NCBI RefSeq assembly: GCF_004348545.1
Contig: NZ_SMKL01000025.1
Span: forward strand, 1 to 64,000
DNA from: Jiangella ureilytica
GTDB taxonomy: Bacteria > Actinomycetota > Actinomycetes > Jiangellales > Jiangellaceae
DNA: 64,000 bases
Direction: 5' to 3'
Shown here: positions 1-64,000 of the stretch, one piece after another
How positions within the stretch are numbered: the stretch's first letter is position 1
Layout of the letters: each line of letters opens with the position of its first letter
The notes under the pieces: generated by a model
What the model saw: the letters and a program-made list of their open reading frames with translations, nothing else
The model's database searches: none
Told to the model about the DNA's origin: nothing
Made by a program: the position numbers and the translations under genes

Positions 1-80
1 GTGTGGCCGCCCGCACCAGCAACACCCCGGACAGCTCGACCGGCAACATCGGCTTCCGCTGCGCCGCGGACCTGCCATGA
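1..80 (+). CDS. Formylglycine-generating enzyme, C-terminal end (partial)
   Basis: This is only the last 25 codons of a gene that begins before the window, read from base 3 to a TGA at 78-80. The peptide contains VAARTSNTPDSSTGNIGFRC, which matches the conserved C-terminus of the FGE-sulfatase (SUMF1/EgtB-type) fold, where this stretch forms part of the core near the active site. Family members oxidise a sulfatase cysteine to formylglycine or act in related reactions. The active-site cysteines lie upstream and cannot be checked, so the exact subfamily is open. No sulfatase gene is present in the window. Confidence 0.8.
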   Translation, partial: VAARTSNTPDSSTGNIGFRCAADLP

Positions 81-139
81 GCTCGTCTCGTTTCCCCGGC
101 TCGGTGTACCGGCGCGGTGATGAGCCGCCCGAGATCCGA

Positions 140-742
140 TCACTCGGACGGCATCAGTCCGACGGCGGTCAACAGCGCGGGAACGACCACGAGCACCAGG
201 CCCAGCAGCAGCGGTGCGCCGAGCACGCCGAGGACCGCTAGACGTGCCGGCATCCGGTGCCGCCGCGAGTACGAGACCGCGAGGACGCCGAAGCCGCCCG
301 CCGCCAGCAGGAAGAACATGACGTACGCGATGCCGGCGAGATCGATGTCGTCGACGGAGCCGGTGAGGCCTGCGGCCATCCCGATCGCTTGTGCCACGCT
401 GCCCAAGGCATAGACGGTCAGTGTCGCGAAGGCGCCCCAGATGACCACGGTGATGGCGCTGGGCCGGATGTGGCGGGACGGTCTCGCGATGGAGAGCAGC
501 GCGACCACGGCTCCGATCGCCTTGAGGATGGTCACCAGCCAGTTCATGACAGTGAACGCGGAGGCATGGTCGGCGTAGCGTCCGTCGCTGAAGTGGTCGC
601 TGAACTCGAAGACGATGTTGACCACCGCGAACCCGACGCAACCCAGGGCGACCAGAACACCGATCGCGGTGACGGCCGAACTGGGCCGGCCGGCGCGCCG
701 AGTACGACCTGGAGCCGAAGGTGCCGCCACGTTCATGCCCAC
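140..742 (-). CDS. Small multi-pass membrane protein of unknown function
   Basis: Product of about 200 residues. A short basic N-terminus (residues 1-24, rich in Arg and Pro) is followed by four or five hydrophobic segments: roughly 25-45, 65-85, 98-120, 133-153 and 170-192. A charged loop DHFSDGRYADH sits after the first segment and is probably extracytoplasmic. The GTG at 742 and an ATG at 736 are both possible starts, and neither has a strong ribosome site. I do not recognise the family. The gene stands alone, divergent from the remnant and the dehydrogenase to its right. Confidence 0.6.
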   Translation of the reverse strand: MGMNVAAPSAPGRTRRAGRPSSAVTAIGVLVALGCVGFAVVNIVFEFSDHFSDGRYADHASAFTVMNWLVTILKAIGAVVALLSIARPSRHIRPSAITVVIWGAFATLTVYALGSVAQAIGMAAGLTGSVDDIDLAGIAYVMFFLLAAGGFGVLAVSYSRRHRMPARLAVLGVLGAPLLLGLVLVVVPALLTAVGLMPSE

Positions 743-949
743 CGCCCACGCGTCGACGCCGGACGTGCCGCGGTCCGGATGCCGCGCCGCTCGCCCGCGC
801 GGAGGTTGCGCGAGATCATGTCGCTACCTTTCGTCTCGGCGTCCGTGGCGCTCGCCATCGACGTCTTTCCGGTTCAGCGGCTCACGACGGTCGCGTATTC
901 CGCGTGCGAAGTCGGCACTCGAGAGGCCGGAGGGCCGACCGGGCCAGGT

Positions 950-1175
950 CAGGTCCGCCGACGTCGGCGCCCTCGGTGGGGAAGCCCTCCTGGGAGGTCG
1001 AGGTAGACGAGCCGGGTGGTGGTGGCCGGTCGGCGGGGGTCGGCGAGCACGAGGGAGTAGAGCGCACGCCCGCGCCGGCCGTCGCGGACCCACGCGGGTG
1101 CGTCGGTCGTCGAGCACCTGCTGGATCGCCGGCCGCACCCCGCCAGCAGGGCCACCTCCGCGCGGCGCAATCCCT
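950..1175 (-). pseudogene. Decayed MmyB-like helix-turn-helix regulator
   Basis: Three fragments of the XRE/MmyB-like regulator family are recognisable on the minus strand. First comes GLRRAEVALLAG (normally followed by a helix-turn-helix and about 50 more residues). Next is VRPAIQQVLDD in a different frame, then TDAPAWVRDGRRGRALYS and LVLADPRRPATTTRLVYLD back in the first frame. In intact genes these pieces are separated by the second half of the DNA-binding domain and are all in one frame. Here an internal deletion joins LLAG directly to VRPAI, two frame changes follow, and residues between DGRR and RALYS are also missing. No start or C-terminus is left, so this is a remnant and not a working gene. 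Confidence 0.65.
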
Positions 1176-1280
1176 TGACACTCGGCGGTTGCCGGGTGGG
1201 CGGGCAGGAAGGGAGGTACTGGCGGTGCCGGGCACCGCAGGCTCGCCCCCGAACGGGCCCGAGTGGCGTTGACTGGGTGC

Positions 1281-2330
1281 ATGCGAGCCACCTACCTGTT
1301 CGGCGCGGGCGACATCCGCGTGATCGACGTCCCCGACCCCATGGTCCAGCTGCCGACCGACGCGCTCGTGCGCGTGGTCCGGGCGTGCGTGTGCGGCAGT
1401 GACCTGCACCCGTACCACTCGAGGCCGGCATCCGAGAACGGCGCGTCGATCGGTCACGAGTTCGTCGGCGTGGTCGAGGAGGTGGGTGCCGAGGTCACGA
1501 CGCTGAGCGCCGGCGACTTCGTCATCGCTCCCTTCGCCGTCTCGTGCGGGTGGTGTGAGTTCTGCCGGGCCGGCCTGCAGACCTCGTGCGTGAACGGCGG
1601 GTTCTGGAACGACCGGAAGCTCGGGACGGGCGGCGGGCAGGCTGAGGCGGTCCGCGTCCCGCTCGCCGACGGCACCCTCGTCGCAGTCCCAGGCGTCGAC
1701 GCCGGCACCGACGAGACCCGGCTGGCGAGCCTGCTCACGCTCTCCGACGTGTACGGCACCGGCTGGCACGCCGCCCTCCGCGGCGGCGTGGGCGCGGGCA
1801 GCACCGTCACCGTCATCGGCGACGGCGCCGTCGGGCTGCTCGCCGTCCTGTCGGCCGCCCGGCTCGGCGCCGAGCGGATCGTGCTGATGGGCCGCCACCA
1901 CGTGCGCACCGACCTCGGCCGGGAGTTCGGCGCCACCGACGTCGTCGCCGAGCGCGGTGAGGAGGGCATCGCCGCCGTACGAGAGCTGACCGACGGCGGC
2001 AGCCCGATCGTGCTCGAGGCGGTCGGTCACCTGCCGGCCTACGAGCAGGCCGTCGGGGTGGTCCGCCCCGGCGGGGTCATCAGCCGCGTCGGCGTCCCGC
2101 AGTACGCGGACGCACCGGTCGGGTTCGGCAGCCTCTTCGGCCCCAACATCACCCTGACCGGCGGCCCCGCCCCCGCCCGCGCGTACATCGAGCGGCTGCT
2201 GCCCGACGTTCTCGACGGCACCGTGAACCCCGGTCGCGTCTTCGACGCCGTCGCCGACCTGGAGGACGTAGCGAAGGCCTACGCCGCGATGGACGAGCGC
2301 AGCGCTCTCAAGGTGATGATCCGGCCATGA
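1281..2330 (+). CDS. Zinc-dependent alcohol dehydrogenase (MDR family)
   Basis: 349-residue medium-chain dehydrogenase/reductase. Catalytic zinc ligands are visible as C38 in CVCGSDLH and H59-E60 in GHEFVG. The structural zinc loop has cysteines at 89, 92, 95 and 103 (CGWCEFCRAG then C). A Rossmann motif GDGAVGLLAV marks the NAD(P) domain. The substrate cannot be read from the sequence; such enzymes oxidise alcohols or polyols. I chose the ATG at 1281, which begins MRATYLFGAGDIRV as in relatives, over the in-frame GTG at 1263. It lies 280 bases before the LacI gene on the same strand and is not obviously in its operon. Confidence 0.88.
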   Translation: MRATYLFGAGDIRVIDVPDPMVQLPTDALVRVVRACVCGSDLHPYHSRPASENGASIGHEFVGVVEEVGAEVTTLSAGDFVIAPFAVSCGWCEFCRAGLQTSCVNGGFWNDRKLGTGGGQAEAVRVPLADGTLVAVPGVDAGTDETRLASLLTLSDVYGTGWHAALRGGVGAGSTVTVIGDGAVGLLAVLSAARLGAERIVLMGRHHVRTDLGREFGATDVVAERGEEGIAAVRELTDGGSPIVLEAVGHLPAYEQAVGVVRPGGVISRVGVPQYADAPVGFGSLFGPNITLTGGPAPARAYIERLLPDVLDGTVNPGRVFDAVADLEDVAKAYAAMDERSALKVMIRP

Positions 2331-2564
2331 GCGTCTCCTGCCCGCCGGGACGCAGGCCCTGTGCGGGACCACGAGCGGGGCCGGGTGCACGGCGAGTCCG
2401 ACGTGGACGTACCGACGCCGTGAGCCATCGCGGTCGTGACGGCTGCGAGGCCTGTGTCCCTGACCTGCGGAAACGCAGTGGCAGTGGCGCTTTCGCCTGT
2501 CCGGGTCCCCGGCTGTTCTCGACGGCCGCCCCGGCACTCACCACGACGTGGCTCGAGCACGTCG

Positions 2565-2602
2565 CAGACGACACGACGACGTCTGAGGAGGGTGGGTATC
2601 CT
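2565..2602 (+). promoter_or_regulatory. Promoter and inverted repeat ahead of the LacI gene
   Basis: A good -10 box TATCCT (2597-2602) ends 8 bases before the LacI ATG at 2611, so the message is probably leaderless. An inverted repeat CAGACG (2565-2570) and CGTCTG (2580-2585) lies in the -35 to spacer region and could be an autoregulatory operator. The only GA-rich tract (gaggaggg) is about 18 bases before the ATG, too far to be a ribosome site. Confidence 0.35.
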
Positions 2603-2610
2603 CGGGCGAC

Positions 2611-3627
2611 ATGGCCAGGTCGTCGACGAGAGCGCCGTCCATCACCGATGTGGCGCGGCTGGCCGGTGTGTCCGTTCCGACGGTGTCGCGGGTGTTGACG
2701 GGTTCGGTGCCGGTGAGCCCGGAGCGCACCGATCGGGTCATGGCGGCCATCCGCGAGCTGGGCTACCGGCCGAACGGCGCGGCCCGGGCGCTGGTGACGG
2801 GGCGGCAGTCGGTCATCGCGGTCCTCGCCAGCAACACCACGCGCTACGGCTACGCGACCACGCTGCAGGGCATCGAAGAGGCGGCCCGGCTGGCCGGCTT
2901 CATCGTCATGATCACCGTCATCGAGACCGAGGAGCCGCGCGCGGTCCAGGCCGCCGTCGACCTCGCGCTGAGCCATCCGGTCGCCGGTGTCGTCGTGCTG
3001 AAGTTCGACCCGCCCGGTGCCGCGGCGCTGCATCAACTGCCCGACGGCCTGCCGGTCGTGGCCGCGTCGGGCGGGCGCGGTGACGGTGTGCCGCACGCGG
3101 TCCTCGACGACACCGCCGGAGCCATGGCGGCCACCGACTACCTGCTCGGGCTCGGGCACCGGACCGTGCACTACGTCGCGGTGCCGACCTCGGGTCGCCG
3201 CGCCGGCCGGGCCACGGGCTGGAAGCGCGCACTGACGAGGGCCGGCGTCGAGGTGCCGCCGGTCCTCGACGCCGGCTGGGAGCCGGAGCGCGCCTACGAG
3301 ATCGGCCGCGGGCTCGCCGGGCGCGACGACGTCACCGCCGTGCTGTGCGGCAACGACGAGCTCGCCATGGGCCTGATGCGCGGCCTGCACGAGGCCGGTC
3401 GCGCGGTGCCCGGCGACATCAGCGTGGTCGGTTTCGACGGCCATCCGATGGGACGGTTCTGGACGCCGGCGCTCACCACCGTCGAGCAGGACTTCGCCGA
3501 TCTCGGGCGGCGGTCGTTCGCCCTGCTCGGGGGGCTGCTCGGCACCGGTCAGACCGCCAAGACGTCGTCGACGGCGGCCCGGCTGGTGATCCGCGAGAGC
3601 AGCGGCCCGCCGCCGTCGGCGCGCTAG
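2611..3627 (+). CDS. LacI-family transcriptional repressor
   Basis: 338 residues. The N-terminal helix-turn-helix and hinge are typical: ITDVARLAGVSVPTVSRVL at about 10-28, then the hinge-helix region RPNGAARAL. The rest is a periplasmic-binding-protein-like sugar sensor (about 65-330). It lies directly upstream of and codirectional with the GH36, ABC importer and glycosidase genes. The 100-base gap before GH36 contains two LacI-type palindromes with central CG. It is therefore very likely the local repressor of that operon, released by an oligosaccharide or monosaccharide ligand. The ligand identity is inference only. Confidence 0.92.
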   Translation: MARSSTRAPSITDVARLAGVSVPTVSRVLTGSVPVSPERTDRVMAAIRELGYRPNGAARALVTGRQSVIAVLASNTTRYGYATTLQGIEEAARLAGFIVMITVIETEEPRAVQAAVDLALSHPVAGVVVLKFDPPGAAALHQLPDGLPVVAASGGRGDGVPHAVLDDTAGAMAATDYLLGLGHRTVHYVAVPTSGRRAGRATGWKRALTRAGVEVPPVLDAGWEPERAYEIGRGLAGRDDVTAVLCGNDELAMGLMRGLHEAGRAVPGDISVVGFDGHPMGRFWTPALTTVEQDFADLGRRSFALLGGLLGTGQTAKTSSTAARLVIRESSGPPPSAR

Positions 3628-3657
3628 TCCCTATCGGCGCCGGTCCGGAATCGACTC

Positions 3658-3717
3658 TTGACTCCCATTCTGAAAACGTTATCATCGGCGGAACGCCTCG
3701 ACCTGTGAGCGTTAACA
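3658..3717 (+). promoter_or_regulatory. Promoter with two LacI-type operators ahead of the sugar operon
   Basis: A -35 TTGACT (3658-3663) and a -10 TATCAT (3680-3685) are 16 bases apart. The palindrome TGAAAACGTTATCA (3671-3684, 12 of 14 positions symmetric, central CG) covers the -10 box. A second site TGTGAGCGTTAACA (3704-3717) has the same central CG and shares CGTTA.CA. The two centres are 33 bases apart, about three helical turns, so two repressor dimers could sit on one face of the DNA. These are the expected targets of the LacI protein encoded just upstream. Confidence 0.7.
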
Positions 3718-3739
3718 GCACCGAGGAAGGCCGATGCCG

Positions 3740-5863
3740 ATGACGTCGCAGCCCGCCCGCATCGTGTGGGGTCACGACGCCCTGACCGTCGAGCTGATCA
3801 CCGGCAACGGCGGCCCGGTCCGGCTCAACCGGATCGCGGCCGTGCCGGTCCGGCCGGCACGCGCTGACGAGGAATCGACCCGCGACCGGGCCGGGCAGCC
3901 GCTCGTCGAGCTGCTCGTCGCGGGTGACGGAAGCGTGTGGTCGGGCCCGCGGCAGATCGAGAGCATCGCCGGCGCGCGGCTGCGGTACTCCGGACACCGG
4001 ACCTCGCGCGAGGACGGGTGGATCCGGCTCGAGATCGACCAGTTCGACGACGAAGCCGGGCTGCTGGTGACCTCGGTGCTGCGCTCGCCGCTGGCCGTGG
4101 CCGCTCTTCAGGCCGAGACGACGGTCCTGGTCAGTGGGTCCGAACCGGTCACCCTGCACGCCGTGAGCTCGCTCGCGACCGGAGCGTTCCGGCCCGGCGG
4201 CGGCGCCGACGGCATCGACGTCGTCTGGGCCGAGAACGACTGGCTGGCCGAAGGCCGGTGGCAGCGGCGGCCGCTGCGGGAGCACCGGCTGCCCGACATC
4301 GACCTGTCGACGCACGGCAAGAACCCGCGCGGCGCCCTGGTGCTCGCCAGCCACGGATCGTGGTCGTCGGGGGAGTACCTGCCCGCCGGCGCGCTCGTCG
4401 ACACCGCGACGGGGACGGCATGGGCGTTCCAGGTCGAGCACAACGGCGCCTGGCGCTGGGAGGTGGGCGAGCGGCTCGACGGGGTCTACCTCGCGTTACA
4501 CGGGCCGGGCGACGCCGACCACCAGTGGCGGCACACGCTCGAGCCCGGCCAGGAGTTCACCAGCGTCCCGGCCGCGCTGGCCGTCGGCGACGGCGGGCTG
4601 GAGGCGGCGATGGCCGCGCTGACGGCGTACCGGCGGGCGCTCGTCCGGCCGCATCCGGACCGCGAGGCGCTTCCCGTGGTCTTCAACGACTACATGAACA
4701 CGCTCGACGGCGACCCCACCACCCAGCGGCTGCTGCCGCTGGTCGACGCCGCGGCGCGGGCGGGTGCGGAGTACTTCTGCATCGACGCCGGCTGGTACGA
4801 CGAGGACGGCACCTGGTGGGACAGCGTCGGCGCCTGGGAGCCGTCGACCACCCGGTTCCCGGACGGCCTGGGCGAAGTCGTCGACGCGATCCGCGCCGCC
4901 GGCATGCGGCCGGGCCTGTGGCTGGAGCCCGAGGTCGTGGGCGTGCGCAGCCCGCTCGCGGACAGCCTGCCGCCGGACGCGTTCTTCCAGCGCGACGGCC
5001 GCCGGCAGGCCGAGAACGGCCGGTACCACCTCGATCTGCGCCACCCGGCCGCCGTCGCGCACCTCGACGCCACCGTCGACCGGCTGGTCGAGGAGTTCGG
5101 CATCCGCTTCTTCAAGCTGGACTACAACATCAACCCCGGCGCCGGCACCGATGCCAAGGCCGACGCGCCCGGCGCCGGGCTGCTCGCCCACAACCGGGCC
5201 CACCTGCGCTGGCTCGAGGGCGTGCTGGACCGCCATCCCGACCTCGTGCTGGAGAACTGCGGGTCCGGCGGCATGCGCATCGACTACGCGCTGCTCGCCC
5301 GGCTGCAGTTGCAGTCGACCAGCGACCAGCAGAACCCGCTGCTCTACCCGCCGATCGCCGCGGCGGCGCCGATGGCCGTGCTGCCCGAGCAGTCGGCGAG
5401 CTGGGCGTACCCGCAGCCGGAGATGACGGACGAGGAGATCGCGTTCACCGTCACGACCGGCCTCCTCGGCCGGCTCTACCTCTCCGGCCACCTGAACCGG
5501 ATGACGGCGGAGCAGTTCTCGCTGGTCCGCGACGGGGTCGAGGCGCACCGGGCGATCCGCGCCCACCTGGCCCGGGCGATCCCGTTCTGGCCGCTGGGCC
5601 TGCCCGGCTGGACCGACGGGTGGATCGCCCTCGGCCTGCGCACCGGCGACGCGAGCGTCCTGGCCGTGTGGCGGCGGCCGGGCGCGGACGCCGCCGTCGA
5701 CCTCCCGCTGCCGCACCTGCGCGGCAGCACACCCGGGATGGACGTGCTGTACCCGCGGCGGCTGCCCGCCTGGCCGCACGCGTGGGACGCCGAGGCCGGC
5801 GTCCTGCGCCTCGACGGCGGGCCGGCCCCGGCCGCCCGCGTGTACCGACTGCGCCACACCTGA
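3740..5863 (+). CDS. Alpha-galactosidase-like glycoside hydrolase, family GH36
   Basis: 707 residues with no signal peptide, so it acts in the cytoplasm on imported sugars. GH36 features: an N-terminal beta-supersandwich (to about 300), then the TIM barrel with CIDAGWYDEDG and RPGLWLEPEVVG. The nucleophile motif is FKLDYN (Asp461) and the acid/base region is ENCGSGGMRIDY followed by STSDQQ (Asp529). Family members release terminal alpha-galactose from raffinose-type or galactomannan oligosaccharides; some act on N-acetylgalactosamine. The ATG at 3740 lies 9 bases after gaggaagg and fits better than the ATG at 3734, only 3 bases after it. First gene of the LacI-controlled operon. Confidence 0.85.
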   Translation: MTSQPARIVWGHDALTVELITGNGGPVRLNRIAAVPVRPARADEESTRDRAGQPLVELLVAGDGSVWSGPRQIESIAGARLRYSGHRTSREDGWIRLEIDQFDDEAGLLVTSVLRSPLAVAALQAETTVLVSGSEPVTLHAVSSLATGAFRPGGGADGIDVVWAENDWLAEGRWQRRPLREHRLPDIDLSTHGKNPRGALVLASHGSWSSGEYLPAGALVDTATGTAWAFQVEHNGAWRWEVGERLDGVYLALHGPGDADHQWRHTLEPGQEFTSVPAALAVGDGGLEAAMAALTAYRRALVRPHPDREALPVVFNDYMNTLDGDPTTQRLLPLVDAAARAGAEYFCIDAGWYDEDGTWWDSVGAWEPSTTRFPDGLGEVVDAIRAAGMRPGLWLEPEVVGVRSPLADSLPPDAFFQRDGRRQAENGRYHLDLRHPAAVAHLDATVDRLVEEFGIRFFKLDYNINPGAGTDAKADAPGAGLLAHNRAHLRWLEGVLDRHPDLVLENCGSGGMRIDYALLARLQLQSTSDQQNPLLYPPIAAAAPMAVLPEQSASWAYPQPEMTDEEIAFTVTTGLLGRLYLSGHLNRMTAEQFSLVRDGVEAHRAIRAHLARAIPFWPLGLPGWTDGWIALGLRTGDASVLAVWRRPGADAAVDLPLPHLRGSTPGMDVLYPRRLPAWPHAWDAEAGVLRLDGGPAPAARVYRLRHT

Positions 5864-5906
5864 CCGACCCGAAACCGACCCCGTACCGAGGACGAGGAGA
5901 GGCTCG

Positions 5907-7253
5907 ATGAAGAGATCCCTGACACTCGTGGCGGCGCTGGCCGCCGTCACCCTGACCGCCGCCGCCTGCAGCGATCCCGCGTCCGGCCCGTCCGGCGACA
6001 GCGGGAACGGCGACGACGGTGGCGGCGAGACCGCCGGCGGCGACGCCGCGTGGCCGGACCCGACCGGCGACCTCGACGGCGTCGAGCTGACCATCTGGGC
6101 GGCACAGAACAGCACCACCGTCCCGGAGCAGGTCGTGGCGGCGTTCGAGGAGGAGACCGGTGCCTCGGTCGAGGTCGTCACCATCCCCGACCCGTACGAG
6201 CAGGGCATCCAGACCCGCGTCGCCACGGGCGACATGCCGGACCTGGCGTTCTGGCAGCCGACGGCGTCGATGCTCACCGCCATCAACGCACGCACCAACC
6301 TGCAGCCGCTGGACGACGCGCCGTGGATCGAGGAGCTCGAGCCGGAGCTGCGGGACATGACCGGCATCCTCGACGACACCCGCTACGCCGCGCTGATCAC
6401 CAGCCCGGCGGTCGAGGGCGTCTACTACAACAAGCAGGTCTTCGAGGCCAACGGGATCACCGAGACCCCCACCGACTTCGCCGAGATGGTCGACGTCGCC
6501 CGCCAGCTCGACGCGGCCGGCGTCACCCCCTTCTTCGAGATGGGCGCCGACCGCTGGGCCACCCAGTGGTGGGTGCAGGTGCAGCTGGCCGACGCGGCCG
6601 CCGACGGGTTCTGGGACCGTGTCAACGCCGGCGAGGAGACGTTCGAGAGCCCGGTCGTCGTCGACGCCATCACGACGTACCAGGGCCTGGTCGAGGAGGG
6701 CCTGTTCAACGACGACATCGTCACGGCCACGTTCGAGGACCAGGGCGACGCACTGCTGGCCGGCGACGCCGCGATGGTCGTCCAGGTCAACTCGTTCTTC
6801 GGCCAGCTCCAGGCCAAGGCCGACACCGCGACGCTGGACGAGACCATCGGGTTCTTCCCGATCTCGCCGTCGGGCAACGTCGGCACGTTCATCCCGGACC
6901 AGAGCAACGCCCTGGTCGCGTTCCGCACGGGCGACGCCGAGCGCGAGGCCGCGGCCCGGCAGCTGCTCGCGTACTGGATGGGCCCGGGCTACGAGGACTT
7001 CGTGGCCGACCGTCAGACGGTCTCGCTGAAGTCCGACGTGCCCAGCCCCAACGGCGTGCCGCAGGCGCTGCTGGACGTGCACGCGTCGCTGGCCGACTCC
7101 GTGGGCTCCATGCAGGCGCTCGCCGTCGCCAATCCGGACCTCTACCTCAACCTGGCCGACATGCTGGCCGGAACGATGACCCCCGAGCAGGTCGCGACGG
7201 CCACGCAGGACCAGTTCGAGCAGCTGGCCCAGGCGGCCGGCGTCGGGGGATGA
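5907..7253 (+). CDS. ABC sugar transporter, substrate-binding lipoprotein
   Basis: 448 residues. Lipoprotein signal peptide with lipobox LTAAAC (lipidated Cys21), then a Gly/Asp-rich tether to about residue 48. The body is an extracellular solute-binding protein of the MalE/UgpB type: LTIWAAQNSTTVPEQVV, the ligand-loop PAVEGVYYNKQVFE and a C-terminal helical lobe. It captures the oligosaccharide outside the cell and hands it to the two permeases that follow. A strong ribosome site (gaggagagg) precedes the ATG. Sugar specificity cannot be read directly; the neighbouring GH36 suggests an alpha-galactoside. Confidence 0.9.
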   Translation: MKRSLTLVAALAAVTLTAAACSDPASGPSGDSGNGDDGGGETAGGDAAWPDPTGDLDGVELTIWAAQNSTTVPEQVVAAFEEETGASVEVVTIPDPYEQGIQTRVATGDMPDLAFWQPTASMLTAINARTNLQPLDDAPWIEELEPELRDMTGILDDTRYAALITSPAVEGVYYNKQVFEANGITETPTDFAEMVDVARQLDAAGVTPFFEMGADRWATQWWVQVQLADAAADGFWDRVNAGEETFESPVVVDAITTYQGLVEEGLFNDDIVTATFEDQGDALLAGDAAMVVQVNSFFGQLQAKADTATLDETIGFFPISPSGNVGTFIPDQSNALVAFRTGDAEREAAARQLLAYWMGPGYEDFVADRQTVSLKSDVPSPNGVPQALLDVHASLADSVGSMQALAVANPDLYLNLADMLAGTMTPEQVATATQDQFEQLAQAAGVGG

Positions 7254-7259
7254 CCGTCC

Positions 7260-8156
7260 ATGGCTCATGCTCCAGCGGCTGACCGGCGGCGGGAGCGGAC
7301 CACCCATCCCGGCTGGTTCCTGCTCCCGGCGCTGGTCGTGCTGGCCGTGTTCTTCGTCGTCCCGACGGTGTTCAACTTCGTCTACGCGTTCACGGACTGG
7401 TCGAGCTTCACGAGCGAGATCAATGCCGTCGGGTTCGACAACTTCACCGCCCTCGCCGAGAGCGGCACGCTGTTCTCGTCGCTGCGGATCACGCTCGTCT
7501 ACGCGGTGCTGGTGGCGATCTTCCAGAACGTGTTCGGACTGGCGCTGGCAGTGCTGCTGGAGCGGGACACCGCGCTGAACCGGATCGCCCGGGCGGCGTT
7601 CTTCATCCCGGTGCTGATGTCGGCGCTGGCGGTCGGCTACATCTTCCAGGCGCTGCTGAAGCCCGACGGGGCGCTCAACGACGTGCTCGGCTTCGTCGCC
7701 GGCCGCGACGTGGCGACGCCGTGGCTCGGCGACACCACCTGGACGATCGTCGTCGTCGCGCTGATCCACGCGTGGAAGTGGATGGGGCTGTCGATGCTCA
7801 TCTACCTGGCCGGGCTGAAGACGATGCCGGAGGACGTCCTCGAGGCCGCCCGCATGGACGGTGCCCCGGCGTGGAAGGCGTTCTGGACCATCCGCTTCCC
7901 GCTGCTGGCGCCGGCGGTGACGTTCAGCGTCGCGACCGCGCTGCTCGGGTCGATGAACGGCTTCGACATCGTTCAGGCGACGACGGAGGGCGGCCCCGCG
8001 CGGACCACGGAGATCCTCAACATCTTCATCTACCGCACCTTCGGCCAGGGGCTGTTCGCGCAGGCCACGACCATGAGCCTGGTGCTGTTCCTGATGGTCG
8101 CGCTGCTGGCGTTCCCGGTCATCAGAATGCTGCGCCGCCGGGAGGAGGTCCTGTGA
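7260..8156 (+). CDS. ABC sugar transporter permease, MalF type
   Basis: 298 residues with six predicted membrane helices. The first is near 20-42, after a cytoplasmic basic start (ADRRRERT). The conserved cytoplasmic EAA loop (VLEAARMDGAPAWKAFW, about 191-208) docks the ATPase. It begins 6 bases after the binding-protein stop and overlaps the next permease by 4 bases, so the three are one translational unit. It forms the membrane channel together with the next protein. Confidence 0.92.
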   Translation: MAHAPAADRRRERTTHPGWFLLPALVVLAVFFVVPTVFNFVYAFTDWSSFTSEINAVGFDNFTALAESGTLFSSLRITLVYAVLVAIFQNVFGLALAVLLERDTALNRIARAAFFIPVLMSALAVGYIFQALLKPDGALNDVLGFVAGRDVATPWLGDTTWTIVVVALIHAWKWMGLSMLIYLAGLKTMPEDVLEAARMDGAPAWKAFWTIRFPLLAPAVTFSVATALLGSMNGFDIVQATTEGGPARTTEILNIFIYRTFGQGLFAQATTMSLVLFLMVALLAFPVIRMLRRREEVL

Positions 8157-9010
8157 GCGGCGCGACGCTGCGCCGCCGGCCGCTGCGGGAGCGCTCGGCC
8201 TGGTCGCGGCTGCAGCCGCTGGTCACCGTCGTGCTGGTGACGGTTCTCGTCGGCATCCCGATGTGGCTGGTCGTCATGACGGCGGGGAAGTCGCAGGGCG
8301 AGGCGCTCAGCCCGAACCTCGCCCCGCCCACGGACTGGCAGCTGTGGGAGAACCTGCGCGAGGTCTGGGAGCGCGGCCGGATCCCGTCGGCGTTCGCGGG
8401 CAGCCTGCTGGTCATGGTGCCGGCGGTGGCCGGCGTGCTGGTCCTCGGCTCGATGGCGGCGTGGGTGCTGGCCCGGCGAACGGGCCGCGCGTACGCCGTC
8501 CTGTACGCGGCCGCCATCAGCGGCATCGTGCTGCCGCCCGCGGTGGTGACGATCGTGCTGCTGCTGCGCCAGCTCGGCCTGGCCGGCACGGCCGCCGGCA
8601 TGATCGGTGTCTACGCCGGCATCTACCTGTCCACGGTGATCTTCTTCGTCACCGGGTTCGTCCGCACCATCCCGCTCGAGCTGGAAGAGGCCGCCCGGGT
8701 CGACGGCGCCGGGCCGGTGAAGGTGTTCGTGCGGATCATCCTGCCGCTGCTCCGGCCGGTGCTGGCGACGGCGACGATCCTCATCTGCCTCTACGTGTGG
8801 AACGACGTGTTCTACGCGTTCTTCGTGCTCGGCGGCCGGCTCGACACGCTGCCGCTCAACCTGTTCCAGGTGGCCAGCGCCGGGCTCTACCTCAACAACT
8901 GGCACCTGATCTTCATGTACGTGGTCCTGATGAGCCTGCCGCTGCTCATCGTGTTCGTCGTGGCCCAGCGGAAGATCATCTCCGGCATCACCAGCGGCGC
9001 GGTCAAGTAA
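8153..9010 (+). CDS. ABC sugar transporter permease, MalG type
   Basis: 285 residues, starting at GTG 8153 inside the stop of the MalF-type gene (GTGA overlap). Six predicted helices and the EAA motif LEEAARVDGAGPVKVFVRI at about 177-195. It is the second half of the channel. No ABC ATPase gene follows or occurs elsewhere in the window. As known for many actinobacterial sugar importers, energy probably comes from a shared MsiK-type ATPase encoded elsewhere; that is inference. Confidence 0.92.
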   Translation: MSGATLRRRPLRERSAWSRLQPLVTVVLVTVLVGIPMWLVVMTAGKSQGEALSPNLAPPTDWQLWENLREVWERGRIPSAFAGSLLVMVPAVAGVLVLGSMAAWVLARRTGRAYAVLYAAAISGIVLPPAVVTIVLLLRQLGLAGTAAGMIGVYAGIYLSTVIFFVTGFVRTIPLELEEAARVDGAGPVKVFVRIILPLLRPVLATATILICLYVWNDVFYAFFVLGGRLDTLPLNLFQVASAGLYLNNWHLIFMYVVLMSLPLLIVFVVAQRKIISGITSGAVK

Positions 9011-9058
9011 CGCCCTCGCACCACCTCCGAACCATCGACGACGACGGAAAGAGGACTC

Positions 9059-11806
9059 ATGCGAACATGGATCGCACCGGTCGCCGCGTTGAGCGTCGTG
9101 GCCGGCGCACTGGCGGCGAGCACGCTGCCGGCTCCGCCGGCCCGTGCCGACGACGCCCAGCAGCTGGTCGTGGACCTCGACGAGCGCACCGGCCCGTTCC
9201 TGGGCGCCGGCAGCGGCACCCTGTACGGGCTCAGCGACGACGGCGTGCCCAGCGACAACACCCTCGAACCGCTGCGTCTGCACAGCATCGCGCAGAAGCC
9301 GCCGGCCGGCGCACAGCACCCGAACGGCGACGCGCTCGTCGTCGCCGGCCCGTTCTTCCGCAACGGCGGCGAGTACGTCCAGATCTACGTGCAGGACATG
9401 TACGCGCAGTGGACCTACGAGAACCCCGGCGGGGTCGTCCCGTGCAACGACGTGTGCTTCGCGAACTACATGGAGAAGCTGGCCTGGGTGGTCGACCAGG
9501 TGACGGCCCGCCCGGACGCCGACCGATTCGTCTACGTGCCGTTCAACGAGCCCGATCACATCTGGTACAGCCTCAGCACGAACAACGCCACGGCCTACCG
9601 GACCCGCATGGACGCGTTCCTGCGGCACTGGAAGCAGGCGGTCGAGTACATCCGCGCGAACCACCCCGGAGCCCGGGTCGCCGGCATGAACGACGCCACC
9701 TTCCGGCAGCGCAACTACCGCGACTTCCTGACCTTCGCGCGCGACAACGACGTGCTGCCCGACCTCACCACCTGGCACCAGCTGCCGTCGAACAGCCTCG
9801 ACCCGGCCAGCGGCAACTACTTCCGCAGCACCTACGCGACCTACCGCGCGCTGGAGCAGGAGCTGGGTGTCGACCCCATCCCGATCGACATCAACGAGTA
9901 CGGCGGCAACCGTGACCTCACCGTCCCCGGCCAGCTGATCAAGTGGACCGCGATGTTCGAGGAGGCCAAGGTCGCCGCCGGCGGCAAGGCGTACTGGACC
10001 GCGGCCGGCGGCCAGGCCGGCGACGTCGTGCAGACGAACAAGCCCGGCGGCGGCTGGTGGTTCTACAAGATGTACGCCGACCTGCACGGCGGTGACACGG
10101 TCGCCGTCTCCCGGCCGGACACCACCACCGTCGACGCGCTGGACGCCATCGCCGTCGTCGACGACGACCGCAGGCAGGCCCGCATCGTCACCGGCGGCAC
10201 GGCCGACCCCGTCGACGTGGTCGTGAACGGTGTCGAGGAGGAGCTGTTCGGCGACACCGTCCACGTCGAGGTCCGCGCCACCACGTGGAGCGGCCAGAAC
10301 TCCGACGCGCCGCCGCCGGAGGTGCTGCACAGCGCCGACGCCACGCCGGTGGGCGGGTCGGTGACCGTGCCGATCCGCGGGCTCGGCGTGCACGGCGACG
10401 GCGGTCCCAACGTCGACCGGATGACCGCCTACGAGATCGTGCTCTCGCCCGGCGGCAGCGGCAGCCGGGCGCCGGTCGAGCGGCCGTGGCGCGCGACCTA
10501 CGAGGCCGAGAACGCGGCCATCACCGCCGGCACCGTCTACACCCAGGGCACGCTGCAGAACTGGAACGCGGCCGCGGCGTCGGGCAACCGCGACGTCGGC
10601 TCGCTGAACCAGGCGGCGAGCGCCGTCACGTTCGCCGTCGACGTCCCGGCCGCGGGCGACTATCGCGTGGGCATCATGTACGGCAACCAGACGGGGCAGC
10701 CGTCGCAGCAGGTGCTCACCGTCAACGGCGCGTCGCCGCGGTTCGTCGACTACGAGGCGACCATGAACTGGTCCTGGCGGACCCGGGCGGACGTCGTCGT
10801 CACTCTGCAAGCCGGGCGGAACGAGCTCCGGCTGGCCGCGTCCGACCCCACCCTGGGCCGGGCGATCGGCGAGGCGACCCTCGACCGCATCGACCTGGAG
10901 CAGCTGGGCAGCGACGGCGGCGCGGAGCCGGCCCGGGTCTACGAGGCCGAGCTGGCGCAGAGCAGCGGCGCCGCCGGCTACGAGTACGACCGCGCCGACC
11001 AGTCCGGCTCCGGCCACGTGGTGCTGCGGCGAGGCGCCGAGGAGCTGTTCGTCGTCTACGCGGAGAAGGACGGCTACTACGACCTCGACGTCCGGCACAG
11101 CAGCCCGGGCCGCCCGGGCACGGCGGTCGCGCAGATCGAGCTGGACCGCCGCGAGGTCGACGGCGCCACCCTGGTGGCGGCGCCCGGTGGCGGGTTCTGG
11201 GACACCGACCGGCACCGGCTGTTCCTCTCCGCGGGCGTCAACCGGGTGACGGTGACGCCGACCGGCCCGACGCCGGTGCGGCTGGACGCGGTCACCGTCA
11301 CGCCGGCCGTCGACGGTCCGCAGCCGGTGACGGCGGTCGAGGCCGAGGACGCGGAGCTCGCCGGAGCCGCCGAGGTCCGCTCGCACCGCGCGGCATCGGG
11401 CGGCTCGTACGTCGGCGGGGTCGGCAACGGCCCGGCGAACTCGGTGACGCTGACGGTCGACGCGGCGGAGCCGGGGGAGCACCTGCTGGTCGTCCACTAC
11501 GCCAACGACGAGCGCGACACCGGCCACCCGTACAACGCCGACATCATCTCCCGCCCGATCGACGTGTCCGTCAACGGCGCCGAGGCGCAGCGGCACTGGT
11601 TCAAGAACACCTGGTCGTGGGGGAACTGGTGGGCCCGCGGCGTCCCGGTGACGCTCGAGGCCGGGTCCAACGAGATCACCCTGTTCAACGATCCGGCCCG
11701 CGGCGCGACGGCGGAGGGCTGCCCGCAGCCGTGCCGTCCGGTCCTGGACAGCCCTTGGGCGCCGGACCTCGACCGGTTCGAGATCGCCCCCGTCCGGGTC
11801 GACTGA
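9059..11806 (+). CDS. Secreted clan-A glycoside hydrolase with three CBM6/35-like modules
   Basis: 915 residues with a Sec signal peptide (cleavage after PPARA, about residue 31). The catalytic domain (about 35-400) resembles GH39-type TIM barrels. Likely acid/base is Glu164 in PFNEPD and likely nucleophile Glu280 in DINEYGG. Three beta-sandwich carbohydrate-binding modules follow, each opening with the CBM6/35 signature: YEAENAAI near 480, YEAELAQS near 628 and VEAEDAEL near 760. It is the extracellular enzyme of the operon and presumably frees the sugar that the ABC importer takes up. The bond it cleaves is not decided by the sequence; a galactose- or arabinose-containing plant polymer would fit the GH36 partner. 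Strong ribosome site (gaaagagg). Confidence 0.8.
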   Translation: MRTWIAPVAALSVVAGALAASTLPAPPARADDAQQLVVDLDERTGPFLGAGSGTLYGLSDDGVPSDNTLEPLRLHSIAQKPPAGAQHPNGDALVVAGPFFRNGGEYVQIYVQDMYAQWTYENPGGVVPCNDVCFANYMEKLAWVVDQVTARPDADRFVYVPFNEPDHIWYSLSTNNATAYRTRMDAFLRHWKQAVEYIRANHPGARVAGMNDATFRQRNYRDFLTFARDNDVLPDLTTWHQLPSNSLDPASGNYFRSTYATYRALEQELGVDPIPIDINEYGGNRDLTVPGQLIKWTAMFEEAKVAAGGKAYWTAAGGQAGDVVQTNKPGGGWWFYKMYADLHGGDTVAVSRPDTTTVDALDAIAVVDDDRRQARIVTGGTADPVDVVVNGVEEELFGDTVHVEVRATTWSGQNSDAPPPEVLHSADATPVGGSVTVPIRGLGVHGDGGPNVDRMTAYEIVLSPGGSGSRAPVERPWRATYEAENAAITAGTVYTQGTLQNWNAAAASGNRDVGSLNQAASAVTFAVDVPAAGDYRVGIMYGNQTGQPSQQVLTVNGASPRFVDYEATMNWSWRTRADVVVTLQAGRNELRLAASDPTLGRAIGEATLDRIDLEQLGSDGGAEPARVYEAELAQSSGAAGYEYDRADQSGSGHVVLRRGAEELFVVYAEKDGYYDLDVRHSSPGRPGTAVAQIELDRREVDGATLVAAPGGGFWDTDRHRLFLSAGVNRVTVTPTGPTPVRLDAVTVTPAVDGPQPVTAVEAEDAELAGAAEVRSHRAASGGSYVGGVGNGPANSVTLTVDAAEPGEHLLVVHYANDERDTGHPYNADIISRPIDVSVNGAEAQRHWFKNTWSWGNWWARGVPVTLEAGSNEITLFNDPARGATAEGCPQPCRPVLDSPWAPDLDRFEIAPVRVD

Positions 11807-11811
11807 GCTTC

Positions 11812-11845
11812 GCGGACCGGCCCGCTCGCGGGCGGGCCGGTCCGC
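11812..11845. terminator. Strong hairpin terminator after the sugar operon
   Basis: Perfect 14-base-pair stem (gcggaccggcccgc at 11812-11825 against 11832-11845) with a 6-base loop, starting 6 bases after the glycosidase stop. No T-run follows, as is usual in high-GC actinomycetes. It can also serve the leftward 48-residue gene that ends at 11912. Confidence 0.8.
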
Positions 11846-11911
11846 CTGCTCAGTGCCGCCGCGCGTCGGCGGCGTCACCTGCCGGCACGGGCCGGGCAGC
11901 GGCGGCGCTGA

Positions 11912-12058
11912 TCAGCCGGTCGGATCGTCCGTCCGGTCGTCCGAGAGCTCGGTCAGGTCGGGCCGGCCGGCGTCTGGCGCGTTCTTCGTGGGTTCGGCGT
12001 CCTGGTCGTGTTCCTCCGCCTCGTGGGTGGCCTGGTCGGTGTCGCGCGGATCGCTCAT
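11912..12058 (-). CDS. Small acidic protein, 48 residues
   Basis: A short ORF beginning MSDPRDTDQATHEAEEHDQD and ending DDRTDDPTG. It is strongly acidic and hydrophilic, has no hydrophobic segment and is probably disordered. A near-perfect ribosome site (gaggagg) lies 7 bases before the ATG, inside the 15-base gap after the F420-type oxidoreductase, so the two genes are probably one transcript under a SigF-like promoter. The family is not recognised. Strong ribosome site and tight spacing are the main support. Confidence 0.6.
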   Translation of the reverse strand: MSDPRDTDQATHEAEEHDQDAEPTKNAPDAGRPDLTELSDDRTDDPTG

Positions 12059-12073
12059 GTGGTGCCTCCTCGT

Positions 12074-13126
12074 TCATCCTCTGAGTTGCGGCAGGACGGA
12101 CTCGCCGTAGGCCCGGATGGTTCCCATCGGGTCGCGGCCCGCGACGTTCATGACGACGACGGCGGTAGCGCCGAGCTGTTGCAGTGCCTTGATCTTCCGC
12201 ACGTGGTCCTGAGGGTCGGGGGAGAACAGGCCGGCTGTCTTGAACGCCAGGTCGGACACCTCGTTCCGGCCGTTGCCCTGGATCTGTGCCGGGTCGTGGA
12301 CGTCGTCGCTGTAGTGCCGTTTGACCTGGATGGCCTTCCATTCCCGCGCGCTGTCCACGGCGGCGTCGCCGGTGTCGTCGATGGCGGCGATCGCCTGCAG
12401 GATGATCTCACCCGGCTCGCGCCCGGCTTCCTCACACGCCCGGCGGTATCCGGCCACGACGCCGGGCACGGTGCGCGGGTCGGCGAGCGTCCACACGCCG
12501 TCGGCGTGGCGGCCGGCGACCTCGGCCGCGCGCGGCCCGAACGCGGACATGAAGATCGGCGGGCGCCGTTCGGGCAGGCCGTAGAGCCGCGCCGAATCGG
12601 TCCGGAAGTACTGGCCGCGGAAGGTCACGGTCTCGCCGTCGAGCAGTCGGCGGATGATGGTCAGGGCTTCCTCGGTCCGCTCCAGTTGCTCGCCCACCGG
12701 CGGCCAGTCCAGGCCGGCCGGCACCTCGTTCATCGCCTCTCCGGAGCCGACGCCCAGGAACGCGCGTCCGGGAGCGAGGATCTCCAGCGTCGCCACCTGC
12801 TGCGCCACGACGACGGGGTTGTAGCGGTGCACGACGGCGGTGACGGCCGGCCCGAGCGCGACGGTGCTGGTGACCTGGCTGGCCGCGCCCAGCCACACCC
12901 AGGCGTTGCCGCTGGCCGCCGGAGCGGGGTCGCCGGGTTCCCACCATGGCGCGAGATGATCGCTGCAGCAGACCAGGTCGAAGCCCGCGCGTTCGGCTTC
13001 GGCGGCCTGGGTCAGCAGCTGGTCGGCGCTGAACCGCTCGTGCGCCAGCGCAAGGCCGTATGCGAGCTCGTCCGGCTGGCGGCGACGGGCCCACAGCAGT
13101 CCCCGCGCCGATTCGATGACTCCCAT
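12074..13126 (-). CDS. LLM-class F420-dependent oxidoreductase (TIGR03557-like)
   Basis: 350-residue luciferase-like (beta/alpha)8 protein. Family features: the first strand AYGLALAHERFSADQLL, the substrate-face SDHLAPWW, the alternating GPAVTAVVHRYNPVVVAQQ, and GRAFLGVGSGEAMNEV typical of the F420 group that includes F420-dependent glucose-6-phosphate dehydrogenase relatives. It probably transfers hydride between F420 and an unknown substrate. The ATG at 13126 sits 9 bases after a GGGTAG box, placing the transcript start very near the start codon. Linked to the downstream acidic peptide and a few hundred bases from the sigF-type gene. Confidence 0.85.
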   Translation of the reverse strand: MGVIESARGLLWARRRQPDELAYGLALAHERFSADQLLTQAAEAERAGFDLVCCSDHLAPWWEPGDPAPAASGNAWVWLGAASQVTSTVALGPAVTAVVHRYNPVVVAQQVATLEILAPGRAFLGVGSGEAMNEVPAGLDWPPVGEQLERTEEALTIIRRLLDGETVTFRGQYFRTDSARLYGLPERRPPIFMSAFGPRAAEVAGRHADGVWTLADPRTVPGVVAGYRRACEEAGREPGEIILQAIAAIDDTGDAAVDSAREWKAIQVKRHYSDDVHDPAQIQGNGRNEVSDLAFKTAGLFSPDPQDHVRKIKALQQLGATAVVVMNVAGRDPMGTIRAYGESVLPQLRG

Positions 13127-13135
13127 GCCGCGCCC

Positions 13136-13160
13136 CTACCCAGGCGCTCCGTCCGCACAC
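13136..13160 (-). promoter_or_regulatory. SigF/SigB-type promoter of the F420 oxidoreductase
   Basis: On the minus strand GTGT (13160-13157), 15 bases, then GGGTAG (13141-13136). The known SigB/SigF consensus is GTTT-N14 to 16-GGGTAT. The spacing and -35 are identical to those found ahead of the sigma gene itself (14292-14268). The -10 box ends 9 bases before the ATG. Confidence 0.45.
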
Positions 13161-13307
13161 GCCGACGCTGGACCTGGCGGGGTGGGAGCACCGGGGGTCC
13201 GTGGAAGGCGAGGAGGCCGCGATCGATCCCGAGCCGCATGCGTCACCACGGTGAGCGTGCTCATGGCCGCGCAGGCCGATGCGATCCCTTCGACGACGGC
13301 GGTGCGA

Positions 13308-14201
13308 TCAGGTGGACGAGGTACCCGCCACGACAGGAGAGGATCGCGCGGATGGGCGACAGGCGTCGGTGGGTGTGGGCTCGCCGATGGCCTGGCGCAG
13401 GTCGCGCAGGATCCGCGTCAGCAGCCTGGAGATCTGCATCTGGGTGATGCCGAGCTCGGCTCCGATCTCCTGCTGGGTCCAGCCGCAGAAGAAGCGGCGG
13501 TAGACGATGTGCGCGTCGCGGCGGGGGAGTGCACGACACGCGGACCGCAGTACGACGAGGGCCTCGGCGTGGTCGAAGCCGGGTTCTGACGTTCCCAGCG
13601 TGTCGGTGATCGTGAGGCCCTCTCCGTGGGCGGCGGCCGTGGGCTGGTCGAGCGACATCGCGGTGTAGTAGTCGGCGGACCTCTCGGCCTCCCTGATCTC
13701 CACCGGGTCGGCACCGAGGTGATCGGCCAGGTCGTCGGCAGAGGGCACCGACCCGAGCTCCTGGCAGAGCCGGTCCGATGCCGCCGTCATCGCACTGCGC
13801 AGCTCCTGCACGCGACGCGGCGGGCGAACGGTCCAGACGTGGTCGCGGAAGTACCTCTTGACCTCGCCGAGGATCGTGGGCACGGCGAAGGAGACGAAGT
13901 CGTGGCCGCGCTCGGCGTCGAAGCGCTGAGCGGCGGCCACCAGGCCCAGGTAGGCGACCTGGCGCAGCTCGTCCGCGTCGACGCCGCGCCCCTGGTAGCG
14001 GCGGGCGATGGCGTCGGCGATCCCGAGGTTGGCGGTCACGGCCTCGTGGATGAGCCGACGCCGCTCCCCGGCGGTGGCGCGGGCCGCCGCGCGCAGGAGG
14101 GCGTTGGTCCGCTCGTCGTGCTCTCGCCGGTCGACGTACCGGGCCGGCGCGGTCGAGTGGTCGCGCTCGCGCGTTGGACGAGCGGACGTCAGCGTGGTCA
14201 T
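13308..14201 (-). CDS. RNA polymerase sigma factor, SigB/SigF/SigG subfamily
   Basis: 297 residues starting at ATG 14201 after a ggggga ribosome site. Sigma region 2 (VTANLGIADAIARRYQGRGV, then LRQVAYLGLVAAAQRFD), region 3 (FVSFAVPTILGEVKRYFRDH) and region 4 (WTQQEIGAELGITQMQISRLL without its last residue) are all present. The sequence VPTILGEVKRYFRD is characteristic of the general-stress/sporulation SigF group and not of ECF sigmas. No anti-sigma or anti-anti-sigma gene is adjacent, which is unusual since these often form operons. A SigF-type promoter lies upstream, suggesting autoregulation. Confidence 0.92.
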   Translation of the reverse strand: MTTLTSARPTRERDHSTAPARYVDRREHDERTNALLRAAARATAGERRRLIHEAVTANLGIADAIARRYQGRGVDADELRQVAYLGLVAAAQRFDAERGHDFVSFAVPTILGEVKRYFRDHVWTVRPPRRVQELRSAMTAASDRLCQELGSVPSADDLADHLGADPVEIREAERSADYYTAMSLDQPTAAAHGEGLTITDTLGTSEPGFDHAEALVVLRSACRALPRRDAHIVYRRFFCGWTQQEIGAELGITQMQISRLLTRILRDLRQAIGEPTPTDACRPSARSSPVVAGTSST

Positions 14202-14267
14202 GTGTCCCCCAAGAGGTGTGGATGAAGGAGGGCACACTTCCGAACCACGTCCTGAACGACGGGGAAG

Positions 14268-14292
14268 GTACCCGTTCGCCGCCCGATGACAC
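14268..14292 (-). promoter_or_regulatory. SigF-type promoter ahead of the sigma gene (autoregulation)
   Basis: On the minus strand GTGT (14292-14289), 15 bases, then GGGTAC (14273-14268), about 67 bases before the start codon. It matches the GTTT-N14 to 16-GGGTAT consensus in 8 of 10 positions. The -35 overlaps the downstream hairpin of hsp20. Confidence 0.4.
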
Positions 14293-14345
14293 CCGGCCGG
14301 ACCCGAGTAGTGCCCGGCCGGGTGCGTGGCCGGCGAGCGCCGGCC
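14290..14345. terminator. Tandem hairpins downstream of hsp20
   Basis: Two stems follow the hsp20 stop. GGCCGGC (14328-14334) pairs with GCCGGCC (14339-14345) around a 4-base loop. CACCCGGCCGG (14290-14300) pairs perfectly with 14314-14324. They probably end the leftward hsp20 transcript before the sigma gene. Confidence 0.6.
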
Positions 14346-14348
14346 GAC

Positions 14349-14846
14349 TCAGGCCGGTACGGCGTGCTTCGTCGCCGAACCTTCGATGTCGCCGGTCAGC
14401 GTCCGGCCGGCGCCGCTGTCGATGGCCTGCGGGCCGTGGTCGCCGGACGACGTCACGTTGATCTTGCGCGGCTTCGCCTGCTCGGCGACCGGGATGAGCA
14501 GCGTCAGGACACCGGAGTCGTAGTTCGCGGTGATGTGCTCGAGATCGAGGTTGTCGCCGAGCACCAGCTGGCGGCTGAAGACGCCGCGTGGTCGTTCGGC
14601 GGCGATCAGTTCCATGTCGTTCTCGGGTGCGGGACGCTCGGCCTTGACGGTCACGACGTTGCGCTCGACGTCGAGGTCGATCGAGTCGACGGCCACGCCC
14701 GGCAGATCGAACTCGACGACGAACCGGTCGCCCTCGCGCCAGGCGTCCATCGGCATGACGGCCGGACGGGCGAGGGTGCCCCTGGTGCCCAACATCTGCT
14801 GGGTCAGACGGTCCAGCTCACGGAACGGATCGGTGCGCATAAGCAT
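14349..14846 (-). CDS. Hsp20/alpha-crystallin small heat-shock protein
   Basis: 165 residues. The alpha-crystallin domain spans about 40-135: [31 protein letters not shown] and the C-terminal strand [14 protein letters not shown]. It is an ATP-independent holdase forming oligomers that bind unfolding proteins. The ATG at 14846 ([14 protein letters not shown]) was chosen because ggaggtgg sits 6 bases before it; an upstream ATG at 14861 lacks a site. The gene is divergent from a MerR-type regulator across an AT-rich palindromic spacer, the usual HspR-like arrangement. The C-terminal extension past 140 is Gly/Ser-rich. Confidence 0.93.
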
Positions 14847-14919
14847 CGGTTCCACCTCCATCGCTTCCAGACGAGATGCTCCTTCCGGCCATGGATCGCT
14901 CGGGTGCGATCTATGGCAT

Positions 14920-14947
14920 GCGCTATAGTTTTTCTATAACATAGCGC
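14920..14947. promoter_or_regulatory. Palindromic operator between hsp20 and the MerR gene
   Basis: GCGCTAT (14920-14926) and ATAGCGC (14941-14947) form a perfect inverted repeat around a 14-base AT-rich core. The core holds a second inverted repeat, TATAG-ttttt-CTATA (14924-14938). This is the only AT-rich patch in the divergent spacer and must contain promoter elements for one or both genes. It resembles in layout, but not in sequence, the HAIR operator of HspR. Confidence 0.55.
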
Positions 14948-14994
14948 TCACAAAGCGTGCAACACATCTGGACCTGCAAGCGCACAGGAGGCTC

Positions 14995-15312
14995 ATGACC
15001 AGCGGCGGCGACGGCGACATCGACTCGGCGCGGGGGGTGTACGGCATCACGGTCGCGGCCGACCTCGTGGGCATGGGGGTGCAGAACCTCCGCCTGTACG
15101 AGGCGCGCGGACTGCTCAAGCCGGCCCGCACCGACGGCGGGACCCGCCGCTACAGCGCCGACGACCTCGACCGGCTCCGCCGCATCGGCGAGCTGCTCGA
15201 CAGCGGCCTCAACCTCGCCGGCATCGCCATGGTCCTCGAGCTCGAGACCGAGAACGATCGGCTCCGTCACGATCTCTCGGCGCCGGGCGGTTCACCGGCG
15301 GAAGACACCTGA
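14995..15312 (+). CDS. MerR-family regulator (HspR-like)
   Basis: 105 residues. The MerR winged-helix region is GITVAADLVGMGVQNLRLYE followed by ARGLLKPARTDGGTRRYS and the dimer helix DDLDRLRRIGELLDSGLNL. The C-terminus is short with no effector-binding domain or metal cysteines, as in HspR. A ribosome site (caggagg) precedes the ATG. Divergence from hsp20 across a palindrome suggests it represses the heat-shock gene and itself. A DnaK-responsive mechanism is known for HspR but cannot be shown here. Confidence 0.85.
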   Translation: MTSGGDGDIDSARGVYGITVAADLVGMGVQNLRLYEARGLLKPARTDGGTRRYSADDLDRLRRIGELLDSGLNLAGIAMVLELETENDRLRHDLSAPGGSPAEDT

Positions 15313-15365
15313 CGCGACCGTCCCGGTGCGGGCGGCGGTCGACGGCTGGTCGATAGGCCGGGGCG

Positions 15366-15704
15366 ATGGCCGGCCCGGTGCGCCGCGGCGTCAACGTCGC
15401 CGCGTTGCTCGATGCGCCGGGACTGGAGGCGGCCGGCCGTTGCGTCCGGCAGATCGAGGTGGCTCGGGCCGCCGGATTCGACACCGTCCGGCTGCCGGTG
15501 CGCTGGTCCGATCACACGGATGCGCGGCGCCCGTACACGGTCGAACCCGCGGCTCTCGAGTTGGTCGGCGGGGTGGTCGACCACGCGCTCGGCCGCGGTC
15601 TCACCGTCGTAGTGAACGTGCACCACTTCGACGAGCTGCAGGCGGACCCGGACGGTCAGCGCGACCGGTTCCTCGCCAGGTGGGATCAGCTCGCGCGGCG
15701 GTAC
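15366..15704 (+). pseudogene. Truncated GH5-type cellulase-like gene
   Basis: About 113 codons from an ATG encode the N-terminal part of a GH5 barrel: RRGVNVAALLDAPG, GFDTVRLPVRWSDH, then the first catalytic-face strand GLTVVVNVHHFDELQ and FLARWDQLARRYLP. In complete GH5 enzymes the next strand carries the NEP acid/base motif, then the nucleophile strand. Here the similarity stops at about 15704, where the 3-prime end of the leftward MFS gene (15712) begins, so both catalytic glutamates are lost. The reading frame continues into MFS antisense sequence and has no meaning there. This marks a deletion or insertion junction. Confidence 0.7.
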
Positions 15705-15711
15705 CTGCCGA

Positions 15712-17052
15712 TCAGCTCGAGCTGGTCTCGTGTCCTCTCGTCCGCCGTCGCCCCGTCCCGTTCGTCGCTCGGCGGGTCGGCCCATTCGGGTGCCGCAGCG
15801 CTCCGAACCCGGCCAGGGCGATGACGGCGGACAGCAGCCAGCCGGCCCGGTGCCCGCCGGTGTCGGCGACCGCGAGCACGACGGCGACGCCCACCGCGGT
15901 CCCGACCTGGCCGCCGGTGTTGATCAGGGCCGACGACATGCCGCGGCCGTGTTCGGGTCCGGACGTGCCGAGAGTGGTGGAGCCGACGGCGGAGCAGCCC
16001 AGCCCGGCGCCCAGCAGGGCGAGGCCCGCGGCCAGCACGCCCGTCGTCACCGTCGTCACCCCGGCCGCCAGCGCGAGAGCCAGCGCGGCGGAGGTCATGA
16101 CGGCCAGCCCGGCGGCCATGGCACGGTACGGCCGGTTCGGCGCCAGCCGGGGGGCGGCGGCCGACCCGGCGATGACGGCCACGCTGAAGGAGAGCAGCAC
16201 GAGCCCGCTGGCCGACGGCGTCAGCCCCAGCTCACGCTGGGCGTAGCCGGCCGCGACGACCACGGCCGATCCGGTGGCCGCGTTGTTCACGAAGGCGATG
16301 GCCGACGACGACGTCAGCCGGCGGTCCGACCAGGTCTCGGGCGGGCAGACGGGGTCGCGTGCATGCCGCTCGATCAGCACGAACGCCACCAGCAGCACCA
16401 CGACGGCCGCGATGCCGCCGGCGGCGAGCGGACCGCTCGCCGACGTGGCCAGCACGAGCAGGATCAGGGCTGCGGTGACCGTGGCCGCCCCGGCCACGTC
16501 GAGGCCGGCACCGGGCCGCCGCGGCGCCGGGCGCACCACCGTCAGCACACCCACCACCAGCACCACCGTCACCGGCACGTTCAGCAGGAAGACCCACCGC
16601 CAGCCGCCGACGTCGGTCAGCACGCCGCCGACGAAGAACCCGCTGCCGCCGCCCACCGCACCGACCGCCGTCCACAGCGCGACGGCGCGGTCGTGCCGGT
16701 CCCCGGCGTGCGCGACCAGCAGGCTCAGGGCGTTCGGGATCATCGCCGCCGCGGCCGCTCCCTGCAGGCACCGGGCGACGACGAGTCCCTCCGACGTCGG
16801 CGCCAGCCCGGCCGCCGCGGACGCCAGCCCGAACACCGTCAGGCCGGCCAGCAGGACCCGCCGCGCACCGAGCCGGTCGCCGAGTCGGCCGGCGAGGATG
16901 AGCAGCCCGCCGAACGCCGCCGCATACCCCGTCACCACGAGGGCGCCGGACGTGCCGAGGTCGCGCTCGATCGCCGGCAGGGCCGGCACGGCCACGGTCA
17001 CGCCCAGCACGTTGACGAGCTCGGCGATGCAGAGCACGGCGACCGGCAGCAT
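15712..17052 (-). CDS. MFS transporter, DHA2-like drug/proton antiporter
   Basis: 446 residues with about 14 hydrophobic segments. DHA2 marks: LGVTVAVPALPAIERDLG in helix 1, GRLGDRLGARRVLLAG (motif A) after helix 2, ARCLQGAAAAAMIPNALS (motif B/C region) and GWRWVFLLNVPVTV (helix 5 region). It probably exports small hydrophobic compounds; the substrate is unknown. It has no neighbouring regulator on the same side. Its 3-prime end abuts the truncated GH5 gene, so it may have replaced the rest of that gene. Confidence 0.85.
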   Translation of the reverse strand: MLPVAVLCIAELVNVLGVTVAVPALPAIERDLGTSGALVVTGYAAAFGGLLILAGRLGDRLGARRVLLAGLTVFGLASAAAGLAPTSEGLVVARCLQGAAAAAMIPNALSLLVAHAGDRHDRAVALWTAVGAVGGGSGFFVGGVLTDVGGWRWVFLLNVPVTVVLVVGVLTVVRPAPRRPGAGLDVAGAATVTAALILLVLATSASGPLAAGGIAAVVVLLVAFVLIERHARDPVCPPETWSDRRLTSSSAIAFVNNAATGSAVVVAAGYAQRELGLTPSASGLVLLSFSVAVIAGSAAAPRLAPNRPYRAMAAGLAVMTSAALALALAAGVTTVTTGVLAAGLALLGAGLGCSAVGSTTLGTSGPEHGRGMSSALINTGGQVGTAVGVAVVLAVADTGGHRAGWLLSAVIALAGFGALRHPNGPTRRATNGTGRRRTRGHETSSS

Positions 17053-17144
17053 GGGAGGTCTCGTACCCGCGGAGCCCGCCCGTGATCCGGCCGGCTCGCG
17101 TTCAGGCCGGTCAGCGGTCGATGGCGCCCTGTCGGCGACGACAG

Positions 17145-17169
17145 GTCTGGGGTCGCCGAGGACGGGTAA
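17145..17169 (+). promoter_or_regulatory. Possible SigF-type promoter of the GlsB-type gene
   Basis: GTCT (17145-17148), 15 bases, GGGTAA (17164-17169), 43 bases before the ATG at 17213. Spacing equals the two other SigF-like sites in this window; the boxes are one step further from consensus. Confidence 0.3.
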
Positions 17170-17212
17170 GGGGTCGGTACCGAAAGATCCGCGTCACGAG
17201 GAGAAGAAGACC

Positions 17213-17473
17213 ATGATCGGATTCATCGTTGCGGGCCTCGTCATCGGTGTCCTGGCCCGGCTGGTGACGCCCGGCAAGCAGAAGCTGGGCTGGATCGCCA
17301 CCCTGCTGCTCGGCCTCGCCGGGTCGGTCATTGGCGGAGTGATCGCCAACCTCCTCGGCACCGGCGACATCTTCGAGCTCAACGTGCTGGGATTCATCGT
17401 CGCGGTCATCGCCGCCGTGCTGCTCATCGGCACCGCCGAGGCGCTCAACGGCCGCCAGAAGCAGTCGCACTGA
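17213..17473 (+). CDS. GlsB/YeaQ/YmgE-family stress membrane protein
   Basis: 86 residues, three hydrophobic helices (about 2-16, 28-48, 58-78), rich in Gly. The pattern MIGFIVAGLVIGVLARLVTP, then KQKLGWIATLLLGLAGSVIG, is typical of this small family of envelope-stress proteins, whose biochemical role is poorly known. A GA-rich ribosome site (cgaggagaag) precedes the ATG. Family members are often induced by general stress, consistent with the possible SigF-type box upstream. Confidence 0.88.
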   Translation: MIGFIVAGLVIGVLARLVTPGKQKLGWIATLLLGLAGSVIGGVIANLLGTGDIFELNVLGFIVAVIAAVLLIGTAEALNGRQKQSH

Positions 17474-17539
17474 CGGCCCCCCGCGGTCGGGTCTGAGGAT
17501 GGAACCGGTGCCGGGGGAGGGTTCGGCCGGGCGTGCCGG

Positions 17540-18259
17540 TCACTCCTGCATCCTCGGATCCTGGGTCGGGTCGTCGTACCTGCGCGGACAGCCGTCGTCG
17601 GCGGCGTCGGGGCGCAGTTCGTAGTGCCAGGGCTCGTTGTCGTAGATCTGGCAGAGCCCGTACTCCGCGCCGTGCTCCGACAGCCAGTCCGTCGCCTCGG
17701 ACGGCCCGAGGTCGACGGCGTCCCCCGACACGTGCAGGGACGTCTCCGGGGTGGAGACCCACCGGGCCGCCTCCTCCTCCGAGCCGTACTCGGCGACGGC
17801 CTCGCGGAGCAGGTGCTCCTGGTACTCCGCCGATCGCCAGCCGCTGTTGACGACGAACTCGACCCCGTCGTCCGCGGCATCGGACGCGGCCTCGCGGAGG
17901 GCGTCGAGCAGGTCGGGGTCGAGCTGGGCCACAGCCGGCACGTCGTCGTCGAAGACCGTCACACCGTCGGGGACGGCGCCGTCCGCCTCGCCGAGGGGCA
18001 TCGAGGGAGGGCGGCCGGGCCGGGAGTCCTCCCTGGCCGGGCGGCCGGACCCCGCATCGGTGGCGGCGGGTCCGGCGTCTGCCTCCGCGCCGGCTTCCGC
18101 GTCGGCACTGCCCACGGCAGGCGTGGAGTCGTCGCCGGGAAGCAGGTCGAGGGGTGAAGCGGCGACAGCGACGATCGCCGCGCCGAGGACGACGGCGGCG
18201 GCGAGGATGGTCGACGACGTGCGGTGGGCCGCTCTTCGCGCTGGTCGGCTGTAGGACAT
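17540..18259 (-). CDS. VanY-like D-alanyl-D-alanine carboxypeptidase (peptidase M15B)
   Basis: 239 residues. An N-terminal membrane anchor or signal (about 15-35, TILAAAVVLGAAIVAVAAS), an acidic Ala/Gly linker, then the M15B domain (about 105-225). Zinc and catalytic motifs are visible: VNSGWRSAEYQEHLL, SLHVSGDAVDLG (His and Asp zinc ligands) and EPWHYELRP (catalytic Glu and zinc His). It should trim the last D-alanine from cell-wall stem peptides outside the membrane. ATG 18259 preferred over TTG 18271. It is divergent from a VanRS-like two-component system, which may control it. Confidence 0.85.
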   Translation of the reverse strand: MSYSRPARRAAHRTSSTILAAAVVLGAAIVAVAASPLDLLPGDDSTPAVGSADAEAGAEADAGPAATDAGSGRPAREDSRPGRPPSMPLGEADGAVPDGVTVFDDDVPAVAQLDPDLLDALREAASDAADDGVEFVVNSGWRSAEYQEHLLREAVAEYGSEEEAARWVSTPETSLHVSGDAVDLGPSEATDWLSEHGAEYGLCQIYDNEPWHYELRPDAADDGCPRRYDDPTQDPRMQE

Positions 18260-18291
18260 GCGTCCAGCCAAGGCACCCGGGTGTTGTCAGC

Positions 18292-18313
18292 GCGTATCCG
18301 GATTTCGATACGC
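18292..18313. promoter_or_regulatory. Inverted repeat between vanY-like and response regulator genes
   Basis: GCGTATC (18292-18298) and GATACGC (18307-18313) are perfect inverted arms around 8 bases. The site lies in the 87-base divergent spacer and is a candidate binding site for the response regulator encoded to the right. Confidence 0.5.
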
Positions 18314-18346
18314 CGGCGATATGCTCCGGCTCGTAGCATCGAGAGC

Positions 18347-19054
18347 GTGCGGGTGCTGATCGTCGAGGACGAGCCATATCTGGCCGAGGCCATTCGCGAC
18401 GGCGTGCGCCTCGAGGCGATCGCCGCCGACATCGCCGGCGACGGCGACACCGCGCTGGAGCTGCTGAGCGTCAACACCTACGACATCGCCGTCCTCGACC
18501 GCGACATCCCCGGCCCTTCCGGCGACGAGATCGCCCGGCGCATCGTCGCCTCCGGCAGCGGCATGCCGATCCTCATGCTGACCGCCGCCGGCCGGCTCGA
18601 CGACAAGGCCTCCGGGTTCGAGCTCGGCGCCGACGACTACCTCACGAAGCCGTTCGCGCTCCGCGAGCTCGTGCTCCGCCTCAGGGCTCTCGACCGCCGG
18701 CGCGCCCACAACCGGCCGCCCGTGCGAGAGATCGCGGGCCTGCGGCTGGACCCGTTCCGCCGCGAGGTCTACCGCGACGGCCGCTACGTGGCACTCACCC
18801 GGAAGCAGTTCGCCGTGCTCGAGGTCCTCGTCGCCGCCGACGGCGGCGTCGTCAGCGCCGAGGAGCTGCTGGAGCGGGCGTGGGACGAGAACGCCGACCC
18901 GTTCACCAACGCCGTGCGCATCACGGTCTCGGCGCTGCGCAAGCGGCTCGGCGAGCCCTGGGTCATCGCCACGGTGCCCGGCGTCGGCTACCGCATCGAC
19001 ACCGCGCCCGACACCGCAGCCGGCGCCGTCGACGCAGGAGCGGACGATGGATAG
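18347..19054 (+). CDS. OmpR/VanR-type response regulator
   Basis: 235 residues from GTG 18347. The receiver domain (1-115) has the acidic pocket VEDEP, the phospho-acceptor Asp51 in VLDRDIPG, the Thr switch MLTAAG and Lys in LTKPFA. The C-terminal winged helix (about 128-220) has LTRKQFAVLEVL and AVRITVSALRKRLG. VLDRDIPGPSGDE and the overall pattern resemble VanR of actinomycetes. It overlaps the kinase gene by 8 bases. Likely binds the 18292-18313 repeat and regulates the adjacent VanY-like enzyme; this is inference from position. Confidence 0.92.
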   Translation: MRVLIVEDEPYLAEAIRDGVRLEAIAADIAGDGDTALELLSVNTYDIAVLDRDIPGPSGDEIARRIVASGSGMPILMLTAAGRLDDKASGFELGADDYLTKPFALRELVLRLRALDRRRAHNRPPVREIAGLRLDPFRREVYRDGRYVALTRKQFAVLEVLVAADGGVVSAEELLERAWDENADPFTNAVRITVSALRKRLGEPWVIATVPGVGYRIDTAPDTAAGAVDAGADDG

Positions 19055-20156
19055 GCCACCCGGCCCGAGCGTCCGTCTCAAGCTCACCCTGAGCTACGCC
19101 GGGTTCCTCATGCTCGCCGGCGCGTTGCTGCTCGCGGTCGTGTGGGTCTTCCTGCTGCGGTACGTCCCCGACAGAGCGGTCATGTTCGGGCGCGACGGCT
19201 TCATCCCCAATCGCAGCGACCTCCAGCGCGCCTTCTTCCCGAAGGCGGCCGCGGCGCTGGTGTTCCTGCTGGCCCTCGGCCTGCTGGGCGGATGGGTCCT
19301 CGCCGGCCGCATGCTCGCGCCCCTGCGGCGCATCACCCAGGCCACCCGGCTGGCCGCGCACGGATCGCTTGCGCACCGGATCCGGCTGGACGGCCCCAGG
19401 GACGAGTTCCGCGAGCTGGCCGACAGCTTCGACGCCATGCTCGCCCGGCTCGAGGCGCACGTCGCCGAACAGCGGCGGTTCGCCGCCAACGCCTCTCACG
19501 AGCTGCGCACCCCGCTGGCGACCACGCAGATCCTGCTCGACGTCGCCCGCAACGACCCGAGCCGCGACACCGGCGAGCTGGTCGAACGTCTCAGCAGCGT
19601 CAACACGCGGGCGATCGACCTCACCGAGGCGCTGCTCCTGCTCAGCCTCACCGACCAGCGGTCCTTCACGCGTGAGCACGTCGACCTCTCGCTGATCGCG
19701 GAGGAGACCACGGAGACGCTGCTGCCCCTCGCGGAGGAGCGCGGCGTCGCCATCGAGACCTCCGGCGACCAGGCACCCGCCGTCGGCTCGTCCGCGCTCC
19801 TGCTGCAGCTGACGACGAACCTCGTGCACAACGCGATCGTCCACAACCTGCCCGAGGACGGCACCGTGTGGGTCACGACCGGCGTGCAGCCGGGAGCCGT
19901 GCTGCTCACCGTCGAGAACACCGGCGTGAAGCGAGCCGCGCACGTGGTGTCGACGCTGGTCGAGCCGTTCCAGCGCGGCACCAGCCGCGTCCGCTCCGAC
20001 CACGCGGGCGTGGGCCTCGGCCTGGCGATCGTCAAGAGCATCGCCGAGGCGCACGACGGAACCCTCACCGTCGGCCCCCGCCCGGCCGGTGGGCTCCGCG
20101 TCACCGTCCGGCTGCCCGCCGCACCGGACGCCGTCGGTCACGAGGCCTTCACGTAG
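19047..20156 (+). CDS. Sensor histidine kinase (VanS-like)
   Basis: 369 residues. Two membrane helices (about 9-32 and 65-90) flank a short extracytoplasmic loop of about 30 residues. A HAMP linker (about 88-140), then the dimerisation box ASHELRTPLATTQ with His151, the N-box TTNLVHNAIVHN and the G-box GVGLGLAIVKSIAEAH. The short sensor loop suggests it senses within or at the membrane. Partner of the preceding regulator. The last 19 bases overlap the end of the converging NTF2 gene. Confidence 0.92.
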   Translation: MDRPPGPSVRLKLTLSYAGFLMLAGALLLAVVWVFLLRYVPDRAVMFGRDGFIPNRSDLQRAFFPKAAAALVFLLALGLLGGWVLAGRMLAPLRRITQATRLAAHGSLAHRIRLDGPRDEFRELADSFDAMLARLEAHVAEQRRFAANASHELRTPLATTQILLDVARNDPSRDTGELVERLSSVNTRAIDLTEALLLLSLTDQRSFTREHVDLSLIAEETTETLLPLAEERGVAIETSGDQAPAVGSSALLLQLTTNLVHNAIVHNLPEDGTVWVTTGVQPGAVLLTVENTGVKRAAHVVSTLVEPFQRGTSRVRSDHAGVGLGLAIVKSIAEAHDGTLTVGPRPAGGLRVTVRLPAAPDAVGHEAFT

Positions 20157-20869
20157 CCGCGCGCCTCGACGATGCGGCCGCCGCGGATCCGGAGGAGGTT
20201 CACGCCGCGGAGCCGGTCCTCATCGCCGTCGCCCCAGGTGAGGACCCACGGCTGCACGGCGAGGTCGCCGTGGATCTCCGCCCGCTCCGGTGTGAACCTC
20301 AGCGCCCGGTTCCCGGCGAGCTCTGACCAGCGCGCCAGGCAGGCCTCGCCGCCCTCGCGGCGGACCCCGTCCGGAGCCGGGCCGGAGTCCTCGATGACGC
20401 AGTCGTCGGCGATCAGGTCCGTCAGGAGTCCCGGATCGTGCAGCCGGAAGGCGTCGTTGTACCGGTCGAGCACCTCACGGGTGCCGGCCGTCTCGGCGGC
20501 CAGAGGGACGTCGCCGGTCTTGCTGTAGGCGAGCGCCTCGACGATGACGCCGTCGCTCACCCGGAGGAGCGTCACGCCGCGCACGGAGCCGGCCGGGCCG
20601 TCGCCGAAGTGGTACCGCCAGCGGATGGTCGCCCGCTCGCCGGCGACGGTGACGTCCTCGGGCTCGAATCGGGTCGTGTGGTCGGCCGCGAGGGCCCGCC
20701 AGAACGCCAGGCAGGCGTCGCGGCCCTCGGTGCGGGCGCCGTCCGGGGCCGGCTGGATGGCCTCCATGACGCAGTCGGTCCCGATCAGCTCGGGCAGCGA
20801 CTCGGCGTCGTGCTCGGTGAAGACACGGTTGAAGCGGTCGATGACTTGGGCCGTCGTGAGGGTCGGCAT
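20138..20869 (-). CDS. Protein with two tandem NTF2/SnoaL-like domains
   Basis: 243 residues made of an internal duplication. The first copy (about 5-115) has LIGTDCVMEAIQPAPDG and DACLAFWRALA; the second (about 125-240) has LIADDCVIEDSGPAPDG and EACLARWSELA. Each is a cone-shaped NTF2-like alpha+beta fold used for binding small molecules or catalysing isomerase or cyclase reactions; the function here is not known. ATG 20869 chosen, preceded by caggag. It is divergent from a TetR gene with two operators in the spacer and is probably its target. Confidence 0.75.
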   Translation of the reverse strand: MPTLTTAQVIDRFNRVFTEHDAESLPELIGTDCVMEAIQPAPDGARTEGRDACLAFWRALAADHTTRFEPEDVTVAGERATIRWRYHFGDGPAGSVRGVTLLRVSDGVIVEALAYSKTGDVPLAAETAGTREVLDRYNDAFRLHDPGLLTDLIADDCVIEDSGPAPDGVRREGGEACLARWSELAGNRALRFTPERAEIHGDLAVQPWVLTWGDGDEDRLRGVNLLRIRGGRIVEARGYVKAS

Positions 20870-20885
20870 CTCGGGCTCCTGTAGA

Positions 20886-20926
20886 TAGACCATTCGGTCT
20901 ACTGACGATATAGACCGATCGATCTA
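20886..20926. promoter_or_regulatory. Two TetR operators between the NTF2 and TetR genes
   Basis: TAGACCATTCGGTCTA (20886-20901) and TAGACCGATCGATCTA (20911-20926) are near-perfect 16-base palindromes with the same TAGACC/GGTCTA arms, 25 bases centre to centre. They fill the divergent spacer, as expected for a TetR protein controlling both directions. Confidence 0.75.
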
Positions 20927-20948
20927 CTCGTCAAGTAGACTGGGCGTC

Positions 20949-21521
20949 GTGACCACACGCGTATTGCCAGGACCACGGGAACGCCTGCTCGAGGCGGCCA
21001 AGGAGCTGACCTACGCGCAGGGCGTGGGGGTGGGCGTCGACGCGCTGCTGAAGGCCGCGAACGTCGCCCGCCGGTCGCTGTACGAGCACTTCGGCGGCAA
21101 GGACGGACTGATCACCGAGGTCCTGCGCCTGAGTGCCGCCGAGGACGAGGCCGCCTACGAGCGGACCATGAGGGCGGCGGGCGACGACCCGCGACGTCGC
21201 ATCTTGGCGGTCTTCGACTGGCTCGGCGAGGTCATCGAGGAGCCCGACTTCCGTGGTTGCCGGTACCTCGCCGCGGAACTCGCGCTGGCCGACCCGGACC
21301 ATCCGGGACACGAGGTCACCCGCCGGTACAACGCGCGCATCCGCGCCCTGCTCGAGAGTGAGCTGCGCGACCTCGACCACCCGCGGCCGGCGCACGCCGC
21401 CGACCAACTCCTCGTGCTCATCAACGGCGCGCTGGCCGTCGGGGCCACCCGGCCCGGCACCCTCCCGGCCGCGGCGGCGCGCGAGCTCGCCGAGCACCTC
21501 CTCGACGAGGGTCGCGGCTAG
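20949..21521 (+). CDS. TetR-family repressor
   Basis: 190 residues from GTG 20949. The N-terminal DNA-binding domain is RERLLEAAKELTYAQGVGVG then VDALLKAANVARRSLYEHFG and KDGLITEVL. The C-terminal ligand domain has VIEEPDFRGCRYLAAEL, found in the TetR subgroup near AcuR/YcdC. Two palindromes upstream are its likely targets, covering its own promoter and that of the NTF2-like gene. Ligand unknown. Confidence 0.9.
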   Translation: MTTRVLPGPRERLLEAAKELTYAQGVGVGVDALLKAANVARRSLYEHFGGKDGLITEVLRLSAAEDEAAYERTMRAAGDDPRRRILAVFDWLGEVIEEPDFRGCRYLAAELALADPDHPGHEVTRRYNARIRALLESELRDLDHPRPAHAADQLLVLINGALAVGATRPGTLPAAAARELAEHLLDEGRG

Positions 21522-21896
21522 GGGAAGTCCGACGGATCGTCGGCGGTCGACATCGAGGGTGCGGGTCAGACCGTCGCTCGACGTCTGTAGCGGCCGGAGG
21601 CGCGTTGGCAGCCGCACGTGCGCACACCTGTCTTCGGGGCGAACCGGCCCTGCCGACATCGATGGGTGGCGCGGCGGTGGAGTGGCGGTGCGGGCGGCGG
21701 GTATGGGCGTCTCGCGCGTGGTGCTCCCGCTTCGGCGCTCACCAGCATGATCGGCGTCGTCGTCGCGGTTTCCTCGTCGGCGGCCGCCGAGGCCATCACC
21801 ACGCGCCGCCAGCGGGCTGAAGCGCGCTGTCGGACAACCGACCCGGGAAGAGAGGCACTGATGATGTCCATTCCCCACGACACCGAAGGAGCCATC
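21522..21896. other. Intergenic region with no gene seen
   Basis: 375 bases between the TetR stop and the next small gene. Frames on both strands are open but Arg/Ser-rich and lack ribosome sites or family motifs. The last 40 bases include two usable ribosome sites (gagagg before ATG 21861 and gaaggag before ATG 21897), so the downstream protein could begin 12 codons earlier. Confidence 0.5.
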
Positions 21897-22121
21897 ATGG
21901 ACGACAAGCAGATCGAGGAGCGACTGCACGCGGTGGAGACCGCGCAGGCGGCGGGCGCGGCCACCTTGGCCGGCGCTCAGGCCACCCAAGTCGCGGCGCA
22001 GGCCGGCTCGAGCGCCACCATGGCCGCGATGCAGGCCGGCACCATGGCGACGATGGTCGCGGGCGGTGTCGGTTTCGTGGCGGGCATCTTCATCGGACTG
22101 GCCATACGGTCGGCACGCTAG
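21897..22121 (+). CDS. Small Ala/Gly/Met-rich membrane protein
   Basis: 74 residues. An N-terminal charged helix MDDKQIEERLHAVETAQAAG is followed by Ala/Gly/Thr/Met repeats (AATLAGAQATQVAAQAG, ATMAAMQAGTMATMVAG). It ends in one membrane helix VGFVAGIFIGLAIRSAR. The glycine and alanine spacing suggests helix packing and oligomerisation. Family not recognised. The ribosome site gaaggag is 5 bases before the ATG; ATG 21861 is an alternative. Codirectional with the DUF4142-sortase pair but 75 bases away. Confidence 0.65.
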   Translation: MDDKQIEERLHAVETAQAAGAATLAGAQATQVAAQAGSSATMAAMQAGTMATMVAGGVGFVAGIFIGLAIRSAR

Positions 22122-22196
22122 TCCTCACCGGTGGCATGAAGAACGCTCCGAGGGGAATCACCCCCTTTCCATGACCGGCGAGGGAAGAGGTGTGTC

Positions 22197-22844
22197 ATGC
22201 GGATATCGCAGTGTGTCGTGGCGGGTGCGGGTGCGCTCGTGCTGCTGGTGGCCCCGGTGACGGCGCAGGCTCAGGAGCAGGTGTCCGAACAGGATCAGGC
22301 GTTCCTGGTCGCGGCGCACCAGAGCAACCTGGCCGAGATCGCCAGCGGGCAGGCGGCGGTGGACCAGGCGTCCACTGAGGTGGTGCGCGCTCAGGGACAG
22401 CTGCTGATCACCGACCACACGGCACTGGACGCGGACCTGCAGCAGGTCGCGAGCCAGTACGGGGTCGAGCTGCCGGGTGAACCGACGCCTGAGCAGCAGG
22501 CGCAGCTCGCCGAGGTGGCGGCGATGGAAGGCCCCGAGTTCGATCAGGCGTGGACGACCCTTCAGATCGCGGCGCACGAAGCCGCGCTCGCCCTGGGGGA
22601 GACCGAGATCGCCAGCGGGACCAACCCGGACGTGATCGCGTTGGCCGAGGCCGCCGCTCCGGTGATCCAGCGGCATCTCACGATGCTGCAGACCGGTGAG
22701 GCGCCTGCGCCGCACGGCGTCCACGCGGGTACCGGTGGCCCGGCCTCGCACGACGGCGACCGGGAAATGCGCGCCGGCCTGCTGGCCGGCCTCGGAGTGC
22801 TGGCGCTGATCGCCAGTGGCGTGGCGTGGCGGCGCCGGGCGTGA
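22197..22844 (+). CDS. DUF4142 secreted/anchored protein
   Basis: 215 residues. Signal peptide (about 1-26, ending VTAQAQ), then the DUF4142 helical bundle (about 33-165) with VSEQDQAFLVAAHQSNLAE, GQLLITDHTALDADLQQVA and a terminal AAPVIQRHLTML. This domain is ferritin-like in helical pattern but of unknown function. After a Gly/His-rich linker comes a C-terminal membrane helix and a basic tail (GVAWRRRA), like a cell-wall sorting tail. A canonical LPXTG is absent; the closest match is LQTGE about 40 residues before the helix. Its stop overlaps the start of a sortase gene, so the two are translationally coupled. Confidence 0.85.
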   Translation: MRISQCVVAGAGALVLLVAPVTAQAQEQVSEQDQAFLVAAHQSNLAEIASGQAAVDQASTEVVRAQGQLLITDHTALDADLQQVASQYGVELPGEPTPEQQAQLAEVAAMEGPEFDQAWTTLQIAAHEAALALGETEIASGTNPDVIALAEAAAPVIQRHLTMLQTGEAPAPHGVHAGTGGPASHDGDREMRAGLLAGLGVLALIASGVAWRRRA

Positions 22845-23494
22845 GAACGCACCGGTGGGGCGCGGCGGCCGGCGTGACACTGCTGCTGGCCGCCGCCTAT
22901 TCCGCCGCCGCACCGGCGGACTCGTCGACCGGCCCCGCGCGGTCCGTTCCGGACGATGTGGAGCCCGTCGTCACCGACGCCGGCACGCTGACAGCAGACG
23001 CCGGCGTGGCGCCCGAGATGACCGCCACGCCGGCGCCGTCCGCGGCTGTGACCGCGCCGGCACCGGTGCTGATGACCCTGCTGGGCCAGGACGTGGCACT
23101 GGAACCGGCCGGGCTGGCCGCCGACGGCAGCATGAGCCTGCCGCCCTCGCCCGATGCGGGTGGTTGGTGGGCGGCCGGCGCCGCACCGGGCGATGGGCGC
23201 GGAACCGTGGTCGTGGCCGGGCATGTGGACACCGCCGAGGACGGGCCCGGAATCTTCGCCGAGCTGGCGACGATGTCGGCCGGCGACCGGATCACGATCA
23301 CCACGTCCGACGAGCGCGTCCATGCCTACACCGTCACCGAGCTGCACTCGTACGCCAAGGAACAGCTGCCGCCGGAGCTGTTCAGCCGGAACGGACCCCG
23401 CCGGCTCGTGCTGATCACCTGCACCGGCCCGTTCGACGACCGCACCGCCAGCTACACCCGGAACCTCGCCGTGGTGGCGGCGCCCACGCGCTGA
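22841..23494 (+). CDS. Class F sortase
   Basis: 217 residues from GTG 22841 (GTGA overlap with the DUF4142 gene). One N-terminal membrane anchor (about 8-27), a Pro/Thr/Ala linker to about 75, then the sortase barrel. The catalytic His lies in VVVAGHVDT, Cys in LVLITCTGPFD, and Arg near the end in SYTRNLAVV. Class F is the actinobacterial type. Sortases cleave a sorting motif and attach the protein to the wall; the coupled DUF4142 protein is the obvious candidate substrate, but it lacks a standard motif. Confidence 0.88.
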   Translation: MRTHRWGAAAGVTLLLAAAYSAAAPADSSTGPARSVPDDVEPVVTDAGTLTADAGVAPEMTATPAPSAAVTAPAPVLMTLLGQDVALEPAGLAADGSMSLPPSPDAGGWWAAGAAPGDGRGTVVVAGHVDTAEDGPGIFAELATMSAGDRITITTSDERVHAYTVTELHSYAKEQLPPELFSRNGPRRLVLITCTGPFDDRTASYTRNLAVVAAPTR

Positions 23495-23500
23495 GCTCCA

Positions 23501-24313
23501 TCAGCCGGTGCGGTTGCCGGCTGGGACACGGAGGCGAGCAGCCCCGGCGAACAGGGCGATGGCGACGACGAGCTCGGCGACGTCACCGCCGTAGTACATG
23601 AGTTGCGCGGCCTGACGGACCTGGTCCGGGTCGAGTCCCGCGCCGGGCGGCGATGTGTCCGCGCGGGCGTACAGCAGCTTGGCCAGGTAGGCGTGTGCGC
23701 CGGCGACCCCCACGAGGACGGCGACGCGCAGGCGCATGCGCGGGCGGGCGGGCGCCGGGCCCGGGCCCGCGATGGACCAGACGAAGACACTGCCGGTGAT
23801 CAGGACGTGGATGTGGACGGCGTGGGCCAGCACGGCGTCACGCGCGCTCAGGCCGTACAACGGGGTGAAGTACAGGGCATACATGCCGGCGACGGTCATG
23901 AGGCCGGCGCTGACCGGGTGGGTCAGTACCCGCACCGGCCGCAGGCGCAGCACCGAGGTCGCCGTGCGGGCGGCCGTCGCCGGCAGAGCAGCCAGCACCA
24001 GCGTCATCGGGGCGGCGAGCACCAGGGCCACCGGGGCGTACATGCCGAGCAGCAGGTGCTGGAGCACGTGACCGCGCAGGTCTCCTGCGGCCAGCGCGTG
24101 GACGGGAGGTGAGACACCCAGTGCGATCAGCACCGCACCGCCGGCGAAGGCGGCCGTCCTGGCCCGCGGCCAGCCGCGGAGCGTGCGCCGGGTGAACCGG
24201 CCGACGGCGAGCAGGTAGCTCACGACCAGGACGAAGACGAGGAGGACGGCGGGCAACCAGCCGGCCAGTGCGGCGTCCGGCTCGTGCTGGGCGTGGCCGA
24301 GGACGCCGATCAC
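23501..24313 (-). CDS. ctaG: CtaG-type cytochrome c oxidase assembly membrane protein
   Basis: 270 residues from GTG 24313, overlapping the DUF2243 stop (GTGA). Seven predicted helices. The caa3_CtaG family marks are visible: LQHLLLGMYAPVALVLAAP, RVLTHPVSAGLMTVAGMYAL, HAVHIHVLITGSVFVWSIAG and QLMYYGGDVAEL. Such proteins help build the copper centre of the aa3/caa3 oxidase. It faces ctaC-ctaD about 1.4 kb away, which fits the role. Confidence 0.85.
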   Translation of the reverse strand: MIGVLGHAQHEPDAALAGWLPAVLLVFVLVVSYLLAVGRFTRRTLRGWPRARTAAFAGGAVLIALGVSPPVHALAAGDLRGHVLQHLLLGMYAPVALVLAAPMTLVLAALPATAARTATSVLRLRPVRVLTHPVSAGLMTVAGMYALYFTPLYGLSARDAVLAHAVHIHVLITGSVFVWSIAGPGPAPARPRMRLRVAVLVGVAGAHAYLAKLLYARADTSPPGAGLDPDQVRQAAQLMYYGGDVAELVVAIALFAGAARLRVPAGNRTG

Positions 24314-24822
24314 CTCGGCCGCGGCTCCTCGGGACGGGCTGGGGCCTCGCGCCGGCGCTGACGCCACGCCAGGGCGGCGCCCGCGGCCACCAGGACCGCA
24401 CCGGCGAGGTTCCACACCACGTCGTACGGCAGCAGGTCGACCCCGTATCGCACCTGGTGCACCCGCAGGACCTTGTGGTCGACGACCCCGTCCCACAGCT
24501 GGAAGACGCCGGCACCCAGCAGCACCCCCGCCCAGGCGGCGCCGCTGGCGACATCGTGCCGCCGGTGGAGGCCGGCCAGCAGCGTGAACCCGGCCACGAG
24601 CAGCACGAGTTCGGCGGCATGGAGCACTCCGTCGGAGAAGAGGGCCACGTCGCTCGACGACCGGTCATAGAAGTGATGCCAGCCGAGCAGTTGATGGAAC
24701 ACGATCTCGTCCACCGCCGCCATCAGCGCCGCTCCGATCATGGCGCCGACGACCAGCGAGGGGCGCACCCGCGGCGTGCTGCGGTTCGCACTCCGGTCTG
24801 CGCCGCGGTCATCACCGGGCAT
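24310..24822 (-). CDS. DUF2243 membrane protein
   Basis: 170 residues, four predicted helices after a charged N-terminus. Signature: AAVDEIVFHQLLGWHHFYD then FSDGVLHAAELVLL and FQLWDGVVDHKVLRVHQVRY. The conserved His residues in HQLLGWHH and DHKVLRVHQ look like metal or heme ligands, but the function of the family is unknown. Often encoded next to CtaG-type genes, as here, where it overlaps ctaG by 4 bases. Confidence 0.85.
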   Translation of the reverse strand: MPGDDRGADRSANRSTPRVRPSLVVGAMIGAALMAAVDEIVFHQLLGWHHFYDRSSSDVALFSDGVLHAAELVLLVAGFTLLAGLHRRHDVASGAAWAGVLLGAGVFQLWDGVVDHKVLRVHQVRYGVDLLPYDVVWNLAGAVLVAAGAALAWRQRRREAPARPEEPRPR

Positions 24823-24839
24823 GCGACGCCTCCGCTCCG

Positions 24840-25571
24840 TCAGCGACGCAGCCCGAACCTCGGGGCCCGGACGGATCGGCGCCGGCGCCTTCGGACTCCG
24901 GCGGCGACGGCGGCACCACCACAGGCGGCCAGCGCGAGGACGGCCGCCGACGACACCCGCCGGGCGCCGCGCGGCAGCCGGTCCAGGCCGTCCTTGATCC
25001 GGTCGGAGACCGCCAGCGGGAGCGCCGCCAGGGCGTTGCCGGGCGGTCGACGCGGCACGCGCGGGTGCGGCCGGGTCGGCGCCGTCGCGCGGGCGGCCTC
25101 CCAGGCGTCGCCGATGGTCCGGAGCTCTTCGTCGTCCACCACGCTCTGCAGGCGAGGGAGCATGACGTCCTCCTCCTCGCGGGCGTCGCTGTCGATCAGG
25201 GTGAAGACGCGCCGGACCCGGTCGTCGTAGCCGGCCGCCGCGGGGTCGGCGTCCTGCAGCTCCTCGAGCAGGTCGTTGATCTGCTGGTGCTCACCCTCCA
25301 CGTGTGCTGTGAGCTCGTCACCGTGGCCGGGCAGGTGCTGTCGATAGGCGGGGAAGAGGACCGTCTCCTCCGCGAAGGCGTGGCGGAGCGCGCGCTGCGC
25401 CAGGTCAGCCACGATGCGGCCCCGCGCCTCGTCGTCGGGCGCCGCTTCGTACTGCTGCATCAGCCGGTGGAGCACGGCGTGGTCGTCGCTCTGGCGTGCC
25501 ACGATGCTGGCCGGTCCGCCGCGTTCCTCCAGCGTCTGGTGGGGCACGGGCGTCAAGTCGGGTTGGCTCAT
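24840..25571 (-). CDS. Hemerythrin HHE-domain protein with C-terminal membrane segment
   Basis: 243 residues. A helical hemerythrin-like domain (about 25-155) with iron-ligand candidates in DDHAVLHRLM, RHAFAEETVLFPAYRQHLPG, HVEGEHQQINDLLEEL and DAREEEDVMLPRLQ. The C-terminal part has a hydrophobic stretch (AAVLALAACGGAAVAAGV) and an Arg-rich tail, so it may be tethered to the membrane. Such proteins bind oxygen, NO or iron; the exact role is unknown. First gene of the leftward set with DUF2243 and ctaG. A GGGTAG box 11 bases before the ATG might be a SigF-type -10. Confidence 0.85.
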   Translation of the reverse strand: MSQPDLTPVPHQTLEERGGPASIVARQSDDHAVLHRLMQQYEAAPDDEARGRIVADLAQRALRHAFAEETVLFPAYRQHLPGHGDELTAHVEGEHQQINDLLEELQDADPAAAGYDDRVRRVFTLIDSDAREEEDVMLPRLQSVVDDEELRTIGDAWEAARATAPTRPHPRVPRRPPGNALAALPLAVSDRIKDGLDRLPRGARRVSSAAVLALAACGGAAVAAGVRRRRRRSVRAPRFGLRR

Positions 25572-25664
25572 GGCGCCGCACTACCCAGCGTGGACAGCGG
25601 CACGCAGCCGTGGCGCATCGAACGATGACGGCCGGCCTGCCGCATCGGGTCCGATTCGGGTGAG

Positions 25665-25678
25665 TGACGGCGCCGTCA
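25665..25678. promoter_or_regulatory. 14-base palindrome between hemerythrin and ctaC genes
   Basis: TGACGGCGCCGTCA is a perfect palindrome in the 177-base divergent spacer. Next to it, GGGTAT (25681-25686) is a possible -10 for the rightward ctaC-ctaD operon. The binding protein is unknown. Confidence 0.45.
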
Positions 25679-25748
25679 GTGGGTATCGGGCGCGCCAGCC
25701 GCCTGCCCATGCGGGTCCAGCGTCGTGACCACTCCCTGGGGGTTCCAC

Positions 25749-26600
25749 ATGGCACATCCGGTACGCGGACGCGGCCCGGCACCGGCGCCGGGTCACGTCG
25801 CCGCAGTCCTCATCGGCACGCTGGTCGTGCTGGGTGGTTGCTCGGCCGAGCAACGCGACGAGTGGTCGCGCCTGGCGCTTCCCGAGCCCGCGACGAAGGA
25901 GGCGCCGCTGATCGGTGACCTGTGGGTGGGCGCGTGGATCGCGGCGTTCGGCGTCGGCTTCCTGGTCTGGGGTCTGATCATCTGGGCCGCCGTCGCCTAC
26001 CGCCGGCGGGGCGACGAGCTGCCGAAGCAGACGCGGTTCAACATCCCGATCGAGTTCCTCTACACGCTCGCGCCGTTCTTCGTGATCGTGCCCCTCTTCT
26101 TCCACACCGCCGAGCGGCAGGACCAGATCACCGACATCCGCACGGAGCCCGACCTGACGGTCGACGTCGTCGGCCAGCAGTGGTCGTGGACGTTCAACTA
26201 CGTGGACGAGGACGTGCACGAGATCGGAACCGTCAACGACCGGCCCACCCTGTACCTGCCCGTCGGCGAGATGGTGCGGTTCAACCTGGGGTCGCCGGAC
26301 GTCATCCACTCGTTCTGGATTCCGGCGTTCTACATGAAGCAGGACGTCTTCCCCGGCCAGCCGAACGCGTACCAGGTCACGCCCGATCGCGAAGGCAGCT
26401 ACGTCGGCCGCTGCGCGGAGTTCTGCGGCGTCTTCCACCAGTCGATGCGGTTCGACGTCGAGGTGGTGTCGCAGGAGGAGTTCGACGAGCAGATGGACGC
26501 TCTGCGAGAGGCCGGGCAGACCGGCCTGATCGACCCGCCGATCCGAGGTGCCTACGACGACGAGCCGCTGAATCCCGACGACCCGGGAGGCGACCGATGA
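25749..26600 (+). CDS. ctaC: Cytochrome c oxidase subunit II (aa3 type)
   Basis: 283 residues. Lipoprotein-like signal ending VVLGGC (Cys27 or so), two helices (about 50-75 and 95-115), then the periplasm-facing cupredoxin domain. Copper-A ligands are visible: His in [11 protein letters not shown] and the loop [12 protein letters not shown] (two Cys, Glu, His, Met). It receives electrons from cytochrome c or the bcc complex. ATG 25749 chosen over GTG 25725 because of a ggggg tract 6 bases before. Overlaps ctaD by 4 bases (ATGA). No attached heme c domain. Confidence 0.95.
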
Positions 26601-28315
26601 CCACGTTCCTCGAGCGCACGGCAGCCGCGCGCACCGGTGTGACGCGGCCGAAGCGGAAGGGCAATGTCGTCACCCGCTGGGCGACCTCGACCGATCACAA
26701 GATCATCGGCTACATGTACCTGATCGCGTCGTTCGGGTTCTTCCTGTTCGGCGGCGTGCTGGCGCTGTTCATCCGGGCCGAGCTGTTCTCGCCCGGCCGT
26801 CAGGTCGTCAGCGACGAGATGTACAACCAGCTGTTCACCATGCACGGCACGATCATGCTGCTGCTGTTCGCGACGCCGCTGTTCATCGGCTTCGGCAACA
26901 TCATCGTGCCGCTGCAGATCGGCGCTCCCGACGTCGCGTTCCCGCGGCTGAACATGTTCAGCTTCTACCTGTTCCTGTTCGGCGGGCTCATCGTCTGCGC
27001 GGGGTTCCTGACGAAGGACGGTGCCGCGGACTTCGGCTGGACCGCCTACGCGCCGCTGCACGACACGGTCTACAGCCCGACGGCGGGCGGGGATCTGTGG
27101 GTCGCGGGGCTGGCGATGAGCGGTTTCGGCACCATCTTCGGCGCCGTCAACTTCATCACGACGATCGTGTGCATGCGCGCGCCGGGAATGACGATGTTCC
27201 GGATGCCGATCTTCACCTGGAACATCTTCGCGACGAGCATTCTGGTATTGATCGCGTTCCCGCTGCTGGCGGCGGCGCTGTTCGCCCTGTTCGCCGACCG
27301 CAACCTGAACACGCACATCTTCGACCCCACCGCCGGCGGGGCCATTCTCTGGCAGCACCTGTTCTGGTTCTTCGGCCATCCCGAGGTCTACATCATCGCG
27401 TTGCCGTTCTTCGGCATCATCACCGAGGTCATCCCGGTCTTCAGCCGCAAGCCGATCTTCGGTTACAAGGGCCTGGTGTTCGCGACCCTCGCGATCGTCG
27501 CGCTGTCGGTGGCGGTGTGGGCGCACCACATGTTCCCCACCGGCGCGGTCAGTCTGTCGTTCTTCTCGGCGATGACCATGCTCATCGCCATCCCGACCGG
27601 GCTGAAGTTCTTCGCCTGGATCGGCACCATGTGGCGCGGCTCCGTCACGTTCGAGACACCGATGCTCTTCGCCCTCGGCTTCCTCGTGACGTTCCTGTTC
27701 GGCGGCCTCACGGGCATCATCCTCGCCTCACCGCCGCTGGACTTCCACGTCCACGACAGCTACTTCGTGGTGGCGCACTTCCACTACGTGGTGTTCGGCA
27801 CGGTCGTGTTCGCGATGTTCGCCGGGTTCTACTTCTGGTGGCCCAAGTTCACCGGCCGCATGCTCGACGAGCGCCTCGGCAAGGTGCACTTCTGGCTGCT
27901 GTTCATCGGCTTCCACGGCACGTTCATGGTCCACCACTGGCTGGGCGTCGAGGGCTTTCCCCGTCGCTACTCCGACTACGAGCCCGATGACGGGTTCACG
28001 TTCCTGAACCAGTTCTCGTCGGTGTTCGCCTTCGTGCTGGCCGCGTCGACGCTGCCGTTCCTGTGGAACGTGTGGCAGACCCGGCTCGCGCCGAAGGTGC
28101 AGGTCGACGACCCGTGGGGCTTCGCCAACTCGCTGGAGTGGGCCACGTCCTGCCCGCCGCCGCGGCACAACTTCACCTCGCTGCCGCGGGTGCGCAGCGA
28201 GCGGCCGGCCTTCGACCTCAAGTACCCGGAGGTCGCGGCCATGGCCGAGGACAAGCCGGCTGATGCCGGACCGCTGACCGAAGTCCTCGGCCCGCCCGAC
28301 GTCGAGACGAAATGA
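26597..28315 (+). CDS. ctaD: Cytochrome c oxidase subunit I (aa3 type)
   Basis: 572 residues with 12 predicted helices. Heme a/a3 and CuB ligands: [10 protein letters not shown] (heme a His), [12 protein letters not shown] (CuB His crosslinked to Tyr), [10 protein letters not shown] (CuB His pair), [16 protein letters not shown] (heme His pair). The K and D channel residues typical of type A oxidases appear in GHPEVY and the region LFIGFGNI. It is the proton-pumping oxygen reductase core. Translationally coupled to ctaC. Subunits III and IV and the bcc genes are not in the window. Confidence 0.96.
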
Positions 28316-28381
28316 CGGGGCGCTTCCGGGGTACTGGACGGTCCGCGCCGCCGTGATGTCGGCGCCGGGGAGGGGGCTGCC

Positions 28382-28510
28382 GTGGAGAGACATCACGTCC
28401 TGTGTGGCATACGTCGCTGGCTGATGCGGCCGGCCGTCGAGTCACAGCTGATCGTGCTGCTCCTGGCCTGCATCGTGGTGCTGGTCAGTGGAGCCGTATG
28501 GATCGGGTAG
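28382..28510 (+). CDS. Possible 42-residue single-helix membrane protein after ctaD
   Basis: A short ORF starting at GTG 28382, 5 bases after ggaggggg, and ending at TAG 28508-28510. It begins VERHHVLCGIRRWLMRP and ends with one membrane helix LIVLLLACIVVLVSGAVWIG. The start lies 66 bases after ctaD on the same strand, so it may be an oxidase-associated small subunit, but there is no recognised family. Ribosome site and clean helix are the only support. Confidence 0.45.
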   Translation: MERHHVLCGIRRWLMRPAVESQLIVLLLACIVVLVSGAVWIG

Positions 28511-28730
28511 TCGACGCGCCGCGCACGCGGCCATCCCGGTCGAGCGGCTGCGGCCGCACGTCGGCCAGCGCGACCGGCGGCGATGCGCGAGTTGTCGCCG
28601 GCCGATGACGCCCTCGCAAGGAGGGCCGGTCGTCATGTCACCGGCCGTGTCAGGCAGGCGACAGGTGGCTGTCAGGCGGGGCGTCGACAGTGGTCACACG
28701 ACCACCCACGACACCCCAGGAGACACCGTC

Positions 28731-29567
28731 ATGGCCACCTTCGCCACCCCCGCCCCCGTCGCCGCGACCGTGGAGGTCGCCGGAGCCCGGGTCCGGGTCA
28801 CCGCCAGCGACCGCACCGACACCGTGGTGCTGGTCGAGCCCGTCGACCCGGCGAGCCGGTCGCACCGCAAGGTGGCCGACCGGACCAAGGTCGAGTTCGC
28901 CGACGGCGCGCTGCTGGTCAAGACCACCGTCGCCGGGGAGAAGAACGGCTCGGTCACCATCACGATCGACCTGCCCACCGGCTCCGCGCTGGCCGCGTAC
29001 CTGGCGTACTCGGCCGTGCACGCCGACGGCGCGTTCGGCGTGAGCGAGCTGCACCTGGCCTCGGGCCGGGTCCAGCTGGACCGCGTCGACGCGCTGCGGG
29101 CCAGCATCGCCTCCGGCGAGGTCGCGGTCGGGCACATCGCCGGGCCCGCCACCGTCGACGGCGCCGCGTTCGAGCTGCGGATCGGTGAGGTCGAGGGTGC
29201 CGTCGGGCTCACGAACTCGGGCGGGCGGGTCTGGATCGGCCACGCCGCGGCCCGTCTCGAGCTCGGCAGCGCCGGCTGCGACTTCCACATCGACCGCGCC
29301 GACGGCGACGTCGTCGCCACCACCGCCAGCGGTGCGATCCGGATCGGGCGGATGACCAACGGCCGGGCCAGGGTCACGAACGCCTCGGGCGACATCGAGG
29401 TCGGCATCAGCGAGGGCAGCGTCGCCTCCGTCGACGTCGCCAGCGAGCGGGGCGCGGTGCACGACTTCGTCACGCCGGCGCCGGAGCCGGGCCCGTCGGA
29501 GCTCAAGGTCGCGGTCTTCGCCCGCACGCGGCACGGCGACGTGATCGTCCAGCGCGCGGCGGCCTGA
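28731..29567 (+). CDS. DUF4097 beta-strand-repeat protein
   Basis: 278 residues. An irregular beta-strand repeat pattern runs through the protein: GVSELHLASGRVQLDRVDAL, ASIASGEVAVGHIAGPATV, GDVVATTASGAIRIGRM and NASGDIEVGISEGSV. This is the DUF4097 (putative adhesin-like) right-handed beta-helix. No signal peptide or anchor is seen, so it is probably cytoplasmic. A caggaga ribosome site precedes the ATG. Ends 4 bases from the converging regulator gene. Function unknown; relatives in actinomycetes often sit beside transcription regulators. Confidence 0.8.
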   Translation: MATFATPAPVAATVEVAGARVRVTASDRTDTVVLVEPVDPASRSHRKVADRTKVEFADGALLVKTTVAGEKNGSVTITIDLPTGSALAAYLAYSAVHADGAFGVSELHLASGRVQLDRVDALRASIASGEVAVGHIAGPATVDGAAFELRIGEVEGAVGLTNSGGRVWIGHAAARLELGSAGCDFHIDRADGDVVATTASGAIRIGRMTNGRARVTNASGDIEVGISEGSVASVDVASERGAVHDFVTPAPEPGPSELKVAVFARTRHGDVIVQRAAA

Positions 29568-29571
29568 CCCG

Positions 29572-32500
29572 TCAGGACGCGAGCGTGACCTCGACCAGCT
29601 GAGCCCAGCTCGTCCGCATTCCCTCCTGCGTCACCTCGGCGAACCGCGCGTCGCCGAGGTGACGCCGCACGTCATGCTCGATCCTGGCCAGGTCGTGGTG
29701 GGACCGGTTCGGCATCCCACGCGCCCCGACGCTGGCGGCGAGCAGCCGGGCCGCCTGCTCGTGCTCGCCGCGGCGGGCAGCGAGGTCGGCCACCCCGACC
29801 AGGACCTGGGCGATCACGGGCGGCGGGACGCCCGCCTCGGAGGCCGCCTGCCAGGCGGCGACGCGGTGGGTGCGGGCCTCGCGGAGGTCGTCGGCCAGGT
29901 AGCCGAGCGCGTCGTGGATCTGGGCGCGGTTGTAGGACCGGTCCGCGGCATCGCCCAGGAGGGTCGTCGCGAGGCCGAGCTGACGGCGGGCCTCGGCGGC
30001 GTCGCCACGCAGGCGGGCCAGCTCGGCCTTGGCCAGCGCGAGGTCGGCCAGGGCCGACGGCCAGGTGACCCCCTGGGCACTGCGCTCGGCCTCGGCGATG
30101 GCGGCCGCGCTGGCGTCGTGGTGGCCGTCGAGCCAGTAGAGCACGGCCTGCTGGGTCCGCAGCTCGATGACGTCCTCGACGGCGCCGACCTCGGTGACGA
30201 CGGCGATCGCCTGTTCGTAGTACTCGCAGGCTCCGGCGAGGTCGCCGCGCATGGCGCGCAGGCCCGCCAGCTCGGACAGCGCCACCGAGATGCCGAACCG
30301 CTCGCCGAGCGCCCGGAACTCCGCGAGCGCCTGCTCCAGCTCGGCCTCGACCTCGGGCCCGCCCTGGCCGAGCATCGTGCGCAGCTTGCCGATCTGCCAC
30401 CGGGCGAGGGCACGGACCCACGGGTCGACGCTGTCGAGCAGCGTCTCGAACGCCGGCACCGCGTCGTCCGGCGAGTGCAGCAGCCGCTCGAGCGGGACCG
30501 CGAACCCCAGCAGCGGGTTGCTGCTCCCGCTCTGCCGGCTGAACCGGTACGCCTTGCGGATCCACTCCGCGCCGGCGTGCTCGTCGCTGCGTCCGGAGGT
30601 CACGAAGAGCACGACCATCCCGTACGTCAGCGCGCGGACGTCGTCGGTCGCGTCGCCGGGAACGCTCGCGGCGGCGACGAGGTGCTCGAGGCCCTCGGAC
30701 CGGCGTCCGCCGAGCCACCAGTACCAGCCGGTGGCGGCCGCGAGCCGCATGGCCGCCTGGGCGTCGCCGGCCGCGACCGCCCCGCGCAGCGCGGCGCTGA
30801 GGTTGTCGTGATCGGCCCGCAGGGTGGCGAGCCAGGGCAGTTGCTCGGCGCGGCGCAGGTGCGGCTCGGCCGTCTCGGCGAGCTCGGTGAAGTAGGCGAG
30901 ATGCGCCTGGCGCGCGAGGGCCGTCTCGCCCGCTTCGGCGAGCCGGTCGGCGGCGTACTCCTTGATCGTCCCGAGCATGCGGTAACGCGGGGCGCCGTCG
31001 CCGCCGGCGACCAGCAGCGACTTCTCGGCCAGCGCGGTGAGCAACTCGAGCACGTCGTCCGGCTCGACGGAGGCGCCGGCGCAGACGTGCTCGGCCGCCT
31101 CGAGGCTCGCCCCGCCCGAGAACACCGAGAGCCGGCACAACACCGTCCGTTCGGCCTCGCTGAGCAGCTCCCAGCTCCAGTCGACCATCGCGCGCAGCGT
31201 GCGGTGCCGCGGCAGCGCCGTGCGGCTGCCGCCGGTCAGCAGGCGGAACCGGTGGTCGAGCCTGGTGGCGAGCTGGTCGACGGTCATGGTGCGCAGCCGG
31301 GCCGCGGCCAGTTCGATCGCCAGCGGCATCCCGTCGAGCGCCCGGCAGATGCGCACCATGGTCGACAACGTGTGCGTGTCGGCGCCGAGGTCCTGGCGCA
31401 CCGCGCCGGCGCGGTCGCGCAGCAGCCGGACGGCCGGCGCCGACTCGATATCGGCGGGGGCGGCGTCCTCGGCCGGGACGGCGAGCGGCTCGACCGGCCA
31501 GAGCGCCTCGCCGGTGATGCCGAGCGGCTCGCGGCTCGTCGCGAGGATCCGCAGCCGCCGGCACTCGCCGAGCGCCCGATGCGCGAACGCCGCCGCCGAC
31601 TCGATGACGTGCTCGCAGTTGTCCAGGATCAGCAGCGTCTCGCGGTCGCGGACCGCGGCGACGAACCGGTCCGCCGGCTCCAGGTTCGACGCCTCGCCGA
31701 GCAGCGCGTCGCGCAGGCCGAGCCCGGCGAGCGCCGCGCTCGCGACGTCGTCGCCGGCGCCGATGGCGGCGAGCTCGACCAGCCAGACGCCGTCGGGCAC
31801 GTCGCCGAGCAGCGTGCGCGCGGTCTCGGTGGCCAGCCGGGTCTTGCCGGAGCCGCCCGGCCCGATCAGGGTGGTGAGCCGGTGCGCGCCGATCAGCTCG
31901 CGGACGGCGTCGACGTCGGCCTCCTTGCCGACGAAACTGGTCAGCTCGGCCGGCAGGTTGGTCGCCCGGGTCTCGTCGCGCCGCCCCACCTCGCCCCGCA
32001 GCACCGCGGTGTGCAGCGCGGACAGCTCCGGCGACGGGTCGACGCCCAGCGCGTCGGCCAGTGCCTCGCGGGTGCGCTCGTACACGAGCAACGCCTCGGT
32101 GTCGCGGCCGGCGGACACGAGGGCCCGCATCAGCGCCGCGACGAGCCGTTCGCGCAGCGGGTGCACCGCCACCAGGTCGGTCAGCTCTTCGACCAGCTCG
32201 GCGCCGTGGCCGAGGCCGGTCTCGGCGTCGAACCGGTCTTCCATGGCGGCCAGACGCAGCCGCTCGAGCCGGGCGACCGCGGCGTCGAACGCCTCGTTGT
32301 CGTGCAGCCCGACGTCCTGCATGGCCGCGCCGCGCCACAGGCCGAGCGCCTCGCGCAGCAGCCGCACTCGTCGTGGGTCGTCGTCGCGGGCCTGGTCGAC
32401 GAGCCGCTCGAACCGCACCGCGTCGACGGCGTCGGGCGCCACCGTCAGCCGATAGCCGCCCGCCTGCCCCTCGACCCAGCCGTCCGGCAGCACCTTTCGC

Positions 32501-32709
32501 AGCCGGGAGACCAGCTGCTGCAGTGCGTTCGCGGTGTCGGCGGGCGGCTGCCCACCCCAGATCCAGTCGACCAGCCGCGCCTGCGGGACGGTGCGACCCG
32601 GCTCGAGCGCCAGCGCGATCAGCAGGGCCCGCAGCCGGGCGCCCGGCACGTCGGCCACGACGCCGTCGTCCGTGCGCACCTCGAACGGGCCGAGCATCGC
32701 GATCTGCAC
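29572..32709 (-). CDS. AfsR/SARP-type regulator with BTAD, NB-ARC and TPR domains
   Basis: 1045 residues. OmpR-type winged helix at about 1-85 (MLGPFEVRTDDGVVADVPG, LVDWIWGGQPPADTANALQQ), the bacterial transcriptional activation domain (about 90-240), then an NB-ARC/AAA-type ATPase: Walker A GPGGSGKTRLA near 283 and Walker B TLLILDNCEHVI. A long TPR-rich C-terminus (about 590-1040) follows. Such proteins act as STAND switches that activate secondary-metabolism or local genes when ATP and a signal are sensed. No biosynthetic cluster adjoins it. The start at ATG 32709 gives a complete N-terminus. Confidence 0.92.
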   Translation of the reverse strand: MQIAMLGPFEVRTDDGVVADVPGARLRALLIALALEPGRTVPQARLVDWIWGGQPPADTANALQQLVSRLRKVLPDGWVEGQAGGYRLTVAPDAVDAVRFERLVDQARDDDPRRVRLLREALGLWRGAAMQDVGLHDNEAFDAAVARLERLRLAAMEDRFDAETGLGHGAELVEELTDLVAVHPLRERLVAALMRALVSAGRDTEALLVYERTREALADALGVDPSPELSALHTAVLRGEVGRRDETRATNLPAELTSFVGKEADVDAVRELIGAHRLTTLIGPGGSGKTRLATETARTLLGDVPDGVWLVELAAIGAGDDVASAALAGLGLRDALLGEASNLEPADRFVAAVRDRETLLILDNCEHVIESAAAFAHRALGECRRLRILATSREPLGITGEALWPVEPLAVPAEDAAPADIESAPAVRLLRDRAGAVRQDLGADTHTLSTMVRICRALDGMPLAIELAAARLRTMTVDQLATRLDHRFRLLTGGSRTALPRHRTLRAMVDWSWELLSEAERTVLCRLSVFSGGASLEAAEHVCAGASVEPDDVLELLTALAEKSLLVAGGDGAPRYRMLGTIKEYAADRLAEAGETALARQAHLAYFTELAETAEPHLRRAEQLPWLATLRADHDNLSAALRGAVAAGDAQAAMRLAAATGWYWWLGGRRSEGLEHLVAAASVPGDATDDVRALTYGMVVLFVTSGRSDEHAGAEWIRKAYRFSRQSGSSNPLLGFAVPLERLLHSPDDAVPAFETLLDSVDPWVRALARWQIGKLRTMLGQGGPEVEAELEQALAEFRALGERFGISVALSELAGLRAMRGDLAGACEYYEQAIAVVTEVGAVEDVIELRTQQAVLYWLDGHHDASAAAIAEAERSAQGVTWPSALADLALAKAELARLRGDAAEARRQLGLATTLLGDAADRSYNRAQIHDALGYLADDLREARTHRVAAWQAASEAGVPPPVIAQVLVGVADLAARRGEHEQAARLLAASVGARGMPNRSHHDLARIEHDVRRHLGDARFAEVTQEGMRTSWAQLVEVTLAS

Positions 32710-32758
32710 GCCCCGATTCTCCCACGGCGGCTCACCAAGGCCGTCTTATCGCCGCTAC

Positions 32759-33060
32759 ATGATCATCAGCCTTTCGTGCCGCTCTGGAGCCTGTTGCGGA
32801 ATCGCGCCTCGCACGATGTCCACCGGAAGTCCTCCGCCGCGTGTCACGTGGCGATGGTTCGGGCTGCGGTGAGGTCGCGCCGGCCCGTCAATGTTGATCA
32901 TGGAGAAGAGCAGGTTCCGGCTGCCCGAGAACCTGCACTTCTCCATGATCAACACCTGCTGTCGGGCTGCTCGGGAGCCTGTTGCGGAATCGCGCATGGC
33001 CGGAGGTCCACCGGAAGTCCTCCCGCGACGCACATGGCTGATGATCTTGGGATGCGGTGC
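32759..33060. repeat. Two diverged tandem copies of a ~115-base repeat flanking a hairpin
   Basis: The non-coding gap between the regulator and vapC is built of repeats. Copy A (about 32759-32877) and copy B (about 32945-33060) both start ATGATCA and share an exact 22-base block starting ggagcctgttgcgg (32786-32807, 32974-32995). A 10-base variable segment follows, then an exact 18-base block gtccaccggaagtcctcc (32818-32835, 33006-33023). Weaker similarity extends on both sides. Copy distance is 188 bases. The hairpin at 32893-32953 lies between them. No ORF is supported here. Confidence 0.7.
32893..32953. repeat. 61-base hairpin element with GTTGATCATGGAG arms
   Basis: GTTGATCATGGAG (32893-32905) pairs perfectly with CTCCATGATCAAC (32941-32953). 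The stem continues inward through AAG and GCAGGTTC (32910-32917) against 32929-32936, giving 24 of 25 pairs with an 11-base loop. The same ends recur at 48159-48230, so this is a dispersed element and not a simple terminator. Confidence 0.75.
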
Positions 33061-33067
33061 CGCGCCC

Positions 33068-33460
33068 TCAGCTCGGAGCGGTGACCGGAACTCCGTTGTC
33101 GTTCGCCGCGTCGGCCAGACGCTCGTCGTAGGTGACGATCGTGTCCAGGTCGTGACCGAGCTCGAGTGCGGCGGCGAGATGAAGGGCGTCGAGAGTGCGC
33201 ACGAGCTCGGGGCCGAGGCGGCCGGCCTCCTCGACGGTGGCGGTGGAGAGCTGGACCAGCGTGATCGAGTCCAAGACGGCCCGCGCCTGGACGACTCGAT
33301 CCGGCGCCGCACGTCGAACGGCACGCAGGAGCTCGGTGCGGGTGAGGTCACTGGACACCGGTGTGCGGTCCTCCTCTTGGAGCCACGCGTGCAACGCCTC
33401 CGTCCCGTCCTCGGCGACGACGAGCTTCACCAGTGCAGAGGTGTCGAGGTCGTGCGCCAC
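33068..33460 (-). CDS. vapC: VapC-type PIN-domain toxin
   Basis: 130 residues from GTG 33460, the usual VapC length. The four acidic catalytic residues are all present: Asp6 in DLDTSALVKL, Glu43 in LTRTELL, Asp91 in RTLDALHLAAAL, Asp112 in VTYDERLADAA. VapC proteins are magnesium-dependent RNases, typically cutting tRNA or rRNA. The gene begins one base after the stop of a short upstream frame that looks like the tail of a Phd-type antitoxin (33462-33590), so the toxin appears intact while its antitoxin is truncated. Confidence 0.88.
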   Translation of the reverse strand: MAHDLDTSALVKLVVAEDGTEALHAWLQEEDRTPVSSDLTRTELLRAVRRAAPDRVVQARAVLDSITLVQLSTATVEEAGRLGPELVRTLDALHLAAALELGHDLDTIVTYDERLADAANDNGVPVTAPS

Positions 33461-33461
33461 G

Positions 33462-33590
33462 TCAGAGTCGCTCGTCTCGCATGGCCGCGAGCTCATCGGA
33501 CAGGGACGGCCCTTCGGTGGGAGCCCCTTCGGGTGGCGCCTCCCGGCCGCGAGTGCTTAGCGTGTGCTCGTCGACACCGGGAGGCGCCAC
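33462..33590 (-). pseudogene. C-terminal remnant of a Phd/YefM-type antitoxin
   Basis: A 42-codon open frame ends TGA, one base before vapC. Its end PTEGPSLSDELAAMRDERL, preceded by a Pro/Glu/Gly-rich stretch, resembles the toxin-binding tail of Phd-family antitoxins (typically a Pro-rich linker, then SLSDxLxxxRxxR). The DNA-binding N-terminal half (about 45 residues) is missing; that space is occupied by the start of the opposite-strand gamma-carbonic-anhydrase gene. A GTG at 33590 could allow translation of the tail alone. Confidence 0.5.
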
Positions 33591-33592
33591 CC

Positions 33593-34189
33593 ATGTTGAT
33601 CGAGCACGACGGCATCCGGCCGGTCGTCCACCCGACCGCGTATGTCGCGCCGACGGCGGTCCTGTCCGGCGACGTCCGGGTCGGGCCGGGCTGCCGCGTC
33701 CTGTTCGGCGCGGTCCTGACGGCTGACGGGGGAGCGGTGCGGGTCGGGGCGAACGGCGTCGTCATGGAGAACGCGGTCCTGCGGGGCCGGTCCGGGCACC
33801 CGCTCACGCTGGGCGAGAACGTGCTGGTGGGGCCGCACGCGCACCTCAACGGCGCCACCGTCGACGACGACGTGTTCCTCGCGACCGGGGTGTCGGTCTT
33901 CCCGGGCGCCCGGGTCGAGAGCGGCGCCGAGGTGCGCATCAACGCCGTCGTGCACGTGAACACGCGGGTGCCGGCGGGTGCGACGGTGCCCATCGGCTGG
34001 ATCGCGGTCGGCGACCCGGCGGAGCTGTTCCCGGCGGGCGCCCACGACGAGTACTGGCCGAAGCTGAAGGCGCTCGACTTTCCGGGCACGGTGTTCGACG
34101 TCGCGCGCGAGGAGCTCACCATGGGCCGGGTGGCCGCCATCTACGGCGAGGTCTTCGGCCGGCACACCGACGACGTGGTCCTCGAGTGA
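33593..34189 (+). CDS. Gamma-carbonic-anhydrase-like / hexapeptide-repeat protein
   Basis: 198 residues forming a left-handed beta helix: hexapeptide repeats such as VAPTAVLSGDVRVGPGCRVL and GENVLVGPHAHLNGATVDDD, ending in a helix (DVAREELTMGRVAAIYG). His residues in VGPHAHLN and NAVVHVN match the zinc-binding region of gamma-carbonic anhydrases and YrdA-type proteins. Enzyme activity is not certain since one canonical His is hard to place. ATG 33593, 9 bases after gggagg. Confidence 0.75.
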   Translation: MLIEHDGIRPVVHPTAYVAPTAVLSGDVRVGPGCRVLFGAVLTADGGAVRVGANGVVMENAVLRGRSGHPLTLGENVLVGPHAHLNGATVDDDVFLATGVSVFPGARVESGAEVRINAVVHVNTRVPAGATVPIGWIAVGDPAELFPAGAHDEYWPKLKALDFPGTVFDVAREELTMGRVAAIYGEVFGRHTDDVVLE

Positions 34190-34258
34190 CCGCCGCTATA
34201 CTCTGGCGGGCGTTCCGTTTCCTTGATTGCTCTTCCAACAATTTGAAGGGGCGGCAGC

Positions 34259-37200
34259 ATGGTCCGGAAGGTACTCGTCGCCAACCGTGGTGAGATCGCG
34301 ATCCGCGCGTTCCGCGCCGCGTACGAGCTCGGCATCCGCACCGTGGCGGTGTTCCCCTACGAGGACCGCAACTCGCTGCACCGGCTGAAGGCCGACGAGG
34401 CCTACGAGATCGGCGAGCCCGGACACCCGGTGCGGGCCTACCTGTCCGTCGACGAGATCGTCCGCGCGGCGACGGAGTCCGGCGCCGATGCGGTCTACCC
34501 CGGTTACGGGTTCCTCTCCGAGAACGCCGGCCTCGCGGAGGCGTGCGCCCAGGCGGGCATCACGTTCATCGGGCCGCCGGCCGGCATCCTCCGGCTGACG
34601 GGGAACAAGGCCACCGCCGTCGCGGCGGCCAGGGAGGCCGGCGTGCCGGTGCTGCGCTCGTCGGCGCCGTCGCCGGACCGCGACGAGCTGCTCGCCGCGG
34701 CCGGCGAGATCGGGTTCCCGCTGTTCGTCAAGGCGGTCGCCGGCGGCGGAGGCCGGGGCATGCGCCAGGTGGGCGACGCCGAGCAGCTGCCCGAGGCGCT
34801 CGACACCGCGGCGCGCGAAGCCGAGGCGGCCTTCGGCGACCGCACGCTCTTCCTCGAGCAGGCGGTCGTGAGCCCTCGCCACATCGAGGTGCAGATCCTG
34901 GCCGACGGGCAGGGCGACGTCATCCACTTGTTCGAGCGCGACTGCTCGGTGCAGCGCCGGCACCAGAAGGTGGTCGAGCTGGCGCCGGCGCCGAACCTGG
35001 ACCCGCGCATCAGGGACCGGATCTGCGCCGACGCCGTCAGCTTCGCCCGGCACATCGGCTACCGCAACGCCGGCACCGTCGAGTTCCTGCTCGACCCCGA
35101 GGGCCGGCACGTCTTCATCGAGATGAACCCGCGCATCCAGGTCGAGCACACGGTGACCGAGGAGGTCACCGATGTCGACCTCGTGCAGTCGCAGTTCCGC
35201 ATCGCCGCGGGCGAGCGGCTGGCCGACCTCGGGCTGTCGCAGGACACCGTCGCCGTGCGGGGCGCGGCGCTGCAGTGCCGCATCACCACGGAGGACCCGT
35301 CCGACGAGTTCCGGCCCGACACCGGCACCATCAGCGCCTACCGCTCGCCGGGCGGCTCCGGGATCCGGCTCGACGGCGGCACGACCCACGCAGGCAGCGA
35401 GGTCAGCCCGCACTTCGACTCCATGCTGGTGAAGCTGACCTGCCGCGGCCGCGACTTCGACGCCGCCGTGGCGCGCGCCCGCCGCGCGCTGGCCGAGTTC
35501 CGCATCCGCGGCGTCCGGACCAACATCCCGTTCCTGCAGGCCGTGCTCGACGATCCCGACTTCCGCGCCGGCGGGGTGACGACGTCGTTCATCGACGAGC
35601 ACCCGCACCTGCTCGCCGGCCGGGCGTCGGCCGACCGCGGCACGCGGCTGCTCAGCTACCTCGCCGACGTCACCGTGAACCGGCCGCACGGCGAGCCGCC
35701 CAAGGCGCCCGACCCGGCCGAGAAGCTGCCGACCGTCCCCAGCGGGCCGCCGCCGGCCGGCTCGAAGCAGCGGCTCGACGAGCTCGGACCCGAGGGGTTC
35801 GCCGCCTGGCTGCGCGGGTCGTCGTCGCTGCACGTCACCGACACCACTTTCCGCGACGCGCACCAGTCGCTGCTGGCCACCCGGGTGCGCACCAAGGATC
35901 TGGTGGCGGCGGCGCCCGTGGTGGCGCACACGCTGCCGCAGCTGCTCTCGCTGGAGTGCTGGGGCGGCGCCACCTACGACGTCGCGCTGCGGTTCCTGGC
36001 CGAGGACCCGTGGGAGCGGCTGGCCGCGCTGCGCAAGGCCGTCCCCAACGTCTGCCTGCAGATGCTGCTGCGCGGGCGCAACACCGTCGGCTACACGCCG
36101 TACCCGGTCGAGGTGACGACGGCGTTCGTGCAGGAGGCCGCCGCCACCGGCGTCGACATCTTCCGCATCTTCGACGCGCTCAACAACGTCGAGCCGATGC
36201 GCCCGGCCATCGACGCCGTCCGCGAGACCGGGACGGCGGTCGCCGAGGTCGCGATGTGCTACACGGCCGACCTGTCCGACCCCGGCGAGACGCTCTACAC
36301 GCTCGACTACTACCTGCGGCTGGCCGAGCGGATCGTCGCCGCGGGCGCGCACGTGCTGGCGATCAAGGACATGGCCGGGCTGCTGCGCCCGCCGGCCGCC
36401 GCCCGGCTGGTGGCCGCCCTGCGCAGCGAGTTCGACCTGCCGGTGCACCTGCACACCCACGACACCGCCGGCGGGCAGCTGGCCACGTACCTCGCCGCCG
36501 CCGAGGCCGGGGTCGATGCCGTCGACGGCGCCGTCGCGTCCATGGCCGGCACGACGTCGCAGCCCTCGCTGTCGGCGATCGTCGCCGCGGCGGCGGCCTC
36601 GGACCACCCGACGCAGCTGGACCTGCGCGCCGTCGGCGACCTCGAGCCGTACTGGCAGGGCGTGCGCGGGCTGTACGCCCCGTTCGAGGCCGGCCTGAGC
36701 GCGCCGACGGGCCGGGTCTACCACCACGAGATCCCCGGCGGTCAGCTGTCGAACCTGCGCACCCAGGCGGTCGCCCTCGGGCTGGGGAACCGGTTCGAGG
36801 AGATCGAGGACCTGTACGCCGCCGCCGACCGCATGCTGGGCCGCCTGGTCAAGGTGACGCCGTCGTCGAAGGTGGTCGGCGACCTCGCGCTGCACCTGGT
36901 CGGCGCCGGGGTGGCGCCCGAGGACTTCGCCGCGTCGCCCGACGCGTACGACATCCCCGACTCCGTCGTCCGGTTCCTGCACGGCGAGCTCGGCGACCCG
37001 CCCGGCGGCTGGCCCGAGCCGTTCCGCACCAAGGCGCTGGCCGGTCGCCCGTACACCCCGGCCGGCGCCGACCTGTCCGACGACGACCACGCGGGCCTGG
37101 CGAGCGACCGGCGCGCCACCCTGAACCGGCTGCTGTTCCCCGGGCCGGCGCGCGAGCACCAGGCGCACCGCGAGGCCTACGGCGACACCAGCGTGCTGTC

Positions 37201-37633
37201 GACCCGCGAGTTCTTCTACGGCCTGCGGTCCAACCAGGAGTACACCGTCGACCTTGAGCCCGGCGTCCGGCTGCTCATCGAGCTGCAGGCCATCGGCGAG
37301 GCCGACGAGCGCGGCGTGCGCACCGTCATGGCCACCCTCAACGGCCAGCTCCGCCCGCTGCAGATCCGCGACCGGTCGATCGCCTCGGACCACACCCCGG
37401 CCGAGAAGGCCGACCCGGGCAACCCCCGGCACGTCGCTGCGCCCTTCGCCGGTGTCGTCACGCTCACGGTCGCCGAGGGCGACACGGTCGAGCCGGGTGG
37501 CACCGTCGCCACCATCGAGGCGATGAAGATGGAGGCGGGCATCACCGCCTCGCGGGGCGGCACCGTGCGGCGGCTCGCCGTCGGCCCGGTCCAGCGCGTC
37601 GACGGCGGCGACCTGCTGGTCGAGCTCGCCTGA
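34259..37633 (+). CDS. pyc: Pyruvate carboxylase
   Basis: 1124 residues, the standard length for the single-chain form. Biotin carboxylase (about 1-450: VLVANRGEIAIRAFRAA, VAGGGGRGMRQV, FIEMNPRIQVEHTVTEEV), carboxyltransferase (about 525-830: TFRDAHQSLLATRVRTKDL, DMAGLLRPPAA, HTHDTAGGQ) and biotin carrier (about 1055-1124) with the biotin Lys1090 in EAMKMEAG. It carboxylates pyruvate to oxaloacetate to refill the TCA cycle. A TATACT box (34197-34202) and a gaagggg ribosome site lie upstream. It is the longest gene in the window. Confidence 0.97.
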   Translation: MVRKVLVANRGEIAIRAFRAAYELGIRTVAVFPYEDRNSLHRLKADEAYEIGEPGHPVRAYLSVDEIVRAATESGADAVYPGYGFLSENAGLAEACAQAGITFIGPPAGILRLTGNKATAVAAAREAGVPVLRSSAPSPDRDELLAAAGEIGFPLFVKAVAGGGGRGMRQVGDAEQLPEALDTAAREAEAAFGDRTLFLEQAVVSPRHIEVQILADGQGDVIHLFERDCSVQRRHQKVVELAPAPNLDPRIRDRICADAVSFARHIGYRNAGTVEFLLDPEGRHVFIEMNPRIQVEHTVTEEVTDVDLVQSQFRIAAGERLADLGLSQDTVAVRGAALQCRITTEDPSDEFRPDTGTISAYRSPGGSGIRLDGGTTHAGSEVSPHFDSMLVKLTCRGRDFDAAVARARRALAEFRIRGVRTNIPFLQAVLDDPDFRAGGVTTSFIDEHPHLLAGRASADRGTRLLSYLADVTVNRPHGEPPKAPDPAEKLPTVPSGPPPAGSKQRLDELGPEGFAAWLRGSSSLHVTDTTFRDAHQSLLATRVRTKDLVAAAPVVAHTLPQLLSLECWGGATYDVALRFLAEDPWERLAALRKAVPNVCLQMLLRGRNTVGYTPYPVEVTTAFVQEAAATGVDIFRIFDALNNVEPMRPAIDAVRETGTAVAEVAMCYTADLSDPGETLYTLDYYLRLAERIVAAGAHVLAIKDMAGLLRPPAAARLVAALRSEFDLPVHLHTHDTAGGQLATYLAAAEAGVDAVDGAVASMAGTTSQPSLSAIVAAAAASDHPTQLDLRAVGDLEPYWQGVRGLYAPFEAGLSAPTGRVYHHEIPGGQLSNLRTQAVALGLGNRFEEIEDLYAAADRMLGRLVKVTPSSKVVGDLALHLVGAGVAPEDFAASPDAYDIPDSVVRFLHGELGDPPGGWPEPFRTKALAGRPYTPAGADLSDDDHAGLASDRRATLNRLLFPGPAREHQAHREAYGDTSVLSTREFFYGLRSNQEYTVDLEPGVRLLIELQAIGEADERGVRTVMATLNGQLRPLQIRDRSIASDHTPAEKADPGNPRHVAAPFAGVVTLTVAEGDTVEPGGTVATIEAMKMEAGITASRGGTVRRLAVGPVQRVDGGDLLVELA

Positions 37634-37658
37634 CGCGCGCACACTCACACTTCGCCGC

Positions 37659-37688
37659 CGTCGTTCGTCAGTGCTGTGACGAACGACG
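37659..37688. promoter_or_regulatory. 12-base inverted repeat between pyc and the NmrA-like gene
   Basis: CGTCGTTCGTCA (37659-37670) pairs perfectly with TGACGAACGACG (37677-37688) around 6 bases. It starts 26 bases after the pyc stop and ends just before the ribosome site of the next gene, so it could be a terminator for pyc, an operator for the NmrA-like gene, or both. Confidence 0.6.
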
Positions 37689-37700
37689 ACAGGAGGAGAC

Positions 37701-38459
37701 ATGAGGATCGCGGTAGCCGGGGGAACCGGCCGCCTGGGCCGGCACGTGGTGGACGTCCTGACGGGTCAGGGTCACGAAGCGGTGCCGCTGTCACGGGCGA
37801 CGGGGGTCGACGTGGTCACCGGCGAGGGACTGGCCGAGGCGCTGACCGGCGCGGAGTGCCTGATCGACGCCGCCACGGGGCCGTCGCCGGTCAAGGAGGA
37901 GGCGGCGGCGTTCTTCACCGCCTCCGCGGCGAACCTGCAGCGGGCGGGCAAGGAGGCCGGGGTCCGCCGGGCGGTGGTGGTGTCGATCATCGGGGTGGAC
38001 AAGCTCACCACCAGCTACGGCGCCGCCAAGCTCGAGCAGGAGCGGGCCTGGCTCGACGGCCCGCTGCCGGTGCGCATCCTGCGCGCGGACCTCTTCCACG
38101 AGTTCGTCGCGCCGGTCATGGAGTGGGGCCGGCAGGGCGATGTCGTCTATGTGCAGTCCAGCCGGCGCCGGCCGGTCGCCGCCCGGGCGGTGGCCGAGAC
38201 CCTCGCCGCCTACGCGACCGCCGTCGACGCGCCGGACCTGCTGGAGGTGGCCGGGCCGCGGGTCGAGGACGCGGCCGACCTCGCCGCCACACTGGCGGCG
38301 CGGACCGGCGACCCGGCCCGCGTCGAGGCCGTCAGCGCCGCCGCCGACGACCCCGACGGCCTGCTCTACGAGGCCGGCCGGATCCTGCCCGGCCCGGACG
38401 CAGTCATCGCCGGTCCCGCGTTCGCCGACTGGCTGGAGACGGCGGACGCTCGCCGGTAG
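37701..38459 (+). CDS. NAD(P)-binding NmrA/SDR-like protein
   Basis: 252 residues. Rossmann start MRIAVAGGTGRLGRHVVDVL (GxxGxxG), then IDAATGPSPVKEEAA, VSIIGVDKLTTSYGAAKLEQ and VRILRADLFHEFV. This is the atypical short-chain/NmrA type, often a redox sensor or oxidoreductase with an unclear substrate. The Tyr-Gly-Ala-Ala-Lys in SYGAAKLEQ resembles the YxxxK site. Strong aggaggag ribosome site. Ends 10 bases from the converging DUF899 gene. Confidence 0.82.
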   Translation: MRIAVAGGTGRLGRHVVDVLTGQGHEAVPLSRATGVDVVTGEGLAEALTGAECLIDAATGPSPVKEEAAAFFTASAANLQRAGKEAGVRRAVVVSIIGVDKLTTSYGAAKLEQERAWLDGPLPVRILRADLFHEFVAPVMEWGRQGDVVYVQSSRRRPVAARAVAETLAAYATAVDAPDLLEVAGPRVEDAADLAATLAARTGDPARVEAVSAAADDPDGLLYEAGRILPGPDAVIAGPAFADWLETADARR

Positions 38460-38469
38460 CGACCCTGCC

Positions 38470-39207
38470 CTACGTGCCGAGGTCGTCGGAGCGGCCGGCC
38501 CGCAGGCGCGACCAGTGCGACGCGGGCCGTCCGTCGACCTGCAGGAGGCTCCCGTCGATCGGCCAGGACTGCGGCCAGCCGTCCGGCGAGTCCTCGTGCT
38601 GCTCCTGGCGCCCGTACGCCGTCAGGTCCATGAGCGAGTAGCTGTTGTCCATCACCTCGACGCCGCGGCGGGTCGTCCAGTAGGTCTCGAACACGCGGTC
38701 GCCGTCGCGCAGGTAGCAGACGAGGTGCATCATGCCGACGTGCCGGCCGACCAGCAGGGTGTCGAGCGTGGCGCCCTCGGCCGCGTACCACGGCATCGGC
38801 CAGTCCATGAAGTCGTGGTAGCGGCGGCTCTCGGCGTACGGGCCCTGCGCCACGACGGCGAAGGTGATGTCGCGCGAGTGCAGGTAGGACAGCTCGAGGA
38901 CGTGGCCGGCGCACCAGGTGCAGCCCTCGCACTGCTCGGCAGCGGGATGCCCGGGATGCCACATGAAGTAGTAGAGGATGAGCTGCTTGCGCCCCTCGAA
39001 CGCGTCGAGCAGAGTGGTCGCCCCGTCGGGCCCGGTCAGCTCGAGACCGGGGTCGACCTCGACCATGGGGAGCCGGCGCCGGGCGGCGGCGATCGCGTCG
39101 CCCGCGCGGGTGTGCTCCTTCTCGCGCACCCTCAGGCGGTCGATCTCGGCCTCGAACGTGTCGCGGTCGGCGACGGCGGGGAGAGCGGTGTACGGGGTGT
39201 CGTTCAT
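38470..39207 (-). CDS. DUF899 thioredoxin-like protein
   Basis: 245 residues with the DUF899 signature: RRRLPMVEVDPGLELTGPDG, LLDAFEGRKQLILYYFMWHP, QCEGCTWCAGHVLEL and the C-terminal FETYWTTRRGVEVMDNSYSL. The paired cysteines in CEGCTWC and the fold suggest a thioredoxin-like oxidoreductase; biochemical role unknown. An aaaggagc ribosome site lies in the 24-base gap after the MFS gene, so both share a transcript. Confidence 0.88.
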   Translation of the reverse strand: MNDTPYTALPAVADRDTFEAEIDRLRVREKEHTRAGDAIAAARRRLPMVEVDPGLELTGPDGATTLLDAFEGRKQLILYYFMWHPGHPAAEQCEGCTWCAGHVLELSYLHSRDITFAVVAQGPYAESRRYHDFMDWPMPWYAAEGATLDTLLVGRHVGMMHLVCYLRDGDRVFETYWTTRRGVEVMDNSYSLMDLTAYGRQEQHEDSPDGWPQSWPIDGSLLQVDGRPASHWSRLRAGRSDDLGT

Positions 39208-39231
39208 GACGTGCTCCTTTCAGCGATGGGG

Positions 39232-40629
39232 TCAGTGACGAGGAGTGCGGGTGAAGCCGGCGGCGGCGATGACGGCGCCGGCGACGGTGAGGACGGCGAT
39301 GCAGGCGAACGCGGTGCGGAAGCCATCGAGACCGGAGCCGGCGACGAGCACCGTCGACACGGCGGCGACACCGGCGGCGCCGCCCACCTCGCGCATGGTC
39401 TCGACGAGGCCGGAGGCCAGCCCCGCCTCGGACCGCGACACTCCGGACAGGGCGCCGATCTGCAGGGCCGGGCCGCACAGCCCGAACCCGAACCCGGCCA
39501 GCAGGAAGGCAGGCAGCACGTCCGTGGCGTAGTCGGCGGGGGCGGGCACCCGGGTCAGCCACAGCGACCCGACGGCGAGCAGCGCGAGACCCGCGACCAG
39601 CAGCCAGCGGACGCCGGCCACCGCGACCAGCCGGGCGCCGGCCGTGGCGGCGCCGACGATGGTGACGGTCGTCGCCAGCCAGGCGAGGCCGGTCTCGATC
39701 GGCGAGTAGCCCAGCGCCTGCTGCATGAGCAACGAGCCGATGAAGATGAACGCGAGGAGCGCGCCGAACGCGAGGAACCCGGTGACGTTGGCGACGACGA
39801 GGTTGCGGTTGCGCACCGTCGCCGGCGGCACCAGCGGGAAGGCGGAGCGGGCCTCGATCCGGACGAACGCGACCAGCAGCGCGGCGGCCGCCGCGAACAG
39901 CGCGAGGGTCGGCGCGGCGACCCAGCCGTGGCCGGCGCCGTGGTGCAGGGCGTAGACGAACAGCAGCAGGCCGCCGGTCACCGTCGTCGCGCCGGGGAGA
40001 TCCAGCGGCGTGCGCCGGTCGAGGCTGCGGTCGCGGGTGAGGAACAGCACGGCGAGCACGATGATCGCCACGCCCGCTGGGACGTTGACGAGGAACGCCC
40101 AGCGCCAGCCCGGTCCCGCGGTCAGCAAGCCGCTGGCGACGACCCCCACCGACCCCGCGACCCCTCCCACGGCGCCGAAGAGGCCGAGCGCACGGTCGCG
40201 CGGCCGTCCCTCGGCGAACGTGACGGCGATCAGCGACAGCCCGGCGGGGGTGATGAGCGCCGCTCCGAAGCCCTGCAGACCACGTGCCGCGATCAGCAGG
40301 CCGGGGTGCTGCGCGGCACCGGCCACCAGGGATGCGACCGTGAAGACGGCGAGGCCGGTGATGAAGATGCGCCGTCGTCCGCGCTGGTCGGACAGGCGCC
40401 CGCCGACCAGCAGGAACCCGCCCAGCAGCAGGCCGTAGGCGACGACGACCCACTGCAGGACGCTCTGGCCGGCACCGAGGTCGGCCTGGATCGACGGCAA
40501 CGCCACGTTCACGATGGCGACGTCGATGCCGACCATCAGCTCGGCGGCGCACGCCAGCGCCAGGACGAGCCCGGGGCGGGTGGTCGTGGTGGCCTCGGTA
40601 CGGGTGGGCAGTGTCTCGAGGTACGACAT
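39232..40629 (-). CDS. MFS transporter, DHA2 family
   Basis: 465 residues, about 14 helices. Helix 1 VGIDVAIVNVALPSIQADLG, motif A GGRLSDQRGRRRIFITGL, GLQGFGAALITPAGLSLI and GWRWAFLVNVPAGVAII are textbook DHA2. It is probably a drug or metabolite efflux pump. Followed at 24 bases by the DUF899 gene and preceded by an ECF42 sigma gene 102 bases away on the same strand, which may control it. Confidence 0.88.
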   Translation of the reverse strand: MSYLETLPTRTEATTTTRPGLVLALACAAELMVGIDVAIVNVALPSIQADLGAGQSVLQWVVVAYGLLLGGFLLVGGRLSDQRGRRRIFITGLAVFTVASLVAGAAQHPGLLIAARGLQGFGAALITPAGLSLIAVTFAEGRPRDRALGLFGAVGGVAGSVGVVASGLLTAGPGWRWAFLVNVPAGVAIIVLAVLFLTRDRSLDRRTPLDLPGATTVTGGLLLFVYALHHGAGHGWVAAPTLALFAAAAALLVAFVRIEARSAFPLVPPATVRNRNLVVANVTGFLAFGALLAFIFIGSLLMQQALGYSPIETGLAWLATTVTIVGAATAGARLVAVAGVRWLLVAGLALLAVGSLWLTRVPAPADYATDVLPAFLLAGFGFGLCGPALQIGALSGVSRSEAGLASGLVETMREVGGAAGVAAVSTVLVAGSGLDGFRTAFACIAVLTVAGAVIAAAGFTRTPRH

Positions 40630-40731
40630 CGGTCAGTCCTTCGTCCGGTGGTTGTCGTCCAACCGACGAAGACGGGCCGCTCACATCGACATCGTCCGGA
40701 AGAAATCTCGAGAAAAGGTTGTCGGTGCAGG

Positions 40732-41961
40732 TCAGAGTGCTTCGAGGCGCCCCACGAGATAGCGGCGTTCGGCCTCCGACGGCGCCAGCCGCAGGGCCTG
40801 CTCGTACTCCGCCCGGGCCTCGGCCACCCGGCCGTCGCGGCGCAGCAGGTCCGCGCGGGTCGCGGGCAGCAGGTGGTAGCCGTCGAGGTCGCCGGCCGCC
40901 GCGAGCTCGTCGACCACCGCGAGGCCGGCCGTGACGCCGTCGGACATGGCGACGGCGACGGCGCGGTTGAGCTCCACCACCGGCGACGGCGCCAGCCGGC
41001 CCAGCTCCGCGTACAGCGCGGCGATCTGGGGCCAGTCGGTGCTCGCGAAGTCGGGCGCGGTCGCGTGGCAGGCGGCGATGGCGGCCTGCACCTGGTAGGG
41101 GCCGCCGCGGCGCAGGGCCAGCGCCTCGTCCAGGACGGCGACCCCCTCGTCGATCAGCGCGCGGCCCCACCGGGACCGGTCCTGGTGCTCCAGCGTCACC
41201 AGCACGCCGTCGTCGGTCCTGGTCGCGCGCCGGGCCTCGGTCAGCAGCATGAGCGCCAGCAGGCCGCGCGGCTCCGGCTCGCGCGGCATCAGCCGCACGA
41301 GGACGCGGGCGAGGTGGATCGCCTCGGCGGTCAGCGCGCGGCGGCCGTCCTGCTCGTCGTAGCCCTGGTTGAAGATCAGGTACAGGACGGCGAGGACGGC
41401 GTTCAGCCGCTGCGGCAGCAGGTCGGCGGGCGGGACGCGGTACGGGATGCCGGCCTCGGCGATCTTGCGCTTCGCGCGGACCAGGCGCTGCGCCATGGTG
41501 GGCTCGGCCGCGAGGAACGCCCGGGCGATCTCGGCCGTCGTCAATCCCGTGAGCGTGCGCAGCGTCAGCGCCACCCGGGCCTCGAACGGCAGCGCCGGGT
41601 GGCAGCAGGTGAAGATCAGCCGCAGCCGCTCGTCGGGGATGTCCTCGGTCGCGGCGCTCGCCGGGCCGGCCGGCTCCCTCGCCAGCACGGCCAGTTCGCG
41701 CAGCTTCGCCCGTCCCGCGGCGTCGCGCCGGAGCCGGTCGGTGGCCCGGTTCCGCGCCGTCGTGGTGAGCCAGGCGCCCGGCCGGCTCGGGACGCCGTCG
41801 CGCGGCCAGGTGGCCAGGGCGGCGGCGAACGCGTCCTGCGCGCAGTCCTCGGCCAGGTCCCAGTCGCGGGTCAGGCCGATCAGCGTGGCGACGACCTGGC
41901 CCCACTCGTCGCGATACGCGGCGTCGACGGCGGCCCGTACGGCGTCGTCGGGCTCGGTCAT
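40732..41961 (-). CDS. ECF42-type RNA polymerase sigma factor with C-terminal TPR-like extension
   Basis: 409 residues. Region 2 (LAEDCAQDAFAAALATWPRD, RPGAWLTTTARNRATDRLRR), region 4 (LTLRTLTGLTTAEIARAFLA, MAQRLVRAKRKIAEAG), then a C-terminal helical extension of about 200 residues (NAVLAVLYLIFNQGY, ELNRAVAVAMSDG, AEARAEYEQALRLAPSEAE). The extension is known to be needed for ECF42 activity. No anti-sigma gene. Overlaps the YCII gene by 4 bases, the standard ECF42-DGPF arrangement; members are implicated in stress responses. Confidence 0.9.
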   Translation of the reverse strand: MTEPDDAVRAAVDAAYRDEWGQVVATLIGLTRDWDLAEDCAQDAFAAALATWPRDGVPSRPGAWLTTTARNRATDRLRRDAAGRAKLRELAVLAREPAGPASAATEDIPDERLRLIFTCCHPALPFEARVALTLRTLTGLTTAEIARAFLAAEPTMAQRLVRAKRKIAEAGIPYRVPPADLLPQRLNAVLAVLYLIFNQGYDEQDGRRALTAEAIHLARVLVRLMPREPEPRGLLALMLLTEARRATRTDDGVLVTLEHQDRSRWGRALIDEGVAVLDEALALRRGGPYQVQAAIAACHATAPDFASTDWPQIAALYAELGRLAPSPVVELNRAVAVAMSDGVTAGLAVVDELAAAGDLDGYHLLPATRADLLRRDGRVAEARAEYEQALRLAPSEAERRYLVGRLEAL

Positions 41962-42293
41962 TCCCAGACCGGGCGGATCTCGACGCTGCCCCAGTGGGCG
42001 TACGGGTGCCCGGCCGCGATGGCGATGGCCTCGTCGAGGTCGGCGCACTCGATCATCACGACACCGCCGACGACGTCCTTGGTCTCGGCGAACGGCCCGT
42101 CGGACACCAGCGTCTCGCCGTCGCGCACCCGCACCGTCGTGGCGTCGGCGACCGGCCGCAGCCGCATGCCGAACCGCTCGGCGTCGCGTCGCTGCAGGTC
42201 GGCCTGCCAGGCCTGATGGACGGGGTCGGCCTCCATCTGCGCCATGCTCGGCATGCGGGTCTCGTCGTCGCAGATCAGCAGCATGTACTTCAT
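41958..42293 (-). CDS. YCII/DGPF-domain protein
   Basis: 111 residues: MKYMLLICDDETRMP, LRPVADATTVRVRDGE, then the name-giving DGPF motif (LVSDGPFAETKDVVGG) and AHWGSVEIRPVWE. A dimeric ferredoxin-like fold; genes of this type are linked to ECF42 sigmas and are usually their targets. Start at ATG 42293, overlapping the GNAT stop by 4 bases; stop overlaps the sigma start by 4 bases. Confidence 0.92.
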   Translation of the reverse strand: MKYMLLICDDETRMPSMAQMEADPVHQAWQADLQRRDAERFGMRLRPVADATTVRVRDGETLVSDGPFAETKDVVGGVVMIECADLDEAIAIAAGHPYAHWGSVEIRPVWE

Positions 42294-42937
42294 GCGCCTG
42301 AGTCTGACACCCCGCGGCCGTCGTTCCACTCATCGGCGAGCATGGCGTAGCCCAGGCCGTCGAGCCACTCGCCCGAGCGGTGCAGCGAGTCGCGGACGTT
42401 GTGCTCCTCGCGGCGCATGCCGACGCGCTCCATCAGCCGCCACGACGGCTCGTTGTCGGCGAAGCAGAGGGCGGTGACCCGGCGCAGGCCGAGCCCGGCG
42501 AAGCAGATGCGCAGCAGCTCGCGGACCGCCTCGGTGGCGTAGCCGTGGCCCTGCTGCGCGGGGTCGAAGACCCAGCCCAGCTCGGCCTGGACGGCGCGGG
42601 CGTGGTCGGCGACCTCCTTCTGGGCCCAGGCGTCCTCGACGCGGACCATGAGGTCGCCGATGACCCGCCCCTCGCGCTCGACGACCAGGGTGGTGGCCAG
42701 CCGCTCGGGTGCGCCGAACCGGGTGCGGAAGTCGACCTCGTCGGCGGGGAGCTCGCTGATCCACCGGGCCACGGGCTCGAGCCGGCGGTACGCCCAGACG
42801 GCGTCGGCGTCGTCGGCCGTGCCCGGGCGCAGGGTGAGCCGCTCGGTCTCGACCGGCCAGTCGAGCCGCTCGAGCGACGCCGGTGCGGCGGGGGGCTCGG
42901 CTGGAGGCGGGTCGGCGTGGAACTCGTCTGTGCTCAT
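42290..42937 (-). CDS. GNAT-family N-acetyltransferase
   Basis: 215 residues. RimJ/RimL-type GNAT fold (about 28-200): TERLTLRPGTADDADAVWAY, GRVIGDLMVRV, AELGWVFDPAQQGHGYATEA (acetyl-CoA loop QGHGYA) and NEPSWRLMERVGMR. It acetylates an amine on an unknown target. Tightly coupled to the YCII-ECF42 genes by ATGA overlap. The first 25 residues are Pro/Ala-rich and may be disordered. Confidence 0.87.
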   Translation of the reverse strand: MSTDEFHADPPPAEPPAAPASLERLDWPVETERLTLRPGTADDADAVWAYRRLEPVARWISELPADEVDFRTRFGAPERLATTLVVEREGRVIGDLMVRVEDAWAQKEVADHARAVQAELGWVFDPAQQGHGYATEAVRELLRICFAGLGLRRVTALCFADNEPSWRLMERVGMRREEHNVRDSLHRSGEWLDGLGYAMLADEWNDGRGVSDSGA

Positions 42938-42973
42938 CGAAGACCGAGCGTATCGGGCCGGTCCGACAGCGTC

Positions 42974-43801
42974 CTACCAGGCCGTCCAGCCGCCGTCGAC
43001 CACCAGGTTGGAGCCGGTCATGTACCGCGACGCGTCGGCGACCAGGAAGATGGCGGCGCCGTTGTACTCGTCGGCCTCGGCCATGCGCCCGATGGGGATG
43101 CGCGCGGCGTAGTTGGCCCGGAACTGCTCGTCCTGGGTGTCGCGCGCGACACCGGACGGCGTCAGCGTGTTCACCCGGATGCCGTGCTGCGCCCAGTAGG
43201 TGGCGCAGTAGCGGGTGAGGTTGTAGATGCCGGACTTCGCGGCGCTGTAGGCGACCGGCTTGACGAACGGGACTCCGGTCTCGGCCGCGCGGTGGGCGTA
43301 GATGTCCTGGACCGGCGAGACCATGCCGTAGATCGAGCCGATGTTGACGATCGAGCCGGACCGGCCGACCCGGCGCATGGCGGCGCCGAACGCCTGGGTC
43401 ATGAGGAACGTGCCGACCAGGTCGACGTCGACGACCTCGCGGAACACGTCTTCGGGGAAGTCCTCGAACGGGCCGGACACCTCGGGCGGCGCGCTCGGCT
43501 GCGTGTCGAGGCCGGCGTTGTTGATCAGTGCGTCGGGGACGTCCCAGCGCTCCTCGATGCTCGCCAGCGCCGCCTCGACGGTCTCCTTCTTCGTGACGTC
43601 GACGGGGACGAGCGCGATCCGGTCGCTGTCGGCGATGTCGCCGAGCACGGACCGGGCCCGCCCGGGCTCGACGTTGCGGGCGAGCACGACCACCCGGGCG
43701 TCGCGCTCGTGGAACGCGCGCACGAACTCCGCGCCGATCTGCCCGAGCCCGCCGGAGATGGCGACGACCTTGTCCGCGACCGAGAAGAGGGGATCCGCCA
43801 T
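42974..43801 (-). CDS. Short-chain dehydrogenase/reductase
   Basis: 275 residues from ATG 43801 (MADPLFSVADKVVAISG); the in-frame upstream GTG at 43819 would overlap the GH20 gene. Rossmann motif AISGGLGQIGAEFV, NNAG in LINNAGLDTQPS, Ser in VNIGSIYGM, and the YxxxK site YSAAKSG. The C-terminal ends GSNLVVDGGWTAW. Oxidoreductase with unknown carbonyl or sugar substrate. Ten bases after GH20, so probably cotranscribed. Confidence 0.9.
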   Translation of the reverse strand: MADPLFSVADKVVAISGGLGQIGAEFVRAFHERDARVVVLARNVEPGRARSVLGDIADSDRIALVPVDVTKKETVEAALASIEERWDVPDALINNAGLDTQPSAPPEVSGPFEDFPEDVFREVVDVDLVGTFLMTQAFGAAMRRVGRSGSIVNIGSIYGMVSPVQDIYAHRAAETGVPFVKPVAYSAAKSGIYNLTRYCATYWAQHGIRVNTLTPSGVARDTQDEQFRANYAARIPIGRMAEADEYNGAAIFLVADASRYMTGSNLVVDGGWTAW

Positions 43802-43811
43802 GCCGGCCACC

Positions 43812-45350
43812 CTAACCACCGCCGTCGAGGGGCCGGTGACGCACGTCGAGGGCGTCGAGGCGCTGCTGGTGGGTGCGCAGGCGGCGCAGCAGGTCGGTGG
43901 GCTCGCGGCGGTCCGCGGCCGTCCAGCCCACCTCGGCCAGCGCGCTCAGCCGGGGGAAGGCCATGTACTCGACGGCGTCCGGGGTCGGCATGTACTCGGT
44001 CCACAGCTGGCCCTGCACACCGAGAACGCGAGGCAGGAGAGCCGGGTCGATCCTGGCCGCCGGCTCCCAGGCCGCGACGTCCTCGACGGGGACCACGGGG
44101 CCGGCGGCGAGGGGCTCGGCCGGGTCGGCGGACTGGTAGTAGTCGAAGTAGGTCACCTCACAGGGTGCCAGCACGACCTCGTGGCCGGCCGCGAGCGCCT
44201 CGCCGCCCTTGGCGAGGTTCCGCCAGGCCATGACGACGGTGTCCGCGGGCATGCCGCCGTCGTCGACCACCTCGTCCCACCCGACCACCCGCCGGCCGGC
44301 AGCCGTCACGTCGTCGTGCAAGCGGCGCAGGAACCAGCTCTGCAGCTCGTCGACCGAGCCGAGTCCCAGCTCGGCGGCCCGGGCGGCCGCGGCCGGGCTC
44401 GCTCGCCATTCGGTGCGCGGGACCTCGTCGCCGCCGAGATGGATCCAGGGGCCGGGGAAGACGTCGAGAACGGTCCGCAGCACCTCGCGGGCGAACCCGA
44501 GGGCGTCGTCCGTGGGCGCCAGCACGTGGTCGGAGATGCCCCACGTGCGGCGGACGGCGACCGGCTCGCCGGTGTTGCCGAGCTCGGGGTAGGCGGCCAG
44601 CGCGGCCTGCACGTGCCCCGGCAGGTCGATCTCGGGGACGACGGTGACGTGCCGCTGGGCGGCGTAGGCGACGATCTCGCGCAGGTCGCCGACGGAATAG
44701 AAGCCGCCGTGCGGGGTGCCGTCGAACTCGCCGGTGTTGCGGCCGACGACGGTCTCGTCGCGCCAGGCGCCGATCTCGGTGAGGCGGGGCCGCGACGGCA
44801 CCTCGAGGCGCCAGCCCTGGTCGTCGGTCAGGTGCAGGTGCAGCACGTTGAGCCGGTGCAGCGCGGCGACGTCGATCAACTTCAGCACGAACGGCACCGG
44901 CATGAAGTGCCGTGCGACGTCGAGGTGGACGCCGCGCCAGCGGAACCGGGGCGCGTCCTCGATGAGGCAGCACGCGACGGTGTGTGGCTCCGCGCCGGCG
45001 TCGGCGGTGCGGCGCAGCGCCGCGGGCGGCAGCAGCTGCCGGAACGTCTGCACCGCGCGGGCCAGCGCGGCGGCGGTGCCGCCCTCGATCAGGACCCCGT
45101 CCGGCGCGACGGCGAGCCGGTAGCCCTCGGGACTGTCGCGCACGGGGTCGGTCAGCCGCAGGACGACGGCGGCGGCCGGGTCGTCGGCGGGCACGACCCC
45201 CGCGCCGACGCCCGCGCCGGCGAGCACGTCGCGCAGCAGCCACGCGGCCGGCCGCGCATCACCGTCGGCGCCGATGACCAGGTCCGGTCCGGCGGCGAAC
45301 ACGCCGGGGCGAGCCTCGTGGATCAGGGGCAAGGGGACGAGATCGGTCAC
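43812..45350 (-). CDS. Beta-N-acetylhexosaminidase, family GH20
   Basis: 512 residues without a signal peptide. N-terminal GH20b-like alpha/beta domain (about 1-125), then the barrel: RFRWRGVHLDVARHFMPV, LHLTDDQGW, EIDLPGHVQAALAAYP and the catalytic pair Asp308-Glu309 in WIHLGGDEVPRTEW. Substrate-assisted release of terminal N-acetylglucosamine from chitin or peptidoglycan fragments. Aromatic residues in ITYFDYYQ-like CEVTYFDYYQ and QGQLWTEYM line the pocket. Heads a leftward set with SDR, GNAT, YCII and ECF42 genes. Confidence 0.92.
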   Translation of the reverse strand: MTDLVPLPLIHEARPGVFAAGPDLVIGADGDARPAAWLLRDVLAGAGVGAGVVPADDPAAAVVLRLTDPVRDSPEGYRLAVAPDGVLIEGGTAAALARAVQTFRQLLPPAALRRTADAGAEPHTVACCLIEDAPRFRWRGVHLDVARHFMPVPFVLKLIDVAALHRLNVLHLHLTDDQGWRLEVPSRPRLTEIGAWRDETVVGRNTGEFDGTPHGGFYSVGDLREIVAYAAQRHVTVVPEIDLPGHVQAALAAYPELGNTGEPVAVRRTWGISDHVLAPTDDALGFAREVLRTVLDVFPGPWIHLGGDEVPRTEWRASPAAAARAAELGLGSVDELQSWFLRRLHDDVTAAGRRVVGWDEVVDDGGMPADTVVMAWRNLAKGGEALAAGHEVVLAPCEVTYFDYYQSADPAEPLAAGPVVPVEDVAAWEPAARIDPALLPRVLGVQGQLWTEYMPTPDAVEYMAFPRLSALAEVGWTAADRREPTDLLRRLRTHQQRLDALDVRHRPLDGGG

Positions 45351-45404
45351 GGTCTGCAGGATGTCACGGCACGACGTGTCAGTGCCGGGCGGGAAGATGA
45401 GCGG

Positions 45405-47174
45405 GTGCAGCCCGTCCTGATCCCGGAGTCCACTGGCTCAGTGCGCGTCGCCGGCCTCGGGCCCGACGTCGCCGACCTCGGGTCCGGCGGCGCCGGCCTC
45501 GGGTCCGGCGGCGGCGGCCGGCGGATCGCGGCGGGTGAGCTGGCCGCCGTCGTCCGCGCAACGAACGCCGCCGCACGCTGGACCTGGGACGACACCAACC
45601 GGTGGTACCCGGCGCTGCTGGCGGCGGGGGTGCGGGTCGAGCGGGCCTACGACCTGCGGCTCTCGCACCGCATCCTGCGGCAGTCGGCGCTCACGGCGTG
45701 GCCGGAGCCCGACGGCGCGCCGCCCGGGCCGTGGGACCTGATGCCGGCGACGCCCCTGTACGCGCCCACCGACGAGCCGGCCATGCTGTTCGGCGCGCCG
45801 GGCGAGACCGGCACGGTGCGACCAGGCCCGGACCCCGTCGCCGAGCTGGCCCGCCAGTCCCAGGTCGTCGACGCGTCGGCGGCGAGCGGGCGGCTGCGGC
45901 TGCTACTGGCGGCGGAGTCGGCCGGCGCGCTGGTGGCGGTCGAGCTGTTCCACACCGGGCTGCCCTGGCTGGCCGACGTCCACGACGCGATCCTCACCGA
46001 GGTCCTCGGGCCGCGGCCGCGCCTGGGTGAGCGGCCGGCCAGGCTCGAGGAGCTCGCGCAGCGCATACGCACGGCCATCGGCGCCCCGGCGAGCCTCAAT
46101 CCCGACTCGCACCGCGACCTGCTCAAGGCCATGGAGCGGGCCGGCGTCGGCGCGCGGACGCTGCGCAAGTGGGACCTGGAGAAGATCGAGCACCCGGTCA
46201 TCGAGCCGCTGCTCGAGTACAAGTCGCTGTACCGGCTGCTGACCGCCAACGGCTGGACCTGGCTCGACGCGTGGGTCCGCGACGGGCGGTTCCGCAGCGA
46301 GTACGTCGTCGGCGGCGTCGTCACGGGGCGGTGGGCGTCCAGCGGCGGCGGAGCGCTGCAGCTGCCGAAGACCGTGCGCGGCGCCGTCGTCGCCGACCCC
46401 GGCTGGACCTTCGTCGTCGCCGACGCCGCCCAGCTGGAACCGCGCGTGCTCGCGGGCATGGCCGCCGACGAGGCCATGGCGGCGGCCGGGCGTGGGCCCG
46501 ACGGGCGCGGCGCGGACATGTACGCGGGCATCGTCGCGTCCGGTGCGGTGGCGACGCGCGAGCTGGCGAAGGTCGGCATGCTCGGCGCGATGTACGGCGG
46601 CACCACCGGCTCCAGCGGCCAGGTGCTGCCGCGGCTGGCGAAGGCGTTCCCCCGGTCGCTGGCCTTCGTCGACGAGGCGGCGCGGGCCGGGGAGCGCGGC
46701 GAGATCGTCACGACGCACCTCGGCCGCAGCTCGCCGCTGCCGGGCGCCACCTGGCACGAGCTCCAGGCCGGCGCCTACCAGGACGACGCCGGCGAGGACG
46801 ACGTCGCGAAGGCCCGGTCGTACTCGCGCTCGTGGGGGCGGTTCACCCGCAACTTCGTCGTGCAGGGCACGGCCGCGGAGTGGGCGATGTGCTGGCTGGC
46901 GTCCATCCGGCGGCGGCTGTGGGCGCTGGGCGTGGTCGACGACGCCGCCAGCGGTGCGGCCGCGCGGGTGCCGGCTCCGTTCGCCGGCCGCCCGCACCTC
47001 GTCCTCTTCCTGCACGACGAGGTCGTCGTCCACACCCCGGCGGCGCTCGCCGACTCCGTCGTCGACGAGGTCCGGGCCGCGGCGGCCGAGGCGGGCCGGC
47101 TGCTCTTCGGCGACTTCCCCGTGCAGTTCCCGCTGAGTGTCGCCGTGGCCGACCGCTACGCCGACGCCAAGTGA
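45405..47174 (+). CDS. Family A DNA polymerase-like protein (annotated type: bifunctional exonuclease/polymerase)
   Basis: 589 residues from GTG 45405, 54 bases from the divergent GH20 start. The N-terminal third has weak exonuclease-like sequence without a clear DEDD set. The polymerase part has motif A as VVADAAQLEPRVLAG (Asp340), motif B AKVGMLGAMYGGTTG and motif C FLHDEVVVHTP (His537, Asp538, Glu539). It is much shorter than Pol I and lacks the 5-prime nuclease. This is a known extra actinobacterial family whose role in replication or repair is poorly defined. A heptapeptide repeat lies near its N-terminus. Confidence 0.88.
   Translation: MQPVLIPESTGSVRVAGLGPDVADLGSGGAGLGSGGGGRRIAAGELAAVVRATNAAARWTWDDTNRWYPALLAAGVRVERAYDLRLSHRILRQSALTAWPEPDGAPPGPWDLMPATPLYAPTDEPAMLFGAPGETGTVRPGPDPVAELARQSQVVDASAASGRLRLLLAAESAGALVAVELFHTGLPWLADVHDAILTEVLGPRPRLGERPARLEELAQRIRTAIGAPASLNPDSHRDLLKAMERAGVGARTLRKWDLEKIEHPVIEPLLEYKSLYRLLTANGWTWLDAWVRDGRFRSEYVVGGVVTGRWASSGGGALQLPKTVRGAVVADPGWTFVVADAAQLEPRVLAGMAADEAMAAAGRGPDGRGADMYAGIVASGAVATRELAKVGMLGAMYGGTTGSSGQVLPRLAKAFPRSLAFVDEAARAGERGEIVTTHLGRSSPLPGATWHELQAGAYQDDAGEDDVAKARSYSRSWGRFTRNFVVQGTAAEWAMCWLASIRRRLWALGVVDDAASGAAARVPAPFAGRPHLVLFLHDEVVVHTPAALADSVVDEVRAAAAEAGRLLFGDFPVQFPLSVAVADRYADAK
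45447..45509 (+). repeat. Three 21-base tandem repeats inside the polymerase gene
   Basis: Units at 45447-45467, 45468-45488 and 45489-45509 encode VAGLGPD, VADLGSG and GAGLGSG, followed by a Gly run. Units two and three differ at only two bases. The repeat forms a flexible Gly-rich linker near residue 15-35 and could vary in copy number between strains. Confidence 0.75.
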
Positions 47175-47180
47175 CGCCGA

Positions 47181-48065
47181 TCAGCGGGTGACCGTGGTCT
47201 CCCGCTCGACCCTCGACAGCTTCTCCGGGTTGCGCACGTAGTAGAGGCCGGTGACGAGGCCGTCGTCGACCCGCACCGTCAGGATGCCGTCGAGCCGCCC
47301 GCCGATCCGGGCCAGCAGCGCCGGGTAGCCGTTGACCTGCACCGGCTCGACCGTCATCTCGGCCCCGAACCGCGTGACTCCCGCGCGGAGCAGGTTGCCG
47401 ACCTTCTTCGCCCCGACGACGGGCTTGCGGACCGCTTGGGCGACGCCGCCGCCGTCGCCCAGCGCGACCACGTCGGGTGCGAGGATGTCGAGCAGTCCTT
47501 GCAGGTCACCGGTCTCGACGGCCCGCTGGAACGCGTCGAGCGCGGCCCGGGTGTCGGTCCGGGAGGCAGCGCTGCGGGGGCGGCGTGCGGCGACGTGCTC
47601 GCGAGCACGGTGGGCGATCTGCCGGACGGCGACCGGCGTCTTGTCGACGGCGGCCGCGATCTCGTCGTACTCGAGGGCGAACACGTCGCGCAGCACGAAC
47701 ACGGCCCGCTCGGTCGGCGTGAGCGTCTCGAGCACCAGCAGCATCGCCATCGAGACGCTGTCGGCGAGCTCCAGGTCCTCGGCGACGTCGGGCGCGGTCA
47801 GCAACGGCTCGGGCAGCCACGGGCCGACGTAGTCCTCCTTGCGCCGGTGCAGGGTGCGCAGCCGGGTGAGGGCCTGGCGGGTGGCGATCCGGACCAGGTA
47901 GGCGCGCGGGTCGCGCACCGTGCCCTGGTCGACACCGGACCAGCGCAGCCACGTCTCCTGCAGCACGTCCTCGGCATCGGCCGCCGAGCCGAGCATCTCG
48001 TACGCGACGGTGAACAGCAGGTTCCGGTGCGCGACGAAGGCATCGGTGGCCGCGTCCTCACTCAT
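47181..48065 (-). CDS. ECF41-type (SigJ-like) sigma factor with SnoaL-like domain
   Basis: 294 residues. Sigma region 2 (FTVAYEMLGSAADAEDVLQE, RAYLVRIATRQALTRLR) and region 4 (LTPTERAVFVLRDVFALEYD, VAVRQIAHRAREHV), then a SnoaL-like domain (about 180-290) with DGGG in LGDGGGVAQAVRKP and the RNPEKL motif near the end. These two motifs are the marks of ECF41, in which the C-terminal domain tunes activity in place of an anti-sigma. Start ATG 48065. Usual ECF41 targets (carboxymuconolactone decarboxylase or oxidoreductase) are not adjacent. Confidence 0.9.
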   Translation of the reverse strand: MSEDAATDAFVAHRNLLFTVAYEMLGSAADAEDVLQETWLRWSGVDQGTVRDPRAYLVRIATRQALTRLRTLHRRKEDYVGPWLPEPLLTAPDVAEDLELADSVSMAMLLVLETLTPTERAVFVLRDVFALEYDEIAAAVDKTPVAVRQIAHRAREHVAARRPRSAASRTDTRAALDAFQRAVETGDLQGLLDILAPDVVALGDGGGVAQAVRKPVVGAKKVGNLLRAGVTRFGAEMTVEPVQVNGYPALLARIGGRLDGILTVRVDDGLVTGLYYVRNPEKLSRVERETTVTR

Positions 48066-48158
48066 GTCCTGGTCCCGTTCCTCACATCCGGCGACACGTC
48101 TCCACCCATACGACGCCGGCCGGCCCTGTTTCGTGACACCGGGTCCGCCCGGACCCAC

Positions 48159-48230
48159 GTTGATCGTGGAGTCATGGCGGGATCAACCGGACGAATCCCC
48201 TCGCAACTGCGCAGTTGCTCCATGATCAAC
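48159..48230. repeat. Second copy of the GTTGATC...GATCAAC hairpin element
   Basis: GTTGATCGTGGAG (48159-48171) and CTCCATGATCAAC (48218-48230) are 13-base inverted ends with one mismatch, identical in the right arm to the element at 32893-32953. Inside is a perfect 16-base palindrome GCAACTGCGCAGTTGC (48203-48218). Downstream sequence (gggaccctgcgg) again resembles the ggagcctgttgcgg block of the first copy. It lies in the 238-base spacer between an ECF41 gene and the GntR gene. Confidence 0.7.
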
Positions 48231-48283
48231 CCGGGCTCGGGGTCGCCCGGGACCCTGCGGCCCGGGTTTGCGTCGCCTGGCGC

Positions 48284-48301
48284 ATTGCGTGCAATATATT
48301 G
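48284..48301 (+). promoter_or_regulatory. Overlapping palindromes and -10 box ahead of the GntR-acdS pair
   Basis: ATTGC-gt-GCAAT (48284-48295) overlaps CAATATATTG (48292-48301), a perfect 10-base palindrome. TATATT (48295-48300) is a good -10 but ends 3 bases before ATG 48304, so transcription from it would start inside the frame and favour GTG 48352 as the true start. Likely operator of the GntR protein. Confidence 0.5.
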
Positions 48302-48303
48302 TC

Positions 48304-48651
48304 ATGCCCGCTCCGGCGAAGCCGCCCGCCCCGACCGATCGGCGCCCGGTGCGCCACGACGTGTACCGGCACGTGCGCGACGCGAGCGTGGCGGGGGTGC
48401 TCGCGCCCGGTGAGCCGCTGCGCGACGGCGAGCTGGCGACCTGGCCGGGCGTCGGCCGCACGCCGGTCCGGGAAGCAGTGCTGCGGCTGGCCGAGGCCGG
48501 GCTGGTGCTGGCCTGCCCGAGCCGCTCGACGACGGTGAAGTCCATCGCGGCCGACGACGAGCTGCGCGGCGTCCCCGTCGCCGGCGACGCGAAGCGCGCG
48601 GCCGCCGTCGCGTTCCACACCTGGCACAGCCTGCCGATGACCGAGGAGTGA
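48304..48651 (+). CDS. Short GntR-family regulator
   Basis: 115 residues from ATG 48304, or about 99 from GTG 48352. The winged helix is clear: [20 protein letters not shown], then [20 protein letters not shown]. After about residue 85 only a short tail is left, with none of the helical FCD or UTRA effector domain of full-length GntR proteins. It overlaps the ACC deaminase start by 4 bases (GTGA), so it is expressed with it and is its likely regulator. A short GntR beside acdS seems an actinobacterial arrangement, so it may be complete and not truncated. Confidence 0.75.
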
Positions 48652-49694
48652 CCGTGCCGCTCTCCGACTTCCCCCGCCACCCGCTGACCTTCGGCCCGAG
48701 CCCGGTCCACCCGCTGCCGCGGCTGAGCGCACATCTCGGCGGCGCGGCGATCTGGGCCAAGCGCGAGGACTGCAACGCCGGCCTCGCCTACGGCGGCAAC
48801 AAGACCCGCAAGCTCGAGTACATCGTCCCCGACGTGCTCGCGCAGGGCGCCGACACGCTGGTCTCGATCGGCGGCTACCAGTCCAACCACACCCGCCAGG
48901 TCGCCGCCGTCGCCGCGTCGCTCGGCCTGAAGGCCGTGCTCGTGCAGGAGAAGTGGGTCGACTGGCCCGACGCGCTGAACGACCGGGTCGGCAACATCCT
49001 GCTGAGCCGCATCATGGGCGCCGAGGTGCGGCTCGACCCGGCCGGCTTCGGCATCGGGTTCAAGGAGTCGTGGACCCGCGCCATCGAGGACGTCGAGGCG
49101 CGCGGCGGGCGGCCGTACCCGATCCCGGCCGGCGCGTCGGACCACCGGCTCGGCGGCCTCGGCTTCGCCCACTGGGCGTACGAGGTCGCGCAGCAGGAGC
49201 GGGAGCTCGGCGTCTTCTTCGACACCGTCGTCGTCTGCGCCGTCACCGGTTCCACCCAGGCCGGCATGATCGCCGGTTTCGCCGCGCTCGAGGAGGCCGG
49301 GGGCCGCCCGCGTCGCGTCGTCGGCATCGACGCCAGCGCGATGCTCGACGAGACCCGCGACCAGGTCGCCCGCATCGCCCGCAACACGGCCGAGCTGATC
49401 GGCGTCGGCCGCCCCCTGCGCGACGACGAGATCACCGTCCTGCCCGGCTGGGCCGGCGACGAGTACGGGATCCCGGTGGAGTCGACTCTCGACGCCATCC
49501 GGCTCACGGGGCAGCTCGAGGGCGTCATCCTCGACCCGGTCTACGAGGGCAAGTCGATGGCGGGCCTGATCGACCTCGTGACCGGCGGCGACATCGCGAA
49601 GGACGCCACCGTCCTGTACGCGCACCTGGGCGGCCAGCCGGCCCTGAACGCCTATAGCGGGCTGTTCACGCACACGCACCGGCTCGACGTCTGA
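48648..49694 (+). CDS. acdS: 1-Aminocyclopropane-1-carboxylate (ACC) deaminase
   Basis: 348 residues, a fold-type II PLP enzyme. Lys52 in [10 protein letters not shown] binds PLP. Residues aligned with the Pseudomonas enzyme are Ser79 (GGYQSNHTR), Tyr273 (DEYGIP), Tyr299-Glu300 (DPVYEGKSM) and Leu327 ([13 protein letters not shown]). Glu and Leu at the last two places distinguish ACC deaminase from D-cysteine desulfhydrase. It converts ACC, the ethylene precursor of plants, to ammonia and 2-oxobutyrate, a trait of plant-associated bacteria. Coupled to the GntR gene. Activity not testable here. Confidence 0.9.
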
Positions 49695-49924
49695 CTCCCC
49701 GGGCTCAGGGACGAGCGCCTGCCGCTCGACCGCATGTGGTCCTGACCTCGATCGTCGTCGGGTCCTCCGGCTCGAGCTCGGCCCGGGACCCGTCCTCGTA
49801 GCGGATGACGGCGGGAGTCGGCGTCGGCCGGCGCCGACGTCGGCCCCAGTCCGATCGCCAGGTTCCGGTCCGAGCGCGATCCTTCCTCGATGAGCCGCCA
49901 TGGAGCGGACGCTACCCCGGCCCG
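49695..49924. other. Short gap with a possible degenerate minus-strand frame
   Basis: 230 bases between acdS and the TIGR03086 gene. On the minus strand a frame ends at TGA 49705-49707 and reads PAVIRYEDGSRAELEPEDP, a coding-like stretch, but upstream it is only Arg-rich and has no start codon or ribosome site. I see no supportable gene. Confidence 0.35.
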
Positions 49925-50542
49925 TCAGGAGGGCCAGGCAGGAGAGCGGCCGAGGTAGGCGACCAGCTGGTCCAGCCGCGACCCGCCCTTCCACGCGACC
50001 TCGGGGCCGAACGGCGTGCCCGGCGCGAGCCGCGCCGGCCCCGTCGGCACCACCGCGGCGACGTCGTGGGCGACGTCGAGGATGTCGTCGTCGAAGTCGA
50101 CGGTGAGGCCGAGCGTGCGTGCGACGTCCCAGGAGTGCACCACGTAGTCGATGAGGTGGAAGCTGATCGCCTGCTCGGCCGGGAACGGGTGCTCCGTGGT
50201 GAACTCCGGCAGCGGGAACGGCCGGTCGAGCACGCCGTCGGCGGCGAAGGCGTCGATGACGTGCCCTGCTGCGTCCTGGTAGGCGGCGACGGGGTCGTCG
50301 CCGAGGGAGCGGAGCTTCCACTGGCCGAGGTCGCCGTCGCCGCGGGAGGCGGCGGCGAAGCCGTAGTGCTGGGTGGCCATGTGTGCGAGCAGGTCGGCCA
50401 GGGTCCACCCGGCGCACGGCGTCGCCATGGCGAGGTCGGCCGGGCCGGCCTCGGAGGCCAGCTCGGCGCTGGCGCGGACGGCGCGGGCGTCGAGGTCGAT
50501 GAGGACCTCGCCGGCGGGGAGCTTTATCGTAGGCACAAGCAC
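49925..50542 (-). CDS. TIGR03086-family metal-binding (DinB/mycothiol-type) protein
   Basis: 205 residues. Helical-bundle metal site: TPCAGWTLADLLAHMATQHYG (first His) and AISFHLIDYVVHSWDVARTL (His cluster). The family is related to mycothiol-dependent maleylpyruvate isomerase and often shows no known enzymatic role. GTG 50542 or GTG 50536 could start it. It is divergent from a MarR gene across a 45-base spacer holding one palindrome, suggesting joint control. Confidence 0.82.
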   Translation of the reverse strand: MLVPTIKLPAGEVLIDLDARAVRASAELASEAGPADLAMATPCAGWTLADLLAHMATQHYGFAAASRGDGDLGQWKLRSLGDDPVAAYQDAAGHVIDAFAADGVLDRPFPLPEFTTEHPFPAEQAISFHLIDYVVHSWDVARTLGLTVDFDDDILDVAHDVAAVVPTGPARLAPGTPFGPEVAWKGGSRLDQLVAYLGRSPAWPS

Positions 50543-50545
50543 ATC

Positions 50546-50580
50546 ATAGGCACATGCCTATTATCGCGCCATTGTATCTT
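50546..50580. promoter_or_regulatory. MarR operator and -10 box between the divergent genes
   Basis: ATAGGCA-ca-TGCCTAT (50546-50561) has perfect 7-base arms. A further TAGGCAC half-site lies at 50530-50536. TATCTT (50575-50580) is a rightward -10 ending 6 bases before GTG 50587, so the MarR message is probably leaderless. The palindrome covers the -35 region and the alternative ATG at 50554, which argues against that start. Confidence 0.6.
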
Positions 50581-50586
50581 CGAGGT

Positions 50587-51051
50587 GTGGAGCGCGAGGA
50601 CGAGCGGCGCGACCTCGCCGCGATGATGTATCCGCTGGTGCGGGCCCTCATCGACATCGAGATGCCGGTGCTCGCCGCCCACGGGGTGTCGATGTGGGGA
50701 TACTCGGTGCTCAGCACGCTGCGCTCGCTGGGCCAGATGCGCACGCAGGCCGCCCTCGCCGAGGCCATCGGCGCCGACAAGACCCGCATCATCGGCACCC
50801 TCGACGAGCTCCAGGAGGCCGGCCTCATCTCGCGCACCCCCGACCCCGACGACCGCCGCGTCCGGCTGCTCTCGCTCACCGACGAGGGTCGCCGCGTCGA
50901 GCAGGCGGTGAAGGCCGGCATCCACGAGCGCGAGGACCGGCTGCTCGCCATTCTGCCGCCCGCCGACCGGCGCGGCTTCGTCCGCGCCCTCGCGGCTCTG
51001 TCGGCCCTGCCCGCCGCCGAGATCCTCGACATCGCGGGTGCGGACACGTGA
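50587..51051 (+). CDS. MarR-family transcriptional regulator
   Basis: 154 residues from GTG 50587 (or 165 from ATG 50554). Winged helix: WGYSVLSTLRSLGQMRTQA, ALAEAIGADKTRIIGTLDEL, EAGLISRTPDPDDRRVRLL. Terminal helices form the dimer interface. Likely represses itself and the divergent TIGR03086 gene through the palindrome at 50546-50561. Ligand unknown. The next gene, an NTF2-like protein, starts 11 bases after its stop and may be cotranscribed. Confidence 0.9.
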   Translation: MEREDERRDLAAMMYPLVRALIDIEMPVLAAHGVSMWGYSVLSTLRSLGQMRTQAALAEAIGADKTRIIGTLDELQEAGLISRTPDPDDRRVRLLSLTDEGRRVEQAVKAGIHEREDRLLAILPPADRRGFVRALAALSALPAAEILDIAGADT

Positions 51052-51061
51052 TGATCTCACC

Positions 51062-51454
51062 ATGACGACGTCTGTCGAGGGCTGGCTGGACGGCTACCGC
51101 GAGGCCTGGGTGCGGCGCGACGCCGCGGCGGCCGCGGAGCTGTTCACCGACGATGCCACCTACCAGGAGGAGCCGTACGCCGCGCCGTTCGCCGGCAGCG
51201 ACGGCATCGCCACCTACTGGTCGGAGGTCACCGCCACCCAGAGCGACATCGAGGTCCGCTTCGGCACGCCCCTCGTCGCCGGCAACCGGGTCGCCGTCGA
51301 GTGGTGGACCACGCTCGTCAACGATGGCGCCGAGGTCACCCTGGCGGGCTCGTTCATGCTCCGGTTCGCCGACGACGGCCGCTGCGCCGAGCTGCGCGAG
51401 TACTGGCACGCCGGCGGTGGCCGCCGCGAGCCGCCGGACGCCTGGGGCCGCTGA
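51062..51454 (+). CDS. NTF2/SnoaL-like small protein
   Basis: 130 residues with an N-terminal helix EGWLDGYREAWVRRDAAAAA, FTDDATYQEEPYAAPFAG and the beta sheet ending AELREYWHAGGGRREPP. Single-domain member of the nuclear transport factor 2-like superfamily, usually a small-molecule binder or isomerase. Likely shares the MarR transcript. No strong ribosome site before ATG 51062. Confidence 0.8.
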   Translation: MTTSVEGWLDGYREAWVRRDAAAAAELFTDDATYQEEPYAAPFAGSDGIATYWSEVTATQSDIEVRFGTPLVAGNRVAVEWWTTLVNDGAEVTLAGSFMLRFADDGRCAELREYWHAGGGRREPPDAWGR

Positions 51455-51566
51455 CGGTGCGCGCGACGACGACATCGCGCTCGATCGGCACTGGGGTGAG
51501 GCCCTGCACCATGAGCCACTCCCGGTCCGGCCACGGGAACCCGGGTCGGACTCCGCGTCGAAATAA

Positions 51567-51578
51567 TTGACATGTCAA
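51567..51578. promoter_or_regulatory. TTGACATGTCAA palindrome before the LLM gene
   Basis: Perfect 12-base palindrome 16 bases before ATG 51595, in the only AT-rich patch (aaataattgacatgtcaac). It includes a consensus -35 TTGACA but no clear -10 follows before the start codon, so it is more likely an operator for a TetR or MarR protein. Confidence 0.5.
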
Positions 51579-51594
51579 CCTCGTTTCAGGCGTC

Positions 51595-52641
51595 ATGACA
51601 CTCAGCTTCGGACTCGACACCTTCGGCGACGTGCCGGAGGGCGACGACGGCGAACTGCTCACGTACGGCGCGGCGATCCGGCAGGTCGTCGACGAGGCCG
51701 TGCTGGCCGACTCGCTGGGCGTCGACGCGATCGCGCTCGGTGAGCACCACCGCCCCGAGTACTCCATCTCGACTCCCGAGACGGTGCTCGCGGCCATCGC
51801 GGCGCGCACCTCGCGGATCCGGCTCGGCTCCGGCGTCACGGTGCTGAGCTCGGACGACCCGGTCCGGGTGTTCCAGCGGTTCGCCACGGTCGACGCCGTC
51901 TCCGAGGGCCGCGCCGAGGTGATCCTGGGCCGCGGCTCGTTCACCGAGTCGTTCCCGCTGTTCGGCTACGACCTCGCCGACTACGACGTGCTGTTCGAGG
52001 AGAAGCTCCAGCTGTTCACGCAGCTCCTGGACGAGAAGCCGGTGACCTGGGAGGGCACCACGCGGGCGGCGCTCGAGAACGCCGACGTCTTCCCGAAGAC
52101 CGACTCCGGCCGGCTGACGGCGTGGGTGGGCGTCGGCGGCACCCCGCAGTCGGTGGTGCGCACGGCGTACTACGGGCTGCCGCTCATGCTGGCGATCATC
52201 GGCGGCGCGCCGGACCGGTTCGCGCCGTACCTCGACCTCTACCGGCGCGCGGCCGGCCAGTTCGGCACCGTCGCCCACCCCGTCGGCATGCACTCGCCCG
52301 GCTTCATCGCCGACACCGACGACGAGGCGCGCGAGGTCTACTACGCCCGCTACAAGGTCAACCGCGACCGGATCGGCCGCGAGCGCGGCTGGCCGCCGAT
52401 CAGCCCGCGCGAGTTCGAGCACGAGATCGAGAACGGCTCGCTCTACGTCGGCTCGCCGGAGACGGTGGCGCGCAAGATCGCCCGCGCCGTCCAGGCCCTC
52501 GGCGTCGGCCGGTTCGACCTCATCTACACCGCCGGGTCGCAGCCGGTGTCGGCCCGGCTCAAGGCGGTCGAGCTGTACGGCTCGAAGGTCGTGCCGATGG
52601 TCCGCGAGCTGGTGGCCGACGGTGTGGTGGCTCGCTCGTGA
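51595..52641 (+). CDS. LLM-class flavin/F420-dependent oxidoreductase
   Basis: 348 residues, luciferase-like barrel: [59 protein letters not shown] and the C-terminal [20 protein letters not shown] is typical of the FMN/F420 group with alkanal-monooxygenase-like fold. Substrate unknown. Its stop overlaps the next gene by 4 bases, and that gene encodes an F420-type reductase, so the pair may form one redox module (cofactor supply plus user); this is inference. Confidence 0.88.
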
Positions 52642-53321
52642 GCGGCGACGTGCGCACGATCGGGATCCTCGGCGCCGGCAAGGTGGGGACGGTGCTCGCC
52701 CGGCTCGCGGTCGCCGCCGGGTACCGCGTGCTGATCGCCGGATCCGGCGAGGTGTCGAAGATCGCGCTGATCGTCGAGATCGTGACGCCCGGAGCGGTCG
52801 CCGTCGCCGCACGCGAGGCGGCGGCGCAGGCCGACGTCGTCGTCCTCGCCCTGCCGCTCGGGAAGTACCGCACCCTGCCGGTGGACGAGCTGCGCGGGAA
52901 ACTCGTGATCGACGCGATGAACTACTGGTGGGAGGTCGACGGCGTCCGCGACGACCTCACCGACCCGCGCACGTCGTCGAGCCAGACCGTGCAGGCGTTC
53001 CTGCCGGAGTCGCGGGTCGTGAAGGCGTTCAACCACATGGGCTACCACGACCTCGAGGACGGCGCCCTTCCGTCCGGGTCGCCCGGCCGCAAGGCCATCG
53101 CCGTCGCCGGGGACTCCGCTGACGACGTGGCCGAGGTGACCGCGATCGTCGACGCCCTCGGCTTCGACCCCGTCGTGGCCGGGCCGCTGGCCGAGGGGAT
53201 CGGCATGGAGCCGTTCACCGAGGTGTTCGGCGCCAACGTCTCCGCGGAGGAGCTGAGGGCCATGCTGGACCGGTTCCCGTCGTCGGCCCGCGGACTGGAA
53301 GTGGCGGCGGCACGGTCCTGA
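52638..53321 (+). CDS. NADPH-dependent F420 reductase-like protein
   Basis: 227 residues from GTG 52638 (GTGA overlap). Rossmann motif [22 protein letters not shown], then [43 protein letters not shown] and a C-terminal helix. These are features of the F420-NADP oxidoreductase family, which moves hydride between NADPH and F420. The relatives include NAD(P)-binding proteins with other roles, so the exact reaction is not certain. Confidence 0.82.
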
Positions 53322-53349
53322 GCGGCGGAAACGCCGATACGCTGACGCG

Positions 53350-53862
53350 ATGGAGCGCAATCGCGAGCGCGAGGAGTCGCCGCCCGAGGAGCGGGCCGCG
53401 ATCCTGAAGGAACGCATCTACATCACCTTCACCGCGCTCGCCGTCGTGCTGGCGCTGCGCGCCCACGCCGTCTCCGCCGGCGAGGCCGCGCTCTCCCTGG
53501 CCGTGGCCGTGCTCGGCACCGTCCTCGCCGTCTTCGTCGCCGACGTCGTCTCGCACATCGCCGTCCACGAGATGCTGCCGGTGGGGGCCGAACTGCGGCA
53601 CATGGCCCGGGTGAGCCTGGGAGCCTTGGGCGCCCTGATCCTGCCCGCCGTCTTCATCGGCCTCGCCGTCGCGGACCGCTGGGAGATCGAGACGGCGCTC
53701 CGTGCGTCGAGCATCGCCCTGATCGCCGCCCTGGCGGCCATCGGCTGGCTCGCCGTCCGCCGGGCCCGGCTGCCCACGTGGCAGCGGATCGTGGTCCTCT
53801 GCGCCGAAGTGGTGCTCGGCCTGCTGGTCATCGCCCTCGAGCTGCTCGCCCACAGCCTCTGA
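53350..53862 (+). CDS. Hypothetical membrane protein with four helices
   Basis: 170 residues. A charged N-terminus (MERNREREESPPEERAAILK) precedes four predicted membrane segments (about 23-40, 43-68, 83-112 and 118-165 split in two). A conserved-looking HIAVHEMLPVGAEL loop joins segments. Family not recognised. It follows the F420 pair by 28 bases on the same strand and may share its transcript. Confidence 0.65.
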   Translation: MERNREREESPPEERAAILKERIYITFTALAVVLALRAHAVSAGEAALSLAVAVLGTVLAVFVADVVSHIAVHEMLPVGAELRHMARVSLGALGALILPAVFIGLAVADRWEIETALRASSIALIAALAAIGWLAVRRARLPTWQRIVVLCAEVVLGLLVIALELLAHSL

Positions 53863-53892
53863 GGCGCGCGGTTCGACCGAACGGCTCCGCTC

Positions 53893-53915
53893 GTTTCGGA
53901 TGTTTCGGATAGGCT
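53893..53915 (+). promoter_or_regulatory. Tandem direct repeat and -10 of the HTH-PIN module
   Basis: GTTTCGGAT is repeated exactly and without gap (53893-53901, 53902-53910). A TAGGCT box (53910-53915) overlaps the last base and fits a -10. The gtgggagg ribosome site and ATG 53934 follow. Tandem repeats in the promoter are typical of toxin-antitoxin autoregulation. Confidence 0.55.
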
Positions 53916-53933
53916 GGGTTGTGGGAGGAGCAT

Positions 53934-54656
53934 ATGGCGAAGATCGATCGCAGCCACACCTCGGCGGGACGAAACGCGGGTGCGCCCGACCGTGCCGGAA
54001 CCACGGCCAAGAAGGCCATGAGCAGCCGGACCGTAGTGGCCAAGAGCGTCGCTGGTCGACGGCTCACGAGCAGGTCGGTCACGCGCTCCACGACCGTGGC
54101 GCGCTCCGCTCCCGCGACGGCGCCGGGCAAGGAGCTGAGTCCTGAGGCGTCGCCGGACCTGCAGAGGACGATCGCCAAGCTCCGGCGGCTGCCTGACGTC
54201 AGTCAGCCACTCGGCCCCGAGGGTCGAGCGGCAGCGCGGGTTCTGGACGAGCTCTTGAGCGGTCACGGAGACGTGTACATCTCGGCGAGTGGTGGCCCGG
54301 ACCTCAAGCTGCCCGCCGCCTTTCACCATGCGTTGCGGCGGATCGTCGATCTGGCCAGCAACGGCAGGCCCGCTGTGCTCATCTTCACTTCGGCCGACGA
54401 TCCGGACGAGGTCGAGATCGAGCCGGCCGTACCGGTCGAGCTCACCAGTCAGCAGGCCGCCGATCTGCTCAACGTCTCGCGTCCCCACGTGGTGAAGCTC
54501 GCTCGGACCGGCGAGCTACCACACCGCATGGTGGGCAACCGGCACCGCTTTCACCTCGAGGACGTCCTCGAGTACGAGCAGCGGCAGCGACGTGTGCGCG
54601 ACCAGGCTCTCGCGGCGATCGCGCCGGAAGACGGTTACACCGCCGAGGACTTCTGA
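53934..54656 (+). CDS. Helix-turn-helix (excisionase-like) antitoxin-type protein
   Basis: 240 residues. The N-terminal 70 are Arg/Ser/Thr/Ala-rich low complexity (TVVAKSVAGRRLTSRSVTRS). A middle alpha/beta part contains GHGDVYISASGGPDLKLPAA and VLIFTSADDPDEVE. The C-terminal domain is an excisionase-type winged helix: LTSQQAADLLNVSRPHVVKL from 170 and LPHRMVGNRHRFHLEDVLEY. It precedes a PIN-domain protein by 2 bases, so the pair is probably a type II toxin-antitoxin module with this as antitoxin and repressor. No integrase is present, so phage-type excisionase function is unlikely. Confidence 0.8.
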   Translation: MAKIDRSHTSAGRNAGAPDRAGTTAKKAMSSRTVVAKSVAGRRLTSRSVTRSTTVARSAPATAPGKELSPEASPDLQRTIAKLRRLPDVSQPLGPEGRAAARVLDELLSGHGDVYISASGGPDLKLPAAFHHALRRIVDLASNGRPAVLIFTSADDPDEVEIEPAVPVELTSQQAADLLNVSRPHVVKLARTGELPHRMVGNRHRFHLEDVLEYEQRQRRVRDQALAAIAPEDGYTAEDF

Positions 54657-54658
54657 GC

Positions 54659-55264
54659 GTGGCCCAGCGTGCGGTTCCGGTGCGCCCGATCGCCGTCCTC
54701 GACGCGAACGTCCTCATCCCGCCGGGCCTGCGTGACCTGCTTCTCTCGGCCGCCGACGCAGCGGTGTTCCGGCCGGTGTGGCAGTCGGAGATCGAGGACG
54801 AGGTGCGCCGCAACGGAGCGTCGTTGCTCGCCAAGCGGTACGGGGTTGATGAGGAGGAAGCGGCGCGCCGCATCGGCCTCGTGGTGGCCGCGATGAGGAC
54901 GGCCTTCCCGGATGCGTCCGTACCGACCGAGCTGTGGGTCCCATTGGTGCCGGCCATGATGTGTGCCCGGGAGGATCGGCACGTCCTCGCGGTGGCCGCC
55001 GGGATCGGAGCCACGCACGTGATCACGACGAACACGAGCGACTTCCCGGCCAGATCTCGCCCGTCGGGCCTGAGCGTGGTGACCGCCGACCGCTTTCTCC
55101 GAGAACAACTGGCCGAGCGCCCGGCCCTCGTGATCGAGGCGATCGAGTCGATGTCGGCGCGGCTGACCAGGCCCGGACGGACTCCGGTTCAAATCGCTGA
55201 TGCTCTTGCCGCCGGCCAGTACGCTCCCCGATTCGGGCGCGAACTCCGCCGGCTGCTGGACTGA
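54659..55264 (+). CDS. PIN-domain toxin of the HTH-PIN module
   Basis: 201 residues from GTG 54659. PIN_3-like domain (about 10-140): Asp15 in AVLDANVLIPPGLRDLLL, Glu in QSEIEDEVRRNG, Asp in CAREDRHVLAVAAG and Asp in TTNTSDFPARS. It is longer than VapC, with a C-terminal helical part (about 145-201: RLTRPGRTPVQIADALAAG). Likely a magnesium-dependent ribonuclease held in check by the preceding protein. Followed by a hairpin terminator. Confidence 0.85.
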   Translation: MAQRAVPVRPIAVLDANVLIPPGLRDLLLSAADAAVFRPVWQSEIEDEVRRNGASLLAKRYGVDEEEAARRIGLVVAAMRTAFPDASVPTELWVPLVPAMMCAREDRHVLAVAAGIGATHVITTNTSDFPARSRPSGLSVVTADRFLREQLAERPALVIEAIESMSARLTRPGRTPVQIADALAAGQYAPRFGRELRRLLD

Positions 55265-55292
55265 CCCAGTCGCCCTCAGCGGGCCCGAGGGT

Positions 55293-55321
55293 GGGCGCGG
55301 GTCCGAGTGGACACCGCGCCC
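55293..55321. terminator. Bidirectional terminator between PIN and MFS genes
   Basis: GGGCGCGG-GTCC pairs with GGAC-CCGCGCCC (12 base pairs, one bulged base, 4-base loop, 55293-55321). It sits 29 bases after the PIN stop and 16 bases after the end of the converging MFS gene. Confidence 0.7.
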
Positions 55322-55336
55322 GCCCCTCGCGCGGCC

Positions 55337-56713
55337 TCAACCCCGCGGGCGCGGGGTGAGGACGGCGGCGACGACCGCCGACACCGCGGCCGCGACGGCC
55401 GCCACGACGAAGGCGTCGGTGAAGCCGCCGAGGGTGTCGCCGACGATGCTGGCCGCGGCCACGCTGGAGATGACCGCGGCGCCGCCGGCGGCGCCGAACT
55501 CGTGGAAGGTGCTGACGATGCCCGAGGCGACCCCGGCCTCGTGCGGGGCGACCTGGCCGAGCGCGGTCGCGGAGGCGACGACGAAGATGGCGCCGGTGCC
55601 GGCCGCGGCGACGGAGACGCCGGCGACGACGGCGGCGGTGTTCAGCCACAGGGCCGGCACGGCCATCCCGGCCGCGGCCACGAGCAGGCCTGCCACCGCC
55701 AGCCGCCGGGCGCCGAACCGGGCGATCGACCGCCCGGTCAGCTGCGCGCCGACCATCGTCGCCAGCGCGACCGGCAGGAACAGCAGGCCGGTGCGCAGCG
55801 GGCCGTACGAGTGCGCGTGCTGGAAGTAGAACGTCCCCAGGAAGAAGACGGCGATCATCAGCGCCGTCGCCAGGAGGATGAGGAACGTCCCGGTCGCGAC
55901 CGGCCGCCGGGCGAGCAGCCGCACGTCCATGAGCGGCGAGCCGGCCCGCCGCTGCCAGGCCACGAACGCCACGTACCCGAGAGCCGCCGCCACCAGCAGG
56001 ACGCCCGTCGTCGCCGTCAGCCAGCCGCCTTCGCCGGCCTGGATCAGGGCGTAGATCAGCGAGCCGGTCGACGCCGTCACCAGGACCGCGCCGAGCAGGT
56101 CCAGCCGCGGCCGCGGCCCCGCCGCGCCGACGCCGCCCGGCAGCAGCCGCGCCAGCGCCACCGCGATGACCAGGCCGATCGGCACGTTCACGAAGAACAC
56201 CCACGGCCAGCCGGGGCCCGCCGTCAGCGCGCCGCCGAGCAGCACGCCGAGCGCCGCCCCGCCGCCGCCCAGGGCCGACCACACGCCGAGCGCCCGGTTG
56301 CGCTCGTCGCCCTCGAACAGCGTGACGACCAGTGAGAGCGCCGACGGCGACAGCAGCGCGGCCCCGACGCCCTGGGCGATGCGCCCGGCGATGAGCAGCT
56401 CCGACGACTCCGCCAGACCGGTGAACAGCGACGCCGCGGTGAAGACCTGCAGGCCGGCCAGGACGACGCGCTTGGCGCCGACGAGGTCCGCGAGCCGGCC
56501 GCCCAGCAGCATCAGCCCGCCGAAGGCGAGCGCGTAGGCGCTGACGGTCCAGGTCAGGGCCGCGCGGCTGGCGTCGAGATCGCTCTCGATCTGCGGCAGC
56601 GCGATCGCCACCACGGTCACGTCCAGGATCAGCATCAGCTGGGCGACGCCGAGGAAGCCCAGGATCCGCCAGCGCCAGGGGTGCGGCGCCACACTCGTCG
56701 CGTCGTACGTCAT
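55337..56713 (-). CDS. MFS transporter, DHA2 family, TetR-controlled
   Basis: 458 residues, about 14 helices: LILDVTVVAIALPQIESDLD, motif A GGRLADLVGAKRVVLAG, GVGAALLSPSALSLVVTLF and GWPWVFFVNVPIGLVIAVAL. Drug-efflux type. Divergent from a TetR gene with two matching operators in the spacer, the standard design of an inducible efflux pump. Substrate unknown. Confidence 0.9.
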   Translation of the reverse strand: MTYDATSVAPHPWRWRILGFLGVAQLMLILDVTVVAIALPQIESDLDASRAALTWTVSAYALAFGGLMLLGGRLADLVGAKRVVLAGLQVFTAASLFTGLAESSELLIAGRIAQGVGAALLSPSALSLVVTLFEGDERNRALGVWSALGGGGAALGVLLGGALTAGPGWPWVFFVNVPIGLVIAVALARLLPGGVGAAGPRPRLDLLGAVLVTASTGSLIYALIQAGEGGWLTATTGVLLVAAALGYVAFVAWQRRAGSPLMDVRLLARRPVATGTFLILLATALMIAVFFLGTFYFQHAHSYGPLRTGLLFLPVALATMVGAQLTGRSIARFGARRLAVAGLLVAAAGMAVPALWLNTAAVVAGVSVAAAGTGAIFVVASATALGQVAPHEAGVASGIVSTFHEFGAAGGAAVISSVAAASIVGDTLGGFTDAFVVAAVAAAVSAVVAAVLTPRPRG

Positions 56714-56723
56714 GATCGGCTCC

Positions 56724-56792
56724 TTAACTCGTATGTGTGCGTACGAACTAGGAAACGGGCAGCGCTAACTCGTATATTCCCGTACGAGCTAA
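56724..56792. promoter_or_regulatory. Two TetR operators between the MFS and TetR genes
   Basis: TTAACTCGTA with TACGAACTA (56724-56750) and TAACTCGTA with TACGAGCTA (56766-56791) share CTCGTA-n8-TACGA arms. Centres are 41 bases apart, about four helical turns. The first covers the MFS leader and the second covers the TetR promoter. Confidence 0.75.
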
Positions 56793-56801
56793 ACTTCTCT
56801 C

Positions 56802-57377
56802 ATGACGACCCGCACCCGCCGCCGGGCCGACGCCGAGCGCAGCATCGCCCGCATCGTCGCCGCGGCCCGTGAGCTGCTCGGACGCGACCCGGCCGCCACC
56901 ATCGACGAGATCGCCGCGGCGGCCGGTGTCGGGCGCATGACGCTCTACGGGCACTTTCCGAACCGCGCCCAGCTGGTCGAGGCGGCCCTGGTCGACGCCC
57001 TGCGTGACGGCGAGGACGTGCTGTCCGCCGTCGACCTCACCGGCGACCCGCGCGACGCGCTCGACCGGCTGCTGGCGTCCAGCTGGTCGCTGGTCGCGGA
57101 GTCGTCGTCGCTGCTCGCGGCCGCGCTAGAGGTGCTGCCGGCCGGTCGGGTGCGCGAGCTGCACGGCGCGCCGGCGACCCGGCTCGAGGACCTGCTCCGC
57201 CGTGGCCAGGACGACGGCGTGTTCCGCACCGACCTGCCCGTCGGCTGGCTGGTGAGCGCCGTGCACTACCTGCTCAAGGGCGCGGCCGAGGAGGAACGGG
57301 CCGGCCGGCTCGACGCGGCCGACATCCCTCGCGTGGTGACGGCGTCGGTCCGGTCGCTGCTGGCCCCGCCGGCCTGA
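56802..57377 (+). CDS. TetR-family repressor of the adjacent efflux gene
   Basis: 191 residues. DNA-binding domain RSIARIVAAARELLGRDPAA, TIDEIAAAAGVGRMTLYGHF then NRAQLVEAALVDAL. The ligand domain has hydrophobic helices suited to a drug ligand. Two operators in the divergent spacer are its probable binding sites. Its 3-prime end faces the APH gene across a structured hairpin region. Confidence 0.92.
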   Translation: MTTRTRRRADAERSIARIVAAARELLGRDPAATIDEIAAAAGVGRMTLYGHFPNRAQLVEAALVDALRDGEDVLSAVDLTGDPRDALDRLLASSWSLVAESSSLLAAALEVLPAGRVRELHGAPATRLEDLLRRGQDDGVFRTDLPVGWLVSAVHYLLKGAAEEERAGRLDAADIPRVVTASVRSLLAPPA

Positions 57378-57497
57378 CCGTCCAGCGTCGCTGCATTGAG
57401 CACCCATACGCACCGGTGGGTATGGTGCTCATTCCAAGGGGCGGCTCAGGCCACCCGCTCCTTCCTCGCCGGCGACGATGAGACTGCTGCCGTCGGC

Positions 57498-57616
57498 GCT
57501 CACTCACCCGCCGACCGCGCGATGGTTGAGGGATCCGTGTCGCCAGGGCGACACCTATCCCTCAACCATCGGGGATGCGCGCGGGCTCCCCTCACCACCA
57601 CAATGGGTGAGCGAGC
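57498..57616. repeat. Nested inverted-repeat structure between the TetR and APH genes
   Basis: The core is a 50-base hairpin: GATGGTTGAGGGAT (57521-57534) against ATCCCTCAACCATC (57557-57570), with inner arms TGTCGCC/GGCGACA. Outer arms GCTCACTCACCC (57498-57509) and GGGTGAGCGAGC (57605-57616) match with one mismatch. It may act as a two-way terminator, but its complexity suggests a small mobile or regulatory element. The APH gene ends 7 bases past it. Confidence 0.65.
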
Positions 57617-57622
57617 GGCGGG

Positions 57623-58513
57623 TCAGGCCTCGGCCAGCACCCCGCCGACGACCCGCCGTGCCTCGGCCCGTACCCGCGGCACCTCGGAGTCGTACGTGAT
57701 CAGCGCCTTCCACAGCGCCCAGCCGCGCGCCCGCGCCCACATGGCGTCGTCGGCGACGGGGCTCATGGCGGCCCGGAACGCCTCGCGTGCGGCGCCGTCG
57801 AGGAACGTCCAGGCGACGACGAGGTCGCAGGCCGGGTCGCCGACGCCGCAGGTGCCGAAGTCGATGACGGCGCTCAGCCGGCCGCCGTCGTCGACCAGCA
57901 GGTTGCCGGGCGCGAAGTCGCCCTGGAACCAGACCGGCTCGCCGGTCCAGGTCGCCGCCACCGCGTCGTCCCACACCTTCCGCGCCGCCGCGACGTCGAT
58001 GCGCCCGGCCAGTGCCGTCAGTTCGCGCTCCGTGTCGTCCGCGTAGACCGACACCGGTGCGCCGCGGCGGAAGCTGTGCGTGCCCGGCGGCGGACCGCCG
58101 TCGGCGCCGGCCGACCACAGCGCCCGCAGGAAGCCGGCCGCGTCGTGCGCGAAGTCGACCGACCCGCCGGCCGACGGCACCGAGGCCGCGGTGACGCCGT
58201 CGAGCCAACGGTTCACCGACCACGACCACGGGTACCCGAAGCCGGGCCGCCCGACGGCGACCGGCGCCGGGATGGGCACCGGCAGCTGCGGGGCCAGCAG
58301 CGGTAGCCAGCGCTGCTCCTTGGCGACCTGCTCGCGGTAGTGCGCGGCGCTGGGCAGCCGGACGGAGAGCTCGTCGCCGAGCCGGAAGGTCCGGTTGTCG
58401 ACGCCCTGGAGCTCGACCGGACGGACGGGGAGACCGGCCCACTGGGGGAACTGCTCGGCGATCAGCCGGGCGACGAGGCCGGCGTCGATGACCGGCGGCT
58501 GCGGATCCGTCAT
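57623..58513 (-). CDS. APH-family phosphotransferase-like protein
   Basis: 296 residues from ATG 58513. Kinase-like fold: nucleotide lobe VELQGVDNRTFRLGDELSVR, then the catalytic loop QGDFAPGNLL (Gln197-Gly-Asp199 to Asn204) and metal Asp218 in AVIDFGTCGVGDPACDL. The usual His of the HGD loop is Gln. The Asp base is kept, so activity is possible. Members modify aminoglycosides or other alcohols or act in metabolism; resistance cannot be assumed. Confidence 0.82.
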   Translation of the reverse strand: MTDPQPPVIDAGLVARLIAEQFPQWAGLPVRPVELQGVDNRTFRLGDELSVRLPSAAHYREQVAKEQRWLPLLAPQLPVPIPAPVAVGRPGFGYPWSWSVNRWLDGVTAASVPSAGGSVDFAHDAAGFLRALWSAGADGGPPPGTHSFRRGAPVSVYADDTERELTALAGRIDVAAARKVWDDAVAATWTGEPVWFQGDFAPGNLLVDDGGRLSAVIDFGTCGVGDPACDLVVAWTFLDGAAREAFRAAMSPVADDAMWARARGWALWKALITYDSEVPRVRAEARRVVGGVLAEA

Positions 58514-58586
58514 CGAGGTCCACCGTAGGGACGCCCGGCGCTCCGGCCAACAGAATTTCTCCACGCCGGCTGGGTACTGGTCGCCC

Positions 58587-59612
58587 ATGCGTCTCGGGGT
58601 GCTCGACATCGGCTCGAACTCGGCCCAGCTGCAGGTGGTCGAGGCGACGTCGGGTGCGCCGCCGCTGCCAGCGCACGGGGTGAAGATCCCGACGCTGCTG
58701 CACGACGCCGTCGACGGTGACGGGGCCATCGCCGGCGAGGGCGTCGAACGGGTCGCCGCGGCCGTGGCCGCAGCCGTCCGCGACGCCGCCGACCAGCGGG
58801 TCGACTACCTGTATCCGTACGTGACGTCGGTGATCCGCGACGCGCGCAACCGTGACGAGGTCATCGACCGGATCGAGGAACGGGCCGGGGTGCGGCCGCA
58901 GTTCCTGACCGGTGAACAGGAGGCCCGGCTGACCTACCTGGCGGTACACCGCTGGTACGGGTGGTCGGCCGGACGGCTCTTGCTGCTCGACATCGGCGGC
59001 GGCTCCATGGAGATCGCGCTGGGCCGCGACGCCGAACCGGACCTCGCCATCTCGCTGCCGCTGGGGGCCCGCCGGCTGACGCGGGAGCTGCTCCCGGACG
59101 ACCCGCCCAGCCGCGACCAGCTGCGTGAGCTGCGCCGGCACGTCCGCGACACCATCGGCGAGGTCGCCGACCGGCTGCGCTGGGAGGGACAGCCGCGCCG
59201 CGTCATCGCCACGTCGAAGACGTTCAAGCAGCTCGCCCGGCTGTCCGGGGCGGCCCGGCAGCGCAAGGGCCCGTTCGTCCGCCGCGAGCTGTCCCGCCGC
59301 GACGTCCGCCGCTGGCTGCCCCGGCTGGCCGCGATGCCCGCCGATGAGCGGGCGAAGCTGCGTGGGGTCTCGGCCGCGCGAGCCGGTCAGCTGCTGGCCG
59401 GCGCCGTGGTCGCCGACACCACCATGGCGGCGCTCAACGTGTCGCGGGCGGAGATCTGCCCCTGGGCCCTGCGCGAGGGCATCGTCCTCAGCCACCTCGA
59501 GGCCATCACCGGCCAGGTGGCCGACGTGCCGCTGCAGCCGGTGCGCCACCTGGCCGAGCAGCGCCCCGCCCCAGCGTCGTCGACGGTGACGCCGCTGCAC
59601 CCCGCCCGCTGA
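58587..59612 (+). CDS. Ppx/GppA phosphatase-family protein
   Basis: 341 residues, actin-like ATPase fold: MRLGVLDIGSNSAQLQVVEA, YVTSVIRDARNRDEV, LLLDIGGGSMEIALGRD and WALREGIVLSHLEA. Family enzymes hydrolyse polyphosphate or pppGpp. Lengths of about 310 are usual for the short actinobacterial form. It is divergent from the APH gene with a 73-base spacer and probably has its own promoter. Confidence 0.88.
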   Translation: MRLGVLDIGSNSAQLQVVEATSGAPPLPAHGVKIPTLLHDAVDGDGAIAGEGVERVAAAVAAAVRDAADQRVDYLYPYVTSVIRDARNRDEVIDRIEERAGVRPQFLTGEQEARLTYLAVHRWYGWSAGRLLLLDIGGGSMEIALGRDAEPDLAISLPLGARRLTRELLPDDPPSRDQLRELRRHVRDTIGEVADRLRWEGQPRRVIATSKTFKQLARLSGAARQRKGPFVRRELSRRDVRRWLPRLAAMPADERAKLRGVSAARAGQLLAGAVVADTTMAALNVSRAEICPWALREGIVLSHLEAITGQVADVPLQPVRHLAEQRPAPASSTVTPLHPAR

Positions 59613-59629
59613 CGCGGCCGTCGAGCGGC

Positions 59630-61144
59630 TCAGTCCGACGGGGGCGTGACGGCGGGCAGCGGGCGGACGGCGGGGCCGGCGAGGACCCGTCCGTCGGTCG
59701 CGAACCGGGATGCGTGGCAGGGGCAGTCCCAGGTCCGTTCCGCGTCGTTGAACACGACCAGGCAGCCGAGGTGGGTGCAGCGCGCCGACACGCACTGCAG
59801 GCCGCCCTCGTCGTCGCGGTAGGCGGCGATCGCGCGGGTGCCGTCGGTGACGACGCGGCCGGCGCCAGGAGGCAGCGAGTCGATGCCGCGCCGGACGGCC
59901 AAGACGTCGACGCGGTCGCCGACGAAGCGGGCCGCGACGTAGGCGTTGGCCTTCACGAACTCCGTCGCCGACTGCCGGACAGTGGTCCGCTGCGGGTCGA
60001 GCACGCCGGCCAGCGGGTTCTCCGTCCCCGTGACGAGGTCGCGGAGCAGCAGCGCCGCCAGCGTGCCGTTGGTCATGCCCCAGTGCCCGAACCCGGTCGC
60101 GACCCACACGTTCCGGGCGCGCGGGTGGAACCGGCCGACGTAGGGGAGGGAGTCGACGGTGGTGAGGTCGTGCGCGAGCCAGTGGTAGGCCGGCTCCGCG
60201 AGCCCGAGCCGCTCGCGCGCCCACGCCGCCAGCGCGTCGTAGTGCTTCGCGACGCTGGTTCGGGCGCCGACGCGGTGTCCCTCGCCGCCGACGATCAGCA
60301 GGGCGCGGCCGTCGTCCGCGGGGGTGGTGCGGATGGAGTGCCGGTCCTCGCTGCTGATGTACATGCCGGCGGGGACGCCGTCGGGCCCGGCCGCCGAGGG
60401 GAACCCGGCGACGACGAGGTCGCGGCGCGGCTCCAGCCGGGCGAAGAAGAGGCCGCGGTCGAAGATCGGGTAATGGGTGGCGACGACGACGTGGCGGGCA
60501 CGGATCTCGCCCGCGGTGGTCGTGACGACGCACGGGTCGCCCTCGGTGAGCCCGAGCGCGCGAGTCCCGGTGACGACGGTGCCGCCGTCGCCGGGAATGC
60601 GGGTCGCGAGCTCCAGCAACCATTGGCGCGGGTGGAACTGCGCCTGCCCGGTGAACCGCACGGCGCCGCTCACGGCGAACGGCAACCCGGTTTCGGTCGT
60701 GAAGGTGGCGGGGAGCCCGGCGGCCGCGGCGGCCTCGGCCTCGCGGCGCAGCCCGTCGGCCGACGACGGCTGCTCGGCGAACACGTAGGACTCGCGCCGC
60801 GACCAGTCCGCGTCCGCGCCGACGGCGGCCGCCTCGGTCTCGATCCAGTCGATCGCCAGCTGCTGGCCGGCGCCGTACGCACGCGCGGTGTCGACGCCGA
60901 ACTTGCTGGTCAGCTGCGCGTAGATGGCGCCGTGTTGGCTGGTGACCTTCGCCGTCGTGTGGCCGGTGACCCCGGCCGCCAGCCGCTCGTCGGCCTCGAT
61001 CAGCGCCACCGACAGCCCCGCCTGCTTCAGCAGATACGCCGTCGTGATGCCCGCGATCCCCGCTCCGAGCACGACGGCGTCGGCGTCGGTGAGCGGCGAC
61101 GGCGCGAGCGGCGGGTCCCCGGTGCTGTCCAGCCAGTACGACAC
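59630..61144 (-). CDS. FAD-dependent oxidoreductase with C-terminal Rieske domain
   Basis: 504 residues. DAO-type FAD domain (about 20-380): VVLGAGIAGITTAYLLKQAG, HTTAKVTSQHGAIYAQLTSK, and near the end VGRFHPRARNVWVATGFGHW. The C-terminal Rieske 2Fe-2S domain (about 410-500) has ligands in CTHLGCLVVF and CPCHASRFA. Such fused proteins are widespread but poorly characterised; they may oxidise amines using the iron-sulfur group as electron relay. Lies 10 bases upstream of the end of the dehydrogenase gene, same strand, likely one transcript. Confidence 0.88.
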   Translation of the reverse strand: MSYWLDSTGDPPLAPSPLTDADAVVLGAGIAGITTAYLLKQAGLSVALIEADERLAAGVTGHTTAKVTSQHGAIYAQLTSKFGVDTARAYGAGQQLAIDWIETEAAAVGADADWSRRESYVFAEQPSSADGLRREAEAAAAAGLPATFTTETGLPFAVSGAVRFTGQAQFHPRQWLLELATRIPGDGGTVVTGTRALGLTEGDPCVVTTTAGEIRARHVVVATHYPIFDRGLFFARLEPRRDLVVAGFPSAAGPDGVPAGMYISSEDRHSIRTTPADDGRALLIVGGEGHRVGARTSVAKHYDALAAWARERLGLAEPAYHWLAHDLTTVDSLPYVGRFHPRARNVWVATGFGHWGMTNGTLAALLLRDLVTGTENPLAGVLDPQRTTVRQSATEFVKANAYVAARFVGDRVDVLAVRRGIDSLPPGAGRVVTDGTRAIAAYRDDEGGLQCVSARCTHLGCLVVFNDAERTWDCPCHASRFATDGRVLAGPAVRPLPAVTPPSD

Positions 61145-61154
61145 GCGTGCCTCC

Positions 61155-62330
61155 TCAAGGCGTCAGCAGGACCTTGACCGCACCGTCGTCCTTCTTCTGG
61201 AACATCTCGTAGGCGGCGGGCGCCTCGTCGAGCGGCAGCCGGTGGGTGTGGAACGTCTCGACGCCGAGCGGATCGCCGTCACCGAGCAGCGGCATGATCT
61301 CGTCGGTCCAGCGCCGCACGTTGGCCTGCCCCATGCGCAGCTGCACCTGCTTGTCGAAGAGCGTGAGCATCGGCAGCGGATCGGCCATGCCGCCGTAGAC
61401 GCCGCTGAGCGAGATCGTCCCGCCGCGGCGGACCCCGTCGATGGCCGCGTAGAACGACGCGAGCCGGTCGATCCCCGCCTTCTGCATCATCGGCTCGGCG
61501 ATCGCATCCGGAAGCAGGCCGGTCATCTTCTGCAGGAAGGTCGCGCCGGGCGAGCCGTGCGCCTCCATGCCGACGGCGTCGATGACGGAGTCCGCGCCAC
61601 GCCCGTCGGTCCGCTCACGCACCTCGGCGGTGACGTCATGGGCCTCGGGATCGAACACCGTCGCGTCACGGGAGGCCACCCGGAGGCGGCGTTCCGGGAT
61701 CGGGTCGGAGGCGAACACCCGGTGGCCCCGGTGCAGCGCGATCCGGGCGGCCATGTCGCCGATGGGGCCGAGTCCGAGCACCAGCACGGTGCCGCCGGGC
61801 GGGATCGCGGCGTACTCGACGGCCTGCCAGGCGGTGGGCAGCACGTCGGACAGGTAGAGGTACCGCTCGTCCGGTCCGTCCGGTGGCAGTGTGATCGGGG
61901 CGTACTGCGCCTGCCGGACCCGCAGGTACTGCGCCTGGCCGCCGGGCACCTGGCCGTACAGCTTGGTGTAGCCGTACAGCGCCGCGCCCATGTCGTGCTC
62001 GCGCACCTGGGTGGTCTCGCACTGCGTGTGCAGGCCCTGTGCGCACATGTAGCAGGTGCCGCAGCAGATCTGGAACGGCACGACCACCCGGTCGCCCGGG
62101 GCGAGCTGCGGCACGGCGCTGCCGACCTCTTCGACGATCCCCATGGACTCGTGGCCCAGGACGTCGCCGGGCTCCATGAACGGCGACATCGGCTCGTACA
62201 AGTGCAGGTCCGAGCCGCAGATCGCGGTCGTCGTGACGCGGATGACCGCGTCCGTCGGCTCTTCGATGCGTGGGTCCGGGACCTCTTCGACGCGCACGTC
62301 GCGTTTGCCCTGCCAGGTCACCGCCCTCAT
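61155..62330 (-). CDS. Zinc-dependent dehydrogenase, formaldehyde-dehydrogenase-like
   Basis: 391 residues, MDR family. Catalytic zinc ligands C38 (CGSDLHLY) and H60-E61 (GHESMGIV). Structural zinc cysteines near 89-104 (CCGTCYMCAQG, then C). Rossmann motif VLGLGPIGDMAARIAL. Extra residues around 150-170 and 245-280 match the glutathione-independent formaldehyde dehydrogenase / PLP-free group. Substrate likely a small aldehyde or alcohol. It precedes the FAD-Rieske gene by 10 bases. Confidence 0.88.
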   Translation of the reverse strand: MRAVTWQGKRDVRVEEVPDPRIEEPTDAVIRVTTTAICGSDLHLYEPMSPFMEPGDVLGHESMGIVEEVGSAVPQLAPGDRVVVPFQICCGTCYMCAQGLHTQCETTQVREHDMGAALYGYTKLYGQVPGGQAQYLRVRQAQYAPITLPPDGPDERYLYLSDVLPTAWQAVEYAAIPPGGTVLVLGLGPIGDMAARIALHRGHRVFASDPIPERRLRVASRDATVFDPEAHDVTAEVRERTDGRGADSVIDAVGMEAHGSPGATFLQKMTGLLPDAIAEPMMQKAGIDRLASFYAAIDGVRRGGTISLSGVYGGMADPLPMLTLFDKQVQLRMGQANVRRWTDEIMPLLGDGDPLGVETFHTHRLPLDEAPAAYEMFQKKDDGAVKVLLTP

Positions 62331-62402
62331 GTCCCGCCCCTCTCACCGGATCAGTTGAAATCCGGGTACCCGGGGAGGCGGCGCCCATGCGCCGGCCCGC
62401 CG

Positions 62403-63962
62403 TCAGGTGTCGCCGTCGGGCACCAGCGGGACCGTCAGGACGAAGGTGCCGGCCGGCTGGTCGGGCGTGCCCGGCTCGTAGACGACGTCGCCGTCGTGGG
62501 CGCGGGCGAGCTCACGGGCGATGTAGAGGCCCAGGCCGGTGCCGCGGGCGCCGTCGCCGGTGCTGAACCGCTGGAACAGCCGCTTCAGGACCTCGGACGG
62601 AACCCCGTCGCCGGCGTCGGTGACCTCGACCCGGGCCACGCCGCGGGCGCTGCCGATGCGGATCTCGACCGGCGGCGCGCCGTGATGCAACGCGTTGCCG
62701 ATGAGGTTCTCGATGGCCTGCACCAGCCGGCCGGGGTCGGCGAGCACCTGGACGTCGGGCTCGAGGTGCGCGGTGACGGCGCCGGCACCGGCGCCCTCGC
62801 GGGTCGAGCGGACCGTCTCGATGGCCGTCGCCACCAGCACCGCCAGCGACGTCGGGGCCGGTCGCAGCCGCAGTGAGTCGGCGTCGAGCCGCGACGTGGT
62901 GAGCAGGTCGGTGACCAGCCGCTGCAGCCGGACGGCGCTGCTGGACATGCTGTGCAGGAGCCGGGTGCGGTCGTCGGCGCTGAGTTCGGACCAGTGCCGG
63001 CTCAAGGTGTCGGCCGTGCCCCCGAGGACCGACGCGGGCGTGCGCAGCTCGTGTGCCGTGACGGCCAGGAACTGCCTCTGCTCCTCGGCCGCCCGCTGGA
63101 GCTGCTCGTTGGCGGCGGCCACGGCGGCCGCGGCGGCCTCGCGCTGCTCCGTGACCCGGCGCGCCTCGGTCATGTCGCGGGTGACCTTGGCGAACCCGAT
63201 GTGCTCGCCCATCTCGTTGAAGACGGCGGTGATGAGGACGTTCGCCCAGAACCGGGTGCCGTCCTTGCGCAGCCGCCAGCCCTCTTCGCCGTACTGGCCG
63301 GTGCGCAGCGCCTGCTGCAGCTCGAACTCTGGGTGCTGCTCGTCGCGCTTCTCCTGCGGATAGAAGACGCGGAAGTGCTGGCCGATAATCTCTGTGGCGG
63401 AGTAGCCCTTGATCCGCTCGGCGCCGGCGTTCCAGCTGGCGACGTGGCCATGGGGATCGAGCATGAAGATCGCGTAGTCGCGTACGGCCTCGACCAGCAG
63501 CCGGAACCGCTCCTCGCTGCGGCGCAGTTCCTCTTCGGCGGCACGCTGCTGAGTGATGTCCTGGACCTGCAGGAACACGTAGAGCGCCTGCCCGCGGGAG
63601 TCGCGGACGGGCGCCAGGGTGGCGAGCACCTTCCGCTTCTCGGACGCGTCGCTGACGTCGTGCTCGAGGTGGACGATGTCGGCCGACATGCGCGTGATGT
63701 CGAACAGCGCGGCGTCGAGGAGGTCGCCGCGACCGCTGGTCAGCCGCCCGTAGTCGAGTCCGACCAACTCGTGCGGCTTGCAGCCCATGAGGTCGCTGAG
63801 GGCGCGGTTGGCGCGCACGATGCTGCCGGTCAGGGTCATCGTCGCCATGCCGATGGCGGCCTGCTCGAACACCTCGCGGAACCGCTCGAGGTGCTCGTCG
63901 AGGACCTGCTGGTCGCGGCCGCGTATGGGCGGGTGCGCGGCCGGGTCGGCGACGACGGTCAT
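62403..63962 (-). CDS. Soluble PAS-PAS sensor histidine kinase
   Basis: 519 residues with no membrane helix. First PAS (about 25-145: FEQAAIGMATMTLTGSIVRA), second PAS with PAC (about 148-270: LLVEAVRDYAIFMLDPHGH, GTRFWANVLITAVF), a coiled-coil linker rich in Ala/Glu, then the His box AVTAHELRTPASVLGG, N-box AIENLIGNALHHG and G-box GTGLGLYIARELARAHDG. It senses a cytoplasmic or redox cue. No response regulator is adjacent, so it is an orphan kinase. The 38 bases beyond its start at the window edge hold no complete feature. Confidence 0.9.
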   Translation of the reverse strand: MTVVADPAAHPPIRGRDQQVLDEHLERFREVFEQAAIGMATMTLTGSIVRANRALSDLMGCKPHELVGLDYGRLTSGRGDLLDAALFDITRMSADIVHLEHDVSDASEKRKVLATLAPVRDSRGQALYVFLQVQDITQQRAAEEELRRSEERFRLLVEAVRDYAIFMLDPHGHVASWNAGAERIKGYSATEIIGQHFRVFYPQEKRDEQHPEFELQQALRTGQYGEEGWRLRKDGTRFWANVLITAVFNEMGEHIGFAKVTRDMTEARRVTEQREAAAAAVAAANEQLQRAAEEQRQFLAVTAHELRTPASVLGGTADTLSRHWSELSADDRTRLLHSMSSSAVRLQRLVTDLLTTSRLDADSLRLRPAPTSLAVLVATAIETVRSTREGAGAGAVTAHLEPDVQVLADPGRLVQAIENLIGNALHHGAPPVEIRIGSARGVARVEVTDAGDGVPSEVLKRLFQRFSTGDGARGTGLGLYIARELARAHDGDVVYEPGTPDQPAGTFVLTVPLVPDGDT

Positions 63963-64000
63963 GGCCGGCCGGGCGCGCGGGCCGGGGACGACGTGGTGCT

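Follow-up and report, generated by a model that had tools for sequence, protein, structure and literature searches.

Dispersed palindromes in Jiangella and a palindrome-bracketed AbiEi-DUF559 nuclease gene as their likely source

We propose that the 61-nt hairpin in the window, by which we mean the whole 64,000-nt stretch of Jiangella ureilytica DNA analysed here, represents a mobile palindrome in its solo, non-autonomous form, that this palindrome derives from a unit of about 1.1 kb in which one gene lies between two such hairpins, and that the putative nuclease encoded by this gene mobilises the palindromes. Taken as a whole, we give this reading a probability of about two in three. Based on comparison of sequences, the likely source of the palindromes is a bracketed gene that joins an AbiEi-like part to a DUF559 nuclease part, and it is from this arrangement that we infer mobilisation by the nuclease. 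Since the hairpins that bracket the gene are matched to it in class, they suggest that soil bacteria carry a type of selfish DNA element not described so far. With somewhat less assurance, we favour the view that these units make up a new class of bacterial transposable element, moved by an AbiEi plus Vsr-like (DUF559) nuclease that acts on the palindromes on either side of its own gene and may also invert the DNA between them.

The near-perfect 61-base hairpin of the original prediction is real. It folds at -27.1 kcal/mol (z = -10.6), and its 13-mer arm, with up to two mismatches allowed, finds 16 matches within the window against 2.7 expected. A second hairpin about which the same prediction was made is likewise present; it belongs to another size class than the first and has another core. 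The copies fall into two classes, here termed S and L, each of which is represented in the window by a single copy (Table 1). In the close relative G008, the gap orthologous to that of the L copy has no detected element, and near the S copy synteny with G008 breaks at about position 33543. Nothing in the window matched Rfam at the gathering score; on this result, together with the lack of a bias of G-U over A-C mismatches described below, we rejected a structured RNA identity for the hairpin.

Table 1. Coordinates of palindromes and repeats, given as window positions except in the last five rows, which give G008 positions
Feature	Coordinates	Strand	Remarks
Left copy, local ~100-nt direct repeat	32771..32871	+	this locus only in genome; outside dispersed family
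Solo S-class palindrome, 61 nt	32893..32953	.	arms GTTGATCATGGAG / CTCCATGATCAAC
Right copy, local ~100-nt direct repeat	32955..33060	+	this locus only in genome; outside dispersed family
Solo L-class palindrome, 72 nt	48159..48230	.	arms GTTGATCGTGGAG / CTCCATGATCAAC
Other G008 hairpin repeat (ATCACCACGATTACCCGAGCCTC...GAGGCTCGGGTAATCGTGGTGG)	4465325		in L266
Other G008 hairpin repeat	4714389		in L278
Other G008 hairpin repeat	5175221		in L241
Other G008 hairpin repeat	5361501		in L251
Other G008 hairpin repeat	5478085		in L256

The two window hairpins are members of a large family. When the J. ureilytica genome (6.35 Mb in 168 contigs) was scanned for arms, the exact arm GTTGATCNTGGAG was found 105 times, with 52 and 53 occurrences on the two strands, whereas the reversed arm pattern used as a control was found nowhere; all the exact arms listed belong to hairpins, except for one chance match within a coding region. 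This number far exceeds the ten or so copies that had been suggested as a check on a repeat family, and the two-arm pattern is present in all 12 Jiangella genomes examined, at 2 to 110 exact copies per genome, which upholds the earlier view of a non-coding palindromic repeat spreading between genes. In J. ureilytica, the L class comprises 35 copies of exactly 72 nt, usually with the arm GTTGATCTTGGAG, and the S class nine copies of exactly 61 nt with the arm GTTGATCATGGAG; some further copies are one base longer or shorter. The arms are symmetric (GTTGATCNTGGAG) in palindromes of either length and the flanks carry no common tag. Pairwise identity among the J. ureilytica copies has a median of 0.74-0.75 and a maximum of 0.93. 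Base 8 of the arm is variable and covaries with its partner (30/35 paired vs 21 expected). Searches with exact arms pick out intact arms, and so we draw from them no claim of selection on the arms. Outside the genus, the two-arm pattern was seen in a single genome, from a sister genus, and was absent from the order's nine remaining genomes; the taxa among the matches listed are Jiangella spp., Haloactinopolyspora alba, several Micromonosporaceae and one 'Streptomycetales' MAG. A literature search with the 13-mer returned unrelated matches only.

The direct repeats on either side of the S hairpin have a different origin. They are 81-86% identical to one another and share exact 22- and 18-base blocks, just as had been described from the window sequence. 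However, these blocks had also been counted as part of the repeat family, and a search of the J. ureilytica genome found them at no second locus; they therefore represent a local duplication, separate from the dispersed family. Both direct repeats and the hairpin lie inside an outer imperfect inverted repeat (TGATCATCAGCC / GGCTGATGATC, window 32758-33049). As a recurring unit this outer repeat was rejected, there being no other paired occurrence in the J. ureilytica DNA searched. A PIN-domain gene (PF01850; window 33071-33496, minus strand) adjoins the hairpin and looks incidental to it.

Copies of the palindrome that are as close as 97% identical have unrelated flanks directly outside the arms, and thus the moving unit reaches from arm to arm. 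In a comparison with 1.6 Mb of the ~90%-identical relative G008, where flanking identity was mostly 85-95%, both flanks were found for 18 J. ureilytica copies; the element is missing from 12 of these sites, at some of which the surrounding intergenic DNA differs too, and is present at six. Near-identical copies with unrelated flanks and 12 empty sites out of 18 together argue that the unit moves. At one site followed through the genus, G008, G006 and G004 have no copy and G000, G005 and G010 have one, with the core in the opposite orientation in G000. Target-site duplications, which the original prediction had proposed to look for, did not appear: no direct duplication of 3-10 nt accompanies any of 162 copies, and none is seen in the empty form of the cross-genus site. 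Left flanks are rich in C and right flanks in G. Copy-specific complementarity between flanks was considered and discarded, as in other genomes only the first two bases showed it clearly, and across 15-25 nt it was weak. Two S hairpins of G008 lie 263 bp apart (L267, ~2632 and ~2895; G008 4482632 and 4482895) with the common immediate flanks AACCCCG and ATGGGGGCGCCG, as if the pair had been duplicated in tandem.

Genes were called around the hairpins with a custom ORF caller, and 142 copies had both neighbours. These lie in 82 tandem, 49 convergent and 11 divergent gaps, compared with 290, 88 and 156 among background gaps of at least 80 bp, so that divergent gaps are depleted in hairpins. In tandem gaps the hairpin sits a median of 34.5 nt past the upstream stop versus 99.5 nt ahead of the next start, and is nearer the stop than the start in 70 of 82 cases (p 5e-10); at 24 of 180 facing gene ends the hairpin arm itself supplies the stop codon. 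Such positions fit tolerated or preferred insertion at gene ends. The same preference for sites just past stops, the depletion of divergent gaps and the stop codons drawn from arms would also favour hairpins that are mainly bidirectional terminators or mRNA 3' ends under selection, with dispersal secondary. We think this quite unlikely, since the stems of tandem copies contain about as many G-U pairs (34) as A-C mismatches (28) on the transcript strand and the core is oriented at random relative to transcription, neither of which gives a sign of a selected RNA hairpin, since many orthologous sites are empty, and since terminators leave unexplained why a single gene family is bracketed in a class-matched manner.

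That bracketing speaks for our preferred reading, a palindrome mobilised by a nuclease. In the J. ureilytica genome, homologous genes lie within two pairs of S hairpins spaced about 1.03 kb, and in the DNA examined across genomes 11 of the 15 hairpin pairs spaced 0.5-2.3 kb apart enclose one gene family; among these 11 are one deleted relic (L182) and one pair from Micromonospora solifontis (L097). S genes are bracketed by S hairpins only (23/23 bracket positions) and L genes by L hairpins only (14/14), giving class-matched brackets at 37/37 scored positions. Among the Jiangella genomes examined, G002 alone has no close S or L gene; it contains 97 exact hairpins, and the relatives of the gene found in it are all remote. 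Four exact hairpins are present in G012, where the family gene was not detected. Both genomes weigh against our reading, under which their hairpins have to act in trans or be relics, and we take hairpins that lack a gene to be relics. In G001 the S gene is broken and the four exact hairpins are all S, and G011 combines an S gene with just two exact hairpins.

A more conventional account would make the palindromes MITEs of an ordinary transposon, with the nuclease gene a mere passenger caught between two copies. The Jiangella palindromes do resemble MITEs (reviewed in PMC10969869) in being short, non-coding, multi-copy inverted-repeat elements that are dispersed mostly between or 3' of genes. 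They differ in having no target-site duplication, and the exact arms of the J. ureilytica genome revealed no parent IS with a recognised transposase and the same ends; for these reasons they are not typical MITEs. In addition, the listed arms lie in hairpins but for the one coding match, the brackets enclose no other gene, the two gene subfamilies follow the two hairpin classes exactly, and the association recurs in other genera with different sequences. We therefore regard the MITE account as unlikely.

The bracketed gene encodes a protein of about 300 aa which, by Pfam and PADLOC AbiEi profiles, has an AbiEi-like N-terminal part and a DUF559/MTES_1575 C-terminal part. In Pfam an S protein matches PF18741 (1.4e-9) and PF04480 (7.4e-6), and L scores more weakly. 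In an AlphaFold2 model of an S protein (pLDDT 82.6), the C-terminal part aligns with the homing endonuclease I-Bth0305I (Z 12.2, rmsd 2.3, 96 residues) and with Vsr (Z 10.3, rmsd 2.8, 100 residues), and the N-terminal part of about 180 residues aligns with an AbiEi antitoxin (Z 11.4, rmsd 5.7, 175 residues); Foldseek alone gave weak E-values. The L proteins share 41-43% identity with the reference S protein, and E206, D239, D254, H256, D266 and D270 (numbered on the first alignment row) are invariant across the putative S and L nucleases. A dN/dS of 0.20-0.34 indicates clear purifying selection on the bracketed gene.

Thus, in its catalytic domain the Jiangella protein has a fold like that of the EDxHD homing endonucleases, exemplified by I-Bth0305I (3R3P), but it is fused to an AbiEi part and bracketed by palindromes, it is accompanied by many ectopic solo palindromes, and no intron or intein is involved. 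Similarly, its N-terminal part matches the AbiEi of AbiE type IV toxin-antitoxin systems by both fold and profile, whereas no AbiEii partner lies between the brackets, which hold one gene of such size only, and the protein has a C-terminal nuclease domain instead. AbiEi antitoxins are DNA-binding autoregulators. On this ground the palindromes might be operators through which the AbiEi-like part autoregulates its own gene, the dispersed copies forming a regulon. We find this very improbable, as a second palindrome stands at the 3' end of the gene, the dispersed copies are scarce in the divergent gaps that hold promoters, and duplication and inversion affect the bracketed unit as a whole.

The duplications concern the autonomous-type unit of hairpin, single gene and hairpin. 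G008 contains two such units, one at 2.68 Mb and one at 3.75 Mb, that share 90% identity across 1122 bp. Two in G000 are 80% identical across 1134 bp, and their homology ends 8 nt beyond one hairpin and 23 nt beyond the other. At two orthologous loci the gene also looks invertible. The interval between hairpins is precisely inverted with respect to collinear flanks in G000 C33 (L329:6780-7876) compared with G008 (L388), and a second inversion distinguishes G000 C76 (L330:7290-8374) from G011 and L182 (compared locus L371). Inversion between hairpins could be either enzyme-driven or, which would count against our reading, plain homologous recombination. At L182:1862-2531, S hairpins 547 bp apart surround a remnant of the nuclease gene, which makes this locus a possible internal-deletion derivative of the autonomous unit.

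Members of the gene family occur in 134 of the 247 genomes sampled from the class. For 45 family loci that lack the GTTGATC hairpin, we compared the upstream with the downstream flank for repeats and set the threshold by a 99% cross-locus control, computed without hairpins common to several loci. A repeat pair above this control was present in 21 of the 45 relatives against 0.5 expected; the other 24 had no such pair, which counts against our reading. Flank repeat scores above 20 were reached by 15 of the 45, compared with 3 of 282 similar-sized ordinary genes in G008, these three being an apparent tandem duplication, an IS-type transposase and a member of the AbiEi-DUF559 family itself. The flank repeats of several relatives are clear palindromes of other sequence (L363, L381, L384, L396), and two such palindromes in G008 also have a solo copy elsewhere. 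A TGATC motif common to the palindromes of other enzymes was rejected as weak (6/17, p = 0.025).

The closest parallel in organisation is the REPtron, which combines REP palindromes with a RAYT (TnpA-REP) enzyme (PMC3733652, PMC8266576). As in REPtrons, the palindromes are intergenic and dispersed, matching ones flank a single enzyme gene, and target duplication is absent. In contrast, the Jiangella enzyme is an AbiEi plus Vsr-like nuclease and not an HUH/Y1 transposase, and the stems span 61-72 nt without a GTAG (or CGTC) tag, whereas REPs measure 20-40 bp. A RAYT-like source had been suggested for the window repeat; Y1_Tnp (PF01797) was found in none of the 12 Jiangella genomes by a search that was positive in five control genomes, and RAYT/IS200 is thereby rejected as the source throughout the genus. 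Given the absence of both HUH enzyme and GTAG tag, the Jiangella system works like a REPtron but is no member of that group.

In our model, two systems coexist in Jiangella, the 61-nt hairpins with enzyme subfamily S and the 72-nt hairpins with subfamily L. The AbiEi-like part would recognise the arms and the Vsr-like part would cut or nick at the hairpin. A copy would then be placed elsewhere via repair or strand transfer, without target duplication, and new copies would land mostly just downstream of gene ends.

In the literature searched, the only enzymes named for dispersed bacterial palindromes are HUH (Y1) transposases, and for several palindrome families no enzyme is known. Our search, which covered few subscription journals and preprints, found no work joining DUF559 with inverted repeats, AbiEi or, in a relevant sense, palindromes. 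If our reading is true, a second, unrelated type of enzyme with class-matched palindromes would represent a new mobility chemistry, and the AbiEi-DUF559 fusion proteins, widespread as they are in the class, would gain a testable role. Furthermore, many Actinomycetes proteins labelled just DUF559 or AbiEi-like would turn out to be enzymes of mobile elements, or domesticated relatives of such enzymes, and each would have a palindrome of its own. Another long hairpin repeat, approximately ATCACCACGATTACCCGAGCCTC...GAGGCTCGGGTAATCGTGGTGG and preceded by GATGATCATCAACGATC, is also dispersed in G008, with at least five copies in 1.6 Mb (Table 1).
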